DNA from: Desulfobulbus propionicus
Lineage (GTDB): Bacteria; Desulfobacterota; Desulfobulbia; Desulfobulbales; Desulfobulbaceae
Length of the DNA: 64,000 bases
NCBI GenBank assembly: GCA_002748755.1
Contig: PDTD01000008.1
Location: 81,271 to 145,270 of the forward strand
Direction: 5' to 3'
Each line of letters opens with the position of its first letter. Within the stretch, counting starts at the first letter, position 1. The notes beneath the pieces are model-generated. The model did no database searches. It was not told the DNA's origin and saw only the letters and a program-made list of their open reading frames with translations. This document shows positions 1 through 64,000 of the stretch, piece after piece. Position numbers and translations under genes: made by a program.

Positions 1-1506
1 ATGAAAAGCAAAGAAAACGGCAGTCTGATACTCACAATAGCCTCTCCGGTTCTTGAACAGGATAAAGTCGCTGGGGTGTTTTATATTGTCGTGGACATGG
101 ATAGTTTTAATTCCAAGTTTATCTACAAGATAAAAATAGGCAACACAGGCTATGCCTCAATGACTAATAAGGAAGGCGTCGTCCTAGCGCATCGCAATAA
201 AGAGGACATCATGCAAAAACGCATCACTGACTTTAGTTTTGGCAGTAATATCCTGACTGACCATCATGGTGTCTTCCATTACAGCTGGCAGGACACTGAT
301 AAAGTTTTAGCGTTTCAGACCTTGGATGAGATGGGATGGAAAGTACTTCTTTCTATCAATGAGGACGAAATATATGCTGAGATCAACAAACTGGGTAAAC
401 TGAGCCTCACCCTGGTGGCTTCCGTGGTAGCCATTGCCGCCCTTATTATTTTTCTTATTGCCAACTCCGTAGCCAAACCAATTAACATGGTGGTAGAAGG
501 ACTGCGCGACGCTGCAGAAGGCGAGGGTGATCTCACCACGCGCTTAGAGGTAGTGAGCCGTGACGAGGTGGGTGAACTCGCGTCCTGCTTCAACAGCTTT
601 GTCGAAAAGGTGCAAAGTATTATAACTGACATCCAGGCCAACATCTCTACGTTGAACTTGTCAGCAGCCAGCTTGTCGAATCTTTCGCAAAACCTATCTG
701 CCGGGTCTGAAGATTCTTCTGAGCGTTCCAGCACTGTGGCTGCGGCTGCAGAAGAGATGAATGCGAACATGAACTCGGTTGCAGCGGCCTGTGAACAGGC
801 CTCGGTGAATGTCAACGTGGTTGCCTCAGCAGCGGAGGAGATGAACGCTACGGTCTCCGAGATCGCCGGGAATACTGGCAAGGCCAGGGAAGTGACCGAG
901 GATGCGGTGGATAAAACCAACTCTGCCTCCCAAAGGATGGCTGAGTTAGGGACTGCAGCTCAGGAAATCAGTAAAGTCACCGAGACTATTACCGAAATTT
1001 CCGAACAAACAAACCTGTTGGCGCTAAACGCGACCATTGAAGCGGCGCGGGCCGGTGAAGCGGGAAAAGGATTTGCCGTCGTAGCCAATGAAATCAAGGA
1101 GCTCGCCAAGCAGACGGCTGAGGCAACCCTAGAGATTCGACAACGGATCAATTCTATTCAGTCTTCGACTTCGAAGACGGTAGGGGAAATGGAACAGATA
1201 AATACGGTGATCAACAATGTGAACACCATTGTTACCACCATAGCCTCTGCGGTGGAAGAGCAGGCATTATCAACGGATGAAATTGCTTCCAATGTCGCCC
1301 AGGCTGCCCAGGGGATTGCTGAAGTGAACGAAAATGTAGCCCAGAGTTCTTCGGTTTCCGGTGAAATTTCCGCAGAAATAACCGAGGTGAGCCAGGTGGC
1401 CACTACCATCAACCTGGACAGCGAGAAGGTTAATCATCAGGCAAATGAACTGCTGACATTGTCTGATCAGCTCGAGAAGACGGTGAATCAGTTCAAGCTT
1501 CAGTAA
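1..1506 (+). CDS. Methyl-accepting chemotaxis protein (5' end cut by window)
   Basis: Chemoreceptor that passes periplasmic ligand signals to CheA/CheW. The first ~130 residues look like the distal half of a dCache-type sensor domain. A single membrane segment (about 134-155) follows, then a HAMP domain (about 156-208) and a long coiled-coil signalling domain. The conserved hairpin tip is at about residues 333-357 ([19 protein letters not shown]). A full receptor of this type would have an N-terminal membrane helix and a larger sensor domain, so the gene very probably starts upstream of the window and the ATG at position 1 is internal. The family assignment is firm; the ligand cannot be read from the sequence. 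Confidence 0.95.
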
Positions 1507-1517
1507 CCCGCTCTTGG

Positions 1518-1554
1518 TACAGGCCTGACCTAGGAAGCTCAGGCCTGTACACCT
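1518..1554 (+). terminator. Rho-independent terminator after the chemoreceptor gene
   Basis: Perfect 11-bp inverted repeat (arms 1518-1528 and 1539-1549, core ACAGGCCTGA) begins 12 nt after the MCP stop codon and is followed by CACCTTTT. The T-run is short, so strength is uncertain. Confidence 0.7.
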
Positions 1555-1984
1555 TTTCATCAAGACTGGACCTCCCCATGATTCTTATGATTGTCAGCCT
1601 TCAAGGATGGCATAGAGAAAAGTACGTACTCACAAGAGCTGTACCCTTATTTGTTGCACCTGCTTGACACCTATAACCACTCTATGCGGCTGATCGCGAT
1701 CACTGGAAGATGGGTAAGCTGGGAGCAGGTACTGAAGAAAACAATACCATGATCGGCACCAAAAGGTCTTCATGTGCAACCACTGTCCTCTGGATGGCAC
1801 CTCCGTCGGCCAAACCGTTGGGTAGCCCGATTTTTGTCGATATTTGAGTCGGCTCACCCATAGCATATCCATCTGTTTTTGTATCTTTTTTTTCAAAGAT
1901 ACAAAATGTTCATAAGAAATTGGGGCGAGCACCGCTCCAGTGGACAAGGTGCAGACAATAAAGACATAAGAGCAACACAAAAAG
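1550..1984. other. Gene-free stretch with a MITE relic
   Basis: No convincing coding sequence is seen on either strand. The right part (about 1832-1925) is a degraded copy of the dispersed MITE family described at 60038-60157: it keeps the TTTGTCGATATTTGAGTC-like body and the right-end ACAAAATGTTCATAAGAAAT. The left part (1555-1830) shows nothing recognisable. Confidence 0.5.
1832..1925. repeat. MITE family relic, copy E (right half)
   Basis: It shares the body and right terminal segment with the complete element at 60038-60157 and with the copy at 5629-5725. The terminal CCAGGCTAG end has decayed to TTGGGGC. Confidence 0.6.
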
Positions 1985-2012
1985 CCGCCCACATTTCTGT
2001 GGGCGGTTTTTT
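1985..2012 (-). terminator. Bidirectional terminator downstream of tRNA-Arg
   Basis: A 9-bp perfect stem (1985-1993 with 1998-2006, CCGCCCACA/TGTGGGCGG) has T-rich flanks on both sides. It lies 8 nt past the CCA end of the tRNA-Arg gene on the minus strand. Confidence 0.85.
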
Positions 2013-2020
2013 GCTGTCTC

Positions 2021-2327
2021 TGGCACGCCAACCAGGATTCGAACCTGGGACCTACGGCTTAGCTTACCACTTCGGATTTCCCCGCCCTGCCTACTCACAG
2101 GTTCGTGGTCTGGACTATCCCTTCATCGTATTCAGAGAAATTCTGAACGTAGATGCCAACCGTCTAGTCTCTACACCTTCCCGCTGTTTCTGGCGGGCTT
2201 GGCTCGGGATTGCCATTTTGCTTCTAACAATACAGGTTTCCCCGAATTTGGCTGGTTCTACTCTTGAGGTTTCCCCCAAGGCACTCCAATTGAAGGCCGT
2301 TGCTCTATCCAGCTGAGCTATTGGCGC
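2021..2327 (-). tRNA. tRNA-Arg (UCU), interrupted by a group I intron
   Basis: The two exons (2293-2327 and 2021-2062) join into a 77-nt tRNA with encoded CCA. The acceptor stem is GCGCCAA/TTGGCGT with a G1-U72 pair, the D-stem GCTC/GAGC, the anticodon stem ACGGC/GCCGT, and the T-arm CCAGG-TTCGAAT-CCTGG. The spliced anticodon loop reads CTTCTAA, giving anticodon TCT. A20, C35, U36 and discriminator G73 all fit arginine identity. The 230-nt insertion sits between anticodon bases 34 and 35, so ordinary tRNA finders are likely to miss or mis-call the gene. A decoding tRNA for AGA codons requires accurate splicing. Cloverleaf and exon boundaries are read directly from the sequence. Confidence 0.93.
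2063..2292 (-). ncRNA. Group I (IC3-like) self-splicing intron in tRNA-Arg
   Basis: The 5' exon ends in U and the intron ends in G, as group I chemistry requires. A short P1 with the U-G wobble forms between the exon CUU and an internal GAG. Blocks that match the Azoarcus tRNA-Ile group IC3 intron from memory are visible in order: AGTGCCTTGGGGGAAACC, CCAAATTCGGGGAAACCT, GGCAATCCCGAGCCAAGC, GAAGGTGTAGAGACTAGACG (with the G-binding P7 strand) and GGATAGTCCAGACCACGAA (the other P7 strand). There is no open reading frame for a homing endonuclease, so the element is a minimal ribozyme. Insertion between positions 34 and 35 is the same site as the cyanobacterial tRNA-Leu(UAA) intron. Confidence 0.93.
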
Positions 2328-2343
2328 GTACTTTTACCGGGTG

Positions 2344-2372
2344 ATTTTACTTGAGTTGCGGCCTAAAGGCAA
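2344..2372 (-). promoter_or_regulatory. Sigma-70 type promoter for tRNA-Arg
   Basis: On the minus strand TTGCCT (2367-2372) and TAAAAT (2344-2349) are separated by exactly 17 nt. Transcription would start about 10 nt before the mature 5' end at 2327. Confidence 0.6.
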
Positions 2373-2427
2373 GGGTTTCAAGACATAAAACCACAACGAC
2401 AGGGATGTCCGCCTCAGACTCAAACAG

Positions 2428-4749
2428 CTACCTCGTTCTTCCAGATTTTTCCCAGATTGTCCCACCGACCGTGTCAAGAACTGTAACTCCCTGTCGCAAC
2501 AACTCTTCCCGGACAGAATCAGCAGCGACCCAGTCTTTGATTTGACGGGCTTGCTCACGCTGTCTGATTAGTTTATCGATCTCCGGTGTCAACGGGTATT
2601 CTTCCAGCTGCATAATGCCCAATGTTCGATCAATGGTCTGCAGGACTTCCAGGACATCTTTTTTCTGCTTACGGTCCAGTTGCCTATCCTGCAGCACGGG
2701 ATTCAGCTTTTTTATAAACAGAAACAGAGCGCCCAACGCACCGGAAATATTTAGGTCATCATCCATTGCCTCAGTAAACTGTTGCTCCAGTGCACTGATA
2801 TAGGCAGCAACCCTGGGATGGGGCAACCCTACAGACAGGCACACGAGTTTCCTGGTAAAGGCATCAAGCCTCTTTAAAGAAGTGACAGCGCTTTCCAATC
2901 GTTTGAAGGAAAAATGAAACGGTTTACTGTAGTGGACCTTTTGGAGCATAAACCGCAGGTCTCGGGCTGTGAAGCCCCGCTCCAGAATATCATTCAGGGT
3001 GACGATGTTACCGGCGTCTTGCGACATTTTCCTGCCACCGCGCAAGACAAGCCCCGAGTGTATCCAAAAATTGGCCAAAGCCTTTCCTGTCAGCGCCTCT
3101 GCAATGGCTATCTCATTTTCATGATGGGGAAAGATGAGGTCCTGACTGGCCGTATGAATATCAAGGGTCTCTCCCAGATACCTGGTCGACATGGCAGAGC
3201 ATTCAATATGCCATCCCGGCCGAACATTTCCCCAGTCTGTCTCAAAAAAAATACCTCTTTTTAATTCCGCAAGCGTTGAACGCTTGAGCAAGGTGAAGTC
3301 ACGGGGATTATCTTTCTCATAATTATCCAAATCCACGGTCCGGCCAACCCTGATTTTGCTCAAATCCACCCTGCTGAGCCGTCCATACTTTTTAAACTTG
3401 GAAATATCAAAATAGATTGAGCCGAGTTTTTCGTAGGCATACCCCTTATGAATCAGTTTATGGGTGATCTCCAGCATGTCCTCGACATGTTCTGAAGCTA
3501 GAGGATATCCGGTGGCAGGCAGGACAGATAGCATCTCAGCCGCTTGGTGAAACTCCTGGATATACTGACCGGTAAATTCCTTAAGACTGAGTCCAGAAGC
3601 CTCAGCACCGGCGATGGTATTGTCATCGAGATCAGTAATGTTCATGTAGGATTCGACGTTATACCCCCTGAAACCAAGGTAACGCACAAGCATATCCGAC
3701 ACCACCAGACGCCGTAGGTGCGCAACGTTGGGCGGCTCATACGCTGTCGGCCCACAAGAATACAGAGTAACGCGCTCTTTACTGACCGGTTCGAACACTT
3801 CTTTCTTGCGGGTCATGGTATTATAAAAACGAAGTTGTAAAGCCTCTTTGGTGGTCTTCTGCTCCTGCACAAAAAGAGGTGTACTCAGGTAACGCTCACC
3901 ACCATCGGGCAAAACGACTACCACCAATCCCTGCTCCATCTCATGGGCTCGTGCAATACCGGCAAAAACCCCTGCACCACCACTCATTCCAGCAAAAATC
4001 CCTTCTTCAGCGGCGAGCCTGCGGACAGTCGCAAAGGCATCCTCATCAGCGACATTGATGATGGCATGGGGCAAGCTCTTATCAAAAATACCAGGCCGAT
4101 ACGACTCCTTCATATTTTTTAATCCCTGGATCTTGTGCCCCAGGTACGGTTCAATGGCCGTTACACGTACTGCAGGGTGATACTCCCGAAACCATTTTGA
4201 CAGCCCCATTGCTGTCCCGGATGTACCGAGAGTGACAACGACATCGGTTACCTGACCGGCTGTCTGGTCCCAAATCTCTGGTCCGGTACTGTTGTAATGG
4301 GCCATCCAATTGGCGGGATTGTTATACTGATCGGCAAGGAAATAGCGTTCAGGGTGCTCCCTGGCAAGAGAATACGCCTTCTCAATGGCCCCATCCGTGG
4401 CCCGTTCGGCCGGGGTAAGAATTAATTCAGCTCCATATGCCTGCATAATGAGGCGGCGTTCTATAGAGGCCGACTCTGGCATGATCAACTGGCAACGATA
4501 CTGTTTGGCTGCACACACCATAGCCATGCCGATACCGGTATTACCACTGGTCGCTTCCAGAAGAATTTTATCCCGGGTCAACTCTCCACTTTTCTCGGCA
4601 GCTTCCACCATGGACAGGGCAACTCTGTCTTTTATTGAGCCTCCCGGATTACTTGACTCAAGCTTGACAAGCAAAGGAACACTGGTTTCAGAGGTCATCC
4701 GCTGCAATGCAACCAGCGGGGTATTGCCAATGAGTTCTGTTATTTTCAT
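2428..4749 (-). CDS. Fusion of cysteine synthase (CysK) and cysteinyl-tRNA synthetase (CysS)
   Basis: The 773-residue single chain joins O-acetylserine sulfhydrylase (1-300) to a class I CysRS (about 305-773). The CysK half keeps the PLP lysine (K40 in GGSIKDR), TSGNTG (67-72) and GTSGT (175-179). The CysRS half keeps the zinc ligands: Cys of SCGPT (332), Cys of WHIECS, and His/Glu of PHHENE. The two catalytic signatures are odd: HIGH reads NVAH (341-344) and KMSKS reads KMSQD (574-578). The start is placed at 4749, not the longer frame at 4806, because AGAAGG precedes it and the CysK N-terminus (MKITELIGNTPLV) begins there. The fusion would couple cysteine synthesis to its charging. Whether the synthetase half is fully active is open. 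Confidence 0.92.
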   Translation of the reverse strand: MKITELIGNTPLVALQRMTSETSVPLLVKLESSNPGGSIKDRVALSMVEAAEKSGELTRDKILLEATSGNTGIGMAMVCAAKQYRCQLIMPESASIERRLIMQAYGAELILTPAERATDGAIEKAYSLAREHPERYFLADQYNNPANWMAHYNSTGPEIWDQTAGQVTDVVVTLGTSGTAMGLSKWFREYHPAVRVTAIEPYLGHKIQGLKNMKESYRPGIFDKSLPHAIINVADEDAFATVRRLAAEEGIFAGMSGGAGVFAGIARAHEMEQGLVVVVLPDGGERYLSTPLFVQEQKTTKEALQLRFYNTMTRKKEVFEPVSKERVTLYSCGPTAYEPPNVAHLRRLVVSDMLVRYLGFRGYNVESYMNITDLDDNTIAGAEASGLSLKEFTGQYIQEFHQAAEMLSVLPATGYPLASEHVEDMLEITHKLIHKGYAYEKLGSIYFDISKFKKYGRLSRVDLSKIRVGRTVDLDNYEKDNPRDFTLLKRSTLAELKRGIFFETDWGNVRPGWHIECSAMSTRYLGETLDIHTASQDLIFPHHENEIAIAEALTGKALANFWIHSGLVLRGGRKMSQDAGNIVTLNDILERGFTARDLRFMLQKVHYSKPFHFSFKRLESAVTSLKRLDAFTRKLVCLSVGLPHPRVAAYISALEQQFTEAMDDDLNISGALGALFLFIKKLNPVLQDRQLDRKQKKDVLEVLQTIDRTLGIMQLEEYPLTPEIDKLIRQREQARQIKDWVAADSVREELLRQGVTVLDTVGGTIWEKSGRTR

Positions 4750-4867
4750 ATGTACAACCTTCTCTACCGTCCAAGGGGGGGACGATAAAAACACATAATT
4801 CCGCACCCTCTCACAAGAGCGCCCCAGTACTTACACCCTCAAAAACCAAGTGTTTGGGTTTGCTGCA

Positions 4868-5308
4868 TCATTGCCCGCCAAGCTGGGAATGGGCACGCCA
4901 TAATCTATAGAGCGCATCTTGGCTGGCCGCGTCTGTCACCGACTGGACAAGCTGTTTAAACGCCCTGTCATCTTCCGAGTGCACGGGCTTAGAGGGGGAC
5001 CACCTTTTCCTTTGTCCCTCTGGCAGCCCAGAAGGGTAGAGAGCAAAGAGCATATCTTCTATGTCGGCATCAGAGGACAGACAGCGAATACGTTGCAGGG
5101 TATCCGGTTTACTCAATTGTAAACACTGCATAACAGTGGAGTTCTGGACATACACCCATAAAACATTGCGCCGAAAAAATGCAGGCATGGTCACCTGCGC
5201 AAATTTTTCACCAACCAATGCGGCCCAGTTGCTGGCAAGTTGGCACAAAGCCCATTGCCGCTGCCACATCTTTTTGACGTATACTTTTTTCAGATCTCTT
5301 TCAAGCAT
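4868..5308 (-). CDS. DUF721/DciA-like protein
   Basis: The 146-residue protein has the layout of the DUF721 family: a helical N-terminus with WAALVGEKFAQVTMPAFFR, then the beta segment NVLWVYVQNSTVMQCLQL. DciA members load or recruit the replicative helicase DnaB in bacteria lacking DnaC. The C-terminal third is variable and rich in charged residues. It lies just upstream of the cysK-cysS gene on the same strand, with a gap of about 120 nt. The family call rests on pattern recognition; the DciA role is inferred from the family. Confidence 0.7.
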   Translation of the reverse strand: MLERDLKKVYVKKMWQRQWALCQLASNWAALVGEKFAQVTMPAFFRRNVLWVYVQNSTVMQCLQLSKPDTLQRIRCLSSDADIEDMLFALYPSGLPEGQRKRWSPSKPVHSEDDRAFKQLVQSVTDAASQDALYRLWRAHSQLGGQ

Positions 5309-6058
5309 TCATCCTCCCTTTCCCCACCACAGTCATCCCTTGATTGGTTGCATGGACCTCACCACAAGCCGTCACCGAAAACAACAATGCACTGGGAACC
5401 ATGGGGTTATGAAAAAAGCGAATACTGTGACAGCCATATTTAGGTCAGATTTTGCAGCAGAGATTGTACTGAACCACCGGGGCTGTTCAAGCAGGGCCTA
5501 GCCCGGATCCCCCATCAGTGCAGACGGTGTCAGGTTGGCCATTCTTGGTGCCTCATTGTATGTGGGTACATGTGTTGCCAAAATACTGCCGATGATGGTA
5601 CCGCCTGGGCTGATCTTGGGTACAAACTGTGTCGAAATGTGAGCCTGCTCACGGACAACACATAAATCTATTTTTGGCTCTTTTTTCTCAAATAAGACAA
5701 GATGTTCATGAGAAATCCAGGCTACCCTCTATGTGAGATGTATCAATAGGATGTATTGTAACACTCTTGCAGCCAGGCAGAAAGGCTTTTCACCTGCATT
5801 TTTTCTATGCAGAGACATCCCCTTGGCCCCATGAGCTTTTCAGGAAAAAATACTCTTAACTATTTAATAATAAATAAAATACAGATAAGAACAAAAGACA
5901 AGGCGACAACGAGTTCACTCTAGTGAGGTAAAAAATACACCAGGGTTCAACCCAGGCGGCACCATCTTCGGCTGTCTTTTGGCAGCAAAAAGAGGATGGT
6001 AACATGCGCTGACAAAAACTTCGAATCTGGCACCGCCAGAGCTGATCACAAATCCGGG
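5309..6058. other. Gene-free stretch with a MITE relic
   Basis: No supported gene. The middle (about 5520-5725) holds two repeat modules shared with 54573-54777. The remainder (5726-6058) is AT-rich in its first half; the imperfect repeat ACCATCTTC...GAGGATGGT (about 5970-6002) could form part of the glnA transcript end. Confidence 0.5.
5520..5725. repeat. MITE family relic, copy D
   Basis: The right part (5629-5725) matches the complete element at 60038-60157, ending GATGTTCATGAGAAATCC then AGGCTA. The left part (5520-5628, with GTGGGTACATGTGTTGCCAAAA and CTGCCGATGATG) matches the region before copy F at 54573-54683. This suggests a longer family member with an extra internal module. Confidence 0.65.
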
Positions 6059-7387
6059 CTAATAATTCTCAAGGTACGTTCTCAACTCCCAGTCTGTCAC
6101 CGCGGTACGAAATGCATCCCACTCCTTTTCTTTCCCTTCTATGTATTTGGTAAAGATGTGATCCCCAAGGGCCTCTTGAGCAATAGTGCTGGCCTTCAAC
6201 TCTTGAATAGCCTCATGCAGATTGACAGGCAGGCTTTCGATAGAGGCCGCTTCTTTCTCTGCAGGGGTCATTTCAAAAATATCCTGATCCACTGAGCAAG
6301 GTGCTTCCAAGTTGTTCTTAATGCCATCAAGACCGCAAGCCAGCATCATAGCAAAGGCGAGATATGGATTGCAGGAAGGATCTGGACAACGAACCTCAGT
6401 TCGTGTCCCCAGACCACGTGAAGCAGGGATGCGAATCAAAGCGGAACGGTTTGAAGCAGACCAGGCGACGTACACAGGCGCTTCATATCCGGCTACAAGC
6501 CGCTTGTAGCTGTTCACCAAGGGATTGGTCACAGCCACAAATCTTTTTGCATTTTTAGAAATGCCGGCAATGAACTTATAGGCAGTTGCACTTAATTGCA
6601 GGGGACCGTTTTCGTCATAAAAGGCATTGGTGCCATCCAGGTGAAACAAAGACAGGTTAGTGTGCATGCCGGAACCATTAATACCGAAAATTGGTTTTGG
6701 CATAAAAGTGGCGTGCAGCCCGAACTCCGAAGCGATAGAGCGCACAACCCACTTATAGGTTATGGTATTGTCTGCGGCTGCCAGAGCATCGGCGTACTTG
6801 AAGTTGATCTCATGCTGTCCTTCAGCGACCTCATGGTGGGAGGCTTCGATCTCAAACCCCATCTCTTCTAAGGTCTCTATAATTTTCCGGCGGCAGTTGA
6901 TGCCCGCATCCTGGGGATCAACATCAAAATACCCTGCAACATCTTGTGTGTCGGTGGTTGCAAAGCCCTCCTCGTCTTGGTCAAAAAGAAAAAATTCACA
7001 CTCAGTCCCCACATTCATGGTATAGCCCATCTTCCTGGTCTCAGCCAAAACACGCTTCAGATTGTTGCGCGGACAGCCTTCAAAAGGTGTTCCGTCAGAC
7101 TTGTATATGTCGCAGATAATGCGCGCCGCGTTGCTGCCTTCCCGGTCCCTCCAGGGTAGTACGGTAAAGCTATCGAAATCCGGCTTCAGGTACATGTCTG
7201 ATTCATTAATCCGCACAAAACCGTCAATGGAGGAACCGTCAAACATCATTTTGCCATCCAGGGCTTTTTCAATTTGGCTTCTGGGAATGGCAACATTTTT
7301 CATAAATCCAAAAATATCAACGAACTGCAACCGAAAAAAATGCAGGTTTTTTTCTTCTACAATTTTCATTATTTCATCTCTTGTCAT
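6059..7387 (-). CDS. glnA: Glutamine synthetase, type I
   Basis: Makes glutamine from glutamate, ammonia and ATP in the cytoplasm. The 442-residue length fits the short GSI-alpha group. Visible signatures are [11 protein letters not shown], the metal and glutamate-site block [13 protein letters not shown], and the ATP-site block [20 protein letters not shown] followed by RIPASRG. The adenylylation-loop tyrosine motif (NLYDLPPEE in enterobacterial GlnA) is not seen, which suggests control other than by GlnE. AGGAGAGG stands 5 nt before the ATG. Several hundred gene-free bases upstream may hold its control region. Confidence 0.97.
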
Positions 7388-8180
7388 ACATCCTCTCCTG
7401 ATATCTCAATAAATTAATACACCAATCCATAGACCGGATTCCTCATCAAGAATGCTTGTTGCAGAGCAAGGAGCTGGGCAGATAGATCAAGCAAGCACCA
7501 CAAGCATCCTGCAACCAAAAACCTGCAGAACAATCTCTTCCCCCTTGAGGCGGCTGTTCTCGTTTATGACGAAAATCAATCTCTATTCTGGTCATACACC
7601 AGGGGGGCCCCTATCAAGCAGGCTGCGGCAAAAAAAAACTCATGAGGCATACGTCGAACACCTTGGGTATCATAAATGAAGAGCACTCCCCCTCCTCCCT
7701 GCGAGAATGCGCAACCAGACTACCGGCACAACCCATGGCATCCCGGCTCCTTTCCTACTCAACCCGTCAAAGCAGGCACATCTCTCCAGGCCCTGGGTTC
7801 GCTATCGTACATTGACCTGCATCATTCAAACAACATACCAAAAACGTGGCTATCAAAATAATGATTTGATATAACAACATAAGTATCCCACAACCTCAAT
7901 AATTATCACCCCAAAAAACTACATTTTTGTAAACCCTCAAACAAAAAACTACATTTTTGTAAACTTAAGAAACCGTACAAGGATATTTGACAAAGCCATA
8001 CCAGAACTGTACAATCCTTTCAATATGCTCCATCATAGTTCCTAATAACGTAGTGATTATGGGGACGAACCGCTCCGAAATGACACAGGCATGCAACAAG
8101 ATTATTCTGTTTGATTACATTGCCAAATTGCATCACGACAGCGATCAGAGCCAGAACACTTGTTCTCAACAGGCGAACGT
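7388..8180. other. Gene-free divergent region between glnA and the PilZ gene
   Basis: Nearly 800 nt without a supported gene. I looked for a sigma-54 type GG-N10-GC element ahead of glnA and did not find a convincing one. The part next to the PilZ gene becomes AT-rich and contains the two 23-bp direct repeats at 7912-7964. Confidence 0.5.
7912..7964. repeat. Two 23-bp direct repeats, 30-bp period
   Basis: The sequence CAAAAAACTACATTTTTGTA plus AAC occurs identically at 7912-7934 and 7942-7964. Each copy contains the palindrome TACATTTTTGTA. Spacing of nearly three helical turns and position ~215 nt ahead of the PilZ gene fit paired binding sites for a dimeric regulator; this is inference. 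Confidence 0.6.
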
Positions 8181-8528
8181 GTGAATAACGAAAGACGAAA
8201 CCATAACAGACCGGAATCAATTAAACTGCTTGATTATTACCTCATTGATGATCAAGGCAGGCAGGAAAACTATTCCATGGCCAGAACCTTAAATGTGAGT
8301 GCAGGGGGGGTTCTTATAGAAACCCATCAGTCTTTACCCAAAGGGCAGCAGATCATGGTCACTATAGGGCTAGATGAGGACCTGGTTGACGTTACGGGAA
8401 CAGTTATCTACTCTCGCGAGGAATCAGGACGTTTCCACAGCGGTATTAAATTCTTCAAAGTCGCCGACAAAGACCAGAGGATTCTCACAAAATACATTGC
8501 AATGTTTGATTCCCTCACTGAGGAGTAA
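8181..8528 (+). CDS. PilZ domain protein
   Basis: Small single-domain c-di-GMP receptor candidate, about 115 residues. The RxxxR-type motif is at the N-terminus (ERRNHNR) and the second motif appears as NVSAGGVLIE, the usual N/DxSxxG strand. The GTG at 8181 is preferred because ACAGG lies 8-13 nt upstream and it starts right before the R-rich motif; a TTG at 8160 in the same frame would add seven residues. It stands alone, divergent from glnA, so its output partner is unknown. Confidence 0.85.
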   Translation: MNNERRNHNRPESIKLLDYYLIDDQGRQENYSMARTLNVSAGGVLIETHQSLPKGQQIMVTIGLDEDLVDVTGTVIYSREESGRFHSGIKFFKVADKDQRILTKYIAMFDSLTEE

Positions 8529-8804
8529 GGCAGCATCCGATCACAAAACACCTGCTCTCAGCGCTCCATCTGTCAACGCACACCCTTCCTGCATAGGCCT
8601 GCTAGTTCCGATTTTGTATCAGCGCAGACGGTATCAAGTGCAACAGCTTTAGGTAGGGCATAACAATTGAGTCTCTGGGCGGCCAACTGCCGAGGATAGG
8701 GTGCAGACCGAACTGACCTCCGCCACTGGCATCACCTCTCTGTTGTCCAACTGCTTGTTCTCTCAGACGACAAACTCTATGCATGAGCATTTCGGAAAAG
8801 CCTC

Positions 8805-10205
8805 TCAACGGCCGTACTCATCATCAAAGCGGACAATATCATCCTCTCCCAGATAACTGCCGATCTGTACTTCAATCAATTCCAAGGGGATGACCCCGGG
8901 ATTCTCAAGGCGGTGTTTAATGCCGCCCGGAATATAGGTTGACTGATTTTCATGTAGCAGAAAAGTATCCTCCCCGTGTACGATGCGAGCCGTTCCGGTC
9001 ACGACTATCCAATGTTCATGACGATGATGATGCATCTGTAAAGAGAGTTTCGCACCAGGCTTGACCGTTATTCTCTTGATCTGAAACCGCTCATGCATTT
9101 CCAGGATGGTATACTCCCCCCAAGGGCGATAAACGGTCTTATGTGTTTGAAACTCGTCTCGTTTTTCTTTTTTCAGACGAGTAACGACTTTCTTAACATC
9201 CTGGGAGCAGTCCATGGGTGCGACCAAAACAGCATCCGCAGTCTCCACAACCATAATATCCTTCAGTCCCACCGCAGCGACCAAGGTATGTTCTGCCCTG
9301 ACCAGCGAATTTTCCACATCTTCAAGTAACACATCGCCGCTGGTGACATTGCCCTGATCATCCTTTGCCGACACCTCCCACAATGCTCTCCATGATCCTA
9401 TATCGCTCCAGCCCATATCCGCTTCCACCACGGCCGCATTGGCTGTTTTTTCCATCACGGCATAGTCGAGGGATTCATCTGGACAACGGAGCATAGCCTC
9501 TTTTGCAAAGCGAAAAAACAAGCCATCTTTCTCTCCTTTGGCCACCGCCTGCTCCATGACAGACGATATATCAGGCGCGTATTCGCTCATTTCCCTCAGC
9601 AATGCCTGTGCAGTAAAGGCAAACATACCGCTGTTCCAAAGATAGCTACCACTTTGCAAGTATGCCTGCGCTGTCTCCAAATCCGGTTTTTCCACAAAAC
9701 GATCCACCTGATTATCCTTGCCCTTGCGTATATACCCATATCCGGTTTCAGGATGATCAGGGGGGATGCCGAAGGTTACCAGGAAACCGGCCAAGGCCAT
9801 CTTTTCAGCCTCCCCCACAGCCCGAGCGAAATTTTCGGTGCTGGTAATCAGATGATCAGCCGGCAAAACCAACAGCACCTGCTCATGCTCCCCCTGTTCA
9901 GCACTATAGAGCGCGGCACCGCAGACAGCCGGGGCCGTATTTTTTCCTACAGGTTCCAGCAGCAGGGTGCATTCCGAAAAGACGCCCAGCTCCTCCACCT
10001 GGGTTTGAACCATAAACCGGTGCTCCTCTCCGACAACAATCACGGGCGGCAGGGCATCGGGCAATCGGGCAACCCTGAGAACGGTATTTTGTAGCAACGA
10101 ATAATCACCGGTTAGGCTTAAAACCTGTTTAGGGTACAGTTCACGGGAAAGCGGCCACAGCCTGGAACCAGTTCCGCCAGCAAGAATAATGGGTTGTATG
10201 GACAT
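8805..10205 (-). CDS. manC: Mannose-1-phosphate guanylyltransferase / mannose-6-phosphate isomerase
   Basis: Makes GDP-mannose from mannose-1-phosphate and GTP for surface polysaccharide. The N-terminal nucleotidyltransferase opens with PIILAGGTGSRLWPLSRE and carries PLSRELYPKQ and FVEKPD. The C-terminal cupin holds the isomerase site (MHHHRHEHWIVVTGTA). Its 466 residues match the bifunctional type II family. GAGGAG precedes the ATG. It follows manB on the same strand with a 119-nt gap and is probably co-transcribed. Confidence 0.96.
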   Translation of the reverse strand: MSIQPIILAGGTGSRLWPLSRELYPKQVLSLTGDYSLLQNTVLRVARLPDALPPVIVVGEEHRFMVQTQVEELGVFSECTLLLEPVGKNTAPAVCGAALYSAEQGEHEQVLLVLPADHLITSTENFARAVGEAEKMALAGFLVTFGIPPDHPETGYGYIRKGKDNQVDRFVEKPDLETAQAYLQSGSYLWNSGMFAFTAQALLREMSEYAPDISSVMEQAVAKGEKDGLFFRFAKEAMLRCPDESLDYAVMEKTANAAVVEADMGWSDIGSWRALWEVSAKDDQGNVTSGDVLLEDVENSLVRAEHTLVAAVGLKDIMVVETADAVLVAPMDCSQDVKKVVTRLKKEKRDEFQTHKTVYRPWGEYTILEMHERFQIKRITVKPGAKLSLQMHHHRHEHWIVVTGTARIVHGEDTFLLHENQSTYIPGGIKHRLENPGVIPLELIEVQIGSYLGEDDIVRFDDEYGR

Positions 10206-10324
10206 GAGCGCTCCTCATCTTTATTGTTCTTCACAACAGTACCGGTGCATCGAAACACGCAGGATAAAGGTGCCTGCTGTCCCTGAATCCGCAGGTGTTC
10301 TCAATACAAGGACCCGGGACATAC

Positions 10325-11698
10325 TCACTCTTGACGGATAACGGCCAGTAATTCCCTGGTTTTGACTGCAAGCAAGTCTGCGTCGCCACGGGTTTCTACG
10401 TTCAGCCTGAGAACAGGCTCGGTATTTGACTTGCGGATATTAAAACGATAGTCGGCAAAGGTCACGGATATACCGTCAACATAGTCCACCTGACCCTCAG
10501 CGTAACGCTGTTCGATCTCTTTCAAGACAGCTTCTGGATCAGGCACGACAGTATTGATCTCACCACTGACAGGAAAAGCCTGCATCATGGCCTCTACCAT
10601 AGTGGACAAAGCTTTTTTCCGCTGACTCATCAACTGCGTGACCAAGAGCCAGGGAATCATACCGGAATCACAATACCCGAAATCACGAAAGTAATGGTGG
10701 GCCGACATTTCCCCACCATAGACAGCATTGCAAGCCCGCATCTCCTCCTTAATAAAAGCATGTCCGGTTCTGCTCATCACCGGGGTGCCACCAAGCCGGG
10801 TGACGACTTCTCTCGTATTCCAGGTCAACCTAGGGTCATGCACAACCTTCTCCCCAGGGTATCTCTGCAAAAGTGCCGCCCCCAGAAAGCCTACGATATA
10901 ATATCCCTCAATGAAACGCCCCTGTTCGTCAAAGAAGAAGCATCGGTCAAAATCTCCATCCCAGGCTATACCCAAATCTGCCTTGTAGTGTTGCACAGCC
11001 TCAGCCGTTGCCTGCCTGTTGTCAGGCAGCAGCGGGTTGGGTACACCGTTGGGAAAGGTGCCGTCAGGCTGCTCCTGAATACGGTGAAAGGTAAAAGGCA
11101 GGTGTGTTTCCAACAAATCGATTATAGGACCGGCACAACCATTGCCGGGGTTGACTACCAGGGTCAACGGTTGCAGCCGGGTAGGTTCGACATAAGACAG
11201 CAAATGTTTGATATATTCTTCTTTACCAAGCTGGTGCTCACGGGTGCCAGGCTCTGAAACGGGATGAAGCAAGCCGTGCGCCGCTTGATACTGCCCCATT
11301 TTTTCAGCAATGGTCCGCAGCCCGCTGTCCCCTGAGACAGGACGTGCCCCCTTTTGAACAATCTTCATCCCATTATAATCCGCAGGATTATGGCTGGCGG
11401 TGACCATTATACCGCCATCAATACCGGCGTCTTCCCCGTGGAAGACCGCAAAATAGACCTCCTCAGTGCCGCATAGGCCAAGATCAAGGACATCCACCCC
11501 ACATGCAAGGAAGCTCCCAATCAGGGCTTCTGACAAGGCCGGACTGGACAGCCGCATATCCCTGCCGACAACAACCCTTGAGGGTGAAAAAAGCTCACAG
11601 TAGGCTCTGCCGATCCCGGAGGCCAGATCTTCGTCCAGCTCTTCGGGAACTCTGCCTCGAATGTCATAGGCCGTACAACAGGCAGGCAATTGTTTCAT
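10325..11698 (-). CDS. manB: Phosphomannomutase / phosphoglucomutase
   Basis: Interconverts hexose-6- and hexose-1-phosphates, feeding ManC with mannose-1-phosphate. The phosphoserine loop TASHNPADYNG, the metal loop DGDFDRCFFFD and the sugar-binding GGEMSAHHYFRDF are all intact. The phosphate-binding C-terminal RKSNTEPVLRLNVE is also intact. Length (457) is normal. Its start lies 147 nt from the divergent rmlA start, so the two operons share a control region. Confidence 0.96.
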   Translation of the reverse strand: MKQLPACCTAYDIRGRVPEELDEDLASGIGRAYCELFSPSRVVVGRDMRLSSPALSEALIGSFLACGVDVLDLGLCGTEEVYFAVFHGEDAGIDGGIMVTASHNPADYNGMKIVQKGARPVSGDSGLRTIAEKMGQYQAAHGLLHPVSEPGTREHQLGKEEYIKHLLSYVEPTRLQPLTLVVNPGNGCAGPIIDLLETHLPFTFHRIQEQPDGTFPNGVPNPLLPDNRQATAEAVQHYKADLGIAWDGDFDRCFFFDEQGRFIEGYYIVGFLGAALLQRYPGEKVVHDPRLTWNTREVVTRLGGTPVMSRTGHAFIKEEMRACNAVYGGEMSAHHYFRDFGYCDSGMIPWLLVTQLMSQRKKALSTMVEAMMQAFPVSGEINTVVPDPEAVLKEIEQRYAEGQVDYVDGISVTFADYRFNIRKSNTEPVLRLNVETRGDADLLAVKTRELLAVIRQE

Positions 11699-11845
11699 GG
11701 GACAATTTTCTCCTCGTGTTTGAAAAAACAGACAATATACGGTAATACCTATGTCTCAGTGTACCGCATCCTACACAGAAATAAAACAGGATACCTGCCT
11801 GTATACCCCATCCATGCATGAGCAAAGACAGAACGGAGACCCACA

Positions 11846-12709
11846 TTGAAAGGTATTGTACTCGCAGGCGGTTCAGGAACCCGCCTCTATCCCCTGACCC
11901 GTGTCATCAGTAAACAGCTGATTCCGGTCTATGACAAACCCATGATCTACTATCCCCTGTCCGTTCTCATGCTGGCAGGAATCAGGGATATTCTCATTAT
12001 TTCAACCCCCAAGGATCTTCCCAGGTTCAAGGAACTGTTTGGTGACGGCAGTCACATCGGCCTCTCTATGCAGTACGCCGAACAACCCAGGCCCGAGGGG
12101 CTGGCCCAGGCCTTTCTTATCGGTAAAAATTTTATACAAGACGACGCTGTCTGTCTTGTCCTTGGTGACAATATTTTTTTCGGGCACGGCTTCGGAGAAA
12201 TTGTTTCCCGTTGCAGCAACCTAACCGACGGCGGCACCATTTTCGGCTACCTGGTCAAGGATCCTCATCGATATGGTGTGGTTGAGTTCGATAATGACAA
12301 CACAGTCATTGGCATCGAAGAAAAACCGAAAAAACCCAAATCCAGATATGCTGTCCCTGGCCTTTATTTTTACGACAACCAGGTCGTCGAAGTGGCGCAA
12401 TCCATCAAACCGTCTCCCAGGGGAGAACTTGAGATCACCGATATCAACAACTTCTATCTGCAGCAAAGGAAGCTCACCGTGGAGATCCTGGGACGGGGAT
12501 TCTGCTGGCTCGATACCGGCACCCACGAATCACTCCAGCAGGCTTCAAGTTACGTCCAGGCTGTCCAAGAACGGCAGGGACTCAAAATTGCCTGTATCGA
12601 AGAAATTGCCTACCGCCTTGATTATATTGGTCCACGTGAGGTTGAACAGCTCGCCTCCACCATGATGAAAAACCAGTACGGTCAATATCTCATGGAATTA
12701 ATCCAGTAA
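11846..12709 (+). CDS. rmlA: Glucose-1-phosphate thymidylyltransferase
   Basis: First step of dTDP-L-rhamnose synthesis, making dTDP-glucose. Signature N-terminus [20 protein letters not shown], then [18 protein letters not shown], and the active-site region [12 protein letters not shown] and IEEKP are present. The length (287) is standard. TTG at 11846 is the apparent start, after GGAGACCCACA. rmlD follows after 27 nt; rmlB and rmlC are not in this window. Confidence 0.96.
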
Positions 12710-12736
12710 CCCATACACTCAAGAAAAAAGAAAAGC

Positions 12737-13609
12737 ATGAATATTCTCATTACCGGCGCCAACGGTCAATTAGGCAGTGATTGCAAAACCATTCTTGCAC
12801 CCAAACATACACTCTGCTGCTGTGACGTGGAACGGGTGGACATTACGGATCCTAAGCAGGTGGCCGACATCTTCGCCGACCACCGCCCCGAAGTCCTCAT
12901 CAATTGCGCAGCCTATACTGCAGTTGATGCCTGTGAAAGCAACCAAGAGCAATGCAGGGCTATTAATGCTCTTGGACCGGGTTATTTGGCGGAACAATGC
13001 CGCCGATATGACACCAGACTTATTCAGGTCTCCACAGATTATGTGTATGACGGCAGGAAGGCGCCTCCTCAGCCATACTATGAAAGCGACACACCCAATC
13101 CACTTTCCATCTATGGCAAAACAAAACTTGAGGGCGACCAGGCTGTTGCCGGACACGCCAATCACGTTATTCTCCGTACTGCATGGCTCTATGGGATCAA
13201 CGGCAAAAACTTCCTGAAGACAATGCTCAAACTGGCCGTCTCCGACCCGACAAAAACGATCCGGGTGGTGGATGACCAGTACGGCTCTCTAACCTGGTCT
13301 TGGCGCCTGGCCGAGCAGATCGAACGATTGGTCGAGTCCGATCTTACCGGGGTAGTGCATGGCAGTTCAGAAGGGTACGCCACCTGGTACGAATCAGCAC
13401 GTTACTTTCTCGATGCCATGGGAGTGACATACAGCATGGAGCCCTGCACTACTGCAGAGTACCCGACCCCTGCTGTTCGACCCGGAAACTCCATCCTTGA
13501 AAACAACTGTCTTAAAGCCAATGGCCTCAATATCATGCAGGATTGGCGTGCAGACGTGGACGAATTTGTCCATCAATACCGGGCCAGGCTGCTGGATGAG
13601 ATACAGTAA
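12737..13609 (+). CDS. rmlD: dTDP-4-dehydrorhamnose reductase
   Basis: Last step of dTDP-L-rhamnose synthesis, an NAD(P)H-dependent SDR. The Rossmann motif GANGQLGSDC opens the protein, the STDYVYDG segment carries the serine/threonine, and YGKTKLEGD holds the catalytic tyrosine and lysine. The length is 290. It is the second gene of an rmlA-rmlD pair; the missing rmlBC steps must be encoded elsewhere. Confidence 0.95.
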   Translation: MNILITGANGQLGSDCKTILAPKHTLCCCDVERVDITDPKQVADIFADHRPEVLINCAAYTAVDACESNQEQCRAINALGPGYLAEQCRRYDTRLIQVSTDYVYDGRKAPPQPYYESDTPNPLSIYGKTKLEGDQAVAGHANHVILRTAWLYGINGKNFLKTMLKLAVSDPTKTIRVVDDQYGSLTWSWRLAEQIERLVESDLTGVVHGSSEGYATWYESARYFLDAMGVTYSMEPCTTAEYPTPAVRPGNSILENNCLKANGLNIMQDWRADVDEFVHQYRARLLDEIQ

Positions 13610-13688
13610 AAAAGGAACAAGCGAAACGGCGGGCGATCATGGCACCGCTGCCGCCTTGGCCACCGGGTAGATCATGAGAGTTCACAAG

Positions 13689-13722
13689 AGCCTGGATCCG
13701 CCATAAATGATCCAGGCTTTTG
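13689..13722 (+). terminator. Terminator after rmlD
   Basis: Perfect 10-bp inverted repeat AGCCTGGATC/GATCCAGGCT (13689-13698 and 13709-13718) followed by TTTTG, between the convergent rmlD and cvpA-like genes. Confidence 0.8.
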
Positions 13723-13749
13723 CTGACCATGTTTCCCTGTGCCCCTACG

Positions 13750-14292
13750 CTACGGCTTCTCTTCCCCCTGTATGGCAGGCTCCTTGATCTGGAGATACTG
13801 TTGCAGCTTGGAATCATGTATCAATACCCTTAACTGCTCAGCCCCAAACTGAAGGTAGGGGGTGCTCAATGACTTGGGCAGTATACTGTTGGTCGCAGAG
13901 AGGCTGGATGCCAGAAACATAAAGAGCAGGGAGGCAAATATATATGCCTTGACGACGCCCAGAACTCCTCCAAGAACACGATCAAACCAGCCCAACAGGG
14001 CAATTTCCAGAACTTTGCGCACCAGTCTCCCCAACAGGCCGAAGCCAAGGATTGCGAGCAGAAAAATACAGGCAAAACACACCAGAAATGTCACCTTGGG
14101 GTTTTCTATATACCCCTCAACGTAGGGCACGACTAGGCCATGATACCTGGCTGCAAGCCAATAACCGCCAATCAGAGCGAAGAAAGCTGCAAGCTGGCGT
14201 ATCAAGCCAACCCACAGCCCTCTGACGAGAAAAAAAAGCACAAGCAAAAAAACGACACCATCTAAAATGGTCCAAGAGGGCAGACTGTTCAT
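13750..14292 (-). CDS. CvpA family membrane protein
   Basis: A 180-residue inner-membrane protein with about four hydrophobic segments. The family-typical start ILDGVVFLLVLFFLVRGLWVG, GLIRQLAAFFALIGGYW and the segment LLGWFDRVLGGVLGVVKAYI are seen. CvpA relatives are linked to colicin V production, envelope homeostasis and purF-adjacent loci. The ATG at 14292 is preferred over an in-frame start at 14415 because the extra 41 residues are not hydrophobic and look non-coding. No clear Shine-Dalgarno sequence is visible. Confidence 0.8.
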   Translation of the reverse strand: MNSLPSWTILDGVVFLLVLFFLVRGLWVGLIRQLAAFFALIGGYWLAARYHGLVVPYVEGYIENPKVTFLVCFACIFLLAILGFGLLGRLVRKVLEIALLGWFDRVLGGVLGVVKAYIFASLLFMFLASSLSATNSILPKSLSTPYLQFGAEQLRVLIHDSKLQQYLQIKEPAIQGEEKP

Positions 14293-14402
14293 TGTTTCTG
14301 TTTTAAGGTACAGGCAATACAGCCAAAGCATAGATACCTCCGCATCCCCTCGGAGACGGGAGGAGAACCGTACTGACGAATACCACAATTCTACACCTTT
14401 TG

Positions 14403-15254
14403 ATGATTTTAACAAGCCCAGACAACACCGCCATGCATTTGGCTCAAACCATCGCCCACGCCGCGAGCTGGGACAACACCACCCTCCACCTGCCCTTTTT
14501 TACCGAGGGGCGCCACGCTGCAGCAGTTGTCGACCTTACACACCTGCAACAACACCTCCGGCAGGACGCTGACGTTTTATGGCAACAGCTCCTCCTTTCT
14601 CCCAGCGAGTTGGATCTCTTTACCTCCTTCACCTTTGAAAAAAGATATGTGGAATGGCTGGGAGGCAGAATTGCAGCAAAATATGCTTTGCGAACTCTTT
14701 GCTACCGAAATCACCGGCCGCAACCAGTGTGGTCGGAATGCTCCATCCTACCCGATCAAGTCGGCCGACCCACCCTTTTTTCAGCCCCAGAGCTTGCCTG
14801 CTCAGTTTCCATAAGTCATAGTTCAAGGTATGCAGCCGCCCTTGTTTCCCTGGATACAGCCTGCGGCCTGGACATACAGTACCAAACCGATAAACTCGTC
14901 CGCCTGCGGGAAAAATTTAGCGATGTCTTGGAACAGCAGGTTGTCATCCCCATCGGCAATTCCCTGACAGGACTCACCCTGATCTGGACAGCCAAGGAGG
15001 CTGTGAAAAAATGCGCGCTTTCACAGCAACCTGGCCTGTTTCACACTATCAGAGTCACTGCCATGGAATCTGGAAAGACCAGCAAGGACTGGACGCTGTC
15101 CTGCAGTATACGGGAAGGGAGCTACACCAACACCATCATGGTCAGTCTGATGCAATGGCGGGGGTATCTCTGCGCCTTTTGTACAAGGAAGCACGCAAGC
15201 AAAACCCACAACCCCACCTCTACCAGGAGGAGAACCAATGCCGGAACTCCCTGA
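14403..15254 (+). CDS. 4'-phosphopantetheinyl transferase-like protein
   Basis: Likely transfers phosphopantetheine from CoA to a carrier protein. Two core motifs of the Sfp superfamily are visible: CGLDIQ (usually GxDIE) and WTAKEAVKKCA (WxxKEAxxK), preceded by the SISHSSRYAAAL histidine-serine segment. The second metal-binding acid of the first motif is Gln here. Length of about 283 is larger than AcpS and close to the Sfp type. No Shine-Dalgarno helps decide the start. The gene overlaps mutM by 17 nt, suggesting translational coupling. Confidence 0.8.
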   Translation: MILTSPDNTAMHLAQTIAHAASWDNTTLHLPFFTEGRHAAAVVDLTHLQQHLRQDADVLWQQLLLSPSELDLFTSFTFEKRYVEWLGGRIAAKYALRTLCYRNHRPQPVWSECSILPDQVGRPTLFSAPELACSVSISHSSRYAAALVSLDTACGLDIQYQTDKLVRLREKFSDVLEQQVVIPIGNSLTGLTLIWTAKEAVKKCALSQQPGLFHTIRVTAMESGKTSKDWTLSCSIREGSYTNTIMVSLMQWRGYLCAFCTRKHASKTHNPTSTRRRTNAGTP

Positions 15255-16080
15255 AGTTGAAGTGACCAGAAAGGGACTCATCCCCCTTCTCTCCGGTCGG
15301 ACCATCACCACTATCCGGTGGAGCGGCAAACAGTTGCGGCAACCGATTGATCTACCGCTGTTACGGCAGGAATGTCTTAACCGAAGGATTCAATCCCTTG
15401 ATCGCAGGGCAAAAAACATCCTTATCCGTTTAGACAATATGGCTGTTCTCCGGCTACATCTCGGCATGACAGGAAAGCTTGCCGTAGTGGACAGCAACAC
15501 GCACCAGGCCAAGCACGACCATCTTTTTTTCACCCTGGACAATGGCCAGGAATTCCGATTCAATGATGTTCGCCGATTTGGTTTGGTAGAGATTTGGCCG
15601 AGTCATTCATCCCGACAATTGGAGCGTTCTTTTTCAAAAGAAGAAGGCCTGGAGCCCTTAAGCGGTGATTTTCAAACAGATCGGCTCAAAAGCCTGGCAT
15701 CCAAGAGAAGAGTCCCCATAAAAGCTTTTCTCATGAACAGAAAACTGATCGCCGGTATTGGCAATATTTACGCCAATGAAGCCTTGTTCCTGGCAGGAAT
15801 CAATCCCCACATCCCCGCCAACAGGATAACTCAAAAACAGTGGCATACGCTACGGGAATGCTGTATCAGGGTACTCAATCAGGCTATTGAAGCAGGCGGT
15901 ACGACCATATACGATTTTTTGGCAACCAATGGGCAGCCCGGCTACTTTCAGCTCCAGCTCAATGTCTATGGTCGGGAAGACGCTCCCTGCCCCAGATGTC
16001 AGACAGAAATAAAAAAAAGTACACTGGTCGGCCGCGCAACCTTTCATTGTCCCCGTTGCCAACCTGCACCAAAGGGGTGA
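15238..16080 (+). CDS. mutM: Formamidopyrimidine-DNA glycosylase
   Basis: Base-excision repair enzyme that removes 8-oxoguanine and cleaves the AP site. It begins MPELPEVEVTRKGL, placing the catalytic Pro2 and Glu3 correctly. The lysine in DRRAKNILI, the asparagine region GIGNIYANEALF and a C-terminal zinc finger (CPRCQ...CPRCQ, about 247-276) are intact. AGGAGGAGAACC lies just before the ATG. The length of 280 is standard. Confidence 0.97.
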   Translation: MPELPEVEVTRKGLIPLLSGRTITTIRWSGKQLRQPIDLPLLRQECLNRRIQSLDRRAKNILIRLDNMAVLRLHLGMTGKLAVVDSNTHQAKHDHLFFTLDNGQEFRFNDVRRFGLVEIWPSHSSRQLERSFSKEEGLEPLSGDFQTDRLKSLASKRRVPIKAFLMNRKLIAGIGNIYANEALFLAGINPHIPANRITQKQWHTLRECCIRVLNQAIEAGGTTIYDFLATNGQPGYFQLQLNVYGREDAPCPRCQTEIKKSTLVGRATFHCPRCQPAPKG

Positions 16081-16198
16081 GCACGCAGGGAATGGCCGAC
16101 TCAAATCGCTCGACAAAAACATCTGGACCTATACACCACCGTCGAATTCCGGACGCGAATCCGCCTTCTGTGTTGCACACATGTCCTGCCTCTAGGCG

Positions 16199-17902
16199 TT
16201 ACTGAATGTAGCCCTGTTCCTTAAGATAGAGAAATACCTCCTGAACAGCCTCGGCCGGCGTCATGCAGCTGGTATCGATGGTCAATTCCGGATGTTCGGG
16301 AGCGATATACGGATCTGAAATCCCGGTCACCCCTTTAATCAAGCCCTGACGGGCTTTGGCATACAGCCCTTTGCGGTCTCTTTGTTCACAAACCTCAAGA
16401 GGTGTAGCAACATGTATCTCTATATAGCCCCCGTATCTACTAATCAATGCACGGTTGGTTGCCCGTGGTGCTTCATAGGGGGCAATGGGCGCACACAGAG
16501 CAATGCCGCCATTCTTGGTTATCTCACTGGCGACAAACCCTATCCTGGTTACGTTAAGGTCTCGGTGTTCCTTACTAAACGTCAGTTCCGAGGATAAATT
16601 TTTTCGGACAATATCACCATCAAGCAGGGTAACAGGCCTGTCACGCAATTCCAGGAAGCGTACCATAAGCACCTTGGCAAGGGTTGATTTCCCAGAACCG
16701 GAAAGACCAGTTAAAAAGATGGTAAAGCCCTGTTTGGATCGAGGCGGGAATGCCCGTTGCATCTCTGCGATAATATTGGGATACGAATACCATTCCGGTA
16801 TATCAAGTCCCCATTCCAAACGCCTTCTCAACTCGTGTGAGGATATAGTTTTTACCTCGGCATCTCCAGACGTCTCATCAAAAAAGATGTACTTGCCTTT
16901 CTCTTCGCAGTAACCCATAGATTTCTCAGCTACCATCTGGATACCTGTCCTTTCTTGAAGCTCAGCAACAAGTTCCTGGGCAGCATGCCGAGGATAAAAC
17001 AGCTCCTGCTGCGTCCCTGCAAAGGGATCTCCGTGGTCTTCAGCCACCATGAAATGACTACAGCCAAAATTTTTACGAATTATGGCATGCCAAGCAGCTT
17101 CCCTGGGCCCGGCATATCGTTCAGCCAGAGGAGTTATCCCCAGCACGATCATATTGGCTGGAAAATGTTTGACAAATTCCTGATAACAGTGGACCTGGGT
17201 ATAATGCTCCCGGTTGCCCGGATGATCGAGCCCGACCACGGGGTGCAAAAAAAGATTTGCGCCGACCTCCCGAGCAGCAGCATACAGCATCTCCCGATGG
17301 GCGCAGTGCAGATATTCCTTGGTATGAAACCCAAGTATATTGGTCCATCCATACTGGGTAAACCGCCTGTGGATTTCAGACGGTGAACGACGAATATCTC
17401 TGAAATCGTAATGTAGGGGTAAGGAAACCCCTTCCACCGGTCCGGACACGTACCATGCCCTGGTGTGATTGAGCAGTTTGTATACCCCCGGGTGGGTCGA
17501 CGAATCCCTTGTTCCATACACCTTTTCCGCTTCATAACCTTTATCCGGCTGCCAGACGTCCTCGACAGTAAGAACGGCAAGAAGAAATCCTTCCATATCG
17601 TTGAGCGCGACTCTCTGGCCGTGATGCATTTCTTTCGCCTGTTGTTCGGAAATATCCAGGCAGATTGGTATGGTCCAAACTGTTCCATCCGGCAGGCACA
17701 TATTTTCCAGCACTGACATATAGTCTTCCTGCCCCAAGTATCCATTCAAAGGATAATAGCCTCGATTCAAGAGCAGCTCCAGATCATAAAGCTGCCTGAA
17801 ATTCAAATCAATGGATACCATCTGAACAGCCTCTTTACGCAGCAGCTCAACGCGTCGAAAATGAACAAGTAAACTTGCAGGGAATTCCAATAAATTATTC
17901 AC
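16199..17902 (-). CDS. ATP sulfurylase - APS kinase fusion with divergent sulfurylase motifs
   Basis: The protein has 567 residues. The N-terminal part (about 1-385) has the fold pattern of sulfate adenylyltransferase (AGPREAAWHAIIRKNFGCSHF is almost canonical). The C-terminal part (about 390-567) is an APS kinase with an intact P-loop GLSGSGKST (399-407) and LLDGD. The GTG start at 17902 is chosen because AGGAGG stands 4 nt before it; the longer frame to 18040 has no such support. The two sulfurylase nucleotide motifs are altered: QTRNPxHRAH reads HTKEYLHCAH (193-202) and GRDHAG reads AEDHGDP (287-293). The product would be PAPS or APS for sulfation or assimilation; sulfurylase activity is uncertain. 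Confidence 0.88.
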   Translation of the reverse strand: MNNLLEFPASLLVHFRRVELLRKEAVQMVSIDLNFRQLYDLELLLNRGYYPLNGYLGQEDYMSVLENMCLPDGTVWTIPICLDISEQQAKEMHHGQRVALNDMEGFLLAVLTVEDVWQPDKGYEAEKVYGTRDSSTHPGVYKLLNHTRAWYVSGPVEGVSLPLHYDFRDIRRSPSEIHRRFTQYGWTNILGFHTKEYLHCAHREMLYAAAREVGANLFLHPVVGLDHPGNREHYTQVHCYQEFVKHFPANMIVLGITPLAERYAGPREAAWHAIIRKNFGCSHFMVAEDHGDPFAGTQQELFYPRHAAQELVAELQERTGIQMVAEKSMGYCEEKGKYIFFDETSGDAEVKTISSHELRRRLEWGLDIPEWYSYPNIIAEMQRAFPPRSKQGFTIFLTGLSGSGKSTLAKVLMVRFLELRDRPVTLLDGDIVRKNLSSELTFSKEHRDLNVTRIGFVASEITKNGGIALCAPIAPYEAPRATNRALISRYGGYIEIHVATPLEVCEQRDRKGLYAKARQGLIKGVTGISDPYIAPEHPELTIDTSCMTPAEAVQEVFLYLKEQGYIQ

Positions 17903-18550
17903 ATGGCCTCCTCTGGCACGACCTGTTGTACGTTCTAGACATACTGTTTGATAGTTGGAGGAAATACAATAGAGACCTGTCATCCTTGCCCAGGTGTGGT
18001 TCGATGCACCTTTACAAATACATCCAAGAGCCACAACCAAGAATACAGGTTATGAAAAAAACACCATACAATATGTCGACCTGGATACCCATAAAAATCA
18101 GTATTATCATAGCTCTTGCAGACGAAAAGTATCTCTGACACCGTTGGGCATGATGCTGGCATCCCTGAAGTGCTGCCTTGGTAGCAGCATAAAAGGCAAG
18201 AAGGAAGGGATACAGTTTACCTTTGGAGAGGAACCTCTCTCTACTAACATCCGTCAGGTAGAGACAGAAAATGGCATAACAGGGATCAGACCTGCCTGGG
18301 CGATGCCCCCATTGGCTCCAGACGACAGTTTACTTTTCTTTGGTAAAATCTGGAGAGATCGTTTACCTTTTTAACACTTCATAAAAATGGTGCCGCCTCT
18401 CTTGATTTTTTTGTTTTCATTACTCAAGAATATGGCCATTTTCATGATTGTATGCCCCCGGTTTGCAAACATTTCACTACAAAGCTTCCCCAGAGTAAAA
18501 ACAGACAGAACACCTACTCTAAGAGTTGGCAAAAAACCTCAGGAACAAAT
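17903..18550. other. Gene-free stretch between sat-cysC and hpt
   Basis: About 650 nt without a supported gene. Both short frames present here lack recognisable sequence. The part nearest hpt (18380-18430) is T-rich and may contain promoter elements, but nothing is definite. Confidence 0.45.
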
Positions 18551-19090
18551 ATGAACTCTCCCTTCACAGACACAGAGGCATCACTGGTCATTGGAGTTGA
18601 ACAAATCCAGGCCAGGGTACAAGAACTGGGACAACAGATCACAAGGGACTATGCAGACCGCAGCCTGGTTGTCTTAGGAGCGCTCAAGGGAGCGTTTCTG
18701 TTCACGGCTGACCTATGCCGAGCCATACCCCTCAACCTGGAAATAGATTTTATTCGGGTTGCCAGCTATGGCTCTTCCGCTTCATCCTCAGGAAAAATCC
18801 AGCTCAAAAAAACTCCTGATATAGACCTGAAGGGGAAAGATGTACTCCTGGTCGAAGATATAGTTGATACCGGAAGAACCCTTGACTGGCTTACTACCTA
18901 CTGTACGAGCCAAGGCGCCAGATCTGTTAAAACCTGCGCCCTCATTGATAAGGCTGAACGCAGGACCATTGCAGTGCACCTTGACTACCCTGGATTTACC
19001 GTTAAAGAGGGATTTCTGGTTGGATATGGTCTTGATTATGCGGAAAAATATCGCAACCTGTCCGCTGTTTACTCTCTGCACTTGGTATAA
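18551..19090 (+). CDS. hpt: Hypoxanthine phosphoribosyltransferase
   Basis: Salvages hypoxanthine or guanine with PRPP to IMP or GMP. The PRPP motif VLLVEDIVDTGRTL, the early VLGALKGAFLF loop and the C-terminal VGYGLDYAEKYRNL are all typical. The ATG at 18551 has AGGAA at a good distance and gives 179 residues, the normal size; a frame from 18452 would add 33 unlikely residues. Confidence 0.95.
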   Translation: MNSPFTDTEASLVIGVEQIQARVQELGQQITRDYADRSLVVLGALKGAFLFTADLCRAIPLNLEIDFIRVASYGSSASSSGKIQLKKTPDIDLKGKDVLLVEDIVDTGRTLDWLTTYCTSQGARSVKTCALIDKAERRTIAVHLDYPGFTVKEGFLVGYGLDYAEKYRNLSAVYSLHLV

Positions 19091-19209
19091 TTCGTCTATG
19101 CCAGTCCCATCAAACGACTTGACTGGGTGAACGATGTTCTTATCCTATAGGCAAACAGGAGCAGATTCTTTCATCAACATGATCGTACCTAACGTATAAA
19201 GACACAACT

Positions 19210-20043
19210 ATGAATACTGCGAAAACTTTCATGTTCATGGCCGCACTGACAGCTCTCTTCATGGTCGGTGGCCAGACTATGGCCGGCCAGCAGGGCATGC
19301 TCATCGCTCTCCTGCTGGCTGTGGGATTAAACTTTTTTGCCTACTGGAACTCTGACAAAATGGCCTTGGCCATGAACGGTGCCAGGGAAGTCTCTCAGGC
19401 CGAAGCTCCTGAGCTGCACGCCCTGGTTGCCTCTCTGGCAGCGCGTGCCCAACTTCCTAAACCCAAAGTATATATAGTGGACAATACCACCCCAAACGCT
19501 TTTGCCACAGGTCGAAATCCCGAGCATGCAGCCGTTGCTGTGACCACAGGTATCATGCGTATCCTGAGTCAAGATGAGCTGGAAGGTGTTCTGGCCCATG
19601 AACTTGGCCATATTAAAAATCGAGACATTCTCATCGGAAGCATTGCTGCAGTAATGGCTGGAGCCATATCCTATCTTGCCACCATGGCGCAATGGGCCAT
19701 GGTTTTTGGCGGTAACAGAGACGAGGAAAGTGGAGATAATTTTTTGGCCGCCATTGCCATGATGATCATTGCTCCCATTGCCGCATCTCTCATCCAGATG
19801 GCCATTTCACGCAGCCGGGAATATATTGCCGATGCCACCGGCGCCCAGATCTGTGGTCGGCCCAAAGCACTTGCCAGTGCCCTGAACAAACTCGCCAACG
19901 CCAACAGACAGCATCCCATGCAGGTGAACCCGGCTTCCGCCCAGATGTATATCGTTCATCCCCTCAAGGGCAACTCAATGGCCAATCTTTTTTCCACCCA
20001 CCCACCCATGGAAGAGCGTATCAAAAGGTTGCTGGCCATGTAA
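19210..20043 (+). CDS. htpX: Membrane zinc metalloprotease HtpX (M48)
   Basis: Heat-shock-type inner-membrane protease for misfolded membrane proteins. There are two N-terminal membrane segments, the zinc motif HELGHIKNRD (about 133-142), two further hydrophobic segments, and the third zinc-ligand region SRSREYIADA. Length (277) fits the family. It stands alone between hpt and the convergent TIM-like gene. Confidence 0.96.
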   Translation: MNTAKTFMFMAALTALFMVGGQTMAGQQGMLIALLLAVGLNFFAYWNSDKMALAMNGAREVSQAEAPELHALVASLAARAQLPKPKVYIVDNTTPNAFATGRNPEHAAVAVTTGIMRILSQDELEGVLAHELGHIKNRDILIGSIAAVMAGAISYLATMAQWAMVFGGNRDEESGDNFLAAIAMMIIAPIAASLIQMAISRSREYIADATGAQICGRPKALASALNKLANANRQHPMQVNPASAQMYIVHPLKGNSMANLFSTHPPMEERIKRLLAM

Positions 20044-20089
20044 TATCTCAAGTCTTCTTCCTTTTTTATTACCTTGTGACAAGCTCGGA

Positions 20090-20785
20090 TCAGCCAAGGC
20101 TCTCCAGTGCCCTGAGAAAGGCCTCGGCATCCAGACAGCCGCGTCCCATCATAACGCCTGCCACCGACTGCAGTCTGGTCAGTTCCCGACAATTGGTGCT
20201 GTCAACACCTCCTCCATAGAGAACAGGCTGCCCACCGACCCGGACCTTGATGGAACGAATGGTCTCTGCAATGGTTGCATACCCGTGGGATCGTTCCAGA
20301 CTGACAGCATCCTGGGGGGTATATGCCCACATAAGCCTGTCCTGCTGTGCATAGTCAAAGGCGGCTGCCTGAGCAGCCACGGTATCTCTGTCCACACAGA
20401 CAATCGGCTGCAACTCCTCTGTCAAGCACTCCAACGCCTGCCTGGCCACATCCTGAGGGGTTTCCCTGAAATATCTGCGCCGTTCCTGGTGTCCCACCAG
20501 AACATAGGTAACCAATCCCCGCAGCCAGGCAGCAGGAACAGTGCCTGTATAGCTGCCTTGAGGAAAGGGAGAAACCATCTGAGCGGCAAGGGAGACACCC
20601 GGTACATTGTTCACTTGCCTGGCAACAGCCTGCAAAAAAAGAAAAGGAACCGCCAGTACCACCTCAACCCCCTGTCTTGGATGGTAGGAAGCGAGCAAGG
20701 TCTCGCACCACTGGGCAGCCCTCTGCGGAGACAATTGAGCTTTCCAGTTCGCCAGTACTATGGTTTGCAAAAGTTCACCAGACAT
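20090..20785 (-). CDS. Triosephosphate isomerase-like protein lacking the catalytic glutamate
   Basis: A 231-residue TIM-barrel protein clearly related to TpiA: it keeps the N-K pair (ANWKA, N13/K15), the catalytic histidine segment VGHQERRRYFRE (H99) and the C-terminal phosphate loop region YGGGVDSTN. The loop that normally reads AYEPVWAIGTG reads AYTPQDAVSLERS, so the catalytic base Glu is Thr156. The ATG at 20785 follows GGTGA and is preferred to the one at 20800. It may be a non-isomerase paralogue; a separate functional TpiA would then be expected elsewhere. Confidence 0.85.
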   Translation of the reverse strand: MSGELLQTIVLANWKAQLSPQRAAQWCETLLASYHPRQGVEVVLAVPFLFLQAVARQVNNVPGVSLAAQMVSPFPQGSYTGTVPAAWLRGLVTYVLVGHQERRRYFRETPQDVARQALECLTEELQPIVCVDRDTVAAQAAAFDYAQQDRLMWAYTPQDAVSLERSHGYATIAETIRSIKVRVGGQPVLYGGGVDSTNCRELTRLQSVAGVMMGRGCLDAEAFLRALESLG

Positions 20786-20832
20786 AAAGTCACCAGGCAT
20801 GATCTAGCATATGTTTCTGTACAGCACCGTAC

Positions 20833-21177
20833 CTACTCACAACTCTCCTTCTTGACAGGATCACAATCTCCTGTACAGGCATCCAAGACTTTTTGCACAA
20901 TCTTTGCTCCTTCCCCGGCACCAAGGCCGCGTACCAGAACCTGCTTGGAGCGGCTCTGCTGTCCGCTTTTCAACTGTACGCCGCTCTTGGGTATACCAAA
21001 AAGTTTTCCTAGAAAGACTGCAACCGCCATATTGGCCTTCCCGTCGACAGGGGGGCTTTTGAGGCGCACTTTCAGGGCATCGCCATGCAAGCCAACCAGA
21101 CGGTTTTCTTTTGCCCGAGGCTGTACATGCAGCCGCAGAAGAAAAGTATCTTCGGTCAATGGTTTTATGCACTGCAC
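20833..21177 (-). CDS. YggU/DUF167 family protein
   Basis: The 114-residue protein has the family core VRLKSPPVDGKANMAVAVFLGKLF preceded by LHVQPRAKENRLVG; the strand layout is that of DUF167. The biochemical role of the family is not established. The last ~25 residues are an extension ending in a cysteine-containing acidic tail. It is upstream of the TIM-like gene and downstream of yggT in a run of same-strand genes, the common yggT-yggU pairing. Confidence 0.85.
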   Translation of the reverse strand: MQCIKPLTEDTFLLRLHVQPRAKENRLVGLHGDALKVRLKSPPVDGKANMAVAVFLGKLFGIPKSGVQLKSGQQSRSKQVLVRGLGAGEGAKIVQKVLDACTGDCDPVKKESCE

Positions 21178-21316
21178 ACGTTAGTCCTCAACCCGTTACG
21201 GTTCCAACCTGCATTCCTCATGCTGGAAACAAGTCCAATCAAGAGGGTGCTGGTCCTGTGATAGAGTATTTGTTCTGTAGATGCTGCATGTTCCATGGGT
21301 ACGCCCAAAAAGCACC

Positions 21317-21613
21317 CTACCCCATACTCCTTCCTATCTGTTGCAACGTCGGCACCAGAAAACTCTGCAGGAAAATAACAGCCAGGATAAGAACCATAGG
21401 GCTGAGGTCCAGCCCTCCCATGGGCGGGAGATACCGCCGGATCCTGGACAGGGCGGGCTCCGTTGCCTGGACAAGAAAACGAACTATGGGATTATATGGG
21501 TCCGCATTGACCCAGGAAATGACAGCGCGGCCAATGACCACCCACGTATAGACGCTTAGAACAATATTGATCAAAGAAGCGACAGCCAAAATAAAGTTAC
21601 TGAGGACAATCAT
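21317..21613 (-). CDS. YggT family membrane protein
   Basis: 98 residues with two hydrophobic stretches flanking the family motif WVNADPYNPIVRFL...TEPALSRIRRYLPPMGG and LDLSPMVLILAVIF. YggT proteins are linked to osmotic or division functions in various bacteria, but no mechanism is established. It stands next to the yggU-like gene as in many genomes. Confidence 0.9.
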   Translation of the reverse strand: MIVLSNFILAVASLINIVLSVYTWVVIGRAVISWVNADPYNPIVRFLVQATEPALSRIRRYLPPMGGLDLSPMVLILAVIFLQSFLVPTLQQIGRSMG

Positions 21614-21702
21614 ATCATAGTACCATGGGTTGTTGTGTTGCTTGGTTTATCACCATGCCCTGGGGTTGTAATCCCGTTGCTGTTTCCGGTGGAGTTCCAG
21701 GA

Positions 21703-23640
21703 TTATGCCACCCGGCTCCCTGGGGTCACCGCATCGCTTACGGTTGCCAGCGTCAGGCGTTGTGTGCCATCCTCCAGCGTATGCTTGGCTGCCAGAACCA
21801 TACCTTGCGAGATCACCCCCCGCATTTTGGCGGGTTTCAGGTTGGCGACAATGATCACATTGCGATGGACAAGTTCTTCTGGAGCATAGTATGCAGCGAT
21901 CCCGGCCACTATAGTGCGTGATTCCGGGGCCTCCACAGTTAACTTGAGCAGTTTGTCCGTCTTGGGAATCTTTTCGGCCGCAACAATCTTTGCCACCCGA
22001 AGCTCGACCTTGCCAAACTGCTCAAAGGTGATAACTCCGTCGAGGTTCTCTCTTGCTGGCTCCTGCTGTTTAGTCACTTTGGGCTTGACCGGTTGCGGCT
22101 TTGCCTCTTTCTTCTTCTCCATGCGGGGGAACAACGGTTCAGGAGCCCCCAAATCCCTGCCGGGGACCATACCGCCCCAAGTACAATCGGCAAATGTTAC
22201 CTGGTCAAAATCTTCCAGTGCCAGGGCTGCCGCCATTTTGGCTGTTGCAAGAGGCAGGACAGGCTTCAAGGTGATCGCCAGTATCCGCAGTGCTTCCAGC
22301 ACAGTGTACAGAACCACCTGAAGCCGACCGTGCATGGTCTCTTCCTTGGCCAGCTCCCAAGGGGCATTATTGACAATGTATCGATTCAGAAGACCGATAA
22401 CATCCCACACGCTCTGCAGCCCTTTATGAAAAGCAAAGCTCTTCATCTGCTGCTCGTAGGTGGTCAGCATGCTGCGCACAGCCTGTTTGAGTTCCTGCTC
22501 CGCCTCTTTCTCAAAGCGTTGTTCATACTGCGGCACTTTCTGCTCCACATATTTCCTGATCATGGTCAGTGAGCGGGAAAACAGGTTCCCCAGATCGTTT
22601 GCCAGATCCGAATTGCGCCGGGCAATGATAGCATCGCTTGAAAAAGACGAATCCAGACCAAAGCTCATCTCCCGCAGGACAAAATAGCGCAGGGTATCCA
22701 CCCCATAGGTCTCCACCAGCTCTTTTGGTTGGACAACATTCCCGATGGATTTGGACATCTTGGTATCATTGACGTTCCAGTAGCCGTGGACATGCAGTTT
22801 CCTGTATGCAGGCAGCCCCATGGAACGAAGCATGGTGGGCCAATAAATGGCATGGGGCTTTAAAATATCCTTGGCGATCACATGCTCGGCGTCCTGCCAG
22901 TACTGGGTGTACAGTGTTCCATCTGGATAGCCAAGACCAGTGAGATAGTTGATCAGCGCATCAAACCAGACATAGGTCACGAACCGGTCGTCAAAGGGCA
23001 GCGGAATCCCCCAGGTCAGCCTGGAGGTCGGGCGTGAGATACACAAGTCTTCAAGGGGATCGCTGAGAAAGGCCAGCACCTCGTTCCTGTACCGCTCAGG
23101 TGTTATGAATTCCGGATGTTGGGTAATATGATCAATCAGCCAATCTTGGTATTGTGACATTCTGAAAAAATAATTCTGCTCACTGACCTCCTGGGGCGCA
23201 ACCTGATGATCTGGGCATTTTCCCTCTACAAGCTCTTTCTCGGTCAGGAAGCGCTCACAACCCTTGCAATACAGCCCGCTATAGGCGCTGAAATAGATAT
23301 CACCCTTGTCATACACCATCTGCAGGACATCCTGAACGGTTTGCACGTGGTCGCTGTCTGTGGTGCGAATCAGATGATCGGGCTGAATGGCAAGGACAGG
23401 CCAGGTCCGCTGAAAAGCGAGGGATATAGTGTCTACATATTCACGTGGCGAGACACCTTCTTTGGCTGCTGCCTCAGCAATTTTTTCACCGTGCTCATCT
23501 GTCCCGGTCTGAAAACGAACTGTATCGCCGCACAATCTCCGCAAACGACTGTAGGTATCGGCAACAATAGTGGTGTAAGCGTGCCCCAGGTGAGGCCGGG
23601 CATTGACATAATAGATGGGTGTGGTGACATACGTATTCAT
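21703..23640 (-). CDS. metG: Methionyl-tRNA synthetase
   Basis: Charges tRNA-Met. The 645-residue class I synthetase has HLGH near the N-terminus (ARPHLGHAYTTIVADTY), knuckle cysteines CKGCERF, KMSKSIGN, and a C-terminal EMAP-like tRNA-binding domain (VELRVAKIVAAEKI onward). The start at 23640 gives MNTYVTTPIYYVN; the frame from 23691 would add 17 residues before the conserved beginning. Confidence 0.97.
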   Translation of the reverse strand: MNTYVTTPIYYVNARPHLGHAYTTIVADTYSRLRRLCGDTVRFQTGTDEHGEKIAEAAAKEGVSPREYVDTISLAFQRTWPVLAIQPDHLIRTTDSDHVQTVQDVLQMVYDKGDIYFSAYSGLYCKGCERFLTEKELVEGKCPDHQVAPQEVSEQNYFFRMSQYQDWLIDHITQHPEFITPERYRNEVLAFLSDPLEDLCISRPTSRLTWGIPLPFDDRFVTYVWFDALINYLTGLGYPDGTLYTQYWQDAEHVIAKDILKPHAIYWPTMLRSMGLPAYRKLHVHGYWNVNDTKMSKSIGNVVQPKELVETYGVDTLRYFVLREMSFGLDSSFSSDAIIARRNSDLANDLGNLFSRSLTMIRKYVEQKVPQYEQRFEKEAEQELKQAVRSMLTTYEQQMKSFAFHKGLQSVWDVIGLLNRYIVNNAPWELAKEETMHGRLQVVLYTVLEALRILAITLKPVLPLATAKMAAALALEDFDQVTFADCTWGGMVPGRDLGAPEPLFPRMEKKKEAKPQPVKPKVTKQQEPARENLDGVITFEQFGKVELRVAKIVAAEKIPKTDKLLKLTVEAPESRTIVAGIAAYYAPEELVHRNVIIVANLKPAKMRGVISQGMVLAAKHTLEDGTQRLTLATVSDAVTPGSRVA

Positions 23641-23830
23641 AAGTGCTGCGTATTGCTTACAATGGAAGGGGAGGGGCTGATTTGGTTCCAACCCGGATTG
23701 CCATCAGCTCCGGCTGTGCCGAATTCGGTGGCTTTTCTATATTTCTTAAATAAAATGTTATCGACCAGTGCGTCCAAAAAACATCGACGGGGCTTGGTGA
23801 CCGTTTACGGATGGGTACCGTGCAGTGGAA

Positions 23831-24778
23831 CTATTTTTTTTTGCCCCCACCTTTCTTTCCCTGCTGTGTCTTCTGGATAACTTCAGCCTTTCGCCATTCC
23901 TGCTCAAGAAAGACCCGCTCCTCGCCCTTCTGGCTGATGGCGACCAATGTTCCAGACAGTGGGATCTGCCTGATGACCCTGTAGACTTTATCCTCAAACC
24001 GGAAACTTTTCCCGGTCCGGGGCATACCTTTTTTCATCAGGCGATAGGTATCATACTCATAGGTCAGGCAGCAAAGCAGGCGATTACAGAGCCCGGAAAT
24101 CTTTGCCGGATTCAAGGGCAAATCCTGGGTTTTGGCCATCTTTATGGAAACCGATTCAAACTTGTTTAGAAAGGCTGAACAGCACAATTCTCTCCCGCAG
24201 GCTCCCAGGCCTCCTATCATCTGGGTTTCGTGGCGCACCCCGATCTGCCGCATTTCTACCCTAGTACGAAACCGCTGCACCAGAATTTTTACCAGTTCCC
24301 TGAAGTCGACTCTGTTGTCTGCGGTAAAATAAAAAATGATCTTGGAACCATTGAAAAACTGCTCAACCCTGACCAAATCCATGGGTAACTGAAGTTTATC
24401 CACCTGCTTGCGACAGTAGGCATAGGCATCCTTTTCCAGACCAGGTAGGACCTGATAACGCTCAGCTTCCTCCTCAGTGAGCGCACGAACGATGTGATAG
24501 TTGACCGGCCGGTGTTCCTCTTCCCCTTTGCCAGCGGCCTTGCCAGTTATGATGGCAGGTTCATACCCATGCTCAACCTTGATCATAACCCGGCTTTCCC
24601 GGCGATATTCCTCGCCGGTGGAGCTGGCGGTAAATTCCCGCCCATCCAAACGAAAGCAAAACCTGTAATAAAACGTCCCGGTGGTTTCCACATGCTTTTT
24701 TTTCGGGCCAGCAGCGGGTCGGATGTCATTTTGTACGGGAGAGGTCATGAATGAAGGCAATAAACCATGTATTTTCAA
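23831..24778 (-). CDS. PSP1 domain protein (YaaT/RicT-like)
   Basis: The 315-residue protein has a PSP1 core with cysteine-rich segments GGLGACGRELCCSAFL and SGLCNRLLCCLTYE, which in Bacillus RicT-type complexes bind iron-sulfur clusters and influence RNase Y. TTG at 24778 overlaps the holB stop codon as TTGA, indicating coupled translation; an ATG at 24748 is an alternative. The holB-psp1-metG order on one strand is the usual arrangement in many bacteria. The C-terminus is lysine-rich. Confidence 0.88.
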   Translation of the reverse strand: MKIHGLLPSFMTSPVQNDIRPAAGPKKKHVETTGTFYYRFCFRLDGREFTASSTGEEYRRESRVMIKVEHGYEPAIITGKAAGKGEEEHRPVNYHIVRALTEEEAERYQVLPGLEKDAYAYCRKQVDKLQLPMDLVRVEQFFNGSKIIFYFTADNRVDFRELVKILVQRFRTRVEMRQIGVRHETQMIGGLGACGRELCCSAFLNKFESVSIKMAKTQDLPLNPAKISGLCNRLLCCLTYEYDTYRLMKKGMPRTGKSFRFEDKVYRVIRQIPLSGTLVAISQKGEERVFLEQEWRKAEVIQKTQQGKKGGGKKK

Positions 24779-25749
24779 GTGAGAAGGTGTAGAGCCAGAA
24801 CTTCGCAGGTCAAGCCTCGGTTGCAGTTTCGCTTAATTGCTTGTTCTGCATAGTCGATCTGCTTCAGATTACCAGAAATCTGCTGAAAATTCCACCGTTC
24901 TCTGGCCTTATCCAACCATTGTCTCCTGGCTTCTCCAGGGAACTCCACAACTGGTGGCACCAGAGTCTCTTTGAAAAAAAACCGCAGCAAGTGCAAGAAA
25001 AGAGGAAGCTCATCCTGCAGGCCATCCCATTGGGCAGCCAAAGCCAGTCCGGAAAGAATACGCTCTTCTGCACGGCGCTCATCACCCAGGAGAATCTCCA
25101 TGGACTGGACATACAGGGGGTAGATTTTGCCACTGTTCAATGTCAGGGCCTGTCCTGGACAACCATCTGCCAACTGAGCGAGTATAAACGCTTCTTCAGC
25201 AGACAGGTCTGGTCTTTCCCTTTGGACAATCCGAGCTGCCAATTCCAGGGGAAGACTGGTGCAGGGGATGAGCTGGCAGCGGGAAAGAATAGTCGGTAAA
25301 ACCGTTTCCAGGGAGACAGACAACAGGAGAAAAAGTGTTTGCGCGGGAGGCTCCTCAAGAATCTTCAGCAGGCTGTTGCCTGCTTCCCGGCGCATGGTGT
25401 GCACGTCTTCCACCAGGATAACACGGTATCCCCCTGCAAAGGGGGCAAAGGTCAACTCCTGTTTCAGGTCCCGAACCCGGGAGATTTTGATGCTCGGGCC
25501 TTCGGGCTGTACCCGGAGGAAATCAGGATGATTACCAGAAGCATATTTGTGACATCCAGGACATGCCCCACACGGTGAGCTGACAGGGTCATGGCGACAA
25601 AACAGGTTCGCTGCCACCTGCTCGGCCAAAAGCTTCTTACCAACACCATGGGGCCCATGCAGCAGGTAGGCATGCGACAACCGTCCTCCGGTCAGAGCCC
25701 GCTGAAAGAAAGTGACAGCCTTTGGCTGTCCAAGAACCTTATCAAACAT
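24775..25749 (-). CDS. holB: DNA polymerase III delta-prime subunit
   Basis: Clamp-loader subunit of the replicase. The AAA+ fold is visible with GPHGVGKK (Walker A-like), the zinc module CGACPGCHKYASGNHPD, the SRVRDLKQEL segment and the arginine-finger region SRCQLIPC. Its 324 residues fit. It overlaps the next gene (TTGA) and lies 17 nt after the YhaM-like gene, forming a tight operon. Confidence 0.93.
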   Translation of the reverse strand: MFDKVLGQPKAVTFFQRALTGGRLSHAYLLHGPHGVGKKLLAEQVAANLFCRHDPVSSPCGACPGCHKYASGNHPDFLRVQPEGPSIKISRVRDLKQELTFAPFAGGYRVILVEDVHTMRREAGNSLLKILEEPPAQTLFLLLSVSLETVLPTILSRCQLIPCTSLPLELAARIVQRERPDLSAEEAFILAQLADGCPGQALTLNSGKIYPLYVQSMEILLGDERRAEERILSGLALAAQWDGLQDELPLFLHLLRFFFKETLVPPVVEFPGEARRQWLDKARERWNFQQISGNLKQIDYAEQAIKRNCNRGLTCEVLALHLLT

Positions 25750-25766
25750 AATGGATACAAAAAGGG

Positions 25767-26852
25767 CTAAAACAGCGACTGTTGACGCTGCCTGCTCCCT
25801 TGACTGGTCAATGATCCCTGGCCGACCTGTCCACCGTTTTCTTCCGGGACCGTCCCCTGTTTTACCCGGCCTGCCTCGGCGCTGTTTGTAGCATTCAGGT
25901 ATAAAAACCGCTCAAGTGGTCGCTGATAGTCTGTCCATTGCCAACCGGGTTCCTTCATCTTATTCCGCAGTCGTTCCATATAATTCATCTTAGCATCCAC
26001 ATCATCTAGATGATGCAGTAACACGGCCTCCGGGGTCATGGGCAGCACAGGGGAACCAAACTCAAGCTGTCCATGATGACTAAGAATAATATGACTGAGT
26101 TGGTCCACCCGTTCTGGATGCAATTCAGGAATAGAAGCGGCAGCCTCACGCACCATTTCAACCCCTAAAACAAGATGTCCCAGCAACCGCCCCTGGTCTG
26201 TATAAGTACAAGGCAGGGTGCCAAAATCAAATTCCTTGATTTTGGCCAAGTCATGCAGCAGGCTGCCGGCAACGAGCATGTCTCGATCTAGGATGGGATA
26301 CTGCTGCGCTGTTTGCACTGCCAGCCCGGTTACGGAGAGGGTATGCTCTGCCAGGCCGCCGAGGTAGGCATGGTGCATCTTTTTGGCAGCGGGAGCTCGT
26401 AAAAACTGTTCCAGCACCTCGCCCTGAAAAATCGTGCTCAGCAGTTTTCGCAGGCCTACATCCGCCATCCCTGTGATGTGCTGCTTGAGTTCTCTGCGCA
26501 TTTCCTTGGGGTCACGCTTACTGGCTGGAAAAAACTTTTCCAGATCAATCTGATCAGCATTCACCGGCCCCAGCGATGCCACCCCGAGCTGAAGCTGTTC
26601 CCGAAAAGACTTGACCACCGCCGTTACCTGAACAAAGGCACCCTGTGCCGCCAGGGGAGCAAAATGCTCGGCATTATCCCATAGACGAGCCTCAATATCA
26701 CCAGTCCGATCCATCAAACGTAGAGCCAAATAGGCCTTGCCGGCCTTGGTTTCCGCCAAGCTCACCCGGCTCACCACAAAGACATCCCGCACCTGCTGAC
26801 CCGTTATAAGATCACGTACATACAGTTTTTTTTCAATTTTCTTGTTTTCCAT
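25767..26852 (-). CDS. 3'-5' exoribonuclease of the YhaM family (OB-fold + HD)
   Basis: The N-terminal OB fold (residues ~15-100, VSRVSLAETKAGKAYLALRLMDRTGDIEARLW) is followed by an HD domain with HTLSV, HDLAKIKEFDF and HIILSHHGQLEFGSP, the YhaM pattern. The 361 residues include a Q/S/G-rich tail. YhaM trims RNA and DNA 3' ends. It is the first gene of the holB operon. Confidence 0.9.
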   Translation of the reverse strand: MENKKIEKKLYVRDLITGQQVRDVFVVSRVSLAETKAGKAYLALRLMDRTGDIEARLWDNAEHFAPLAAQGAFVQVTAVVKSFREQLQLGVASLGPVNADQIDLEKFFPASKRDPKEMRRELKQHITGMADVGLRKLLSTIFQGEVLEQFLRAPAAKKMHHAYLGGLAEHTLSVTGLAVQTAQQYPILDRDMLVAGSLLHDLAKIKEFDFGTLPCTYTDQGRLLGHLVLGVEMVREAAASIPELHPERVDQLSHIILSHHGQLEFGSPVLPMTPEAVLLHHLDDVDAKMNYMERLRNKMKEPGWQWTDYQRPLERFLYLNATNSAEAGRVKQGTVPEENGGQVGQGSLTSQGSRQRQQSLF

Positions 26853-26879
26853 ACAAGCCCTGTTCAGCGACGTGTCTCC

Positions 26880-27080
26880 TTACTCCCGCTGGATTGTGTG
26901 GTTGGTTTGGACATCATCGAAATGGCTGCCTTGTCTTATTATTCTTGCTCTGGTCCAGCCCGAATGTCCCATGAACTTTTTGTAAAAATTGAAAAATATA
27001 AATACAATCAGTAAGAAAAGAAATGATTTGTGAACAATTCCTCCAAAATAGTCGGCAAAGATCCGCACGAGCGGTGTCAA
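26880..27080 (-). CDS. Possible small membrane protein
   Basis: A 66-codon frame starting with TTG encodes one hydrophobic helix (SFLFLLIVFIFFNFYKKF) after an amphipathic start and a polar tail. It lies upstream of the YhaM-like gene on the same strand. There is no recognised family or good Shine-Dalgarno site, so it may be chance. Confidence 0.3.
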   Translation of the reverse strand: MTPLVRIFADYFGGIVHKSFLFLLIVFIFFNFYKKFMGHSGWTRARIIRQGSHFDDVQTNHTIQRE

Positions 27081-27111
27081 ATTCGTTCCTTTCTGGTATG
27101 TTCGTACTTTG

Positions 27112-27235
27112 AGTCCGGATTTCTCATCAGCTCTGGTGGTGCCAGGTGCAAACGCTTTTCATACCTCATTATACTTGGGTATATGTGTTACTACTTTTTT
27201 CAAATGAGACAAATTGTTCATGAGAAATCCGGGTT
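27112..27235. repeat. MITE family, copy B
   Basis: Left end CCGGATTTCTCAT (27116-27127) and right end ATGAGACAAATTGTTCATGA...ATCCGGG (27204-27234) are inverted to each other and match the complete element at 60038-60157. The centre (GGTGCAAACGCTTTTC, TTGGGTATATGTGTTAC) resembles the extra module of copies D and F. The rest of the 26853-27343 gap shows nothing definite. Confidence 0.65.
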
Positions 27236-27343
27236 CGTTTTTCTTGATACACCATGCGCAACAGGTATAAGAAGAAGGACGCCAGAAATCAGGCCAACCA
27301 GTGACACACCATAGCCTCCCACCTCTTCCTTTTGCAAGTAGAT

Positions 27344-28654
27344 ATGAAGTCCGATATTACCATAATCAACTGTCTCCTTGCTCAAAACAGGGAGTCTGTT
27401 CCCATATCGCCTCTCTCCTATATTACCGTAAGAGGCGATATAATCACCGACACAGGCACCATGGACGAATACCTTCCACCAACCGGCGGAACCATCTTGG
27501 ATGTAAAAGGACAACTGGCCATGCCCGGTCTGGTCAACGGTCACTGCCACGCAGCCATGACCCTGTTCAGAGGGTTTGCAGACGACCTGGACCTGGCCAC
27601 CTGGCTACAGGACCATATCTTCCCCGCCGAGGCCCAATTCGTATCCGAGGAAATGGTCTACTGGTGCAGTAAACTCGCTGCTGCAGAAATGGTCCTCTCA
27701 GGAACAACGACCGTAGCCAACGGCTACTTTTTTGAACATGCCGCAGCCAGGGCCTTTACCGAGGTCGGTATACGGGCCGTTACCGCTCAGGCCGTGCTAG
27801 ACTTCCCAGTGCCTGGTATTCCTGATCCCGGCCAAGCGCTCACCGTAACAAAGAACTTCATCCATGCCTGGCAGGCTGCCTCCCCCCTGATTACCCCGGC
27901 AATCTTTGCCCATGCGCCATACACCTGTTCTCCGAAGACATTACGCAAGGCAAAACAACTGGCTGATGCCGCCGGTGTCCCTTTTTTCATCCATCTTGCC
28001 GAGACTAAAAACGAAATCAGGATGATAGCTAACCCACAAGGCGATACACCTACCCAGCACCTGCATGCAATTGGAATCCTGGGAGCCAATACGGTTTGCG
28101 TGCATGGTGTCTGGTGCACCCCGTCGGATCTAGATATTCTGGCGGAGACCGGTTGTGCGGTCATTGTCTGCCCCCAGAGTCACGCCAAACTCGCCTCAGG
28201 CATGGCACCGATGCAGGCCATGCTGGAGCGTACCATACGGGTAGGCCTGGGCACCGACAGTAGTGCATCCAATAACAGCCTGGATCTTTTCCGGGAGATG
28301 GACTTTTGCGCCAAAGTCCAGAAAATAGCCTGCAACAGTGCGGTTGCTGTTCCGGCCCGTACAATCCTCAATTGTGCAACTGTCTCTGGCATCGCCTCGC
28401 TTTGTCCTGATGCAGATATCGGCAAACTCCTTCCCGGACAGAAGGCAGATATCATACTCTTGGATATCCAACAGCCACACCTGCAACCATTGTATACCTT
28501 GGACACTTTGGTGTACAGTGGTGGCGGCGCAGACGTACAAACCGTGCTGATTAATGGCAAAATCGTTGTCCTTGACAGGGTTCTGCAAACCTGTGATCTG
28601 TTGGAAATCAGAGACAGGGTGCACAATCTAGCCTGTCAACTGTGCAACCTCTAG
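27344..28654 (+). CDS. Amidohydrolase, probable 5-methylthioadenosine/S-adenosylhomocysteine deaminase
   Basis: The 436-residue metal-dependent deaminase of the Atz/Trz/MtaD group has the metal motif GLVNGHCHAAMTLFRG, FAHAPYTCSP, the zinc-ligand histidines in FFIHLAETKNE and CVHGVWC, and LGTDSSASNNSLDLF. It would deaminate adenosine-type thioethers in S-adenosylmethionine recycling; the substrate is an inference from the family. The ATG at 27344 is used; the in-frame TTG at 27332 is possible. The stop codon TAG is contributed by the end of a MITE copy. Confidence 0.88.
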   Translation: MKSDITIINCLLAQNRESVPISPLSYITVRGDIITDTGTMDEYLPPTGGTILDVKGQLAMPGLVNGHCHAAMTLFRGFADDLDLATWLQDHIFPAEAQFVSEEMVYWCSKLAAAEMVLSGTTTVANGYFFEHAAARAFTEVGIRAVTAQAVLDFPVPGIPDPGQALTVTKNFIHAWQAASPLITPAIFAHAPYTCSPKTLRKAKQLADAAGVPFFIHLAETKNEIRMIANPQGDTPTQHLHAIGILGANTVCVHGVWCTPSDLDILAETGCAVIVCPQSHAKLASGMAPMQAMLERTIRVGLGTDSSASNNSLDLFREMDFCAKVQKIACNSAVAVPARTILNCATVSGIASLCPDADIGKLLPGQKADIILLDIQQPHLQPLYTLDTLVYSGGGADVQTVLINGKIVVLDRVLQTCDLLEIRDRVHNLACQLCNL

Positions 28655-28700
28655 CCTGGATTTCTCATGCACGTTTTGTATTCTTTGATAAAAACAGTAC
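28651..28700. repeat. MITE family relic, copy G (left end)
   Basis: It begins CTAGCCTGGATTTCTCATGC and continues ACGTTTTGTATTCTTTGATA, matching the left arm of the element at 60038-60157. The TAG at 28652-28654 is also the stop codon of the amidohydrolase gene. Confidence 0.7.
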
Positions 28701-28803
28701 AGTAACAAACAGATACAGTATACAGCAAAGAACTACAAGATACCCGTGAGTTTGGTACGAGCCAAGGAGGCTAAAAGTACCGCGAGCCTCCCGCCGTCCC
28801 TTT

Positions 28804-29548
28804 CCGGGTAGAAGCACCAGTTACCTGGCGCTCCCCCCACAGACCCGTAGGTGAAGATTTCCCTCATACGGTTCCTCGGTAACCAAAGGCCTGTGCCAAT
28901 GGCTCATCCAGCAGGCGACACCCCGTTGAGTGCACAACTTTTGCTCCCCCGCATGCAGCTGCTTCCAAGATGCTGTGGATTGTTCGGGGCCTGGGGAGTG
29001 AAAAAGAGTACCGTATTTTGTCAAATTTTACTCAGACGACACGGCACTTATGAGAGCGGCGACTTAGCCAAAAGCGCCACCCTTTCCAAATTGCTTCATA
29101 TACCGTCTCAAGAGCTTTGAAATTACCCCGACTCCATAGTACTGGTTATAAGCCGGAAAACTTCTGGCACAGTGTTCCCTGCTGCTTCTTTAGTGGTTTA
29201 TGACGGTTATCACGTCACCATACCCACGTGGCTTTTATAAAACGATTCCTGCGGTTACCAATCGTCTTCTTCTTAACCACCCAATATCCCTTCCTTGCTT
29301 TTGACCAGTAAAATATCAATCCCAGAAAGGCCAATGCCCCATTCCGCTTATCCACCTTGACACTGCTCGATGGTCTACAGGATTATCCTCATCGACCACG
29401 ACTATACATGTTTCGGGGCTCAATACAGAGCCTGCATCCTTGCTTCACCTGGCTTCGGACGCCCGTTACCGGGTTTGCCCTCAGGTTTCTCTACTGCCCT
29501 GCTAGCTAGGCTTTAGGCTGGTGGGACTTGAACGTTTAAAGTGCGCAC
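28804..29548 (-). mobile_element. Decayed group II intron with internal deletion
   Basis: Read on the minus strand, a typical 5' end GTGCGCAC (29541-29548) is followed by domain I-like sequence. A piece of the intron-encoded reverse transcriptase comes next, then a domain V hairpin (28842-28874) and a domain VI stem-loop (GCGCCAG...CTGGTGC) ending near CTACCCGG. Domain V keeps its GAAA-type loop but its 5' strand reads GAACCGT instead of GAGCCGT, so the catalytic AGC triad is lost. The element is ~745 nt instead of about 2-2.5 kb and the protein fragment is broken, so it should be dead. The exact 3' boundary is uncertain by a few bases. Confidence 0.88.
28940..29365 (-). pseudogene. Group II intron reverse transcriptase/maturase, C-terminal fragment
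   Basis: One reading frame preserves the order of the RT end and maturase (X) domain: AFLGLIFYWSKARKGYWVVK, RDNRHKPLKKQQGTL, SRGNFKALETVYEAIWKGW, RFWLSRRSHK and SLPRPRTIHS. It is interrupted by TGA (29215-29217), TAA (29146-29148) and TGA (29032-29034) without frameshifts. The fingers-palm part of the RT is deleted. Confidence 0.9.
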
Positions 29549-29571
29549 CCACTGGGTAACAATAACCAATT

Positions 29572-30325
29572 TCAATATGTATATACCTCCCAAAGTTTCG
29601 GATTTATCTCGGCGCGAGAAACAACTTGTTCGCTCTTTTTTCTTGCTGCTGCATCGCGAATGGCTTTTTCAATGTTGTCATCTTTTAATTCAAATCTGTC
29701 TAATTGTTTCACATTGTCATCCGTCACATGAAGCTGGCCTTCGTTTCCCTTATTCCCCCGGTGTTGACCTTTTGAGTAAAGAGGATGCTTAAGAACTTCA
29801 TCTGAGTTTATTATCCAAAGGACGACGTCATCGTGAAAAACAGCAACCTAAAATAAACACATCGCAACACTGTGGCTTTAACTACTAAAAGTTCATTAGA
29901 AATATTTTTTTGGGTGTCTTGATAAGGCTTTCATATACAAAGGATCATCACTGTCACTATCCACTTCTCATGAAAATTTTTCTTCAATAGTTATACCATC
30001 AATCCAAAGAGCATATTCACTACTATATTGATAATCAAATTTTTTGGTAGTTTTTTTTAATTTGAAACATTTTCCTTGAACATAAGCTTGAAAAAATCTT
30101 TCGTCAAAACCTCATGGAGAAAGAATTTTAAATATCCACAAATTTGGGTTCTCGATGATATATCATCTTCTTATTTCTACATATTGAGAATAGCTAATAT
30201 CTCCCTTATCAATAAGAGTACATATGAGATGTTCGCATTCATTAAAAGGAAATAATGCTTGATCTTGTTCGATTAAATTTAAACCACTTTTCAATCCCTC
30301 TTTTGTCCTAAAAAATGATGATACA
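29572..30325 (-). pseudogene. Decayed protein gene next to the methyltransferase, probably its restriction endonuclease
   Basis: Coding-like pieces lie in different frames, in order: SSFFRTKEGLKSGLNLIEQD, FDERFFQAYVQGKCFKLKK, SSEYALWIDGITIEEKFS, EVDSDSDDPLYMKALSRHP, and a last open piece from about 29860 (DDVVLWIINSDEVLKHPLY ... INPKLWEVYTY, stop at 29572-29574). Lesions include an in-frame TGA (29968-29970) and a frame change at an A7 run (29915-29921). AT-rich composition matches the adjacent methyltransferase, which ends 4 nt upstream. I do not recognise the family; the endonuclease role rests only on the linkage. Confidence 0.65.
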
Positions 30326-30328
30326 ATC

Positions 30329-31969
30329 CTATTTTTTTATTCTGTAAGTTCCATTGCTGCTATCCTTAATTATATTAAGCTTTTCGATATATTTTTCTTC
30401 GTCAAAACTAGATATATCCTTGAGGAATTGACTGTGGATAGGGAGGAACTCCAAATCACCTCTTAATATTTTATGCGCCTTAAAAATACGTGAAAATAAC
30501 CAATTCATGAAATCGCTACTGAGAAGCTCGCCAAGTATTCTGGTTGCAACTGGAAAAGATTCTTTAGGGATAAGCATATTTGCACTATTCAAAACAAATC
30601 GCTGTTTATCATCATAAAAAAAACAAAGACTAGATGAAATGAATTTATATATTAACTTTTTTTTTGCTTTATATAATTTAAGAGGTGCTACCTGTTGATA
30701 CAAACTCATATCAGCAGGAATAAAAGATGTAGCTTCCTTTAAAAAATCTGGTTGAATATCAGCACCCTTGAAAACAGGAATATGATCATTTTCAGGAGAG
30801 AATTTAATAAATTTTTTATTATTTCCAGTAACTATTCCCATTCCCCATAACGCATTGTTTTTTAGAGTGATATGCTTTATAGACATTATGTGTTGTAAAG
30901 TTATTGAATCAGTATCATTACAACACATATTTAATATTGATTTTGGATTATATTTAAAAGATTTTAAAGTTCTTTTACAAACACTTCCTCTATTTTCGCA
31001 TAAAATGAAAGAGGAAATATCTGTTGTTTTCTTTTTAAGAACAATTGCTTGTGAACTTGTTACAAGCCCCTTGAATATCTTTCCGTAATTTATTAGTCTT
31101 TCAATGGAGAGTGAAAGTGCTTTATTCCTAGCACTTTCAAAAGTAGAAACATTAAAAAATGATTCTGGCAAAAGCAATCCAAGTCGACCATTATTATTGA
31201 GGCATTTTATACAGGCGAAAAAAAACAAAGCACTAGTATCCAAGCTACTTCCACTACCAAGAATTGAACCAATTTTATCTTTTGTTTTTTTTTCAATTTT
31301 TTTGCCCCAAGGTGGATTTGTGTAAATAAAATCAAATTTTTTATTTTCTTTCTGGGTCGCTTTCTCAAGAAAATCAGCAACTATTATTTTGTCACTTTTA
31401 TAGTTTGTGGCTTTGTATATTCTAGCTTTTGTCATTTTGACAGCTACGGGATCAACGTCATATCCATAAATATTTTCTGGCTTAAATCCTAATTCTAATG
31501 CACGAATAACAAAATTTCCTGATCCGCAGCAAGGATCGCAGAATGTAGCACATTGTTTTTCAACTTCAGGTACTGAAAAGAGATGGCGGACAATATCAAT
31601 TGGAGTGTAATAAATTCCTTCTTTATTACGATAAGAATCTGACAAGGATGTTTCGTACTCTATGCCAGTTTTCTCTGATAATGGAGCAGAGGATGAAATC
31701 CTGTTAAGAAAGATTGAGGAAATTTTTTCATGATCATGTGAGTCTTTTAAGGATTTGTTAGCTCTTTTATTTAATTTATCTCTTCCAGACACTTCTTTTT
31801 CAAATTTTTCGAGTGACTCAAGAGTAATCTTCCCTTTCTCGATCTCTTCTAAATATTTTGTCTTTATCCAATTACGGATTGTAGCAGTAGACACCCCTAG
31901 ACGATTCGCCGATTCCTTGGTGGTAATTGTAGGGGAAGACAATCCATCAAATAAATCTAACTGTTTCAA
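30329..31969 (-). CDS. N6-adenine DNA methyltransferase with N-terminal helix-turn-helix
   Basis: The 546-residue protein has an N-terminal MerR-like HTH (TKESANRLGVSTATIRNWIK, about 18-37), the SAM motif FCDPCCGSGNFVIRAL and the catalytic NPPW motif (IYTNPPWGKK). The C-terminal half should be target recognition (EATSFIPADMSLYQQ, MNWLFSRIFKAHKILRGDL). The start is a TTG at 31969. Base composition is far more AT-rich than the surroundings, which suggests recent acquisition. Its partner endonuclease appears decayed, leaving an orphan methylase that could mark DNA epigenetically. Confidence 0.88.
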   Translation of the reverse strand: MKQLDLFDGLSSPTITTKESANRLGVSTATIRNWIKTKYLEEIEKGKITLESLEKFEKEVSGRDKLNKRANKSLKDSHDHEKISSIFLNRISSSAPLSEKTGIEYETSLSDSYRNKEGIYYTPIDIVRHLFSVPEVEKQCATFCDPCCGSGNFVIRALELGFKPENIYGYDVDPVAVKMTKARIYKATNYKSDKIIVADFLEKATQKENKKFDFIYTNPPWGKKIEKKTKDKIGSILGSGSSLDTSALFFFACIKCLNNNGRLGLLLPESFFNVSTFESARNKALSLSIERLINYGKIFKGLVTSSQAIVLKKKTTDISSFILCENRGSVCKRTLKSFKYNPKSILNMCCNDTDSITLQHIMSIKHITLKNNALWGMGIVTGNNKKFIKFSPENDHIPVFKGADIQPDFLKEATSFIPADMSLYQQVAPLKLYKAKKKLIYKFISSSLCFFYDDKQRFVLNSANMLIPKESFPVATRILGELLSSDFMNWLFSRIFKAHKILRGDLEFLPIHSQFLKDISSFDEEKYIEKLNIIKDSSNGTYRIKK

Positions 31970-32334
31970 CTTTTCTCAATTTATCTAGTAATTATAATTA
32001 GTTAGAGCTTAATTACAACTTCTTTTTTTTTTGGAAGGGGGTAGCTAACAAGGGAATGCAGGGAAATGAAAAATATCCCGATATACAAAAGATGCGACTC
32101 ATTTTGTTAGAAATTGTTGGCTTGCGGGCGTTATGCCCGTGTTAGTATTCCCCTGCCCCGACCTCAACCCAATACCAGCAGCAGCCTCCGCCTGTTCCCT
32201 AACCCAAATATTCAAAAAATACACAATACCTTGAATTACTCTCCAGCTCATCCTATACTTGATACTGATAAGGGGGTGTCCCTTGCAAGAACCTGAAACG
32301 ATATAGCCCCATCATATGGCCAACAATACCCTCT
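31970..32334. other. Gene-free stretch at the edge of the restriction-modification island
   Basis: About 365 nt between the divergent methyltransferase and HD-domain genes. A small hairpin (CGGGCGTTATGCCCG, about 32126-32140) is visible; otherwise nothing. Composition changes from AT-rich to balanced around 32130. Confidence 0.45.
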
Positions 32335-33705
32335 ATGAGCAACACTTCTGGAAAAAATATCCTAAAAGCTGTTCACAAATTCAACCGAACACAGGATATA
32401 CGTCTGTCAGAACTTGACCAGAGAACTGGCTGTCTTATCCTCAAAGCCATCAACAGCCAGGATGCCGTTGCAGATGTCACAAGATACCTGCGCCAATATG
32501 CTAAAAATATCAGCCCGGAGAGCGTACCCCGTTTACTACAAGAACTCCCTGTTGTCTTAGCCAGAAAAGTACCGGAATCAACCGCAAGAAAAGTACGCAG
32601 CGATCTGCGAGAACTCAAGGCGGACGCGGTCTTTATCCCGATAGTGGACCCTTCGACGCCAGCCGTCGAACATGAACCCGAAGTGGTAAAAGTTGCAGAA
32701 GACCCAGCTCCAGAGCCTGCAACCATAATCCATTTGCACATAGGCCCATTCAAGGTGCCTCTGCCTGCCCTTTCACTCCATACGTTAACCCGCCTGGGTA
32801 AGGAACTCGGCATAATGGTTGCCATGCTTATCGCTGTGGGGTTACTGAACTTCACCCTGGCTTCGCAATATCTCCTGCTGGGCTTTTTTACCGTACCAAC
32901 AATCCTGTCAGCATTTTTTTTTGGGAGAAATCAGGCTGTACTGACCGCCTTTCTCTCTATTCTGCTGGTCATTATTGTCTCACTCATCCACCCGGAAAAA
33001 TTTACCAGTTACACAGGTGTGGGCCTGGGAGGCGACAACCAATGGTACCATATTCTTTCCTGGGGCAGTATCCTCCTGCTCACTGCCTATCTTATGGGAC
33101 GGCTGTACGAATTGCACCAGCAAAAAATAATGGAATTACGACGCGCCTACCAAGGCATCCTCCTGCTGTTGGGACACGTCATTACCTTGGATGACAACAA
33201 GGAGGACCATTGCTTCCGTGTCTCCATTTATGCCGCAAAAATTGCCAGGGAATATGGAATGAGCGACGATGATATCGCGGACATCCGTTCAGCAGCCCTG
33301 CTCCATGACATCGGTAGGCCGGACATCAGCAGGGAAGTCTTCCTGAAAGCGTCATTTCTTGCCAGCGAGAGCACAGATTCTAAAACAGAAGAGCCCAACC
33401 GAAAAGAAAATAATCCGCTCTCACGCATACTGCCTCTGCTCGTCTCAAACTACCCTGGTGTAACAGATCCGGTTGCCCGAAAATCGTCCACCAATACCTT
33501 GCCCGTTGGCACCCAAATCCTTGCCATTGCCGACCGTTACGATACCCTAATCAATACCAAGCCGTTCACAGATGCCCCCAGTAGAAAAAAAGCTCTGGAA
33601 ATAGTTATCAATGAAGCTGGCAAGGAATTCCATCTCGGTGTTATCAAGGCCTTTGAACAAGCCGTCCTCAAAGGGGAGATGAGCATCCCCGACATGCTTT
33701 TATAA
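32335..33705 (+). CDS. Membrane HD-domain protein, degenerate HD-GYP type
   Basis: 456 residues. The N-terminal cytoplasmic part (1-110) contains a helical-beta unit resembling the L7/L12 C-terminal fold (LPVVLARKVPESTARKVRSD). Three to four membrane segments follow (about 155-260), then a C-terminal HD phosphohydrolase domain with EDHCFRVS, AALLHDIGRPDISREVF and LAIADRYDTLI. HD and D motifs are present, but the HH and GYP motifs of c-di-GMP phosphodiesterases are replaced (SNYPGVTD), so cyclic-di-GMP hydrolysis is uncertain. No good Shine-Dalgarno site is seen. Confidence 0.8.
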   Translation: MSNTSGKNILKAVHKFNRTQDIRLSELDQRTGCLILKAINSQDAVADVTRYLRQYAKNISPESVPRLLQELPVVLARKVPESTARKVRSDLRELKADAVFIPIVDPSTPAVEHEPEVVKVAEDPAPEPATIIHLHIGPFKVPLPALSLHTLTRLGKELGIMVAMLIAVGLLNFTLASQYLLLGFFTVPTILSAFFFGRNQAVLTAFLSILLVIIVSLIHPEKFTSYTGVGLGGDNQWYHILSWGSILLLTAYLMGRLYELHQQKIMELRRAYQGILLLLGHVITLDDNKEDHCFRVSIYAAKIAREYGMSDDDIADIRSAALLHDIGRPDISREVFLKASFLASESTDSKTEEPNRKENNPLSRILPLLVSNYPGVTDPVARKSSTNTLPVGTQILAIADRYDTLINTKPFTDAPSRKKALEIVINEAGKEFHLGVIKAFEQAVLKGEMSIPDMLL

Positions 33706-34108
33706 CTCCAAAAGACACCCTCTCAAAGGGCCTGTACCCTCTTGATTGCACTCTCTTCAATCTTGTAACGACTTCCAAGTAACCCAATTGGGGTACGCAC
33801 GATTGGCTGCGATAGTCCGGATTGCTCATGCAACATTTTGTCTCATTTGAGAAAAAAGAGACAAAAACAGAGAAAGTAATGTCCATAAGCAGACTCAAAT
33901 TTCGACAAAAGGTATACCAACGCTCAGGCTATGCGGTTAAGCGTTATCGCCCGAAGAAGGGCCGTCCGGGAGCAGTTCTCCTACAAGAACAACCCCTTCA
34001 ACGAACCCAATACCGGGGTCAGAGTTCACTGAGTGGCTCTGGTTTTCATAATGTACTGTTCTGAAAAAAAACACTCTATCTTTGATGATAAACGGCTGCT
34101 CCCGGGCA
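33706..34108. other. Intergenic stretch with MITE copy C
   Basis: Apart from the MITE relic at 33813-33910, nothing recognisable is seen between the convergent HD-domain and protease genes. Confidence 0.45.
33813..33910. repeat. MITE family relic, copy C (left end and body)
   Basis: It reads TAGTCCGGATTGCTCATGCA then ACATTTTGTCTCATTTGAG, and its body (GTCCATAAGCAGACTCAAAT, TTCGACAAAA) is nearly identical to the body of the complete element at 60038-60157. The right arm is lost. Confidence 0.7.
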
Positions 34109-35929
34109 TCAGGGTACTGCATCCACCTCTTCCCATTGTGCAGAGAGAAACAAGTCCAGCTTTTTTTGGTAATATGCCCTATTTTCAGCGTCCTTTTCCA
34201 TAGCTTGACGTTCGGTATACACAGCTTCCTCAATTAGGCCGTTGGCCCAGCAGGCCGTGGCAAGGGTATCAAGAACAAGGCCACTCTGCTCAATCAGGGC
34301 TGCGGAACTGGCTAGAGCGAGCGCACGTACCGGATCTCTTAGTTCCCTATCATCGGCCGTGAGCAGAAGCCAGGCTAGGTTGTTCTTGGCTCCGGGATTA
34401 ATCGTCTGTAACGCCAGGGCCTGTTCGTATGCAGCAATGGCTTTACGCTCCAACTGTTTCTCCTGATACAGCAGACCCAAGCGAAACGCCAACAGGCTGC
34501 TTTCAGGAGCCTTCCAGGGCTTGCTGCTCAAAGTCGCCTCATAATATTTGAGTTCATAGCCCTCAAGCAGCCGCTCGCCATCAACCCTGTACAGAGCGCC
34601 AACCAGAAGCAGCAGGCAACAGAAGTACACCAAAAGGGAGAGATACACCTTACGGTCATGCCGTACAATCATGCTCCTGTCCTCTTCACAAAGCAGCAGA
34701 AAAGCAATACGTTCTCCAATTCCAAAATGGTGCCAATTCTTCTCTTCACGGATGCTGCCGCTCAAGGCCGCAATTTTTTCAAAGGATGCGACCAACGGCG
34801 CCGCTGTTTGCTGGACATGAAAAACAAAGGCATCAGCCTGCCGTTCAAAATTGCGGATAAAATAACCAAAGACAAAACGGAAATAGACAATAAGCAGGAT
34901 AAGCATGCCCCCCCAAATGACAGGCCAGAGCAAGGCGTCAGGGGTTACCTGTAACCATCTAACCAAGGAATAAAAAAAATCAGATCCCAGCAGACTAAAC
35001 CGCAACGGGTCCAAGAGAGCATTGATGAGAATACTGAATCCGCAAAACAGGGCGATATACAGGAGCATGTGTTTTTTACGGACATGGCCAATCTCATGGG
35101 CGAGTACACTTTCCAGCTCTCTTGGGGTCAGGGTCTCCAGAAGCGCAGGGGTGATCAACAGGTAGCGAAAAGGAGCTATGATCCCCATGATACAGGCAGT
35201 CAGCACCCGTCCCTCAAAAAGCGGCCAGTATAAAATATCAAAGGAGAGGTTCTGTTTGCGGACACATGCCTCCATCTGTGTTCGTAATGGCCCCGGAGGG
35301 AGAGGAGAACATCCCCAGAGCCGCTTAACAAGGGGCGGGAAAACAAGAATCAGAGTACAAAGAAATGCGATAAAAAGGACAAGGTCTCCCCAAGAGGAGA
35401 GAAGAGAGGCATGCAGGCTTGCCATGGGCAGCAGCGTAAGGCTGTCGAAAAGCAGGGAGAGAATCAACCATGGCAGTACAATGGGCGCATTAGCCTTTAT
35501 ATTTGAAAGGATATACCGCCCTGTCGTATATCCCCTGCCGAACAATTGCTCATACGCTGCCTTCTGGTTGCACCACATGAGACTGAGTAGGAAAAAAAAG
35601 ACACCCAGCCCTGCCAGGTTTTCAAAAAACGGAAACGCTCCATCCAGGGACAATGGATGCAGGTAGTATTTCATATCCAGCCCAAAAACCAAGGTGACAA
35701 ACACAATCACCGCCAGAACAGAAAGCTTTGTCTCCTGTTTGAAATACCTGGCCGGTCCCCCTTTTCCTCCCATGCTGTAGGCCTTTCTGCTGTACAGCCA
35801 GTAGCCGTAGAACACGGCTGCCGTCAGCAGCAGCGTATGCCAAGGAGCATAGCGCGCCTGTTCTGACACGGACTGGGTGGAATACAGAAAAATGACAACC
35901 ATAAAATAGATGAGATTGTTGTAGATCAT
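34109..35929 (-). CDS. M48 family membrane peptidase with TPR tail
   Basis: 606 residues. The N-terminal half has several membrane segments, then the zinc motif HEIGHVRKKH, two more hydrophobic segments and RQADAFVFHV as the likely third ligand region. The C-terminal ~130 residues contain TPR-like helices (LGLLYQEKQLERKAIAAYEQ) typical of BepA-like quality-control proteases. Here the protease is an integral membrane protein, closer to HtpX/Ste24 in layout. Function in envelope protein turnover is inferred. Confidence 0.85.
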   Translation of the reverse strand: MIYNNLIYFMVVIFLYSTQSVSEQARYAPWHTLLLTAAVFYGYWLYSRKAYSMGGKGGPARYFKQETKLSVLAVIVFVTLVFGLDMKYYLHPLSLDGAFPFFENLAGLGVFFFLLSLMWCNQKAAYEQLFGRGYTTGRYILSNIKANAPIVLPWLILSLLFDSLTLLPMASLHASLLSSWGDLVLFIAFLCTLILVFPPLVKRLWGCSPLPPGPLRTQMEACVRKQNLSFDILYWPLFEGRVLTACIMGIIAPFRYLLITPALLETLTPRELESVLAHEIGHVRKKHMLLYIALFCGFSILINALLDPLRFSLLGSDFFYSLVRWLQVTPDALLWPVIWGGMLILLIVYFRFVFGYFIRNFERQADAFVFHVQQTAAPLVASFEKIAALSGSIREEKNWHHFGIGERIAFLLLCEEDRSMIVRHDRKVYLSLLVYFCCLLLLVGALYRVDGERLLEGYELKYYEATLSSKPWKAPESSLLAFRLGLLYQEKQLERKAIAAYEQALALQTINPGAKNNLAWLLLTADDRELRDPVRALALASSAALIEQSGLVLDTLATACWANGLIEEAVYTERQAMEKDAENRAYYQKKLDLFLSAQWEEVDAVP

Positions 35930-35971
35930 AGGGAGACTGTAAACTTTTTCAGGCTTATACGCAAAAAAATA

Positions 35972-36000
35972 TTGACTCCCAACGATATTATCGTTAGTAA
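35972..36000 (+). promoter_or_regulatory. Promoter of tRNA(CAU) with palindromic operator in its spacer
   Basis: TTGACT (35972-35977) and TAGTAA (35995-36000) are 17 nt apart. The spacer holds the perfect palindrome AACGATATTATCGTT (35981-35995). The first base of the tRNA is 22 nt further on. An operator in this position would block RNA polymerase; the regulator is unknown. Confidence 0.6.
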
Positions 36001-36022
36001 TTATTGTTTATTAACTGTGAAG

Positions 36023-36099
36023 GGCCTATAGCTCAGTTGGCTAGAGCCACCGGCTCATAACCGGTCGGTCCCTGGTTCGAGTCCAGGTAGGCCCACCAT
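36023..36099 (+). tRNA. tRNA with CAU anticodon (Ile2 or elongator Met)
   Basis: A 77-nt cloverleaf with encoded CCA: acceptor GGGCCTA/TAGGCCC, anticodon stem CCGGC (+CTCATAA loop) and T-arm CCTGG-TTCGAGT-CCAGG. The acceptor stem is identical to that usual in tRNA-Ile(GAU), which favours the lysidine-modified Ile2 isoacceptor, but elongator Met cannot be excluded from sequence alone. Confidence 0.95.
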
Positions 36100-36163
36100 A
36101 GATCAGAAAAGGGAGAAAGCCTTTCTTCCAGGCTGATTACAATTATAGCTAACAATAATCTCC

Positions 36164-36270
36164 AAGCGGTCAGAGGCGCCCCCGAATTCGTGATGTCGAG
36201 CTTGACCGCTGTATTTAGTCTCTGCGGTTAAGCTCGACCGTGCAACGATGGGTGCCTGTAATCGCTCATT
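36164..36270 (+). ncRNA. Candidate structured RNA between tRNA(CAU) and nif3
   Basis: A nested structure is visible: a 14-bp inner hairpin (36196-36209 with 36224-36237, one G-U pair), enclosed after unpaired bubbles by an 8-bp stem (36174-36181 AGGCGCCC with 36250-36257 GGGTGCCT) and a short outer AGCG/CGCT pairing. The rod-like form with a central bubble recalls 6S RNA, but I cannot match any 6S consensus. A terminator follows at 36361-36398. The coding potential of the whole 36100-36416 stretch is nil. Confidence 0.45.
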
Positions 36271-36360
36271 ATGATATTCCCCAGGAAGTTGAACAGAACC
36301 AGCATTTACCGAATATTGCTGTTGCAAGGACAGCAAAACATAAACCTGATTATTAACAAA

Positions 36361-36398
36361 GAGGTACACCCCAACAGGGATGTACCTCTTTTTCTTTT
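36361..36398 (+). terminator. Rho-independent terminator upstream of nif3
   Basis: Perfect 8-bp stem GAGGTACA/TGTACCTC (36361-36368 and 36381-36388) followed by TTTTTCTTTT. It ends the tRNA/ncRNA transcript only 19 nt before the nif3 start, so nif3 needs its own promoter or readthrough. Confidence 0.9.
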
Positions 36399-36416
36399 CT
36401 AAAACCAAGAGAACTT

Positions 36417-37259
36417 ATGTCGGTAAAGGTACAAGATCTTCTCACCATACTCCAGGACATCGCCCCTGCCTCCCTGGCAGAATCGTGGGACAACGTCGGC
36501 CTGCTTGTGGGTGACAGGACTGCGGTTGTTACAGGCATTCTCCTCGGCCTGGACCCCTGTTCTCTCATTCTTGAGGAAGCAGTGGCCGCCGGGTGTAATC
36601 TTGTCATCACCCACCACCCTGTTATCTTCCGTCCACTGAAAGCCGTACAAACGGACAGCTTTCCGGGCAACATAATCTCCCACGCCCTGCAACATCGTAT
36701 CGCCCTCATCGGCTGCCACACCAATCTTGATGCCGTTGCCGGCGGCGTCAGTGACATCCTGGCTGAGGCGCTTTCCCTGCAAGCAGTACGCGCCCTTATT
36801 CCAGGGGATACGAACAACACGGCAGCAGTTCCCTGCGGTCTGGGACGAATCGGCACTTGCAACCCACCCATCACCCCTGGCGAACTCATCAACCGGCTTT
36901 GCCGCAAACTTTCTCCTCCCTGGCTCCTGGAAGCTGGTCCCAGGCCCCGGGAAGTATCCACTGTGTCTGTATGCGGCGGTTCATGTGGTGACTTTGCAGA
37001 GACAGCCTGGGAGCAGGGTGCGGATATTTTCATTACCTCAGAGATCAAACATTCGGTGGCCCGCTGGGCAGAAGAGGTCGGCCTGTGGATAATCGACGGC
37101 GGTCACTTTGCAACGGAACAGCCGGCCGTTCCGGCGCTCCAAATAAGACTGCAGCATGCATTGGATCGTATGCGTATTTCCATCCCCGTGCATATCAGTA
37201 CGCAGATGCCGCCACTTACCATAATTACGGAGTCTATCCTCTCCCCAACTACTGCATGA
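36417..37259 (+). CDS. NIF3-like dinuclear metal protein
   Basis: 280-residue member of the NIF3/YqfO/YbgI family that forms hexameric toroids with two metals per subunit. The family marks are ESWDNVGLLVGD, the metal-binding THHPVIF, GCHTNLDA and the C-terminal DGGHFATEQ. Often annotated as a GTP cyclohydrolase type I-like protein, though that activity is doubtful for the family. The next gene encodes the zinc-ribbon coiled-coil protein with which it is commonly linked. Confidence 0.92.
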   Translation: MSVKVQDLLTILQDIAPASLAESWDNVGLLVGDRTAVVTGILLGLDPCSLILEEAVAAGCNLVITHHPVIFRPLKAVQTDSFPGNIISHALQHRIALIGCHTNLDAVAGGVSDILAEALSLQAVRALIPGDTNNTAAVPCGLGRIGTCNPPITPGELINRLCRKLSPPWLLEAGPRPREVSTVSVCGGSCGDFAETAWEQGADIFITSEIKHSVARWAEEVGLWIIDGGHFATEQPAVPALQIRLQHALDRMRISIPVHISTQMPPLTIITESILSPTTA

Positions 37260-37334
37260 GAAGTGATTAATGTATGGTATATCGTCTAGAAATATAATCC
37301 TGTTGTACCCGATAGGCTCACCAAGGAGTAAACA

Positions 37335-38063
37335 TTGAAAAACGAATTAACCAAACTTATCAACCTACAGGCCATTGACAGCCAACTGGCAGGGTTTGAC
37401 GCGGATATCACCCTCAAAGAACAAGCCGTCACCGAAAAAGAGGCACGTATCGCCCAAAAAGAAAACGAAATTACAGCCTGTCTGGAAAAAATAAAGCAAC
37501 TGCAATCCGATGAGCGCCAGGCTAAAATAGACTACGAAGATGCCAGTATCCGCATCAAAGACAGGCAAGGCAAGATGATGCAAGTCCAGACCAGCCGGGA
37601 GCACCAAGCTCTGCTCAAAGAAATAGAAGAAAACAAAAAGCTGCTCAAGCAAACCGAAGAACTGGCTGCGGGATTTGCCGAACAGATAAAAGAGGTGTCG
37701 CAGCAAATAAAGGAACTGGAAAATCTCTGCTCCGGGGAAAAACAACTTCTCGCTGCAGTAGTCGAGGATGTACGGCAGGAAGTGAAAAAAATAAACACAA
37801 CCCGGAAAAAAATCCAGACAAATAGAAAAAAACTTGCCGATGAACTCAAGAGCAACCATCTTAAAAGATACACCATGCTGTTGCAGAAAAGGGATGGCAT
37901 CGCAGTGGTCCAAACCGTTGATGCTGTGTGCCAGGGGTGCTTCATGACTATTCCGCCTCAGCAGTTCAACAATATCCGCAAAGGGGACAAGCTCAATCTC
38001 TGCCCCAACTGCCAGAGGATTCTCTATTTTCAGGAACAAGAGGAGGAAGCGGTTGAGAACTGA
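37335..38063 (+). CDS. Coiled-coil protein with C-terminal C4 zinc ribbon
   Basis: 242 residues: a long antiparallel coiled coil (about 5-185, K/E/Q-rich) and a zinc ribbon CQGC...CPNC near the C-terminus. This is the CT398/FlgZ-like family that pairs with Nif3-type proteins. TTG at 37335 follows AAGGAG. The stop overlaps the next gene by 11 nt. Confidence 0.85.
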   Translation: MKNELTKLINLQAIDSQLAGFDADITLKEQAVTEKEARIAQKENEITACLEKIKQLQSDERQAKIDYEDASIRIKDRQGKMMQVQTSREHQALLKEIEENKKLLKQTEELAAGFAEQIKEVSQQIKELENLCSGEKQLLAAVVEDVRQEVKKINTTRKKIQTNRKKLADELKSNHLKRYTMLLQKRDGIAVVQTVDAVCQGCFMTIPPQQFNNIRKGDKLNLCPNCQRILYFQEQEEEAVEN

Positions 38064-38646
38064 TCCTCCAGGGAGAGAAGCCATCCTGCGCACCCTGGCT
38101 GAAAAGCTTGATGATACAACCATAGCGGCTCTGTTCCCGGGAATTGAACCGGCTGTCATTCGGGCGCACATTGTTGATAATCCCCTACCCAAAGGGACCA
38201 CACACAATGGCGCCACCAAAGCCCCAGCGAACACAGCAAGGACCAATCTATACAGCTTATTTACAGACGGCGCCTCCCGAGGCAATCCCGGACATGCAGG
38301 GTGCGGCGTATCTCTCTGCTCTGCAGATGGAACGGAAATCGCCGGTTTAAGCTCCTATATAGGCCAATGCACCAACAATGTGGCTGAATACAAAGCCCTC
38401 ATTCTTGGACTGGAGCATGCACTGGTGCTGGGCTGTTCAAAGTTGGCGGTGCACCTTGACTCCGAACTTATTGTTCAGCAGGTCAAAGGGGCGTACAAGG
38501 TGAAAAATGCCGCCCTCAAGCCCCTGCACGCTCGGGTCATCACGCTCCTGGGACAGTTCTCATTCTGGACCATCCTTCATATCCCCCGAGCAGAGAACGC
38601 CCGAGCCGATGCCCTGGCCAATCAGGGTATTGACAATCGAAGCTGA
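38053..38646 (+). CDS. Ribonuclease HI family protein
   Basis: The 197-residue protein has a ~65-residue N-terminal extension and an RNase H domain with FTDGASRGNPG, NVAEYKALILGLEHA (catalytic Glu), LDSELIV (catalytic Asp) and ENARADALAN (fourth acid). The start is a TTG overlapping the previous gene and preceded by GAGGAGGAAG. It would cleave the RNA strand of RNA-DNA hybrids. It is the third gene of the nif3 cluster. Confidence 0.9.
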   Translation: MRTDPPGREAILRTLAEKLDDTTIAALFPGIEPAVIRAHIVDNPLPKGTTHNGATKAPANTARTNLYSLFTDGASRGNPGHAGCGVSLCSADGTEIAGLSSYIGQCTNNVAEYKALILGLEHALVLGCSKLAVHLDSELIVQQVKGAYKVKNAALKPLHARVITLLGQFSFWTILHIPRAENARADALANQGIDNRS

Positions 38647-38695
38647 GCCGTATCATTCAGCCGCAAACGCAGACCAGAATGAAGATTTCAATACA

Positions 38696-39060
38696 GAGGG
38701 GTGAGCGCATGATCGCTCCGGCAGAGGCCGGAGAGGAAAGTCCGAACACCGCAGGACACAGTGGTTCGTAACGCGAACCTTGGGCAACCAAGGGAAAGTG
38801 CCACAGAAAGCAGACCGCCGATGGAGCGTTTGCCGCTCACAGGCAAGGTTGAAAAGGCGAGGTAAGAGCTCACCGCTTTCATGGTGACATGAAAGGCATG
38901 GTAAACCCCACTGGGTGCAAGACCAAATAGGGAAGCGCCTGAGGGCTGTCCGCCCGAGCTTCCGGGTAGGTTGCAAGAGATGCCGGGCGACCGGTATCCC
39001 AGTCAAATGATCATGGTTCGTCTCTGGCGAAAACAGAATTCGGCTTATAGCTCACCCCTT
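38696..39060 (+). ncRNA. rnpB: RNase P RNA, bacterial type A
   Basis: The hallmark blocks GAGGAAAGTCCGAACACC near the 5' end and ACAGAATTCGGCTTATAG near the 3' end are present. P1 closes with GGGGTGAG (38698-38705) and CTCACCCC (39051-39058). The internal GGTAAACCCC and GCAAGACCAAATAGG blocks fit the type A class. The 3' side of P1 runs into a T7 tract (39059-39065), forming the terminator. The product is the catalytic RNA that matures tRNA 5' ends. Confidence 0.96.
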
Positions 39061-39067
39061 TTTTTCA

Positions 39068-40294
39068 TTGCAAACGACAGAAACCACATATCCGCCCACT
39101 GGAGTGATTATCCCGGCCGCCGGTGTTGGCAGCCGTATGCATAGTGCTGTTCCGAAACAGCACCTGCTGATTCAAGGAAAGCCCGTCATCGCGCATACAG
39201 CACTGTCCTTTCTCACTCTGGAACCCATACGCACTGTTGTGATTGTCACCCATCCGACACACGGGCAGGAAACCATGGCCTTGACCCTGGCACATCTGCC
39301 CAAAGAGATGCACCACAAGCTCAGGTTCACCCCTGGCGGGGCGTTGCGCCAGGACTCCGTCCGGGCTGGCCTAGCAGAGCTGTCCGGCCATATCGAACTG
39401 GTCCTGGTCCACGATGCAGCCCGTCCTCTGGTGCATCGGCAAACCATTGAACGAGCCATCCGGGGAGCCATGGACAAAGGGGCTGTGATTGCAGCAGTCC
39501 CGATCAGAGATACCGTCAAAGAGGTTAGCCCTGAACAAAAGATTCAAGAAACCCTGGACCGATCCACTCTTTGGCTGGCCCAGACACCCCAGGCAGTTCG
39601 CCGCTCCCTGCTGGAACAAGCGTTTGACCACGCTGCTGCGACCGGCTTTCAGGGAACGGATGAGGCCTCCCTGCTTGAGCATTGCCGAATACCGGTGCAT
39701 CTGGTGCAGGGACACGAACATAACTTAAAAATCACTACCCCGGAAGACATCTCCATCGCAGCCGCTCTTCTGGAACAAAAGGATCCTATGGACCTAAAAA
39801 TCGGTCACGGCTACGACGCCCACAGACTGGTTACGGAAAGGGCCCTGATTCTTGCCGGTGTTCCCATTGATTATCACCTGGGCCTGGCCGGTCACTCAGA
39901 TGCGGACGTGGTTTGCCACGCTCTCTCAGATGCCATCCTGGGAGCCTTGGGAGCCGGAGACATCGGTCGACATTTCCCGGATAACGATGACCAGTATAAA
40001 GGTATCTCAAGCATTCTTTTATTGAAAAAGGTTGTCGCTCTGGCTGAGAGGGGCAACCTCTGTCTTGTAAATGCAGACATTACCATTATCTGCCAACGCC
40101 CCAAGCTCGCAGCCTACCTGCCCAGGATGCAGCAAAACCTGGCAGCACTTTGCCGGGTACCGCCTGCCAGCGTGAACATCAAAGCAACCACCACCGAAAA
40201 AATGGGTTTTACCGGACGGGAAGAAGGCATCGCTACCCACGCTGTCGTGCTCATGAAGGCCATCAATGCAGGTGCAGCGAGAACGACTGACTGA
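39068..40294 (+). CDS. ispDF: Fused IspD-IspF of the MEP isoprenoid pathway
   Basis: The 408-residue bifunctional enzyme carries an N-terminal IspD (GVIIPAAGVGSRM, VLVHDAARP, PIRDTVKE) and a C-terminal IspF from about residue 242 (KIGHGYDAHRL, LAGHSDADVVCHALSDAILGA, FPDNDD, TTTEKMGF). It catalyses the CTP-dependent and the cyclising steps, skipping free IspE between them. The only upstream start is TTG at 39068, which lies inside the rnpB terminator; a GTG at 39104 begins at the conserved core but lacks a spaced ribosome site. Confidence 0.95.
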   Translation: MQTTETTYPPTGVIIPAAGVGSRMHSAVPKQHLLIQGKPVIAHTALSFLTLEPIRTVVIVTHPTHGQETMALTLAHLPKEMHHKLRFTPGGALRQDSVRAGLAELSGHIELVLVHDAARPLVHRQTIERAIRGAMDKGAVIAAVPIRDTVKEVSPEQKIQETLDRSTLWLAQTPQAVRRSLLEQAFDHAAATGFQGTDEASLLEHCRIPVHLVQGHEHNLKITTPEDISIAAALLEQKDPMDLKIGHGYDAHRLVTERALILAGVPIDYHLGLAGHSDADVVCHALSDAILGALGAGDIGRHFPDNDDQYKGISSILLLKKVVALAERGNLCLVNADITIICQRPKLAAYLPRMQQNLAALCRVPPASVNIKATTTEKMGFTGREEGIATHAVVLMKAINAGAARTTD

Positions 40295-40634
40295 CAGCTG
40301 ATCACCCTCTGGACAACAGGCTGTCCATCAGATCACCAGAAACGGCTCGGCCAGATATCCCGCAAGAGCCAATGGACCATTGCCCCCTGGTAAGACCACA
40401 CAGGCATAACAAAGGGACAGTTTGCCCACAGCTATCATAGCCACAGGCATGACCAATGTCTATGCCAGAAACGAGCCAGTTGCCCGGCAGGATGTGTTGA
40501 TACTGACCAGACTGCGCCTTGCCTTGGCAAGGTACAGGCACATGGTCTCCAGAAACACATCTTGTTCTGTAATGGTTCAGCCACATGCTCCCGGCACAAT
40601 CAGCGCAGGCACCAAAGGTCAGCAGGCCGCAGGT
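40295..40634. other. Intergenic stretch between convergent ispDF and selD
   Basis: About 340 nt. A weak inverted repeat around 40311-40328 is visible, without a T-run. No supported gene. Confidence 0.45.
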
Positions 40635-41714
40635 TCACTCTTTAAGAAAAACCACCCCCCCGCTCTTGTCGGCTTCACGGACCTGACCTATGACCGCACA
40701 GGGATAAGGATACCCCTGAAGCGCAAGCGCATCCTGCAGAAGACGCGCCGTGGCCTCCTCCAGCGCCAGAAGGAGACCGCCTGAGGTCTGGGGATCATAC
40801 CCAACCATTTCCCGCCAATCCATGTCCGATAAGGTGTTTTCCACCCGATCCTGATAAAAGGTACGGTTGGTATACGCTCCTTCCGGAATAATCCCCATAT
40901 CAATAAAATCTCTGACACCACTTAAAACGGGAATCCGATCCATCCAGATCTCAATTGTAACCTTGGAAGCGGCAGCCGTTTCCTGGAGATGTCCGATAAG
41001 ACCAAAGCCGGTAATGTCGGTGGCTCCATGCACCGTTTTCTGGACGGACTTATCCTGGTCTCGCAGCCAGGCAATTGGCGGCCGATTAAGGGTAGACATA
41101 GCCTCGACGATCCGTTGTTCATCACCGGGTGTCCCCAATCCTCCCTTGATTGCAGTGGCCAGGATTCCTACACCCAAAGGCTTGGTCAACAGCAGTACGT
41201 CACCAGGCCTTGCTCCACTGTTACACAAAACCTGTTCCGGATGTACCAGGCCTGTCACAGCGAGCCCATATTTTAACTCCGCATCCTCAATGGAATGTCC
41301 GCCCACCAGAAGTGCGCCTGCCTCCCTGATTTTTGCCACCCCCCCTTCCACCACCTGTCTGAAAATCTGGTTGTCCATGGTACGGACAGGACAGGCGAGA
41401 ATATTCATACAGAGCAGGGGGGTCCCACCCATGGCATAGACATCAGAAAGCGCATTGGCAGCAGCAATCATGCCGAAACTGAAAGGATCGTCAACAACAG
41501 GAGGAAAAAAATCAAGGGTTTGTATCAGCGCCGTCTGCTCATTGAGTTGATACACCCCTGCGTCATCGCTGGTCTGGGAGCCAACGAGCAGGCGAGAATC
41601 TCCTGGCAGGTCAAGGCCGCACAATATTCGGTCCAGGTCCCCTGGACCTAATTTGGCTGCTCAGCCAGCGGCCTTGACCGTCTGGGTGAGCCGTGTCTGT
41701 TCTTGAAAGGTCAT
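40635..41714 (-). CDS. selD: Selenide, water dikinase (selenoprotein, UGA-containing)
   Basis: Makes selenophosphate, the selenium donor for selenocysteine and selenouridine. The gene reads through an in-frame TGA at 41661-41663, codon 18, in the context LTQTVKAAG-U-AAKLGPGDL, the catalytic Sec/Cys site. Automatic callers will start it late, near 41624. With the ATG at 41714 (AGGAAG upstream) the product has 359 residues. Conserved parts are QTLDFFPPVVDDPF, GGTPLLCMN, GGHSIEDAELKYG and HGATDITGFGLIGH. Unusually, the residue two after Sec is Ala instead of Cys (UAAK for UGCK). Confidence 0.95.
41630..41648 (-). promoter_or_regulatory. Bacterial SECIS hairpin in selD
   Basis: Twelve nucleotides after the UGA codon an 8-bp perfect stem GGTCCAGG/CCTGGACC closes a GGA loop (loop at 41638-41640). 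The loop is 20 nt after the UGA, inside the window known for bacterial SECIS elements that recruit SelB. Confidence 0.85.
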
Positions 41715-41850
41715 CTTTAATAAATCTTCCTGAAAACATACTATTTTGCAAATAAAGTGGAAAGTACCGTATATTTCCTTGAAAAAAAACTAGTAATCTG
41801 GTTGAAAATAAATTTTTAGAGTCCTGTCTGAATACAAAAAAGTATGCAAT

Positions 41851-41886
41851 AGGCACAAGGAACTATTCTTTGTGCCTTTTCACTTT
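41851..41886 (+). terminator. Terminator-like hairpin in the purF leader
   Basis: AGGCACAA (41851-41858) pairs with TTGTGCCT (41870-41877), followed by TTTTCACTTTTTT. It sits on the + strand between selD (divergent) and purF with no gene before it, so it may be a transcription attenuator for purF. Confidence 0.7.
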
Positions 41887-41943
41887 TTTAGTCCTTGGGA
41901 ATATAACTGCTCACTATTCACTCCCGTTACGTACACCAACGTC

Positions 41944-43476
41944 ATGCAAAGCGAACACACTTCTTACCATGCTGTCCCATCTTCAGCCAGACCGGTTACA
42001 TCGTATCCGGTTACCATGCACAATGTAAACCATGCAGGTGGCAGCCTGAGAAAAGACAGTCTGCGCGGCCAAAATCCCCGTGCCTGCAAGCCTCAACATG
42101 AGTGTGGTATCTGCGGGATTTATGGCCATGAAGCGGCTTCAAAACTGGCCTACTTCGGGCTGTATGCCCTGCAGCACAGAGGTCAGGAAAGCGCCGGTAT
42201 TGTCGCCTCGGACGGTCATCGTGTAACGATCCACAAAGATATGGGTCTGGTGCCCGAAGTGTTTACCGAAAGCACCCTGCAAAACCTTTCCGGGTACATG
42301 GCTGTGGGACATGTACGCTACTCAACCACGGGAGAATCAAGCGTTATCAACACCCAGCCCTTTCTCATCTGCCACAAGGGGCGCCCCTTGAGTGTGGCCC
42401 ATAACGGTAACCTGGTCAACTCCATCTCCTTGCGCAGACAACTGGAGGAACAGGGTTCCATCTTCCAGACCTCCATGGATAGTGAAATTTTCGTGCATCT
42501 GATTGCCAAAAATATTGATCTGGGGCTCCCGGAAGCGATCAAAACAACCTTTCGCTCCATCAAGGGGGCTTACTCCCTACTGATGATGACCAGAGACAGC
42601 ATGATTGCGGTCCGAGACCCCAACGGTTTCAGGCCGCTCTGTCTTGGCCGGTTGGCCAACGGAGCCTATGTGGTGGCTTCGGAAACCTGCGCCTTGGACC
42701 TTATCGAAGCCGATTACCAGCGCGACATCGAACCTGGGGAAGTTTGTATTGTCAACAGGGACGGCATTGATTCCATTTTTCCCTGGGAACCCTGTCCAAA
42801 AAGCTACTGTATTTTTGAACACGTCTACTTTGCCAGACCTGACAGCGATGTCTTTGGGTTTAACGTCTACAAAGCTCGAAGAAGGATGGGAGAAATACTT
42901 GCCAGAGAAGCCAATATTGATGCCGACTTTGTAATGCCTTTTCCCGATTCCGGTAACTATGCGGCCATAGGCTACTCCAACGCCTCGGGCATCCCCATGG
43001 AAATGGGCATGATTCGTAACCATTACGTGGGACGGACATTCATCCAGCCGACCCAGTCTATGCGTGACTTCTCCGTGCGGGTAAAACTCAATCCAGTCCG
43101 CTGCCTGCTGCGGGACAGACGAGTTATTATTGTTGAAGATTCCATTATTCGAGGTACCACAGGGCGCAGCAGGGTAAAAAGTCTGCGGCAGGTGGGAGCC
43201 AAAGAAGTCCACATGGTGGTCAGTTGTCCCCCAACCTGCCATGGCTGCTATTACGGGATCGACTTTCCCACCAACTCACAGCTTATCGCCGCAGGCAGCA
43301 CCGTGGACGAGATCCGAGACTATCTAGGACTTGATTCGCTGACCTACCTCAGCATCGACGGTCTGGTGGAGGCCACCGGACTGCCAAAAAATAATTTTTG
43401 CCTGGCCTGTTTCAACGGACAATACCCCATCCCACCGGACACCTCTTTTTCCAAAGAAGCGTTCGCAAACCCTTGA
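41944..43476 (+). CDS. purF: Amidophosphoribosyltransferase
   Basis: Commits PRPP to purine synthesis. The N-terminal nucleophile cysteine lies in ECGICGIYGHEA after a propeptide; ALQHRGQESAGIV, HVRYSTTGES, the PRPP motif VIIVEDSIIRGTTGR and the iron-sulfur type cysteines (SCPPTCHGC, FCLACFNGQYP) are present. The start is unsettled: ATG 41944 gives a 53-residue propeptide, ATG 42016 a 29-residue one, and neither has a clear ribosome site. A frame from GTG 41872 falls inside the leader hairpin and is rejected. Confidence 0.94.
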   Translation: MQSEHTSYHAVPSSARPVTSYPVTMHNVNHAGGSLRKDSLRGQNPRACKPQHECGICGIYGHEAASKLAYFGLYALQHRGQESAGIVASDGHRVTIHKDMGLVPEVFTESTLQNLSGYMAVGHVRYSTTGESSVINTQPFLICHKGRPLSVAHNGNLVNSISLRRQLEEQGSIFQTSMDSEIFVHLIAKNIDLGLPEAIKTTFRSIKGAYSLLMMTRDSMIAVRDPNGFRPLCLGRLANGAYVVASETCALDLIEADYQRDIEPGEVCIVNRDGIDSIFPWEPCPKSYCIFEHVYFARPDSDVFGFNVYKARRRMGEILAREANIDADFVMPFPDSGNYAAIGYSNASGIPMEMGMIRNHYVGRTFIQPTQSMRDFSVRVKLNPVRCLLRDRRVIIVEDSIIRGTTGRSRVKSLRQVGAKEVHMVVSCPPTCHGCYYGIDFPTNSQLIAAGSTVDEIRDYLGLDSLTYLSIDGLVEATGLPKNNFCLACFNGQYPIPPDTSFSKEAFANP

Positions 43477-43502
43477 ATGCGTGAGCATGTACAAATACGC
43501 TT

Positions 43503-43691
43503 ATGCAAATTTTCATAGACACCTATCGATGCAATGGCTGCATGACCTGTGTTGAGCTGTGTCCGCACATCTTTCACATCAGTGAACTCTCAGGGAAAGC
43601 CGATCTGCTGGATCCACTCCAGACAGTCACCGACGAGATCCTCAAAGCAGCAGCCTTTTGCCCACAAAAATGTATTGAAGTTGGAGAATAA
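43503..43691 (+). CDS. Small ferredoxin
   Basis: 62 residues with CNGCMTCVELCP (about 10-21) and a second cysteine pair FCPQKC (about 53-57), the pattern of a single-cluster [4Fe-4S] ferredoxin with disulfide or variant ligation. It lies 26 nt after purF and 63 nt before the membrane cytochrome module on the same strand, so it could deliver electrons to either. Confidence 0.85.
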   Translation: MQIFIDTYRCNGCMTCVELCPHIFHISELSGKADLLDPLQTVTDEILKAAAFCPQKCIEVGE

Positions 43692-43754
43692 CCTTGTATA
43701 TAGTGGTGTCCGTACTCAACGCCATCTGCCGACACCACATACAAGGAGTTTCTC

Positions 43755-44831
43755 ATGGACCCCGCCGCCCTTATCCCGGTGCCTGATGCTCTGCCGGTAC
43801 ACTGGTATTGGTTCGACCTCATGCTTCTGCTCACATTTTTTCTCCATATTGTGTTCATGAATGTCATGCTAGGCACGGCCTGTATTGTCACCCTCACCCA
43901 TCTTTTCAGCAAGGGTGAGGGATCGCTGCTCTGCGAGTCCACAGCGCAAGGACTCCCCTCCATCATCGCCTTGACAGTGAATTTAGGGGTAGCTCCCCTA
44001 CTGTTTATCCAGGTTCTGTACGGGCACCTGCTCTACACCAGCTCTATTCTCATGGGGGTGTTCTGGCTTTGGATCATCGGCACCTTGATAACAGCCTACT
44101 ACCTGGCATACCTCTATAAATACAAGTACAACAAGCTCCACAGCGGTCGTTTTCTGCTCACTGCAGCCATCACCCTGCTCTTGCTGTTCATTGGATTTGT
44201 CTTCACCAATAACACCACCCTGATGCTCAACCCCGGCAGCTGGACAAGGTATTTTGACCAGCCCCATGGATTTCTTTTAAACACCGCCGACAAAACCATC
44301 TTGCCGCGTTACCTGCATTTTATAACCTCTGCCATCGCTGTCGGCGGCCTGAGCCTTGCCCTGTTTTTTTCCGGTAAAGTCAAAAAAGGCGACCTGCAAG
44401 CAGGGGCTATGGTCACCCAGGGCTGCCAATGGTTTACCGGCGCCACCCTGGTCAACTTTGCTTCTGGAACCTGGTTTCTGGAAAGTCTGCCCCAGGGACT
44501 TCTTACCTCTTCCGGCACTCCTGTCTGGTTTCTCATCTTTCTTTTTTGCGGTATCACCTCCGGCATTGTTGCGGCAGTGTTGGCCATGCGTGAACAGGTG
44601 CATGGTGCAGCCGCAAGCGCTCTGCTCTCCATTTTCTTCATGGTTCTGGTGCGTGACCGGGTGCGTTCCGCCTTTCTTGAGCCATGGTTTAGCCCGACTG
44701 AACTGACTGTTCAGCCCCAATATGCTCCCTTGCTGCTCTTCCTGATCATCTGTGCAGGCGGCCTGCTGCTCATAGTGTGGATGATCAGACTGGTCATGGC
44801 GGCAGACAAAAAACAGGAGGCACGCTCATGA
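43755..44831 (+). CDS. CydA'-like polytopic membrane protein
   Basis: 358 residues with about eight membrane segments. Its first third parallels the following gene and CydA: a histidine in the first helix (FFLHIVFMNVMLG, the heme b595 ligand position of CydA) and a matching third-fourth helix pair. The acidic residues found in CydA helix 3 are absent (FWLWIIGTLITAYYL). It is likely the second membrane subunit of a heterodimer with the octaheme protein, whose ATG overlaps its last codons. Confidence 0.75.
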   Translation: MDPAALIPVPDALPVHWYWFDLMLLLTFFLHIVFMNVMLGTACIVTLTHLFSKGEGSLLCESTAQGLPSIIALTVNLGVAPLLFIQVLYGHLLYTSSILMGVFWLWIIGTLITAYYLAYLYKYKYNKLHSGRFLLTAAITLLLLFIGFVFTNNTTLMLNPGSWTRYFDQPHGFLLNTADKTILPRYLHFITSAIAVGGLSLALFFSGKVKKGDLQAGAMVTQGCQWFTGATLVNFASGTWFLESLPQGLLTSSGTPVWFLIFLFCGITSGIVAAVLAMREQVHGAAASALLSIFFMVLVRDRVRSAFLEPWFSPTELTVQPQYAPLLLFLIICAGGLLLIVWMIRLVMAADKKQEARS

Positions 44832-47446
44832 ACTACCCGGTCTGGCAGCTCGGTGCTGCGGGCGGTGGTTTGCTGATCGCTCTCATCGCAGTCTTTCATG
44901 TCTATATCTCCCATTTTGCGGTTGGTGGGGGCCTTTTCCTGGTCCTTACAGAACATAAGGCGCGCCGGGAGGATAACCGCTCCATGTTGGAATTTGTCCG
45001 CGCCCATGCCCGTTTTTTCACCCTGCTCACCATGGTGGCCGGAGGTATCACCGGGGTGGGCATCTGGTTCACCATTGCACTGCTCAACCCGGCGGGAACC
45101 TCAATCCTCATCCATACCTTTGTCTTTGCCTGGGCCATTGAATGGGTCTTCTTTCTGGTGGAGATTATAGCTCTGTTTATCTACTCGGCAACATTTGATC
45201 GACTCCAGCCCAGGCAGCACATGCTGATCGGCTGGATCTACTTTGGGGCAGCCTGGCTCTCCCTTTTTATGATCAACGGTATCATTGACTTCATGCTCAC
45301 CCCCGGAGAATGGCTTGAGAACAAAGATTTCTGGTCAGGGTTCTTCAACCCCACCTTCTGGCCAGCCCTCTTTTTCAGAACGTTTTTTGCCCTTCTCATC
45401 GCCGGTCTGTTTGGTCTGGTGACAGCCACCTGGAGCAAAAACTCCGCTCTCCGCATCCAGCTCACCAGGTATTCCTCCCTCTGGCTGCTCATTCCTTTCA
45501 CCCTGTTTCTGCTTGCCGCTTTCTGGTACAAGGCCTCGCTCCCCTCTGAGCTGCAACACATTCTTTTTGAGCGTATGCCGACAACCGCCAGATTCATACA
45601 GGGATTTATCTTTTTTTCGCCTGTCCTGGTTGCAGGCTGCCTGCTCCTGAGCATTCGGATGCCGACCACGCTCAGCCGCCCCATGGCCTGTCTACTCCTG
45701 CTGATCGGTCTATTGTATATGGGTTGTTTCGAATATATCAGGGAAGGAGGCAGGCATCCGTATATCATCTATAACTACATGTATGCCAATTCTATTCTCA
45801 AAGATGACGCAGAGCGTCTTTCAAGAGAGGGCGTCCTCAAACACGCCCGCTGGAGCAAATACAAGGCCATTGATGCGCACAATCGGCTTCAGGCCGGCCG
45901 TGAGCTCTTCACCCTGCTCTGCTCGTCCTGCCATTCCCTGGACGGCCCCAGACTCGACATCAGAAAACTGAGCCAGCCCTATTCTCCCTCAGGAATGGAC
46001 CGCATGATAAGCGGCATGCACCATGTCTACCCGTCCATGCCCCCTTTTATTGGTACGGACGAAGAACGGTACGCCTTGGCCGCCTATCTCACAACCGGTC
46101 TCAATGGCCGTAGAGATAGGACGACACCTGTCGCGGTGCAGGAAAAGTTCGTTGAGATTCCTGAATACGATGCCGACCAGGCAGAATATGTTCTGACTGC
46201 CTGGAACACACTCGGCATGCACACCTTTGCCGATGCCCTGCCCTATTGGAGTTTCAGACAACCTGGCAACACAATCCAGGCCCAACTGATTCTGCGGGGC
46301 GAGGTGCCCGAGGTTGTGGAGGACGCTGTTCTGCTCTATAGGGTGGAATCACGCTTTCACCATCCCGGCGAGCACCTGGTCTTCTGGGATGCTGCTCTGC
46401 AAAAGTTCACCAGGTCATTTCCCGTGTACGAAGGATTCACCGGCCCGGACTCCTGGGGAACAATGACCGCTCAAGACGGTCTGTATAGTGCCGAGCATAT
46501 ACGGGTTGTTCCCTATCCCGACCATAGAGTGTACGATCCCTACCCGCTGTTACAGCTTGAGGCGGAAAGCCCTGAGGGGGATTTTCTTGCCCAAACCACC
46601 ATCCCCCTGCCCGTTGCAACAGAAATGGGCTGTAACTCCTGCCACGGCGGCCAATGGCGCGTAGCTGATCGGGCCGGATTCACCCAATCCACGGCATACA
46701 ACATTCTCGTCCTACACGATAAGCTCAGCAAAACCAACCTTTCCAGCCAGGCAGCTGCCGGTTCTCCGGTCATCTGCCAAAACTGCCATGGGCAGGGGCA
46801 AGATGAAGCAGCAGAGCTCAATCTTTCCGCTGCCATCCATGGTTTTCATGCTGTTTTTTTCAGCGATCAGGGTGCCGAGGGCTGTGCATCCTGCCACCCA
46901 TCCTCTGACACAGGGGCAACCCAGATGTTTCGCGGCATCCACAACTCCATTGGTTTGGACTGCACCAACTGCCACGGTGGAATGGCCAGCCACGCTCTCA
47001 GCCTGCTCAAACAGGAAGAGGAAAACGGCAAAAAACAAGCCCAGGAATACAGCCGCCGTATCCTGACCAGGTATACCCCTGAGGAGGACATTGTTCCCAG
47101 GGCCCCCTGGAGCAATCTGCCCGACTGTCTCAACTGTCATGTAGATTTTGGGGAACCTGAAACGGACAGCACAATGCATATGTACACTGCCGATGTTGAT
47201 GGGTTGTACCGTCATCGCACAGATGAAAGCGGCTCACTCTACTGCGCGTCATGTCACGGTAGCCCCCACGCCTTGTATCCTGCTGAAAACACTTATGGGA
47301 ACGAGCTGCACAACCTGCCAGTTCTGCAACACCAAGGCGAACCGCTGCCCCTGGGGTCGAATAAGGGCTGCGCAGTCTGTCATACGGTGGCCATGGAAGA
47401 AGACATGCATCACCCGAACATGCTGGGGGAATTTCGGAACTGGTAG
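44828..47446 (+). CDS. CydA-like membrane domain fused to an octaheme cytochrome c
   Basis: 872 residues. Residues 1-305 form about nine helices with CydA-like marks: FHVYISHFAVGGGLF (His24 at the b595 ligand position), AIEWVFFLVEI with two acids, and DRLQPRQHMLIGW. The quinol-binding Q-loop of CydA is lacking. Then comes a cytochrome c domain with CSSCH (365-369) and an SMPPF methionine (404). A beta-rich domain with LTAWNTLGMH and seven more CxxCH sites (602, 650, 686, 712, 767, 806, 848) complete the protein. The ATG at 44828 has AGGAGG upstream and overlaps the previous gene by 4 nt. Predicted role: moves electrons from membrane quinol to periplasmic acceptors; O2 reduction is unlikely. 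Confidence 0.85.
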   Translation: MNYPVWQLGAAGGGLLIALIAVFHVYISHFAVGGGLFLVLTEHKARREDNRSMLEFVRAHARFFTLLTMVAGGITGVGIWFTIALLNPAGTSILIHTFVFAWAIEWVFFLVEIIALFIYSATFDRLQPRQHMLIGWIYFGAAWLSLFMINGIIDFMLTPGEWLENKDFWSGFFNPTFWPALFFRTFFALLIAGLFGLVTATWSKNSALRIQLTRYSSLWLLIPFTLFLLAAFWYKASLPSELQHILFERMPTTARFIQGFIFFSPVLVAGCLLLSIRMPTTLSRPMACLLLLIGLLYMGCFEYIREGGRHPYIIYNYMYANSILKDDAERLSREGVLKHARWSKYKAIDAHNRLQAGRELFTLLCSSCHSLDGPRLDIRKLSQPYSPSGMDRMISGMHHVYPSMPPFIGTDEERYALAAYLTTGLNGRRDRTTPVAVQEKFVEIPEYDADQAEYVLTAWNTLGMHTFADALPYWSFRQPGNTIQAQLILRGEVPEVVEDAVLLYRVESRFHHPGEHLVFWDAALQKFTRSFPVYEGFTGPDSWGTMTAQDGLYSAEHIRVVPYPDHRVYDPYPLLQLEAESPEGDFLAQTTIPLPVATEMGCNSCHGGQWRVADRAGFTQSTAYNILVLHDKLSKTNLSSQAAAGSPVICQNCHGQGQDEAAELNLSAAIHGFHAVFFSDQGAEGCASCHPSSDTGATQMFRGIHNSIGLDCTNCHGGMASHALSLLKQEEENGKKQAQEYSRRILTRYTPEEDIVPRAPWSNLPDCLNCHVDFGEPETDSTMHMYTADVDGLYRHRTDESGSLYCASCHGSPHALYPAENTYGNELHNLPVLQHQGEPLPLGSNKGCAVCHTVAMEEDMHHPNMLGEFRNW

Positions 47447-47518
47447 CCCAACCTGGTACCTCCTGAGCTGATGAGAAGTCAGGGTTGGGGAAAAAGCAGT
47501 CAGCGCACCGGAAATGCC

Positions 47519-48133
47519 ATGGAGAAAATACTATTTGTCACCGTCTTATGGCTCGGCTGGTGCTCTCTCCACAGCCTGCTCATTTGCGATCCCATCAAGG
47601 ATCAGATCATACGGCGCTCTCCCCTTACAGCGTCCTGCTACAGGTTGGGCTATGTGCTGTTTTCCACAGTCACTCTGATTCCCCTTGCGCTCTTCACCCA
47701 CCTGCAGCCACAGAAGGTCCTCTTTACCTGGCATGGTCCTTATCACATTATCCAGGCTGGGCTCGCTCTCTACAGTGGCCTGCTTTTCATCGCCGGAGGA
47801 CGAGCCTATGACCTGCCATATTTTTTAGGCCTGCGTCAACTGTTGCACTCCAGGATGGGGTTTAAAGACCAGGCACAGTTTCATACAAACGGTATCCTCG
47901 GCCTGGTGCGCCACCCGTGGTACAGCGGCGGTATTGCTCTGCTCTGGTGTGTTTCCCCCATAACCGATATGAGCTTGAGCGTGCGTCTTCTCTTAAGCCT
48001 GTACTTTGTGGCAGGGTCGTATCTGGAAGAAAAAAGACTGGTGCGGGAGATTGGTCCATCCTATCTGCTCTACCAAAAACAGGTGCCCATGTTGATCCCC
48101 AATTGGTCCAGCCTGTTGCGAACGCGGCGGTAA
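47519..48133 (+). CDS. Isoprenylcysteine methyltransferase-like membrane protein
   Basis: About 204 residues with five hydrophobic segments and the ICMT/PEMT signature: GLVRHPWYSGGIALLW and EEKRLVREIGPSYLLYQKQV then PMLIP. Members methylate cysteine carboxyls, phospholipids or thiols; the substrate cannot be told. The ATG at 47519 is preferred to 47471. It follows the octaheme gene by about 70 nt and may belong to that operon. Confidence 0.8.
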   Translation: MEKILFVTVLWLGWCSLHSLLICDPIKDQIIRRSPLTASCYRLGYVLFSTVTLIPLALFTHLQPQKVLFTWHGPYHIIQAGLALYSGLLFIAGGRAYDLPYFLGLRQLLHSRMGFKDQAQFHTNGILGLVRHPWYSGGIALLWCVSPITDMSLSVRLLLSLYFVAGSYLEEKRLVREIGPSYLLYQKQVPMLIPNWSSLLRTRR

Positions 48134-48239
48134 GGGGGTACCAGCTGACAAGCTGGTTCTTGATAGCAAAGGTAGTCAGTACCCGTTTACGACAACGCCG
48201 AATCCCGGTAAGACAAAGCCAGTAGAATAGGGCAAATCT

Positions 48240-49457
48240 TCATTTGCCCTGCACAACCTCCACAGTTTCCCTGGCAATAGCCAACTCTTCATTGGTAGGC
48301 AGGACAAAGACGCGCACGCTACTCTCTGGACTACTGATGGTCATCGGCTCGGCAGCACGCCGTTCATTGGCTCGCTTATCCACGATGATGCCAAAAGGTT
48401 CCAACCCGTTCAGGGACAAAAAGCGTACTTCGGGATCGTTTTCACCAATGCCAGCAGTGAACACGATGGCATCCACATATCCCAAAACAGCCATATAGGC
48501 GCCAAGGTACTTTTTTATCCGATACGTCTGGACATCGAGCGCCAGCCTGGCTCGTTCATCCCCCTGCGCAATGGCGGCATGAATATCGCGCATATCGTTG
48601 CGACCGCACAATCCTTTTAGACCTGACTTTCTATTGAGCAAGTCATCGATGTCTGCCAACTCCAACCCTTTGTTACGGTGCAAAAACATGTGGATAGCCG
48701 GGTCAACATCACCGGAGCGCGTCCCCATCACCAGCCCTTCCAGCGGTGTCATCCCCAGAGAGGTATCAACACTTACCCCATTTTGTACCGCAGCCATGGA
48801 GCAGCCATTGCCCAGGTGCACAGTAATCATGTTGCACTGCTCCACAGGTTTTCCTAATAGTTTGGCAGCCTCAATGGCCACAAATTTATGTGAAGTGCCG
48901 TGAAAACCATATCGCCTCACCCGGTCCTGCTCATACAGTTCATACGGTAGGGCATACATGTAGGCATGTCTGGGCATGGTCTGATGGAAGGCGGTATCAA
49001 AAACCGCCACCTGAGGGATACCGGGAAAAAGATCCATGGCGACTCGAATACCATCCAGGTTGGCAGGGTTATGCAAGGGTGCAAGGGGAACATTGGCCAA
49101 AACAGCGTCCAGAACCTTCTGATCTATAATGACCGGCTGCTGAAAGTCCTCTCCCCCATGGACCACCCTGTGCCCAACCGCACCAATATCGCTGGCCTCC
49201 CTGATAACAGCATGCGTACTCCTGGTTAAGATATCAAGGACTGCCAGCATGCCCTCCTGATGCGTGTGAATGGGCTTTTCCTGCCTCACCACCGCCCCCT
49301 GCGAACCAGGATGAAAGGTGGTGGTAACCCGCCCTATTTGCTCACCAATCCGCTCCACCAGACCATTGGCGAGTACGGTTTCCGACGCCATATCCAGAAC
49401 CTGGAACTTAATGGATGAACTCCCTGAATTGATAACAATGACCTTCATCTCACTCAT
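48240..49457 (-). CDS. ackA: Acetate kinase
   Basis: Interconverts acetyl phosphate + ADP and acetate + ATP. The family marks VINSGSSSIKFQVLD, GHRVVHGGE, AVFDTAFHQTMP, YGFHGTSHKF, VHLGNGCS and FTAGIGENDP are all present in 405 residues. It follows pta by 83 nt on the same strand, the classic acetate pathway pair, used for acetate excretion or uptake. Confidence 0.97.
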   Translation of the reverse strand: MSEMKVIVINSGSSSIKFQVLDMASETVLANGLVERIGEQIGRVTTTFHPGSQGAVVRQEKPIHTHQEGMLAVLDILTRSTHAVIREASDIGAVGHRVVHGGEDFQQPVIIDQKVLDAVLANVPLAPLHNPANLDGIRVAMDLFPGIPQVAVFDTAFHQTMPRHAYMYALPYELYEQDRVRRYGFHGTSHKFVAIEAAKLLGKPVEQCNMITVHLGNGCSMAAVQNGVSVDTSLGMTPLEGLVMGTRSGDVDPAIHMFLHRNKGLELADIDDLLNRKSGLKGLCGRNDMRDIHAAIAQGDERARLALDVQTYRIKKYLGAYMAVLGYVDAIVFTAGIGENDPEVRFLSLNGLEPFGIIVDKRANERRAAEPMTISSPESSVRVFVLPTNEELAIARETVEVVQGK

Positions 49458-49540
49458 ACTCGGTTTCGCCTGCAGTTATCCAGATATCTCCACAGCATCT
49501 ATACTGCAGGACGGATTCATGGAAATACAGAATGGCCAGG

Positions 49541-51679
49541 CTATTTTTTGCCAGGCCCCTGCTCTTTTTCTTTTGTCTCCTGAGCCTGGATGGCTGTCAA
49601 GGCTACGGTATCGACAATATCCTGTACAGTACAGCCACGGGACAAGTCATTCACAGGTTTGTTCAGTCCCTGTAATACCGGGCCCATGGCCACGGCGTTG
49701 GCAGCCCTCTGAACCGCCTTGTATGTATTATTGCCTGTATTCAAATCCGGGAAGATAAACACAGTGGCCCGTCCGGCGACAACCGAATCCGGTGATTTCA
49801 CCTTGGCTACTTCCAGATCAAAGGCCGCATCATACTGCAGCGGCCCTTCAATGGGAAAATCAAGGCCGCGCTCCTGCGCCAGTTTGCGAGCGATGTTTGT
49901 TGCTGCAACCACCTTTTCCACATCTTGGCCTTTACCCGAGATTCCTGTGGAATAACTGAGCAGGGCTACCTTGGGTTCGATATTAAAAATTTTGGCTGTC
50001 TCTGCCGATGAGAGCGCAATTTCTGCCAACTGACCGGCATCCGGATTCGGTACCACTGCACAGTCCCCAAAAGCCAGAACCCGACGACGAAAACACATTA
50101 TGAAAATAGATGAAACCACGGAAACACCAGGCCTGGTCTTGATAAACTCAAAAGCGGGTCTGATGGTTTGTGCCGTGGTTGTCACAGAGCCGGAAACCAT
50201 GCCGTCAGCCAACCCTTTGTACACCATCATGGTCCCGAAATAGGTTGGATCCGACATACGGTCCCGGGCAACATCTCGAACAATCCCTTTGTGTTTGCGT
50301 ATATCAAAATAGGTCTCGACAAAATCTTCATAATAAGGAGAACTCACCGGATCGATTATCTCGGCATTGTCAATACGGATATTGAGCTTTGCGGCTTTGG
50401 CAACGATCTCTTCAGGCCGTCCCAGAAGGATCAGATGAGCAATACCGCGGCGTAGAATAATATCTGCCGCATGGAGAATACGCTCGCCGCTTCCCTCGGG
50501 CAGGACAATGCGTTGTCTGTTGTTCGCAGCCTTTTCGACCATGGAATATTCAAACATCCTTGGGGTGATTTTGTCTGATTTCTGTGAGACGACCTTTTTG
50601 CGCAGTTCCTGGGCATTGACATTCTTATTGAACCAGCCAAGAGCTGTGGCTATGCGTTTTTCGTCCGTGGCTTCTATCCGTCCATAGAGTTCATTGACAC
50701 TCTGTACCGTATCATAGGTGTGAGATTCCACGAATAAGACAGGAACCGGTACACCTGTCCAGCCTTGGATCAACTTTCGCACACTTGATCGCAGATCAAT
50801 GCCTCCGGTAATAAGAATACCCGATATATCTGGAAAGGAATCCGATATACGCGAGGCAAGGCTGGCGATGATGATATCAGAACGATCTCCCGGGGTAATA
50901 ATCAGGCTTCCAGGCTTGAGGTATTCCAGAAAATTTCCGATCTGCATGGCAGCAACCAGGTAATTGTCGACCAGGGTATGCATGTTGGATTCACCATACA
51001 GAACTTCTGCCCCAAGCCAGCGTTTCACGTCATCCATGGATGGGTTCCCAAGAGATTTGTGTTCAGGGATAACGTATAACGGTATGGTACGATCAAACTG
51101 GTCCAGACACTTGGCCTTGCCTTGAATGGCCCCCATGAAATCTTCCGGCGCCCGATTGATTATGCACGCAGCCAGATCCACCCCTTTCTCCTCCATGGTA
51201 TCCATGGTGATTGCGGTGTATGAACAGATTTCATCAACGCTTTTATCACGACCAGAGACAACCGGCAGTACAGGTGCACCGAGATTCAGAGCAATATCGG
51301 CATTCAGATCAAATTCAAAATTGACATCCTTGCCCCTGAAATCAGTCCCCTCGCAGAGAACGAAGTCATATCTATTTTCCAAATACTTGTATTTTTTAAG
51401 AATATTTTCAAAAAGCAACTCTTCTTGGCCGCTGGTAATCAGTTGCCTTGCCTGGCTAAGGGTATAGGCGTGCGTATCCTGATACGGTATTTCCAGTTTA
51501 AAATACTTGAGCACCAGGTTAAGGTCATGGTCGTGACGTCCAAAGATATGATCATTAATGATGGGTCGGAAAAAGGCAATTTTTCCGATTTCCTTTAAAA
51601 CGGTCTGCATCACCCCAAGAACCACGGCAGACTTTCCGCTTCTCTCTTCTACTGCTGTTATGTAGAGATTATTTGACAT
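49541..51679 (-). CDS. pta: Phosphate acetyltransferase, long form
   Basis: The 712-residue protein has three parts: an N-terminal CobQ/BioD-like P-loop domain (EERSGKSAVVLGVM), a central DRTGG domain and the C-terminal catalytic PTA domain (about 390-700: RIVLPEGSGERILHAADI, GMVSGSVTTTAQTIRP, LSYSTGISGKGQD). Interconverts acetyl-CoA and acetyl phosphate. The N-terminal domains are known to be regulatory in other bacteria. Confidence 0.96.
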   Translation of the reverse strand: MSNNLYITAVEERSGKSAVVLGVMQTVLKEIGKIAFFRPIINDHIFGRHDHDLNLVLKYFKLEIPYQDTHAYTLSQARQLITSGQEELLFENILKKYKYLENRYDFVLCEGTDFRGKDVNFEFDLNADIALNLGAPVLPVVSGRDKSVDEICSYTAITMDTMEEKGVDLAACIINRAPEDFMGAIQGKAKCLDQFDRTIPLYVIPEHKSLGNPSMDDVKRWLGAEVLYGESNMHTLVDNYLVAAMQIGNFLEYLKPGSLIITPGDRSDIIIASLASRISDSFPDISGILITGGIDLRSSVRKLIQGWTGVPVPVLFVESHTYDTVQSVNELYGRIEATDEKRIATALGWFNKNVNAQELRKKVVSQKSDKITPRMFEYSMVEKAANNRQRIVLPEGSGERILHAADIILRRGIAHLILLGRPEEIVAKAAKLNIRIDNAEIIDPVSSPYYEDFVETYFDIRKHKGIVRDVARDRMSDPTYFGTMMVYKGLADGMVSGSVTTTAQTIRPAFEFIKTRPGVSVVSSIFIMCFRRRVLAFGDCAVVPNPDAGQLAEIALSSAETAKIFNIEPKVALLSYSTGISGKGQDVEKVVAATNIARKLAQERGLDFPIEGPLQYDAAFDLEVAKVKSPDSVVAGRATVFIFPDLNTGNNTYKAVQRAANAVAMGPVLQGLNKPVNDLSRGCTVQDIVDTVALTAIQAQETKEKEQGPGKK

Positions 51680-51839
51680 GCCTCTCCTCGTTCAGTGGTG
51701 GTTTTCGATAAAGCACCCACAGTCTCTCTCGCCTCACTGTTAGCGCAGTCGTACCTTTTAGCCCAGTTCCTCCCAAAAAAGACAACAGGAACAAACCAGA
51801 ACCAGCTCAAGGCAGATGATCGTATCCCGGGCCGCGTCT

Positions 51840-52174
51840 GGACCCCACTGACTCTGTGATCTGGGTCAGGTGTATTGTACAGAAGCAAATGCCGAAGGTG
51901 ATACAGACTGTCAGGATCAATGGTGGTACATTGCATCACAGTGGTACCATCGTCAAGCTGGCGCAGTCTTTCTCCTTCTGTCTTGATATACGATCCTTTT
52001 TCTTCGGCATCACAGAGGTAAAGCGTTCTGGTGCTCCTTCCTTCTGGCTCCCTTGCTGAAGGGACTGTAACCACCTACACTCAGGTTCTCGATATGCTCG
52101 ATCTGACAGGATTCGTTCTTTTCAAAGGTGAGCATTTTGGGACATTCAATGGGTATCCTGGTAAGCCGACGCAT
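51840..52174 (-). pseudogene. PilZ domain protein, frameshifted
   Basis: Frame 1 from ATG 52174 reads MRRLTRIPIECPKMLTFEKN and IEHIENLSVGG, the RxxxR and NxSxGG motifs of PilZ. It shifts by one base near 52065-52075 and continues in another frame as STRTLYLCDAEEKGSYIK, VMQCTTIDPDSLYHLRHLLL, YNTPDPD, the usual C-terminal half. This is clearly a second, broken c-di-GMP receptor gene, upstream of pta. Confidence 0.8.
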
Positions 52175-52638
52175 CCTATTCCATGCGTCTTCACTCCATG
52201 GTTGAACCCGTCTTTCTCGTCACCAAAGCTTATGGCAGCGTAAAACGCTGCAGGTTTACCAGCAGCCCTCGGTCGCCAGACATCTGCAACGAAAAATCTT
52301 AAAAAAAGACATCGCCCAAAGGTCAACCTTGGCTGATTTGTGACGAAAAACAATCTGTGTGTTGAGTATAACACAGAGTATCTCTGTATTAAAACAGGTT
52401 ACAACAACAGATAAGAAAGTCAAAAGAAATGCGAGTTCATTTTTATGGCCCCTGTATCCGTGCCCGATTTTTGAACAAACACAGCTTGAATACAATGTGC
52501 AGGTTCGCCGGATTCTTGGCAAATACATTGCTCTTACAGCAAAGAGTGGTCCACCTCTATCAGAGGGCCATATCTTCTTCGGTCAAAGGTTCACCTGGCA
52601 AATTGTGCTCCGGCTCAAGATGAGCCCCCCAACAAGAA

Positions 52639-52670
52639 CGGCCATACCCTGAGGTATGGCCGGATCCAAA
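52639..52670 (-). terminator. Terminator after the fumarase gene
   Basis: Perfect 10-bp stem CGGCCATACC/GGTATGGCCG (52639-52648 and 52653-52662), 29 nt past the stop codon on the minus strand. The following T-run (TTCTTGTT) is weak. Confidence 0.65.
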
Positions 52671-52690
52671 AATATTCGGGTTCTGATCGC

Positions 52691-54310
52691 TCAAATCAAG
52701 CCTTGAAAAAAATCATTCCCTTTATCATCAACCAGAATAAATGCTGGAAAATCAACCACCTCGATTTTCCACACAGCTTCCATGCCCAACTCAGGGTAAT
52801 CAAGGCATTCTACTTTCTTGATGTTTTCCTCAGCGAGCAGAGCAGCCGGGCCACCAATGGAACCAAGATAGAAACCACCATGTTTCTGACAGGCATCAGT
52901 GACCTGCTGCGACCGGTTGCCTTTTGCTATCATGACCATAGCCCCACCCTGGCTCTGCAAAAGCTCCACGTACGAATCCATACGGCCAGCAGTGGTGGGG
53001 CCAAAGGACCCGGATGGTTTACCTTCAGGTGTCTTGGCTGGTCCCGCATAATAGACCGGATGCTTTTTCAAATAATCAGGCAGCGGTTTACCGGCATCAA
53101 GCAATTCCTTCCATTTGGCATGTGCTATATCGCGCCCTACAATAATAGTTCCCGTAAGAGAAAGCGGAGTAGCCACAGGATATTTGGTCAGCTCAGTCAA
53201 GACTGCATCCATGGGCTTATTTAAATCAACGGCCACGACCTTATCAGAGCTGCGATCTCGATATTCTTCAGGAATCAATCGGCCGGGATCAGCATCCATC
53301 TGCTCAATCCAAATACCATCTTTATTGATTTTAGCTTTGATATTGCGATCAGCGGAACAGCTGACACCCATGCCAACGGGACAGGAAGCGCCATGGCGCG
53401 ACATGCGAACGACCCGAATATCATGGGCAAAATTTCTGCCGCCAAACTGTGCGCCCAGCCCAAGGTTGCGGGCCTCCTTAAGCAGTTCTGCCTCAAGTTC
53501 CAGATCCCGGAAGGAGCGACCGTACTCGTTCCCGCTTGTCGGCAGGCCATCCAAGTATTTCGCTGAAGCCAGTTTCACTGTTTTCAGGTTGGTCTCAGCA
53601 CTGGTGCCGCCGATCACAAAGGCGATATGATACGGAGGACAGGCAGCGGTACCCAGGCTTTTCATTTTTTCCACCAGGAATTGCTTCAGAGTTCCCGGGT
53701 TCAGCAGCGCCTTGGTCTCCTGATACAGGTACGTTTTATTCGCACTGCCACCGCCTTTGGCCAGAAAAAGAAATTTATATTCATCGCCTGGAGTGGCATA
53801 AATGTCAATCTGGGCAGGCAGGTTGGTTTTCGTGTTCACCTCTTCGTACATGCTCAGGGGCGCATTCTGAGAGTAGCGTAGATTTTCCTCTGTATAGGTC
53901 TTGAAAACACCAGCGGAAATCTGCTCCGCATCATCGCAGCCGGTCCAGACATTCTGCCCTTTTTTGGCCACAACGCAGGCCGTACCTGTATCTTGACAGA
54001 CGGGCAGCACGAACTGACAGGAAACCTCTGCGTTGCGCAACATGGCCAAGGCGACCTCTTTGTCATTATCAGACGCCTCGGGATCGTTCAAAATCTCGGC
54101 CACGCTTGCATTATGGGCGGGTCGCAACAAAAAAGAGACTTCACGCATTGCCTTGTTTGCCAACACTTTGAGTCCTTCAGGCGCAACTTTCAACACCTGC
54201 TCCCCCCCAAAATCCTCCACAGAAACATACTCTTTGGAGCCCTCAAGCAGCCGATACTGGGTTTCGTCTTTACCCAAAGGAAACGGATCCTGATACACAA
54301 ACGCAGCCAT
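52691..54310 (-). CDS. fumA: Fumarate hydratase, class I (iron-sulfur, single chain)
   Basis: Interconverts fumarate and malate. Its 539 residues combine the alpha ([34 protein letters not shown]) and beta ([29 protein letters not shown]) parts. Cluster cysteines are expected in QDTGT (VCQD), in AACPPY and in ASCPVGMG. This class is oxygen-sensitive, in line with an anaerobe. A MITE copy lies upstream, between this gene and the divergent-spaced MBL gene. Confidence 0.95.
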
Positions 54311-54572
54311 AATTTCACTCCTTCATCTTAAGTTAGGTAGAAATCGACGGTACACGTCGACCTTGGTTCCATTGTGGTGACTTTCCTAATGCTTGACGAA
54401 AAACAGCCTGTAGTTTCCACGACCCAAAGAAAATGAATCGCTATTCACACCCAATGGACTGTTTTACCGTGCTCTGCGATGAAAGGCAAGCAAGAGTGAA
54501 AAAAACATGCGTCCGCAGAAGATACTCTTTCTGCATACCCGTACCTTCCCTACCCCAGTTTTTTTGTCAACT

Positions 54573-54777
54573 CAGACGATTCCAGGTTCGGTAGCTTTTG
54601 GCAACGCTGTATACCTGGGTATATGGGTTGCCAAAAGACTGCCGAAGATGATAACGGATGGACGGCTCTTTGGTGCATATTTTTTGAAATGTAAAACCGC
54701 TCACAGGAATCACATTTATTTGTTTTTAAATGATTTTTTCTTAAATGAGACAAAATAGTCATGGAAAATCCAGGCTA
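54573..54777. repeat. MITE family, copy F with extra hairpin module
   Basis: The right end (54684-54777) matches the family, ending GGAAAATCCAGGCTA. The left module (54573-54683) includes an 11-bp perfect inverted repeat CTTTTGGCAAC/GTTGCCAAAAG (54595-54605 and 54627-54637) shared with copy D. The terminal CTA on the plus strand (54775-54777) is the TAG stop codon of the MBL gene on the minus strand. Outside it, 54311-54572 shows nothing definite. Confidence 0.7.
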
Positions 54778-55608
54778 ACAGCTAAAGCGGCACCCTGCTG
54801 CTGCAAAGAAAAAACGGTCCCCATAGTGATTATGCAGGTGAGAGGAACGGACCATTCCGGTGCAGTGGGCAGCACCGATACGCTGAATGTTAAAGCTGTC
54901 CAGAGCAGCCAAGGTCTGTTCAAACTGTTCTGCACCGGCAAACCCCAGGTGGGTCCCCCCAAAAACAGCATATATGGGGTCCCCAGGAAGATGATTCTGC
55001 ACATGGTTAAGGATGTTGATCAAACCGGCATGGGCACAGCCCAGTACAACCACAAGCCCTTTTTCTCCCCGGATGACCATGGACAGATCGTCACGCAGCT
55101 GGTCCTGTTCCAGGGAGCCATTTTCCAGGCGATGTTTCATATGCGGGTCTGGACCCTCAAAAGAGGTTTTCCCAGCCACTTCTCCGGTGAGATAAATGTT
55201 GTCAAAAATCTCCGTAAATTCTTGAACCGGCTGAAAACAGGCTCCCAGAGATTCCAGGTACTCACGACGATAGGGAATCCCTATTTCTCTGAGTTCCCCA
55301 TCCAGTTCCCAGTACCGGGTTATGAACATATCCGGATGTCCATAGACATCAATCCTGCCGGTCTGCTGCAGAACACTGGGAAGTCCTAAGGTATGATCGT
55401 AATGGCCGTGGGAGATAACAATGGCATCAAGGTGTTGTAAATCCTTCCCCAGAGTGCGGCTGTTAGGGATCAGCGCCATCCCCTGGCCGGTATCAAAAAG
55501 AATTCGTTTGTCCTCGGTTTCGATCAGGACTGCCCAGCCATGTTCTCCTATGAGTCCCATGGGGCCATCTACAGTATTTTCGCATAAAATAGTGTACTCC
55601 GTTTGCAT
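54775..55608 (-). CDS. MBL-fold metallohydrolase
   Basis: About 277 residues with the metal motif VISHGHYDHTLGLP, a leading GWAVLIETEDKRILFDTGQG, and later metal ligands in VVLGCAHAGLINIL and AAHCTGM. It resembles the group including archaeal RFAP-synthase-like 7,8-dihydropterin proteins; the substrate is unknown. The ATG at 55608 follows AAGGGGAG and is preferred to 55680. Its stop codon lies in the end of a MITE. Confidence 0.88.
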   Translation of the reverse strand: MQTEYTILCENTVDGPMGLIGEHGWAVLIETEDKRILFDTGQGMALIPNSRTLGKDLQHLDAIVISHGHYDHTLGLPSVLQQTGRIDVYGHPDMFITRYWELDGELREIGIPYRREYLESLGACFQPVQEFTEIFDNIYLTGEVAGKTSFEGPDPHMKHRLENGSLEQDQLRDDLSMVIRGEKGLVVVLGCAHAGLINILNHVQNHLPGDPIYAVFGGTHLGFAGAEQFEQTLAALDSFNIQRIGAAHCTGMVRSSHLHNHYGDRFFFAAAGCRFSC

Positions 55609-55672
55609 AGCATACTCCCCTTGCGCAGGGTCTGTCCCTGCCCTGTTCTTACATGTGTGCATCATGCACCAT

Positions 55673-56851
55673 TCATACAAACTCCGCCATGACCATATCA
55701 GCCAAGCGCATGCCCTGCCTACTCAACGCAAGACGCCCACCTTCCAGCCGCAGGAGCCCAAGCCCCTGCAGCCGGTGGATCACCGGCCCATAGTAGGTTA
55801 GCACATCCAGGCCGAACCGGTGCGAGAGGTCCCCAATATCGACCCCGGCAGTCATGCGCAGGCCGATCATAACAGTTTCCCGGAAATACGTCTCCCTGCC
55901 CAGCTGCTCCAGCTGCGGCCAGCCATCCACACCCCTGATCCTTTCCGCAAGGAATGTATCCAAATCAGGAAGCGTGGTCCATCTGCTGCCGTGATGGGAT
56001 GAGACCGCACTGGGCCCCAAACCGATATAGCTGCCGTTATGCCAGTAATTGAGATTATGACGGCACTCATATCCCGGCACCGCATAGTTGGATATTTCAT
56101 ACCGCTGCAACCCGTACGGTGCAAGGCTTGCGGGAATCTGTTCCATCATGGCCAGGATGGTCTCTTCATCAGGAAGCAGCACCTGGCCCCGGGCGACCAT
56201 ATCAGCCATGGGGGTTCCCTGTTCCACGGTCAGTTCATATAGGGAAAGGTGCTGCGGACCATACCACAATACCTGTTCCAGACTCTCTCGCCAAGGGGAG
56301 ACCTCCTGGCCGGGCAGCCCATACATCAAGTCCACGCTGAAATTGTTAAATCCAGCTTCCCGGGCATCACCCAAGGTCTGTCGGGCAGCAGCAGCGCTAT
56401 GGGTCCTGCCCAGAGCCCTCAGCTCTGCCGGATGCATGGACTGCACACCGATGGATAGCCGGTTAAAGCCACTGCCGCGCAACAGACAAAGTGTCTGCAG
56501 GTCAATGGTCGCGGGATTTACCTCTATGGAAACTTCAGGAGCGGAGGTATTGAATTGAAAAGAATCGCGTACCAACCCGAGCAACTCGCAGAGGGCTTCT
56601 CCTGGAAGCAGTGACGGGGTGCCCCCGCCAAAAAAGACAGAGGAAAACCTGAGATCCTTCCAAGGCTCAAGCCTGCTCAAACGGATAATCTGTTCCTTGA
56701 CAGCCCGTTGATACTTTTGCGTATCCCCTGCCCCGCAGGCACGGGAAAAAAAAGAGCAATAGAGACATTTCCGACTGCAGAAGGGAACGTGCAGATAGAT
56801 GCCTGGCCCGGTCGTATATCCCTTGGTTTTCATGGCCAGAAACCAGGCCAT
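55673..56851 (-). CDS. hemW: HemW-like radical SAM protein (coproporphyrinogen oxidase family)
   Basis: 392 residues with the radical SAM motif YLHVPFCSRKCLYCSF, the GGGTPSLL loop and SIGVQSMHPAELRALGR, then the C-terminal HemN-like domain. HemW proteins are thought to act as heme chaperones rather than coproporphyrinogen oxidases; the missing fourth cysteine (CxxxCxxC-S) fits HemW. The ATG overlaps the radC stop (TGATG), so translation is coupled. Confidence 0.9.
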   Translation of the reverse strand: MAWFLAMKTKGYTTGPGIYLHVPFCSRKCLYCSFFSRACGAGDTQKYQRAVKEQIIRLSRLEPWKDLRFSSVFFGGGTPSLLPGEALCELLGLVRDSFQFNTSAPEVSIEVNPATIDLQTLCLLRGSGFNRLSIGVQSMHPAELRALGRTHSAAAARQTLGDAREAGFNNFSVDLMYGLPGQEVSPWRESLEQVLWYGPQHLSLYELTVEQGTPMADMVARGQVLLPDEETILAMMEQIPASLAPYGLQRYEISNYAVPGYECRHNLNYWHNGSYIGLGPSAVSSHHGSRWTTLPDLDTFLAERIRGVDGWPQLEQLGRETYFRETVMIGLRMTAGVDIGDLSHRFGLDVLTYYGPVIHRLQGLGLLRLEGGRLALSRQGMRLADMVMAEFV

Positions 56852-57591
56852 CAGCCCATATGGGCCCGGACCATTTTGCTCTGTTCCTGGATGGAAGCCA
56901 TAAGGCCATGATCGGCAAAGCTGTAAACCTGCTCTCCTGCGCCGACAATGAGGTGATCAAGCAGGTTGATCTGCATGAAAGAACAGATCAGATAGAGGGA
57001 AAGGGTCAGTTGCTTATCCTGGAGCGAGGGCACAAGGGACCCTGAAGGGTGATTATGGGCTATGACCAAAGCACTGGCATTACATTCCAGGGCTTCCTTG
57101 ATCAATTCCCGAGGATATACGGTGTTGGCATTGATTGTGCCTTCGGCAACGACCTTAATGTCGATCACGGCGTGGGCGTTGTCAAGAAAAATAACCGTTA
57201 TGACCTCCCGGTCCAGTCCCCGCATGGAATGGATAAGATATTGAGCCACATCACGAGAAGAATGGAGGTACTTCTTCCCCTGAACCCGCTGGCGTAGGTA
57301 GCGCCTGGCTACGCCTTGAATAAAATGCAGGGCAAAAATATTCTTCGGACCGAGCCCTTTAATCTGGCCCAAGGCTCCGGACGGAGCATCCAGCACAGCA
57401 GGCAGAGAACCGAAGTGCCGCAGTGCCTCACGCGCGGGCTCTTTGCAGTCGCCCCGCGGTGTGCCGAAGGTCAGCAGCAGCTCAATGATTTCCGCATCAG
57501 AAAAGGCCTCTATGCCCTGGCCGAGAAATTTTTCCCGCAGCCGCTGCCTGTGCCCCTTCCCTTTGTCCTGCCATTGCCGTTTTTTCACCAT
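56851..57591 (-). CDS. radC: RadC family JAMM protein
   Basis: 246 residues: N-terminal helix-hairpin-helix region (QIKGLGPKNIFALHF) and a C-terminal JAB/MPN+ domain with VIAHNHPSGSLVPS and D, the zinc site. The DNA-repair role of RadC is disputed in the family. It is followed directly by hemW and lies 107 nt downstream of gatB. Confidence 0.93.
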   Translation of the reverse strand: MVKKRQWQDKGKGHRQRLREKFLGQGIEAFSDAEIIELLLTFGTPRGDCKEPAREALRHFGSLPAVLDAPSGALGQIKGLGPKNIFALHFIQGVARRYLRQRVQGKKYLHSSRDVAQYLIHSMRGLDREVITVIFLDNAHAVIDIKVVAEGTINANTVYPRELIKEALECNASALVIAHNHPSGSLVPSLQDKQLTLSLYLICSFMQINLLDHLIVGAGEQVYSFADHGLMASIQEQSKMVRAHMG

Positions 57592-57698
57592 ACTGAATCT
57601 GTAATGGACTATATCTGCAACCTGCTCATGTTCCCATTGTTTTCTTGTTAACCAGAGATACTGTTCTCCCTTCGAACGTACGCATAAAAAACAATGTC

Positions 57699-59126
57699 TC
57701 AGTCTTTTTTTAATTCCTGTTGAAAGAGTTTGTTGGCTATCTGCGGGTTTGCTTTTCCCCTGGTCTTCTGCATCAGCTGCCCCACAAAAAAACCTATCAC
57801 CTTGGTTTTCCCATCGCGAAACTGCTGGGCCTGGGCCTCATTCTCTGCAATAATACCCCGTACCATCTCAAGCAGCTCGTTCTCATCACTCATCTGAATA
57901 AGCCCCTGCTCCTGGACAATATCCTCAGGGTCAGCACCGCTCTCAAGCATTGCCGCAAAAACGGTTTTAGCTATTTTTCCTGAGATGGTGTTCTCCACTA
58001 TCATGATCATCAGGCGGGCCATTTGTCCCGGACTGACAGGACACGCTCTTATATTCTCCGGCCCATATTCCCGCAGCAGCTCCGTACCGATAAAGTTACT
58101 CAGTTTTTTAGCGTCACCGCATTCCTGCACCGCTGCCTCAAAAAAATCTGCCAGTTCACGAGTACTGGTCAGGATGCCGGCATCATAGTCCGACAATTGG
58201 TACTCCTGAATAAATCTATCGCGCCTTTTGTCCGGCAATTCGACCAGGTTTTGTTGGACCTGCTTTATCCAGTCCTCGCCAACAAACACGGGCACTAAGT
58301 CCGGGTCTGGAAAATAGCGGTAGTCATGAGCCTCCTCCTTTCCACGCATGGCTTCGGTTTTCCCCTTGTCAGGATTCCAGAGAAGAGTCTGCTGGATCAC
58401 TTCTCCGCCATCCAGCAGAATATCTCTTTGCCTGCGCACCTCATACTCCAGAGCGACTTGAACGTTTCTGAAAGAATTCATATTCTTCAGCTCAGTGCGG
58501 GTGCCATAGGCCTCCTGTCCCACCGGACGCAGTGAGATATTAGCATCGCATCGGAAACTGCCCTCCTGCATGTTGCCGTCACAAATATCCAGGTAACGTA
58601 CAATAGCATGGAGTTTTTTAAGATACGCTGCCGCCTCTTCCGGTGATCTGAGGTCCGGTTCGCTGACAATCTCAAGCAGTGGGGTCCCGGTTCGATTCAA
58701 GTCCACATAACTAAAAGGCTCACGTTCATCATGGACCAGCTTCCCGGCATCCTCTTCCATATGAATTCGGGTGATGCCAATGATCTTCCGGCCATTGTCC
58801 AGATCAATCTCCAAGGCACCGTGTTCGGCTATGGGCAGCTCAAATTGGGAGATCTGGTACCCCTTGGGCAAATCTGGATAGAAATAATTCTTACGGGCAA
58901 AAATATTTTCGTGATTAATGGTTGAACCCGTGGCCAGGGCAAGCTTGATGGCCGAGTCGACCACCTTTTTATTCAACACTGGGAGAGAACCAGGCATACC
59001 AAGACAGACTGGGCAGGTATGCGTGTTGGGTGGGGCGCCAAACGCAACAGAGCAGCCGCAAAAAATTTTACTGTTCGTCTTCATTTGGGCATGTACTTCC
59101 AGCCCGATCACTGTCTCGAATTCCAT
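57699..59126 (-). CDS. gatB: Aspartyl/glutamyl-tRNA amidotransferase subunit B
   Basis: The GatCAB subunit that binds misacylated tRNA and activates Glu/Asp for amidation to Gln-tRNA or Asn-t[48 protein letters not shown] and [13 protein letters not shown] are family hallmarks; the 475-residue length is normal. gatA and gatC are not adjacent. Confidence 0.97.
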
Positions 59127-59150
59127 AAAAAATTGCCTTAATATACAAAA

Positions 59151-59696
59151 TTACTGTTGCAAGGCTCCCTCGGAGACCCATTGACGTATTCGAATCAATT
59201 CGTCATCCCATGCACTGGAGGAACGAAGAGTGATGAACATGCGAAAAAGTTCGTTCACAAGATAAATGAGTTCCTCAAAAAGAGCAATACGCTCTAAAAC
59301 CTGCCCTTCCACCCCGTCAGTACTCCTGCCCTCTCTCTCTCTCCCAGCGGTCTTAGGCAAGCGAACATTGCGAAACTCAAGGACTCCTGCGGTCAAGGTC
59401 ACCCCATATTCATTATCACCTCTGGCAATCCGCACTCTGGCCTGGTCGGGTTTTTTCGCCAGCAACAGACCGGCACGAGCCTCTCTGAGCTGTGTCTGCA
59501 GGCCCCGGCAAATAACTTTTTCCGAGGTATCGCCCTCACCATATTCCAACAGCATATGTTTTTCAAAAACCACCAGGATATCACCGTCATTGGGCAGCTC
59601 AACCGTACCACCACGCTCTTCGGACTTATACCAAAGCCAGGCAAGGAACTCCTGGCCCAAAAATCGTTTTTCCTGAATAAGGTCTACAAGATCCAT
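59151..59696 (-). CDS. Protein resembling the C-terminal half of RdgC
   Basis: About 181 residues starting IQEKRFLGQEFLAWLWYKSE, with ELPNDGDILVVFEKHMLLEYG, then LEFRNVRLPK and an arginine-rich end WDDELIRIRQW. This is the layout of the distal half of RdgC-type proteins in related bacteria, by my reading. The N-terminal half appears to be a separate gene at 62238-62843. RdgC binds DNA and limits RecA. Assignment of this half is less secure than of the other. Confidence 0.55.
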   Translation of the reverse strand: MDLVDLIQEKRFLGQEFLAWLWYKSEERGGTVELPNDGDILVVFEKHMLLEYGEGDTSEKVICRGLQTQLREARAGLLLAKKPDQARVRIARGDNEYGVTLTAGVLEFRNVRLPKTAGREREGRSTDGVEGQVLERIALFEELIYLVNELFRMFITLRSSSAWDDELIRIRQWVSEGALQQ

Positions 59697-59708
59697 ATAA
59701 AACACCAA

Positions 59709-60438
59709 GACAGCTTAAGCTATGATTAAAAACATCTTTTGTTGAGTATGTGCCTGTATTGAGGGCCTGTAGACAACCTGCTCAGTTTCAGATATCAGCT
59801 TCATGCAAAAGACACGACGCACGGGCTTTCCTCCCCTCGTTACGCATGTTTTTTTCTATAACGGCTTAGAGGTTATCCTGATTTGGGCAAACGCGCTTGG
59901 CAGGGGCCCAGCTTCTATGCAGCCAATCGTGCTCATCCACAGAAGAATATCCTGAAACCAGAGAGCTGCAAAGAAAAGAAACCGTGGCCTGTTCCGGTTT
60001 TTGTCCCACCTGGGAGCGGTCAGGGCACAAGCCACAATCCTAGCCTGGATTTTTCATGAACATTGTGTCTCATTTAAAAAAGACAAAACAGATGTATACG
60101 ATGTCCGTAAGCAGGCTCAAATTTCGACAAAATGTTCATGAAAAATCCAGGCTAGGAGGAATCAGGCCCAACCTGAAAACCAGGTGGAGACAAGATGTCT
60201 CTGCCTGGCTTCTATTTCCTGGGCCTGTATATACCTGGATCATAGCGGCTACGCCGCTGTGCATCGCTCTGCTGACTTTGAGCAGCACCTTGTCCCGGCC
60301 CTCCTCTCCTAAGCAAGGTACTTAACCGGACACCGCACACCGATCAGCACCACGATTTCCTGGAAGACCTCATGGTTTTTTAACGATCTCCATTGGACGG
60401 CAGTCGCAAACGACAATGATCACATATTCACAGGATTC
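59709..60438. other. Intergenic stretch with the complete MITE
   Basis: The only structure recognised is the 120-bp MITE at 60038-60157. Flanks on either side lack supported genes. Confidence 0.5.
60038..60157. mobile_element. Complete MITE with 32-bp terminal inverted repeats
   Basis: Left arm 60038-60069 and right arm 60126-60157 are inverted copies with one mismatch in 32 positions (TCCTAGCCTGGATTTTTCAT, then GAACATTgTGTC). CTAG stands at both ends, where IS630/Tc1-mariner type elements insert and duplicate TA. The 56-bp core cannot encode a protein. At least six degraded relatives occur in this window. Confidence 0.9.
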
Positions 60439-62202
60439 TTATAAATCTAACGAGAGTAATTCGTCCGTAGAGTGTTTTTCCTGCTCTTCAACAGCCTTGG
60501 CAAATATTGCGTTTGCCCTCTTCTGGTAGGCGTCTGCTTCTTCCGATTTACGTTGAGCCATGCAGGTCTTGGCCAATTCCTGGAGAACGGCACCAACACG
60601 CGGATGATCAGGTCCCTGTGTTTTCTCTGCAAGGGTGAGGCACTTTTGGTAGCAGGCTTCAGCCTTGTCATGCATTCCCTGCAGCCGATACGACTCAGCA
60701 AGGCTGTTCAGACTCATGGCAAGCATAGGGTGGGTTGGGCGCAGCGTTTTTTCACGAATAGCCACCAAACGTTCATACAGAGGAACGCACTCTTTTGTTA
60801 ACTCCAGTTCCATGCACAAGGCCGCCAGCCTCGACAGGACATTGGTCAACGCAGGATGCTCCGTATCATAATACTTTTCAAGTATGGAGAGTGCTTTGCG
60901 GTACAGCGATAGCGCTTTATCATATTTGCCTACTGTTTCCTGGAGTTCACCAATCTGATACCAACTCATCGCCATCTCGGGATGCTCCTGCCCCAAGTGC
61001 TGGGTAAAGGTAATCATAGCCGCTTTGTACAACGGCCCAGCCATCTGTGAACGACCGCTAAGCACATAGGTATAGGCGAGATCACGTTTTCCGATGGCTA
61101 TATCGACAGGGCTGATTGCGGGGTTTTTCTGTTGCCGCTCAACAGAACTCTCCATCCAGGCCATGGCCTTGCCATATTGATAGAGTTGTCTAGCCACAAC
61201 AGCAGCGGTGGCATAATACTCAGCATTATCCACCTCAATGGCTATGGCATGCTCGTACCGTTCCAGTGCCAAAGGTAAATCAATCCGGCACTCAGCGAGC
61301 TTACCACTGTAATAGGCACAGATCCCCTTAAACCTGTCCGTTGAATGGGTAGCCACTTTTACAAGCAGCGCTTCGGCTGCATCCGGATTCCCCTGCTTCA
61401 ACTCCTGACAGGCATTCTGGATCTCAGACGCTTCTGCCTCTGAACCCATTTCCTGAAGTACCGTCAGTACGTTCTGATATATTTCTTCCTCTTTGGCATG
61501 GCTCTCCGCAAGGAGAGCAAGTTTTTCATTCACGACAACCAGCTCATGTTGCAGGTGTCTAGTTACGGTACCGTCGTCCTTCTGAGTTGCCTCTTCCAGT
61601 TCTCCACGCAAGCGCTCTTCATAGATATTGAGCCGCTTGCCATATTCCTGCAAAGAAATACAAGACTTACCAACTGGCTCCTCTATAATGAGCTTACCCT
61701 CGCCATCTGCTGCAGCCTCGGCAACTACTAAAATGGTCTCATCTTCTTCATTGTCCTCCCCATCCTGAAGACCATCTACAGACTGTCCGTCAAGGATTTG
61801 CTCTGCTGGGGATTCGACCACATCTTCTTTCCTTCGTCCGCTCTCGAACGCGTCAGATTCAACCTCACGCTGTTCAAAATCCCTGACAAGCTCATCCAGA
61901 AGGGTATCTTCAAGCAGGAACTCCTCCACCGGCTCTTCCATTACGACCGGCTCAGATGTCTCTTCAAATGCGTCCGCCTGCTCCTCTTCCGTCTCTGCTT
62001 CCGTTTCCTTCCCTACCTGTTTTTCAGTCTCCTCTGGGAATACATCAGGGGACGTTTTTCTTTGCCTGTCGGCCACCTCCTGCTCTACCGGTTTTTGCTT
62101 TTTCCCGGTCAGCTTTTTCAGAACCAGAAGCAGGATTAGGACTCCCACTACTCCCAGAGCAATAAGTATGCTATCATTCATACTCAGTATGGTATTGTTC
62201 AT
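60439..62202 (-). CDS. Membrane-anchored TPR protein
   Basis: 587 residues: one N-terminal membrane helix (ILIALGVVGVLILLLVLKKL), a long acidic low-complexity linker (about 40-165, Glu-rich), a coiled segment and at least six tetratricopeptide repeats in the C-terminal half (e.g. YDKALSLYRKALSILEKYYD, RLVAIREKTLRPTHPMLAMS), the kinesin-light-chain-like subtype. It should be a scaffold for protein assembly facing the cytoplasm; no partner can be named. It separates the two RdgC-like halves. Confidence 0.85.
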   Translation of the reverse strand: MNNTILSMNDSILIALGVVGVLILLLVLKKLTGKKQKPVEQEVADRQRKTSPDVFPEETEKQVGKETEAETEEEQADAFEETSEPVVMEEPVEEFLLEDTLLDELVRDFEQREVESDAFESGRRKEDVVESPAEQILDGQSVDGLQDGEDNEEDETILVVAEAAADGEGKLIIEEPVGKSCISLQEYGKRLNIYEERLRGELEEATQKDDGTVTRHLQHELVVVNEKLALLAESHAKEEEIYQNVLTVLQEMGSEAEASEIQNACQELKQGNPDAAEALLVKVATHSTDRFKGICAYYSGKLAECRIDLPLALERYEHAIAIEVDNAEYYATAAVVARQLYQYGKAMAWMESSVERQQKNPAISPVDIAIGKRDLAYTYVLSGRSQMAGPLYKAAMITFTQHLGQEHPEMAMSWYQIGELQETVGKYDKALSLYRKALSILEKYYDTEHPALTNVLSRLAALCMELELTKECVPLYERLVAIREKTLRPTHPMLAMSLNSLAESYRLQGMHDKAEACYQKCLTLAEKTQGPDHPRVGAVLQELAKTCMAQRKSEEADAYQKRANAIFAKAVEEQEKHSTDELLSLDL

Positions 62203-62237
62203 ACCTCCTCCACCAACCTCTCTATAGATATGGAAAC

Positions 62238-62843
62238 CTACAAAAGAATCGCCGGCCGCAAAGCATCATACTGATTGGACTGACTATCACCTACCATTTG
62301 CTGCCCAATTCGCCAGGGAATCTGCAGCACCAATGTTAACCCAAATGTTTCCTTAAATAAATCTTCCAATATGGCAATAGCTTTCTGGCTTGTCGAAAAA
62401 AAGAGCAGGCTATTCTCCACAAGATTCCAGCAGAGATCGTACGTAACAGGCACAGGTGGCGATCGACGAACGAGTTCCACCCGAATACGCTCCTTTATCG
62501 TTAGCTTAGCAGCCCGACTCAATCTGGGAAGTTCCTTCTCCCGCTTAATACGTTCCTCTTCTTTCAAAGCGAACTTGTTAAGGACAGCCGGAGAAATTTT
62601 ACGTTCATCAGATCGCATTGTCAGCACAACATAATCAGCCGCCGCGTATGAACCATAAGCAAATTCGCTGTCAAACATGTTCGCCACGGAAACCCAACCA
62701 ATGGAATATTCATCCATGGTGTCATCAATATCTTTAAAGCTGTTTGCGGCCACACGCTCCGCCACAAAATCCCAGAATTTTTCAGGGAGTTCCCCTTGAA
62801 CAGAAAAACGTGTAAACGATGCGCTTCCGGTCAATAAACCCAT
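62238..62843 (-). CDS. RdgC N-terminal domain homologue
   Basis: 201 residues starting MGLLTGSASFTRF. It follows E. coli RdgC over its first ~170 residues as I recall it: a GW(V) segment (YSIGWVSVANM), KISPAVLNKFALKEEE, KELPRLSRAAKLTIKERIR then LLFFSTSQKAIAILEDLFK. The larger frame reaching 63140 adds ~99 residues with no family match. RdgC binds double-stranded DNA ends and restrains RecA. Here the chain stops at about 200 residues. Confidence 0.75.
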   Translation of the reverse strand: MGLLTGSASFTRFSVQGELPEKFWDFVAERVAANSFKDIDDTMDEYSIGWVSVANMFDSEFAYGSYAAADYVVLTMRSDERKISPAVLNKFALKEEERIKREKELPRLSRAAKLTIKERIRVELVRRSPPVPVTYDLCWNLVENSLLFFSTSQKAIAILEDLFKETFGLTLVLQIPWRIGQQMVGDSQSNQYDALRPAILL

Positions 62844-63257
62844 AATATACAAAATATCCTTTCTCTTTTTCTTTCCCTTTCGGGTACCTACTTGCTGGGT
62901 ATGGACCACCCTGATTTGACGCGCGGTACGTCTCTTCGAACTTGTGTCCTGCTCGGATTTGAAAAGCGTGCCTGGCAGCAGGTTCGCGAAGGCTCGGGTA
63001 GTCCCTCTATGCGGCTCATGGTAAGTCCCCAAAGGGGGGGGTGACCTGCAGCCCACCACCTGCGGTATCATACTTTTTTGAGAGTACGTTGAAATCGAGA
63101 AAAAATACACCTCCCGCAGCAGAACGGTGAATAAAAACAAGGCGCGGCCCCTGAAACAACACGGGTACGGTCAGACACTATGTTATGTATATCAAACCTA
63201 TCCCCAACCAACAAGGGAATTAACTGGAATAACCTTTCACGGTACTTCCAAGGTAAT
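62844..63257. other. Gene-free stretch before the tRNA-Lys/Glu pair
   Basis: About 400 nt without a supported gene. The upstream extension of the RdgC frame (62844-63140) is not conserved in appearance and is treated as non-coding. Confidence 0.45.
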
Positions 63258-63292
63258 ACATAAAAAAACAGAGAATACCTGTTTTTTTATGT
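63258..63292. terminator. Perfect 14-bp A/T-rich hairpin
   Basis: ACATAAAAAAACAG (63258-63271) and CTGTTTTTTTATGT (63279-63292) form a bidirectional terminator-like stem right before the tRNA promoter, isolating it from upstream transcription. Confidence 0.6.
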
Positions 63293-63321
63293 TGACACCA
63301 CGCCTAACATTTGTGTATAAA
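63292..63321 (+). promoter_or_regulatory. Sigma-70 type promoter for tRNA-Lys/tRNA-Glu
   Basis: Consensus TTGACA (63292-63297), an 18-nt spacer and TATAAA (63316-63321). The tRNA-Lys gene starts 21 nt after it. Confidence 0.8.
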
Positions 63322-63341
63322 CGGGCCTCCAACAATTGGTT

Positions 63342-63417
63342 GGGTCGTTAACTCAGCCGGTAGAGTATCTGCCTTTTAAGCAGAGAGTCGCGCGTTCGAG
63401 CCGCGCACGACCCACCA
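63342..63417 (+). tRNA. tRNA-Lys (UUU)
   Basis: 76-nt cloverleaf with encoded CCA: acceptor GGGTCGT/ACGACCC, anticodon loop CTTTTAA with anticodon TTT, T-arm GCGCG-TTCGAGC-CGCGC. Confidence 0.97.
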
Positions 63418-63432
63418 GAAAAAAAAAATCCT

Positions 63433-63510
63433 GTCCCCATCGTCTAGTCAGGTCCAGGACACCGGCCTTTCACGCCGGCAACAGGGGTTCGAATCCCCTT
63501 GGGGACGCCA
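63433..63510 (+). tRNA. tRNA-Glu (UUC)
   Basis: 78-nt cloverleaf: acceptor GTCCCCA/TGGGGAC, anticodon loop CTTTCAC with anticodon TTC, T-arm AGGGG-TTCGAAT-CCCCT, discriminator G and CCA. It lies 15 nt after tRNA-Lys in one transcript and is a likely phage attachment site given the debris beside it. Confidence 0.97.
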
Positions 63511-63517
63511 AATAAAA

Positions 63518-63912
63518 TCAAGCACTTAGCACTTTTGTTGAGTGCTTGTTTTCGTTTGGTGAGCCCACCAGTTTCAACTTCTTCTCAAACACATCCAGAA
63601 TACCTGCCTCCACCGCATTATCAGCAAAAGTTAAATCCAACCCAGCTGCTACGTACTTGTTAAAGATCTTCTCTCCGTCATCCTGAGCCCTGCCTCTGGA
63701 GGCTGGATCCACAACCACTGGAATCCACGAACCACGAGCCTTAATAGCCTCGGCATGAACCGCCGGTACGTCTCCCCTTTGTAGTACTCGCCGTACAAGT
63801 AAACCGTCTCTGTCTCCCGATCATGAGCGCCCCACAACGCGGCTGTCCGCTTCCAGCCAACATCCAAGGCATAGGCCCGCGGCCACCAATCGGGGATCAG
63901 ATATACCGGCAT
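63518..63912 (-). pseudogene. Phage terminase large subunit, C-terminal fragment, frameshifted
   Basis: On the minus strand one frame reads WWPRAYALDVGWKRTAALWG, ETVYLYGEYYKGE. The homology then shifts frame near 63770 and continues VPAVHAEAIKARGSWIPVVV, DPASRGRAQDDGEKIFNKYV. This is the nuclease-domain part of terminase large subunits, where DVG and DPA segments hold active-site acids. The last residues run through the tRNA terminator and are probably not terminase. A dead prophage relic. Confidence 0.75.
63519..63552 (+). terminator. Terminator of the tRNA-Lys/Glu transcript
   Basis: CAAGCACT (63519-63526) pairs with AGTGCTTG (63541-63548) followed by TTTT; begins 9 nt after the tRNA-Glu CCA. 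Confidence 0.8.
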
Positions 63913-64000
63913 CCATGACCACGGTGGCCTGTCGGCCTGAAAGAGTATTATGGTGTAGATCGCTGATCATCTCAGCAAAGGTTGCCGACTCATTGACATT
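63905..64000 (-). pseudogene. IS1634/IS4-type transposase fragment
   Basis: The final bases read on the minus strand ESATFAEMISDLHHNTLSGR, QATVVMDAGI, the segment around a catalytic aspartate of IS1634-like DDE transposases. The homology stops where the terminase fragment begins (about 63905-63915), so one element has been broken by or joined to the other. The rest lies beyond the window. Confidence 0.65.

Follow-up and report, generated by a model that had tools for sequence, protein, structure and literature searches.

A tRNA-Arg(UCU) gene split by an IC3-like group I intron in the Desulfobulbales, and a split copy beside a broken ordinary copy in Desulfogranum marinum

Group I introns interrupt the tRNA genes of several bacteria. 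The pre-tRNA-Ile(CAU) of Azoarcus carries an IC3 intron of ~200 nt with no open reading frame, and the tRNA-Leu(UAA) gene of cyanobacteria and plastids carries an intron inserted after U34. The intron described here, which splits a tRNA-Arg(UCU) gene in a 64-kb stretch of DNA (the window), appears to have core motifs like those of the Azoarcus intron, which lies in another tRNA and at another site in the anticodon loop. It shares its insertion site after U34 with the cyanobacterial and plastid intron, again in another tRNA, the comparison being one of site. In the literature, the cyanobacterial and plastid tRNA-Leu(UAA) intron is described (PMC4033280, PMC5733544), insertion at 37/38 is given for most bacterial tRNA introns (PMC4033280), group I introns are reported in fMet and Ile2 genes together with the remark that tRNAscan-SE was not made to detect them (PMC8450103), and the phage group I introns seen by 2014 are placed in protein genes (PMC3984707). 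The isoacceptor of the window gene is itself represented: putative group I introns are reported for tRNA-Arg-TCT in Thiomargarita nelsonii Bud S10 and, with reference to MacGregor 2013, in the orange Guaymas Beggiatoa (PMC4853749, 2016). Unlike the window, these hosts are Gammaproteobacteria (Beggiatoaceae), and the likeness is one of isoacceptor and span (324 nt there, 307 nt in the window). Among open-licence papers we found no survey of tRNA-Arg(UCU) introns.

The window carries, on its minus strand, a 77-nt tRNA-Arg(UCU) in two exons, 2327-2293 and 2062-2021, separated between U34 and C35 by a group I intron of 230 nt. The features of the locus are these:

1980..2020, minus strand: hairpin and T-run directly 3' of the tRNA; stem CCRCC/GGYGG, as behind two related split genes
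2021..2062, minus strand: 3' exon of tRNA-Arg(UCU), C35 to the encoded CCA (42 nt; ARAGORN with introns)
2063..2292, minus strand: group I intron, IC3-like, without a sense ORF, final base G (230 nt; RF00028 60.6 bits; covariation P2-P9b; 136.7 bits with R1, our own model of IC3-like introns, a score that is not independent because the window is one of the model's 8 training rows)
2293..2327, minus strand: 5' exon of tRNA-Arg(UCU), up to U34 (35 nt; ARAGORN with introns)
2428..4806, minus strand: fused cysteine synthase / cysteinyl-tRNA synthetase gene (cysKS), 792 aa, just upstream of the tRNA (Pfam PALP and tRNA-synt_1e; synteny)

When run without introns, ARAGORN missed this gene in the window; with introns allowed it called tRNA-Arg(tct) with a 230-nt intron, and the joined 77 nt were likewise called tRNA-Arg(tct). 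In the joined exons the cloverleaf stems pair, the anticodon is UCU and CCA is encoded. The Rfam group I covariance model RF00028 matches at 2303-2094 (60.6 bits, E 6.7e-13, with the gathering score at 50), and at E values up to 1 this intron is its single match in the whole 2.0-Mb assembly. A reading of the sequence alone (the sequence-only reading) had proposed a 230-nt group I intron without an ORF that splits the anticodon of a tRNA-Arg(UCU) gene between bases 34 and 35; the covariance model and the tRNA calls bear out the intron and its host gene, and the exon boundaries agree to the base. The lack of an ORF holds for the sense strand, where stops interrupt all three frames of the intron and no homing endonuclease is encoded. 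One antisense frame is open across the intron as part of a mechanical 145-aa ORF (1879-2316), for which no Pfam family match was found. Elsewhere in the window lies a class A RNase P RNA (38697-39063, 309.8 bits).

We aligned eight IC3-like introns, namely those of the window, Desulfogranum marinum, a Halothiobacillus MAG, a viral Arg, a viral Leu, a viral Lys and a plasmid Leu gene, and a partial fMet intron of genome G014. The P2 to P9b structure was written by hand from the window intron, itself one of the eight aligned sequences, which favours that structure. Across the alignment, standard pairs fill 96.4% of the 333 cells of the 43-pair fold, and 23 of the 43 pairs have changed on both sides; none of 500 shuffles matched the fold's score, and sliding the partners left 26.7-46.7% paired. 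Three of its helices are:

2264..2279, minus strand: P2 hairpin with GAAA loop (80.9% of cells paired; 6/6 pairs changed on both sides)
2156..2255, minus strand: P3, 5' strand 2255-2250 and 3' strand 2161-2156 (100% of cells paired; 4/6 pairs changed on both sides)
2113..2169, minus strand: P7, by analogy the guanosine-binding helix, 5' strand 2169-2165 and 3' strand 2117-2113 (100% of cells paired; 1/5 pairs changed on both sides)

Both helices of the P3/P7 pseudoknot core are thus paired in all cells of the eight sequences, with compensatory changes in each. We use the label IC3-like provisionally, for core motifs that appear Azoarcus-like and for GAAA loops in P2 and P9b. As expected of group I introns, the final exon base is U and the final intron base G. 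By analogy with known members of the class, the exon end GGCCUU would pair with an intron guide (GAG, one bulged base, GCC), with U-1 paired to G7; in duplex folds U-1 lies opposite G7 in the window and in genome G539, whereas the viral Arg copy and that of Halothiobacillus place an A there. P7 would bind an external guanosine that attacks after U34, and the freed 5' exon would then attack after the final intron base, joining U34 to C35. With high confidence we infer both the splicing and the dependence on it: the tRNA-Arg(UCU) gene would be functional, and its transcript would have to shed the IC3-like group I intron of 230 nt for AGA to be read.

To place the locus among others we scanned for a final intron G followed by a UCU 3' exon, a pattern that fixes the insertion site and so covers only this site. 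It matched at least 118 genome-contig stretches and 29 viral stretches (at least 148 with the window). Among the 148 matches listed, our own pattern detected no 5' exon within 1500 bases at 45, and 2 more were weak; the other 101 had both exons and pairing stems, corresponding to 92 genome contigs, 8 viral contigs and the window. Hosts among the matches listed include many Gammaproteobacteria MAGs, Thiodiazotropha, Thioalkalivibrio, Exiguobacterium, Lysinibacillus, Hydrogenimonas and Bacteroidota, and intron lengths at the listed loci range from 202 to 697 nt. The sequence-only reading had taken UCU to be a new host isoacceptor; PMC4853749, with its tRNA-Arg-TCT introns, and the at least 92 further genome contigs and 8 viral contigs of our scan overturn that claim and rule out a first UCU intron in bacteria. 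By core motif, seven of the 101 listed loci are IC3-like (the window, L148, L178, L207, L214, L222 and L224), the four viral ones carrying one and the same intron; the other 94 are of another kind, and 91 of these share a single P7 spacing. R1 matched all 54 sources given, that is, the window and 53 of the 100 other split loci among the matches listed, in each of the 53 inside the Arg intron and on the right strand (weakest L114, 23.5 bits). With Rfam, none of 11 loci of the commoner kind had its Arg intron above the gathering score, and at E values up to 0.1 only L137 matched among seven such loci (E 0.012). By sequence, two or more kinds of group I intron occupy the position after U34 in tRNA-Arg(UCU), in several phyla and on viral contigs. 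Two sets of calls were set aside along the way: an Rfam match in L212 (7271-7725) is another intron, and ARAGORN calls of Ser(gct) and SeC(tca) are not other tRNAs, as their loops become CUU + CUAA once the final G is assigned to the intron.

Closer to the window, RF00028 was passed by 3 of 73 genomes of the family, and R1 matched 4 of 257 genomes of the order Desulfobulbales (under strict filters, with some genomes incomplete). Besides the window genome (G000), two relatives have the same split gene. One is G003, of the same genus, which shares its split gene with Desulfogranum marinum DSM 2058 and which we take to be that species; the other, G539, belongs to a different family. The fourth R1 match, G014, lies in an initiator-like tRNA-Met(CAU), and the tRNA-Arg(UCU) gene of that genome is intact; the split Met gene of G014, which belongs to the window's family, holds a 322-nt IC3-like intron (L054:1331-1729). 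In the relatives examined, tRNA-Arg(UCU) lies mostly behind cysKS, and the split genes of G000 and G539 sit directly behind it; the cysteine synthase and cysteinyl-tRNA synthetase fusion itself also occurs in relatives of the order. A weak RF00028 match in G024 (27.5 bits) was rejected as a split tRNA, no tRNA being found there. The exact pattern matched 1 of 395 genomes of the phylum, the window's own.

New here is the genomic context, in which a split copy lies beside an ordinary copy broken next to an integrase gene. D. marinum has its ordinary tRNA-Arg(UCU) gene in two parts on two contigs, plus a separate split copy. The 5' part, on one contig, keeps the usual upstream flank and cysKS and extends to CAACGGCCTTCTAA; its 3' counterpart, on another contig, contains the same 14 bases and has a terminator like that of G004. 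The broken gene is intron-free and its flanks resemble those of G004, where a 47-residue stretch lies 0.4 kb behind the tRNA; in D. marinum the distance from the 3' part to this stretch is ~4 kb. The 3' part is adjoined by a tyrosine recombinase of 380 aa (PF00589, E 2.3e-30), and transposase genes and further ORFs lie beyond it. The split gene begins ~0.14 kb after the 5' part, and in the gap between them 26 bases match the region before the recombinase gene (25/26). The two contigs that carry the tRNA parts end in the same 127 bases. These features point to an integrase-type event as the probable cause of the break in the ordinary gene, with the split copy near one edge; one element may span both edges. 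Among the matches listed, extra tRNA matches lie near split genes at 4 of 101 loci (loci of up to 14.8 kb, window 64 kb), and a lone half only in D. marinum. This genome also has two lone 5' parts of tRNA-Arg(UCG) (L051, L052), one of which shares upstream bases with the intact gene L050; they are perhaps further integrase scars.

As to origin, we tentatively favour, at somewhat less than even chances, arrival of a whole gene: in Desulfogranum the split gene would have come as an extra copy, as it still is in D. marinum, and replaced the ordinary gene in the window genome. The window exons are alike at 76 of 77 positions to the D. marinum split copy (1 difference) and at 73 of 77 to its ordinary gene (4 differences); from the ordinary gene of G030 they differ at 3 positions only, which counts against transfer of the exons. 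The terminator stem CCRCC/GGYGG lies behind all 3 split genes and behind none of 18 ordinary genes, a count that leaves out G015, which runs off its contig, and includes four loci missed by the first pattern; the terminators are short, and the shared stem could be chance. A gene that arrived with its own terminator is favoured because the exons are closest to the split copy and this stem is found only behind split genes. Against it, our searches found no vector carrying the order's split copy.

The exons of the split gene in G539 differ at 1 of 77 positions from the ordinary gene of G046, of G539's own family, and so look resident, which favours intron entry there or descent. This weakened whole-gene transfer to the tentative standing given above and raised, to a serious possibility, the alternative that only the intron was mobile, entering resident tRNA-Arg(UCU) genes through homing or reverse splicing. 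Such movement would explain how G539 combines family-like exons (76/77) with an intron 84% like the window's, and related introns do occur in Arg(UCU), Leu(UAA), Lys(UUU) and fMet genes; however, the intron has no sense ORF for a homing enzyme, D. marinum has its split gene in addition to the ordinary one, and the kind of terminator goes with the split genes.

In the tRNA array of viral contig L214 (L214:3526-5058), IC3-like introns lie after U34 in Arg(UCU) and Leu(UAA) and, as best read, after U35 in Lys(UUU), and plasmid pCTX-M3 has a tRNA-Leu(UAA) split by an IC3-like intron (L233:2463-2761). These plasmid and IMG/VR genes carry the same kind of intron as the window gene but, unlike it, sit on plasmids or viral contigs. 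Core identity to the window intron is 97/138 for the plasmid Leu intron and 97/129, 98/136 and 91/128 for the viral Arg, Leu and Lys introns; for the viral, plasmid, fMet and Halothiobacillus introns it is 70-75% whatever the tRNA. The intron tree mixes tRNA identities and its deep splits are weak. In it the window intron groups with those of D. marinum and G539 (FastTree 0.744, IQ-TREE 96), and then with Halothiobacillus (0.695, 85), so that a tie to the viral Arg intron was not borne out; taken together, the IC3-like introns receive 1.0 from FastTree and 26 from IQ-TREE, in an alignment fitted to the model of that set. Movement from one tRNA to another, at which the sequence-only reading had hinted, is consistent with the range of tRNA genes that carry IC3-like introns: the same kind of intron occurs at the like site of tRNA-Leu(UAA), and also in Lys(UUU) and fMet genes.

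Several observations on these elements stand apart. Viral contigs L214, L222 and L207 (83-281 kb) have tRNA arrays with group I introns in two or three of their tRNAs. Among 72,556 plasmid records, 1247 match the window intron (60-80% identity), 1245 of them over at least 80% of its length, and 19 of the 20 plasmid matches listed have no annotated feature under the match. In the two plasmid records examined (L233, pCTX-M3, and L234), the split tRNA-Leu(UAA) lies near aac(3)-IId.

Inheritance of the intron from an ancestor within the Desulfobulbales, with loss in most lineages, is the less likely course. It would account for a split gene right behind cysKS in both G000 and G539, of different families, and for G539 exons that follow their family. 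Moreover, intron identity to the window (90%, then 84% for G539) falls together with CysKS identity (71%, then 62%), as vertical descent would give, and this counts against transfer. Against descent, a search of the order under strict filters detected no such intron in the tRNA-Arg(UCU) of 254 out of 257 genomes, some of which are incomplete, and the broken ordinary gene of D. marinum was intron-free with G004-like flanks.

Whatever its origin, the split gene appears to be the only one of its kind in its genome. The G000 assembly (44 contigs, 2.0 Mb, 90.7% complete) yielded 26 tRNA genes, with no intact tRNA-Arg(UCU) among them, and a search of G000, G003 and G539 with the ordinary 77-nt gene returned the split pieces and other tRNAs and no intact UCU gene. 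This absence is stronger for G003 (100% complete) and G539 (99%) than for G000, given the lower completeness of the latter. AGA makes up 128 of 906 Arg codons in the 39 window ORFs of at least 200 aa, some of which may be spurious. Because no intact UCU gene was found in the three genomes and AGA is used, splicing is probably required for AGA decoding in G000. The sequence-only reading had made the reading of AGA depend on splicing unless a second copy exists, and the assembly supports it in that no other UCU gene was found, the splicing itself being what we infer. That the split gene is decayed and yields no tRNA, with an intact gene in the unassembled part, is very improbable: the assembly is incomplete and has few tRNAs, so an intact gene could be missing, but the cloverleaf stems pair, CCA is present, the ribozyme helices stay paired through sequence changes, and neither G003 nor G539 yields an intact UCU gene.

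The position of the intron invites a further idea. Lone tRNA-Arg(UCU) 3' parts with a PF00589 gene within ~0.2 kb also occur in G030, G026 and G039 (chosen loci, without a systematic count), and the likeness of lone 3' parts to the tRNA starts within the anticodon arm, where the intron sits. Because this likeness begins in the arm where the intron lies, the intron could hide an attachment site. It is conceivable, though we regard it as doubtful, that the split gene is an integrase-proof spare: tyrosine recombinases of the order would cut the anticodon arm of tRNA-Arg(UCU), the intron after U34 would remove the site from the DNA, and splicing would restore the tRNA. D. marinum is the sole case bearing on this reading, and it shows coexistence, not protection. 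A like idea for disrupted tRNA genes of archaea is credited to Randau and Soll in PMC4390854; among open-licence papers we found no work that connects attachment sites with the group I introns of bacterial tRNA genes. If the idea is right, an element or host that carries the split copy could safely lose the ordinary gene, and the concealment of attachment sites would be the reason that tRNA genes retain group I introns.

By default, ARAGORN skips the split tRNA-Arg(UCU) gene. D. marinum offers a testable case, with a split tRNA gene beside a copy broken next to an integrase gene, and in the Desulfobulbales, where such genes are rare, an essential decoding step apparently rests on splicing by a ribozyme.
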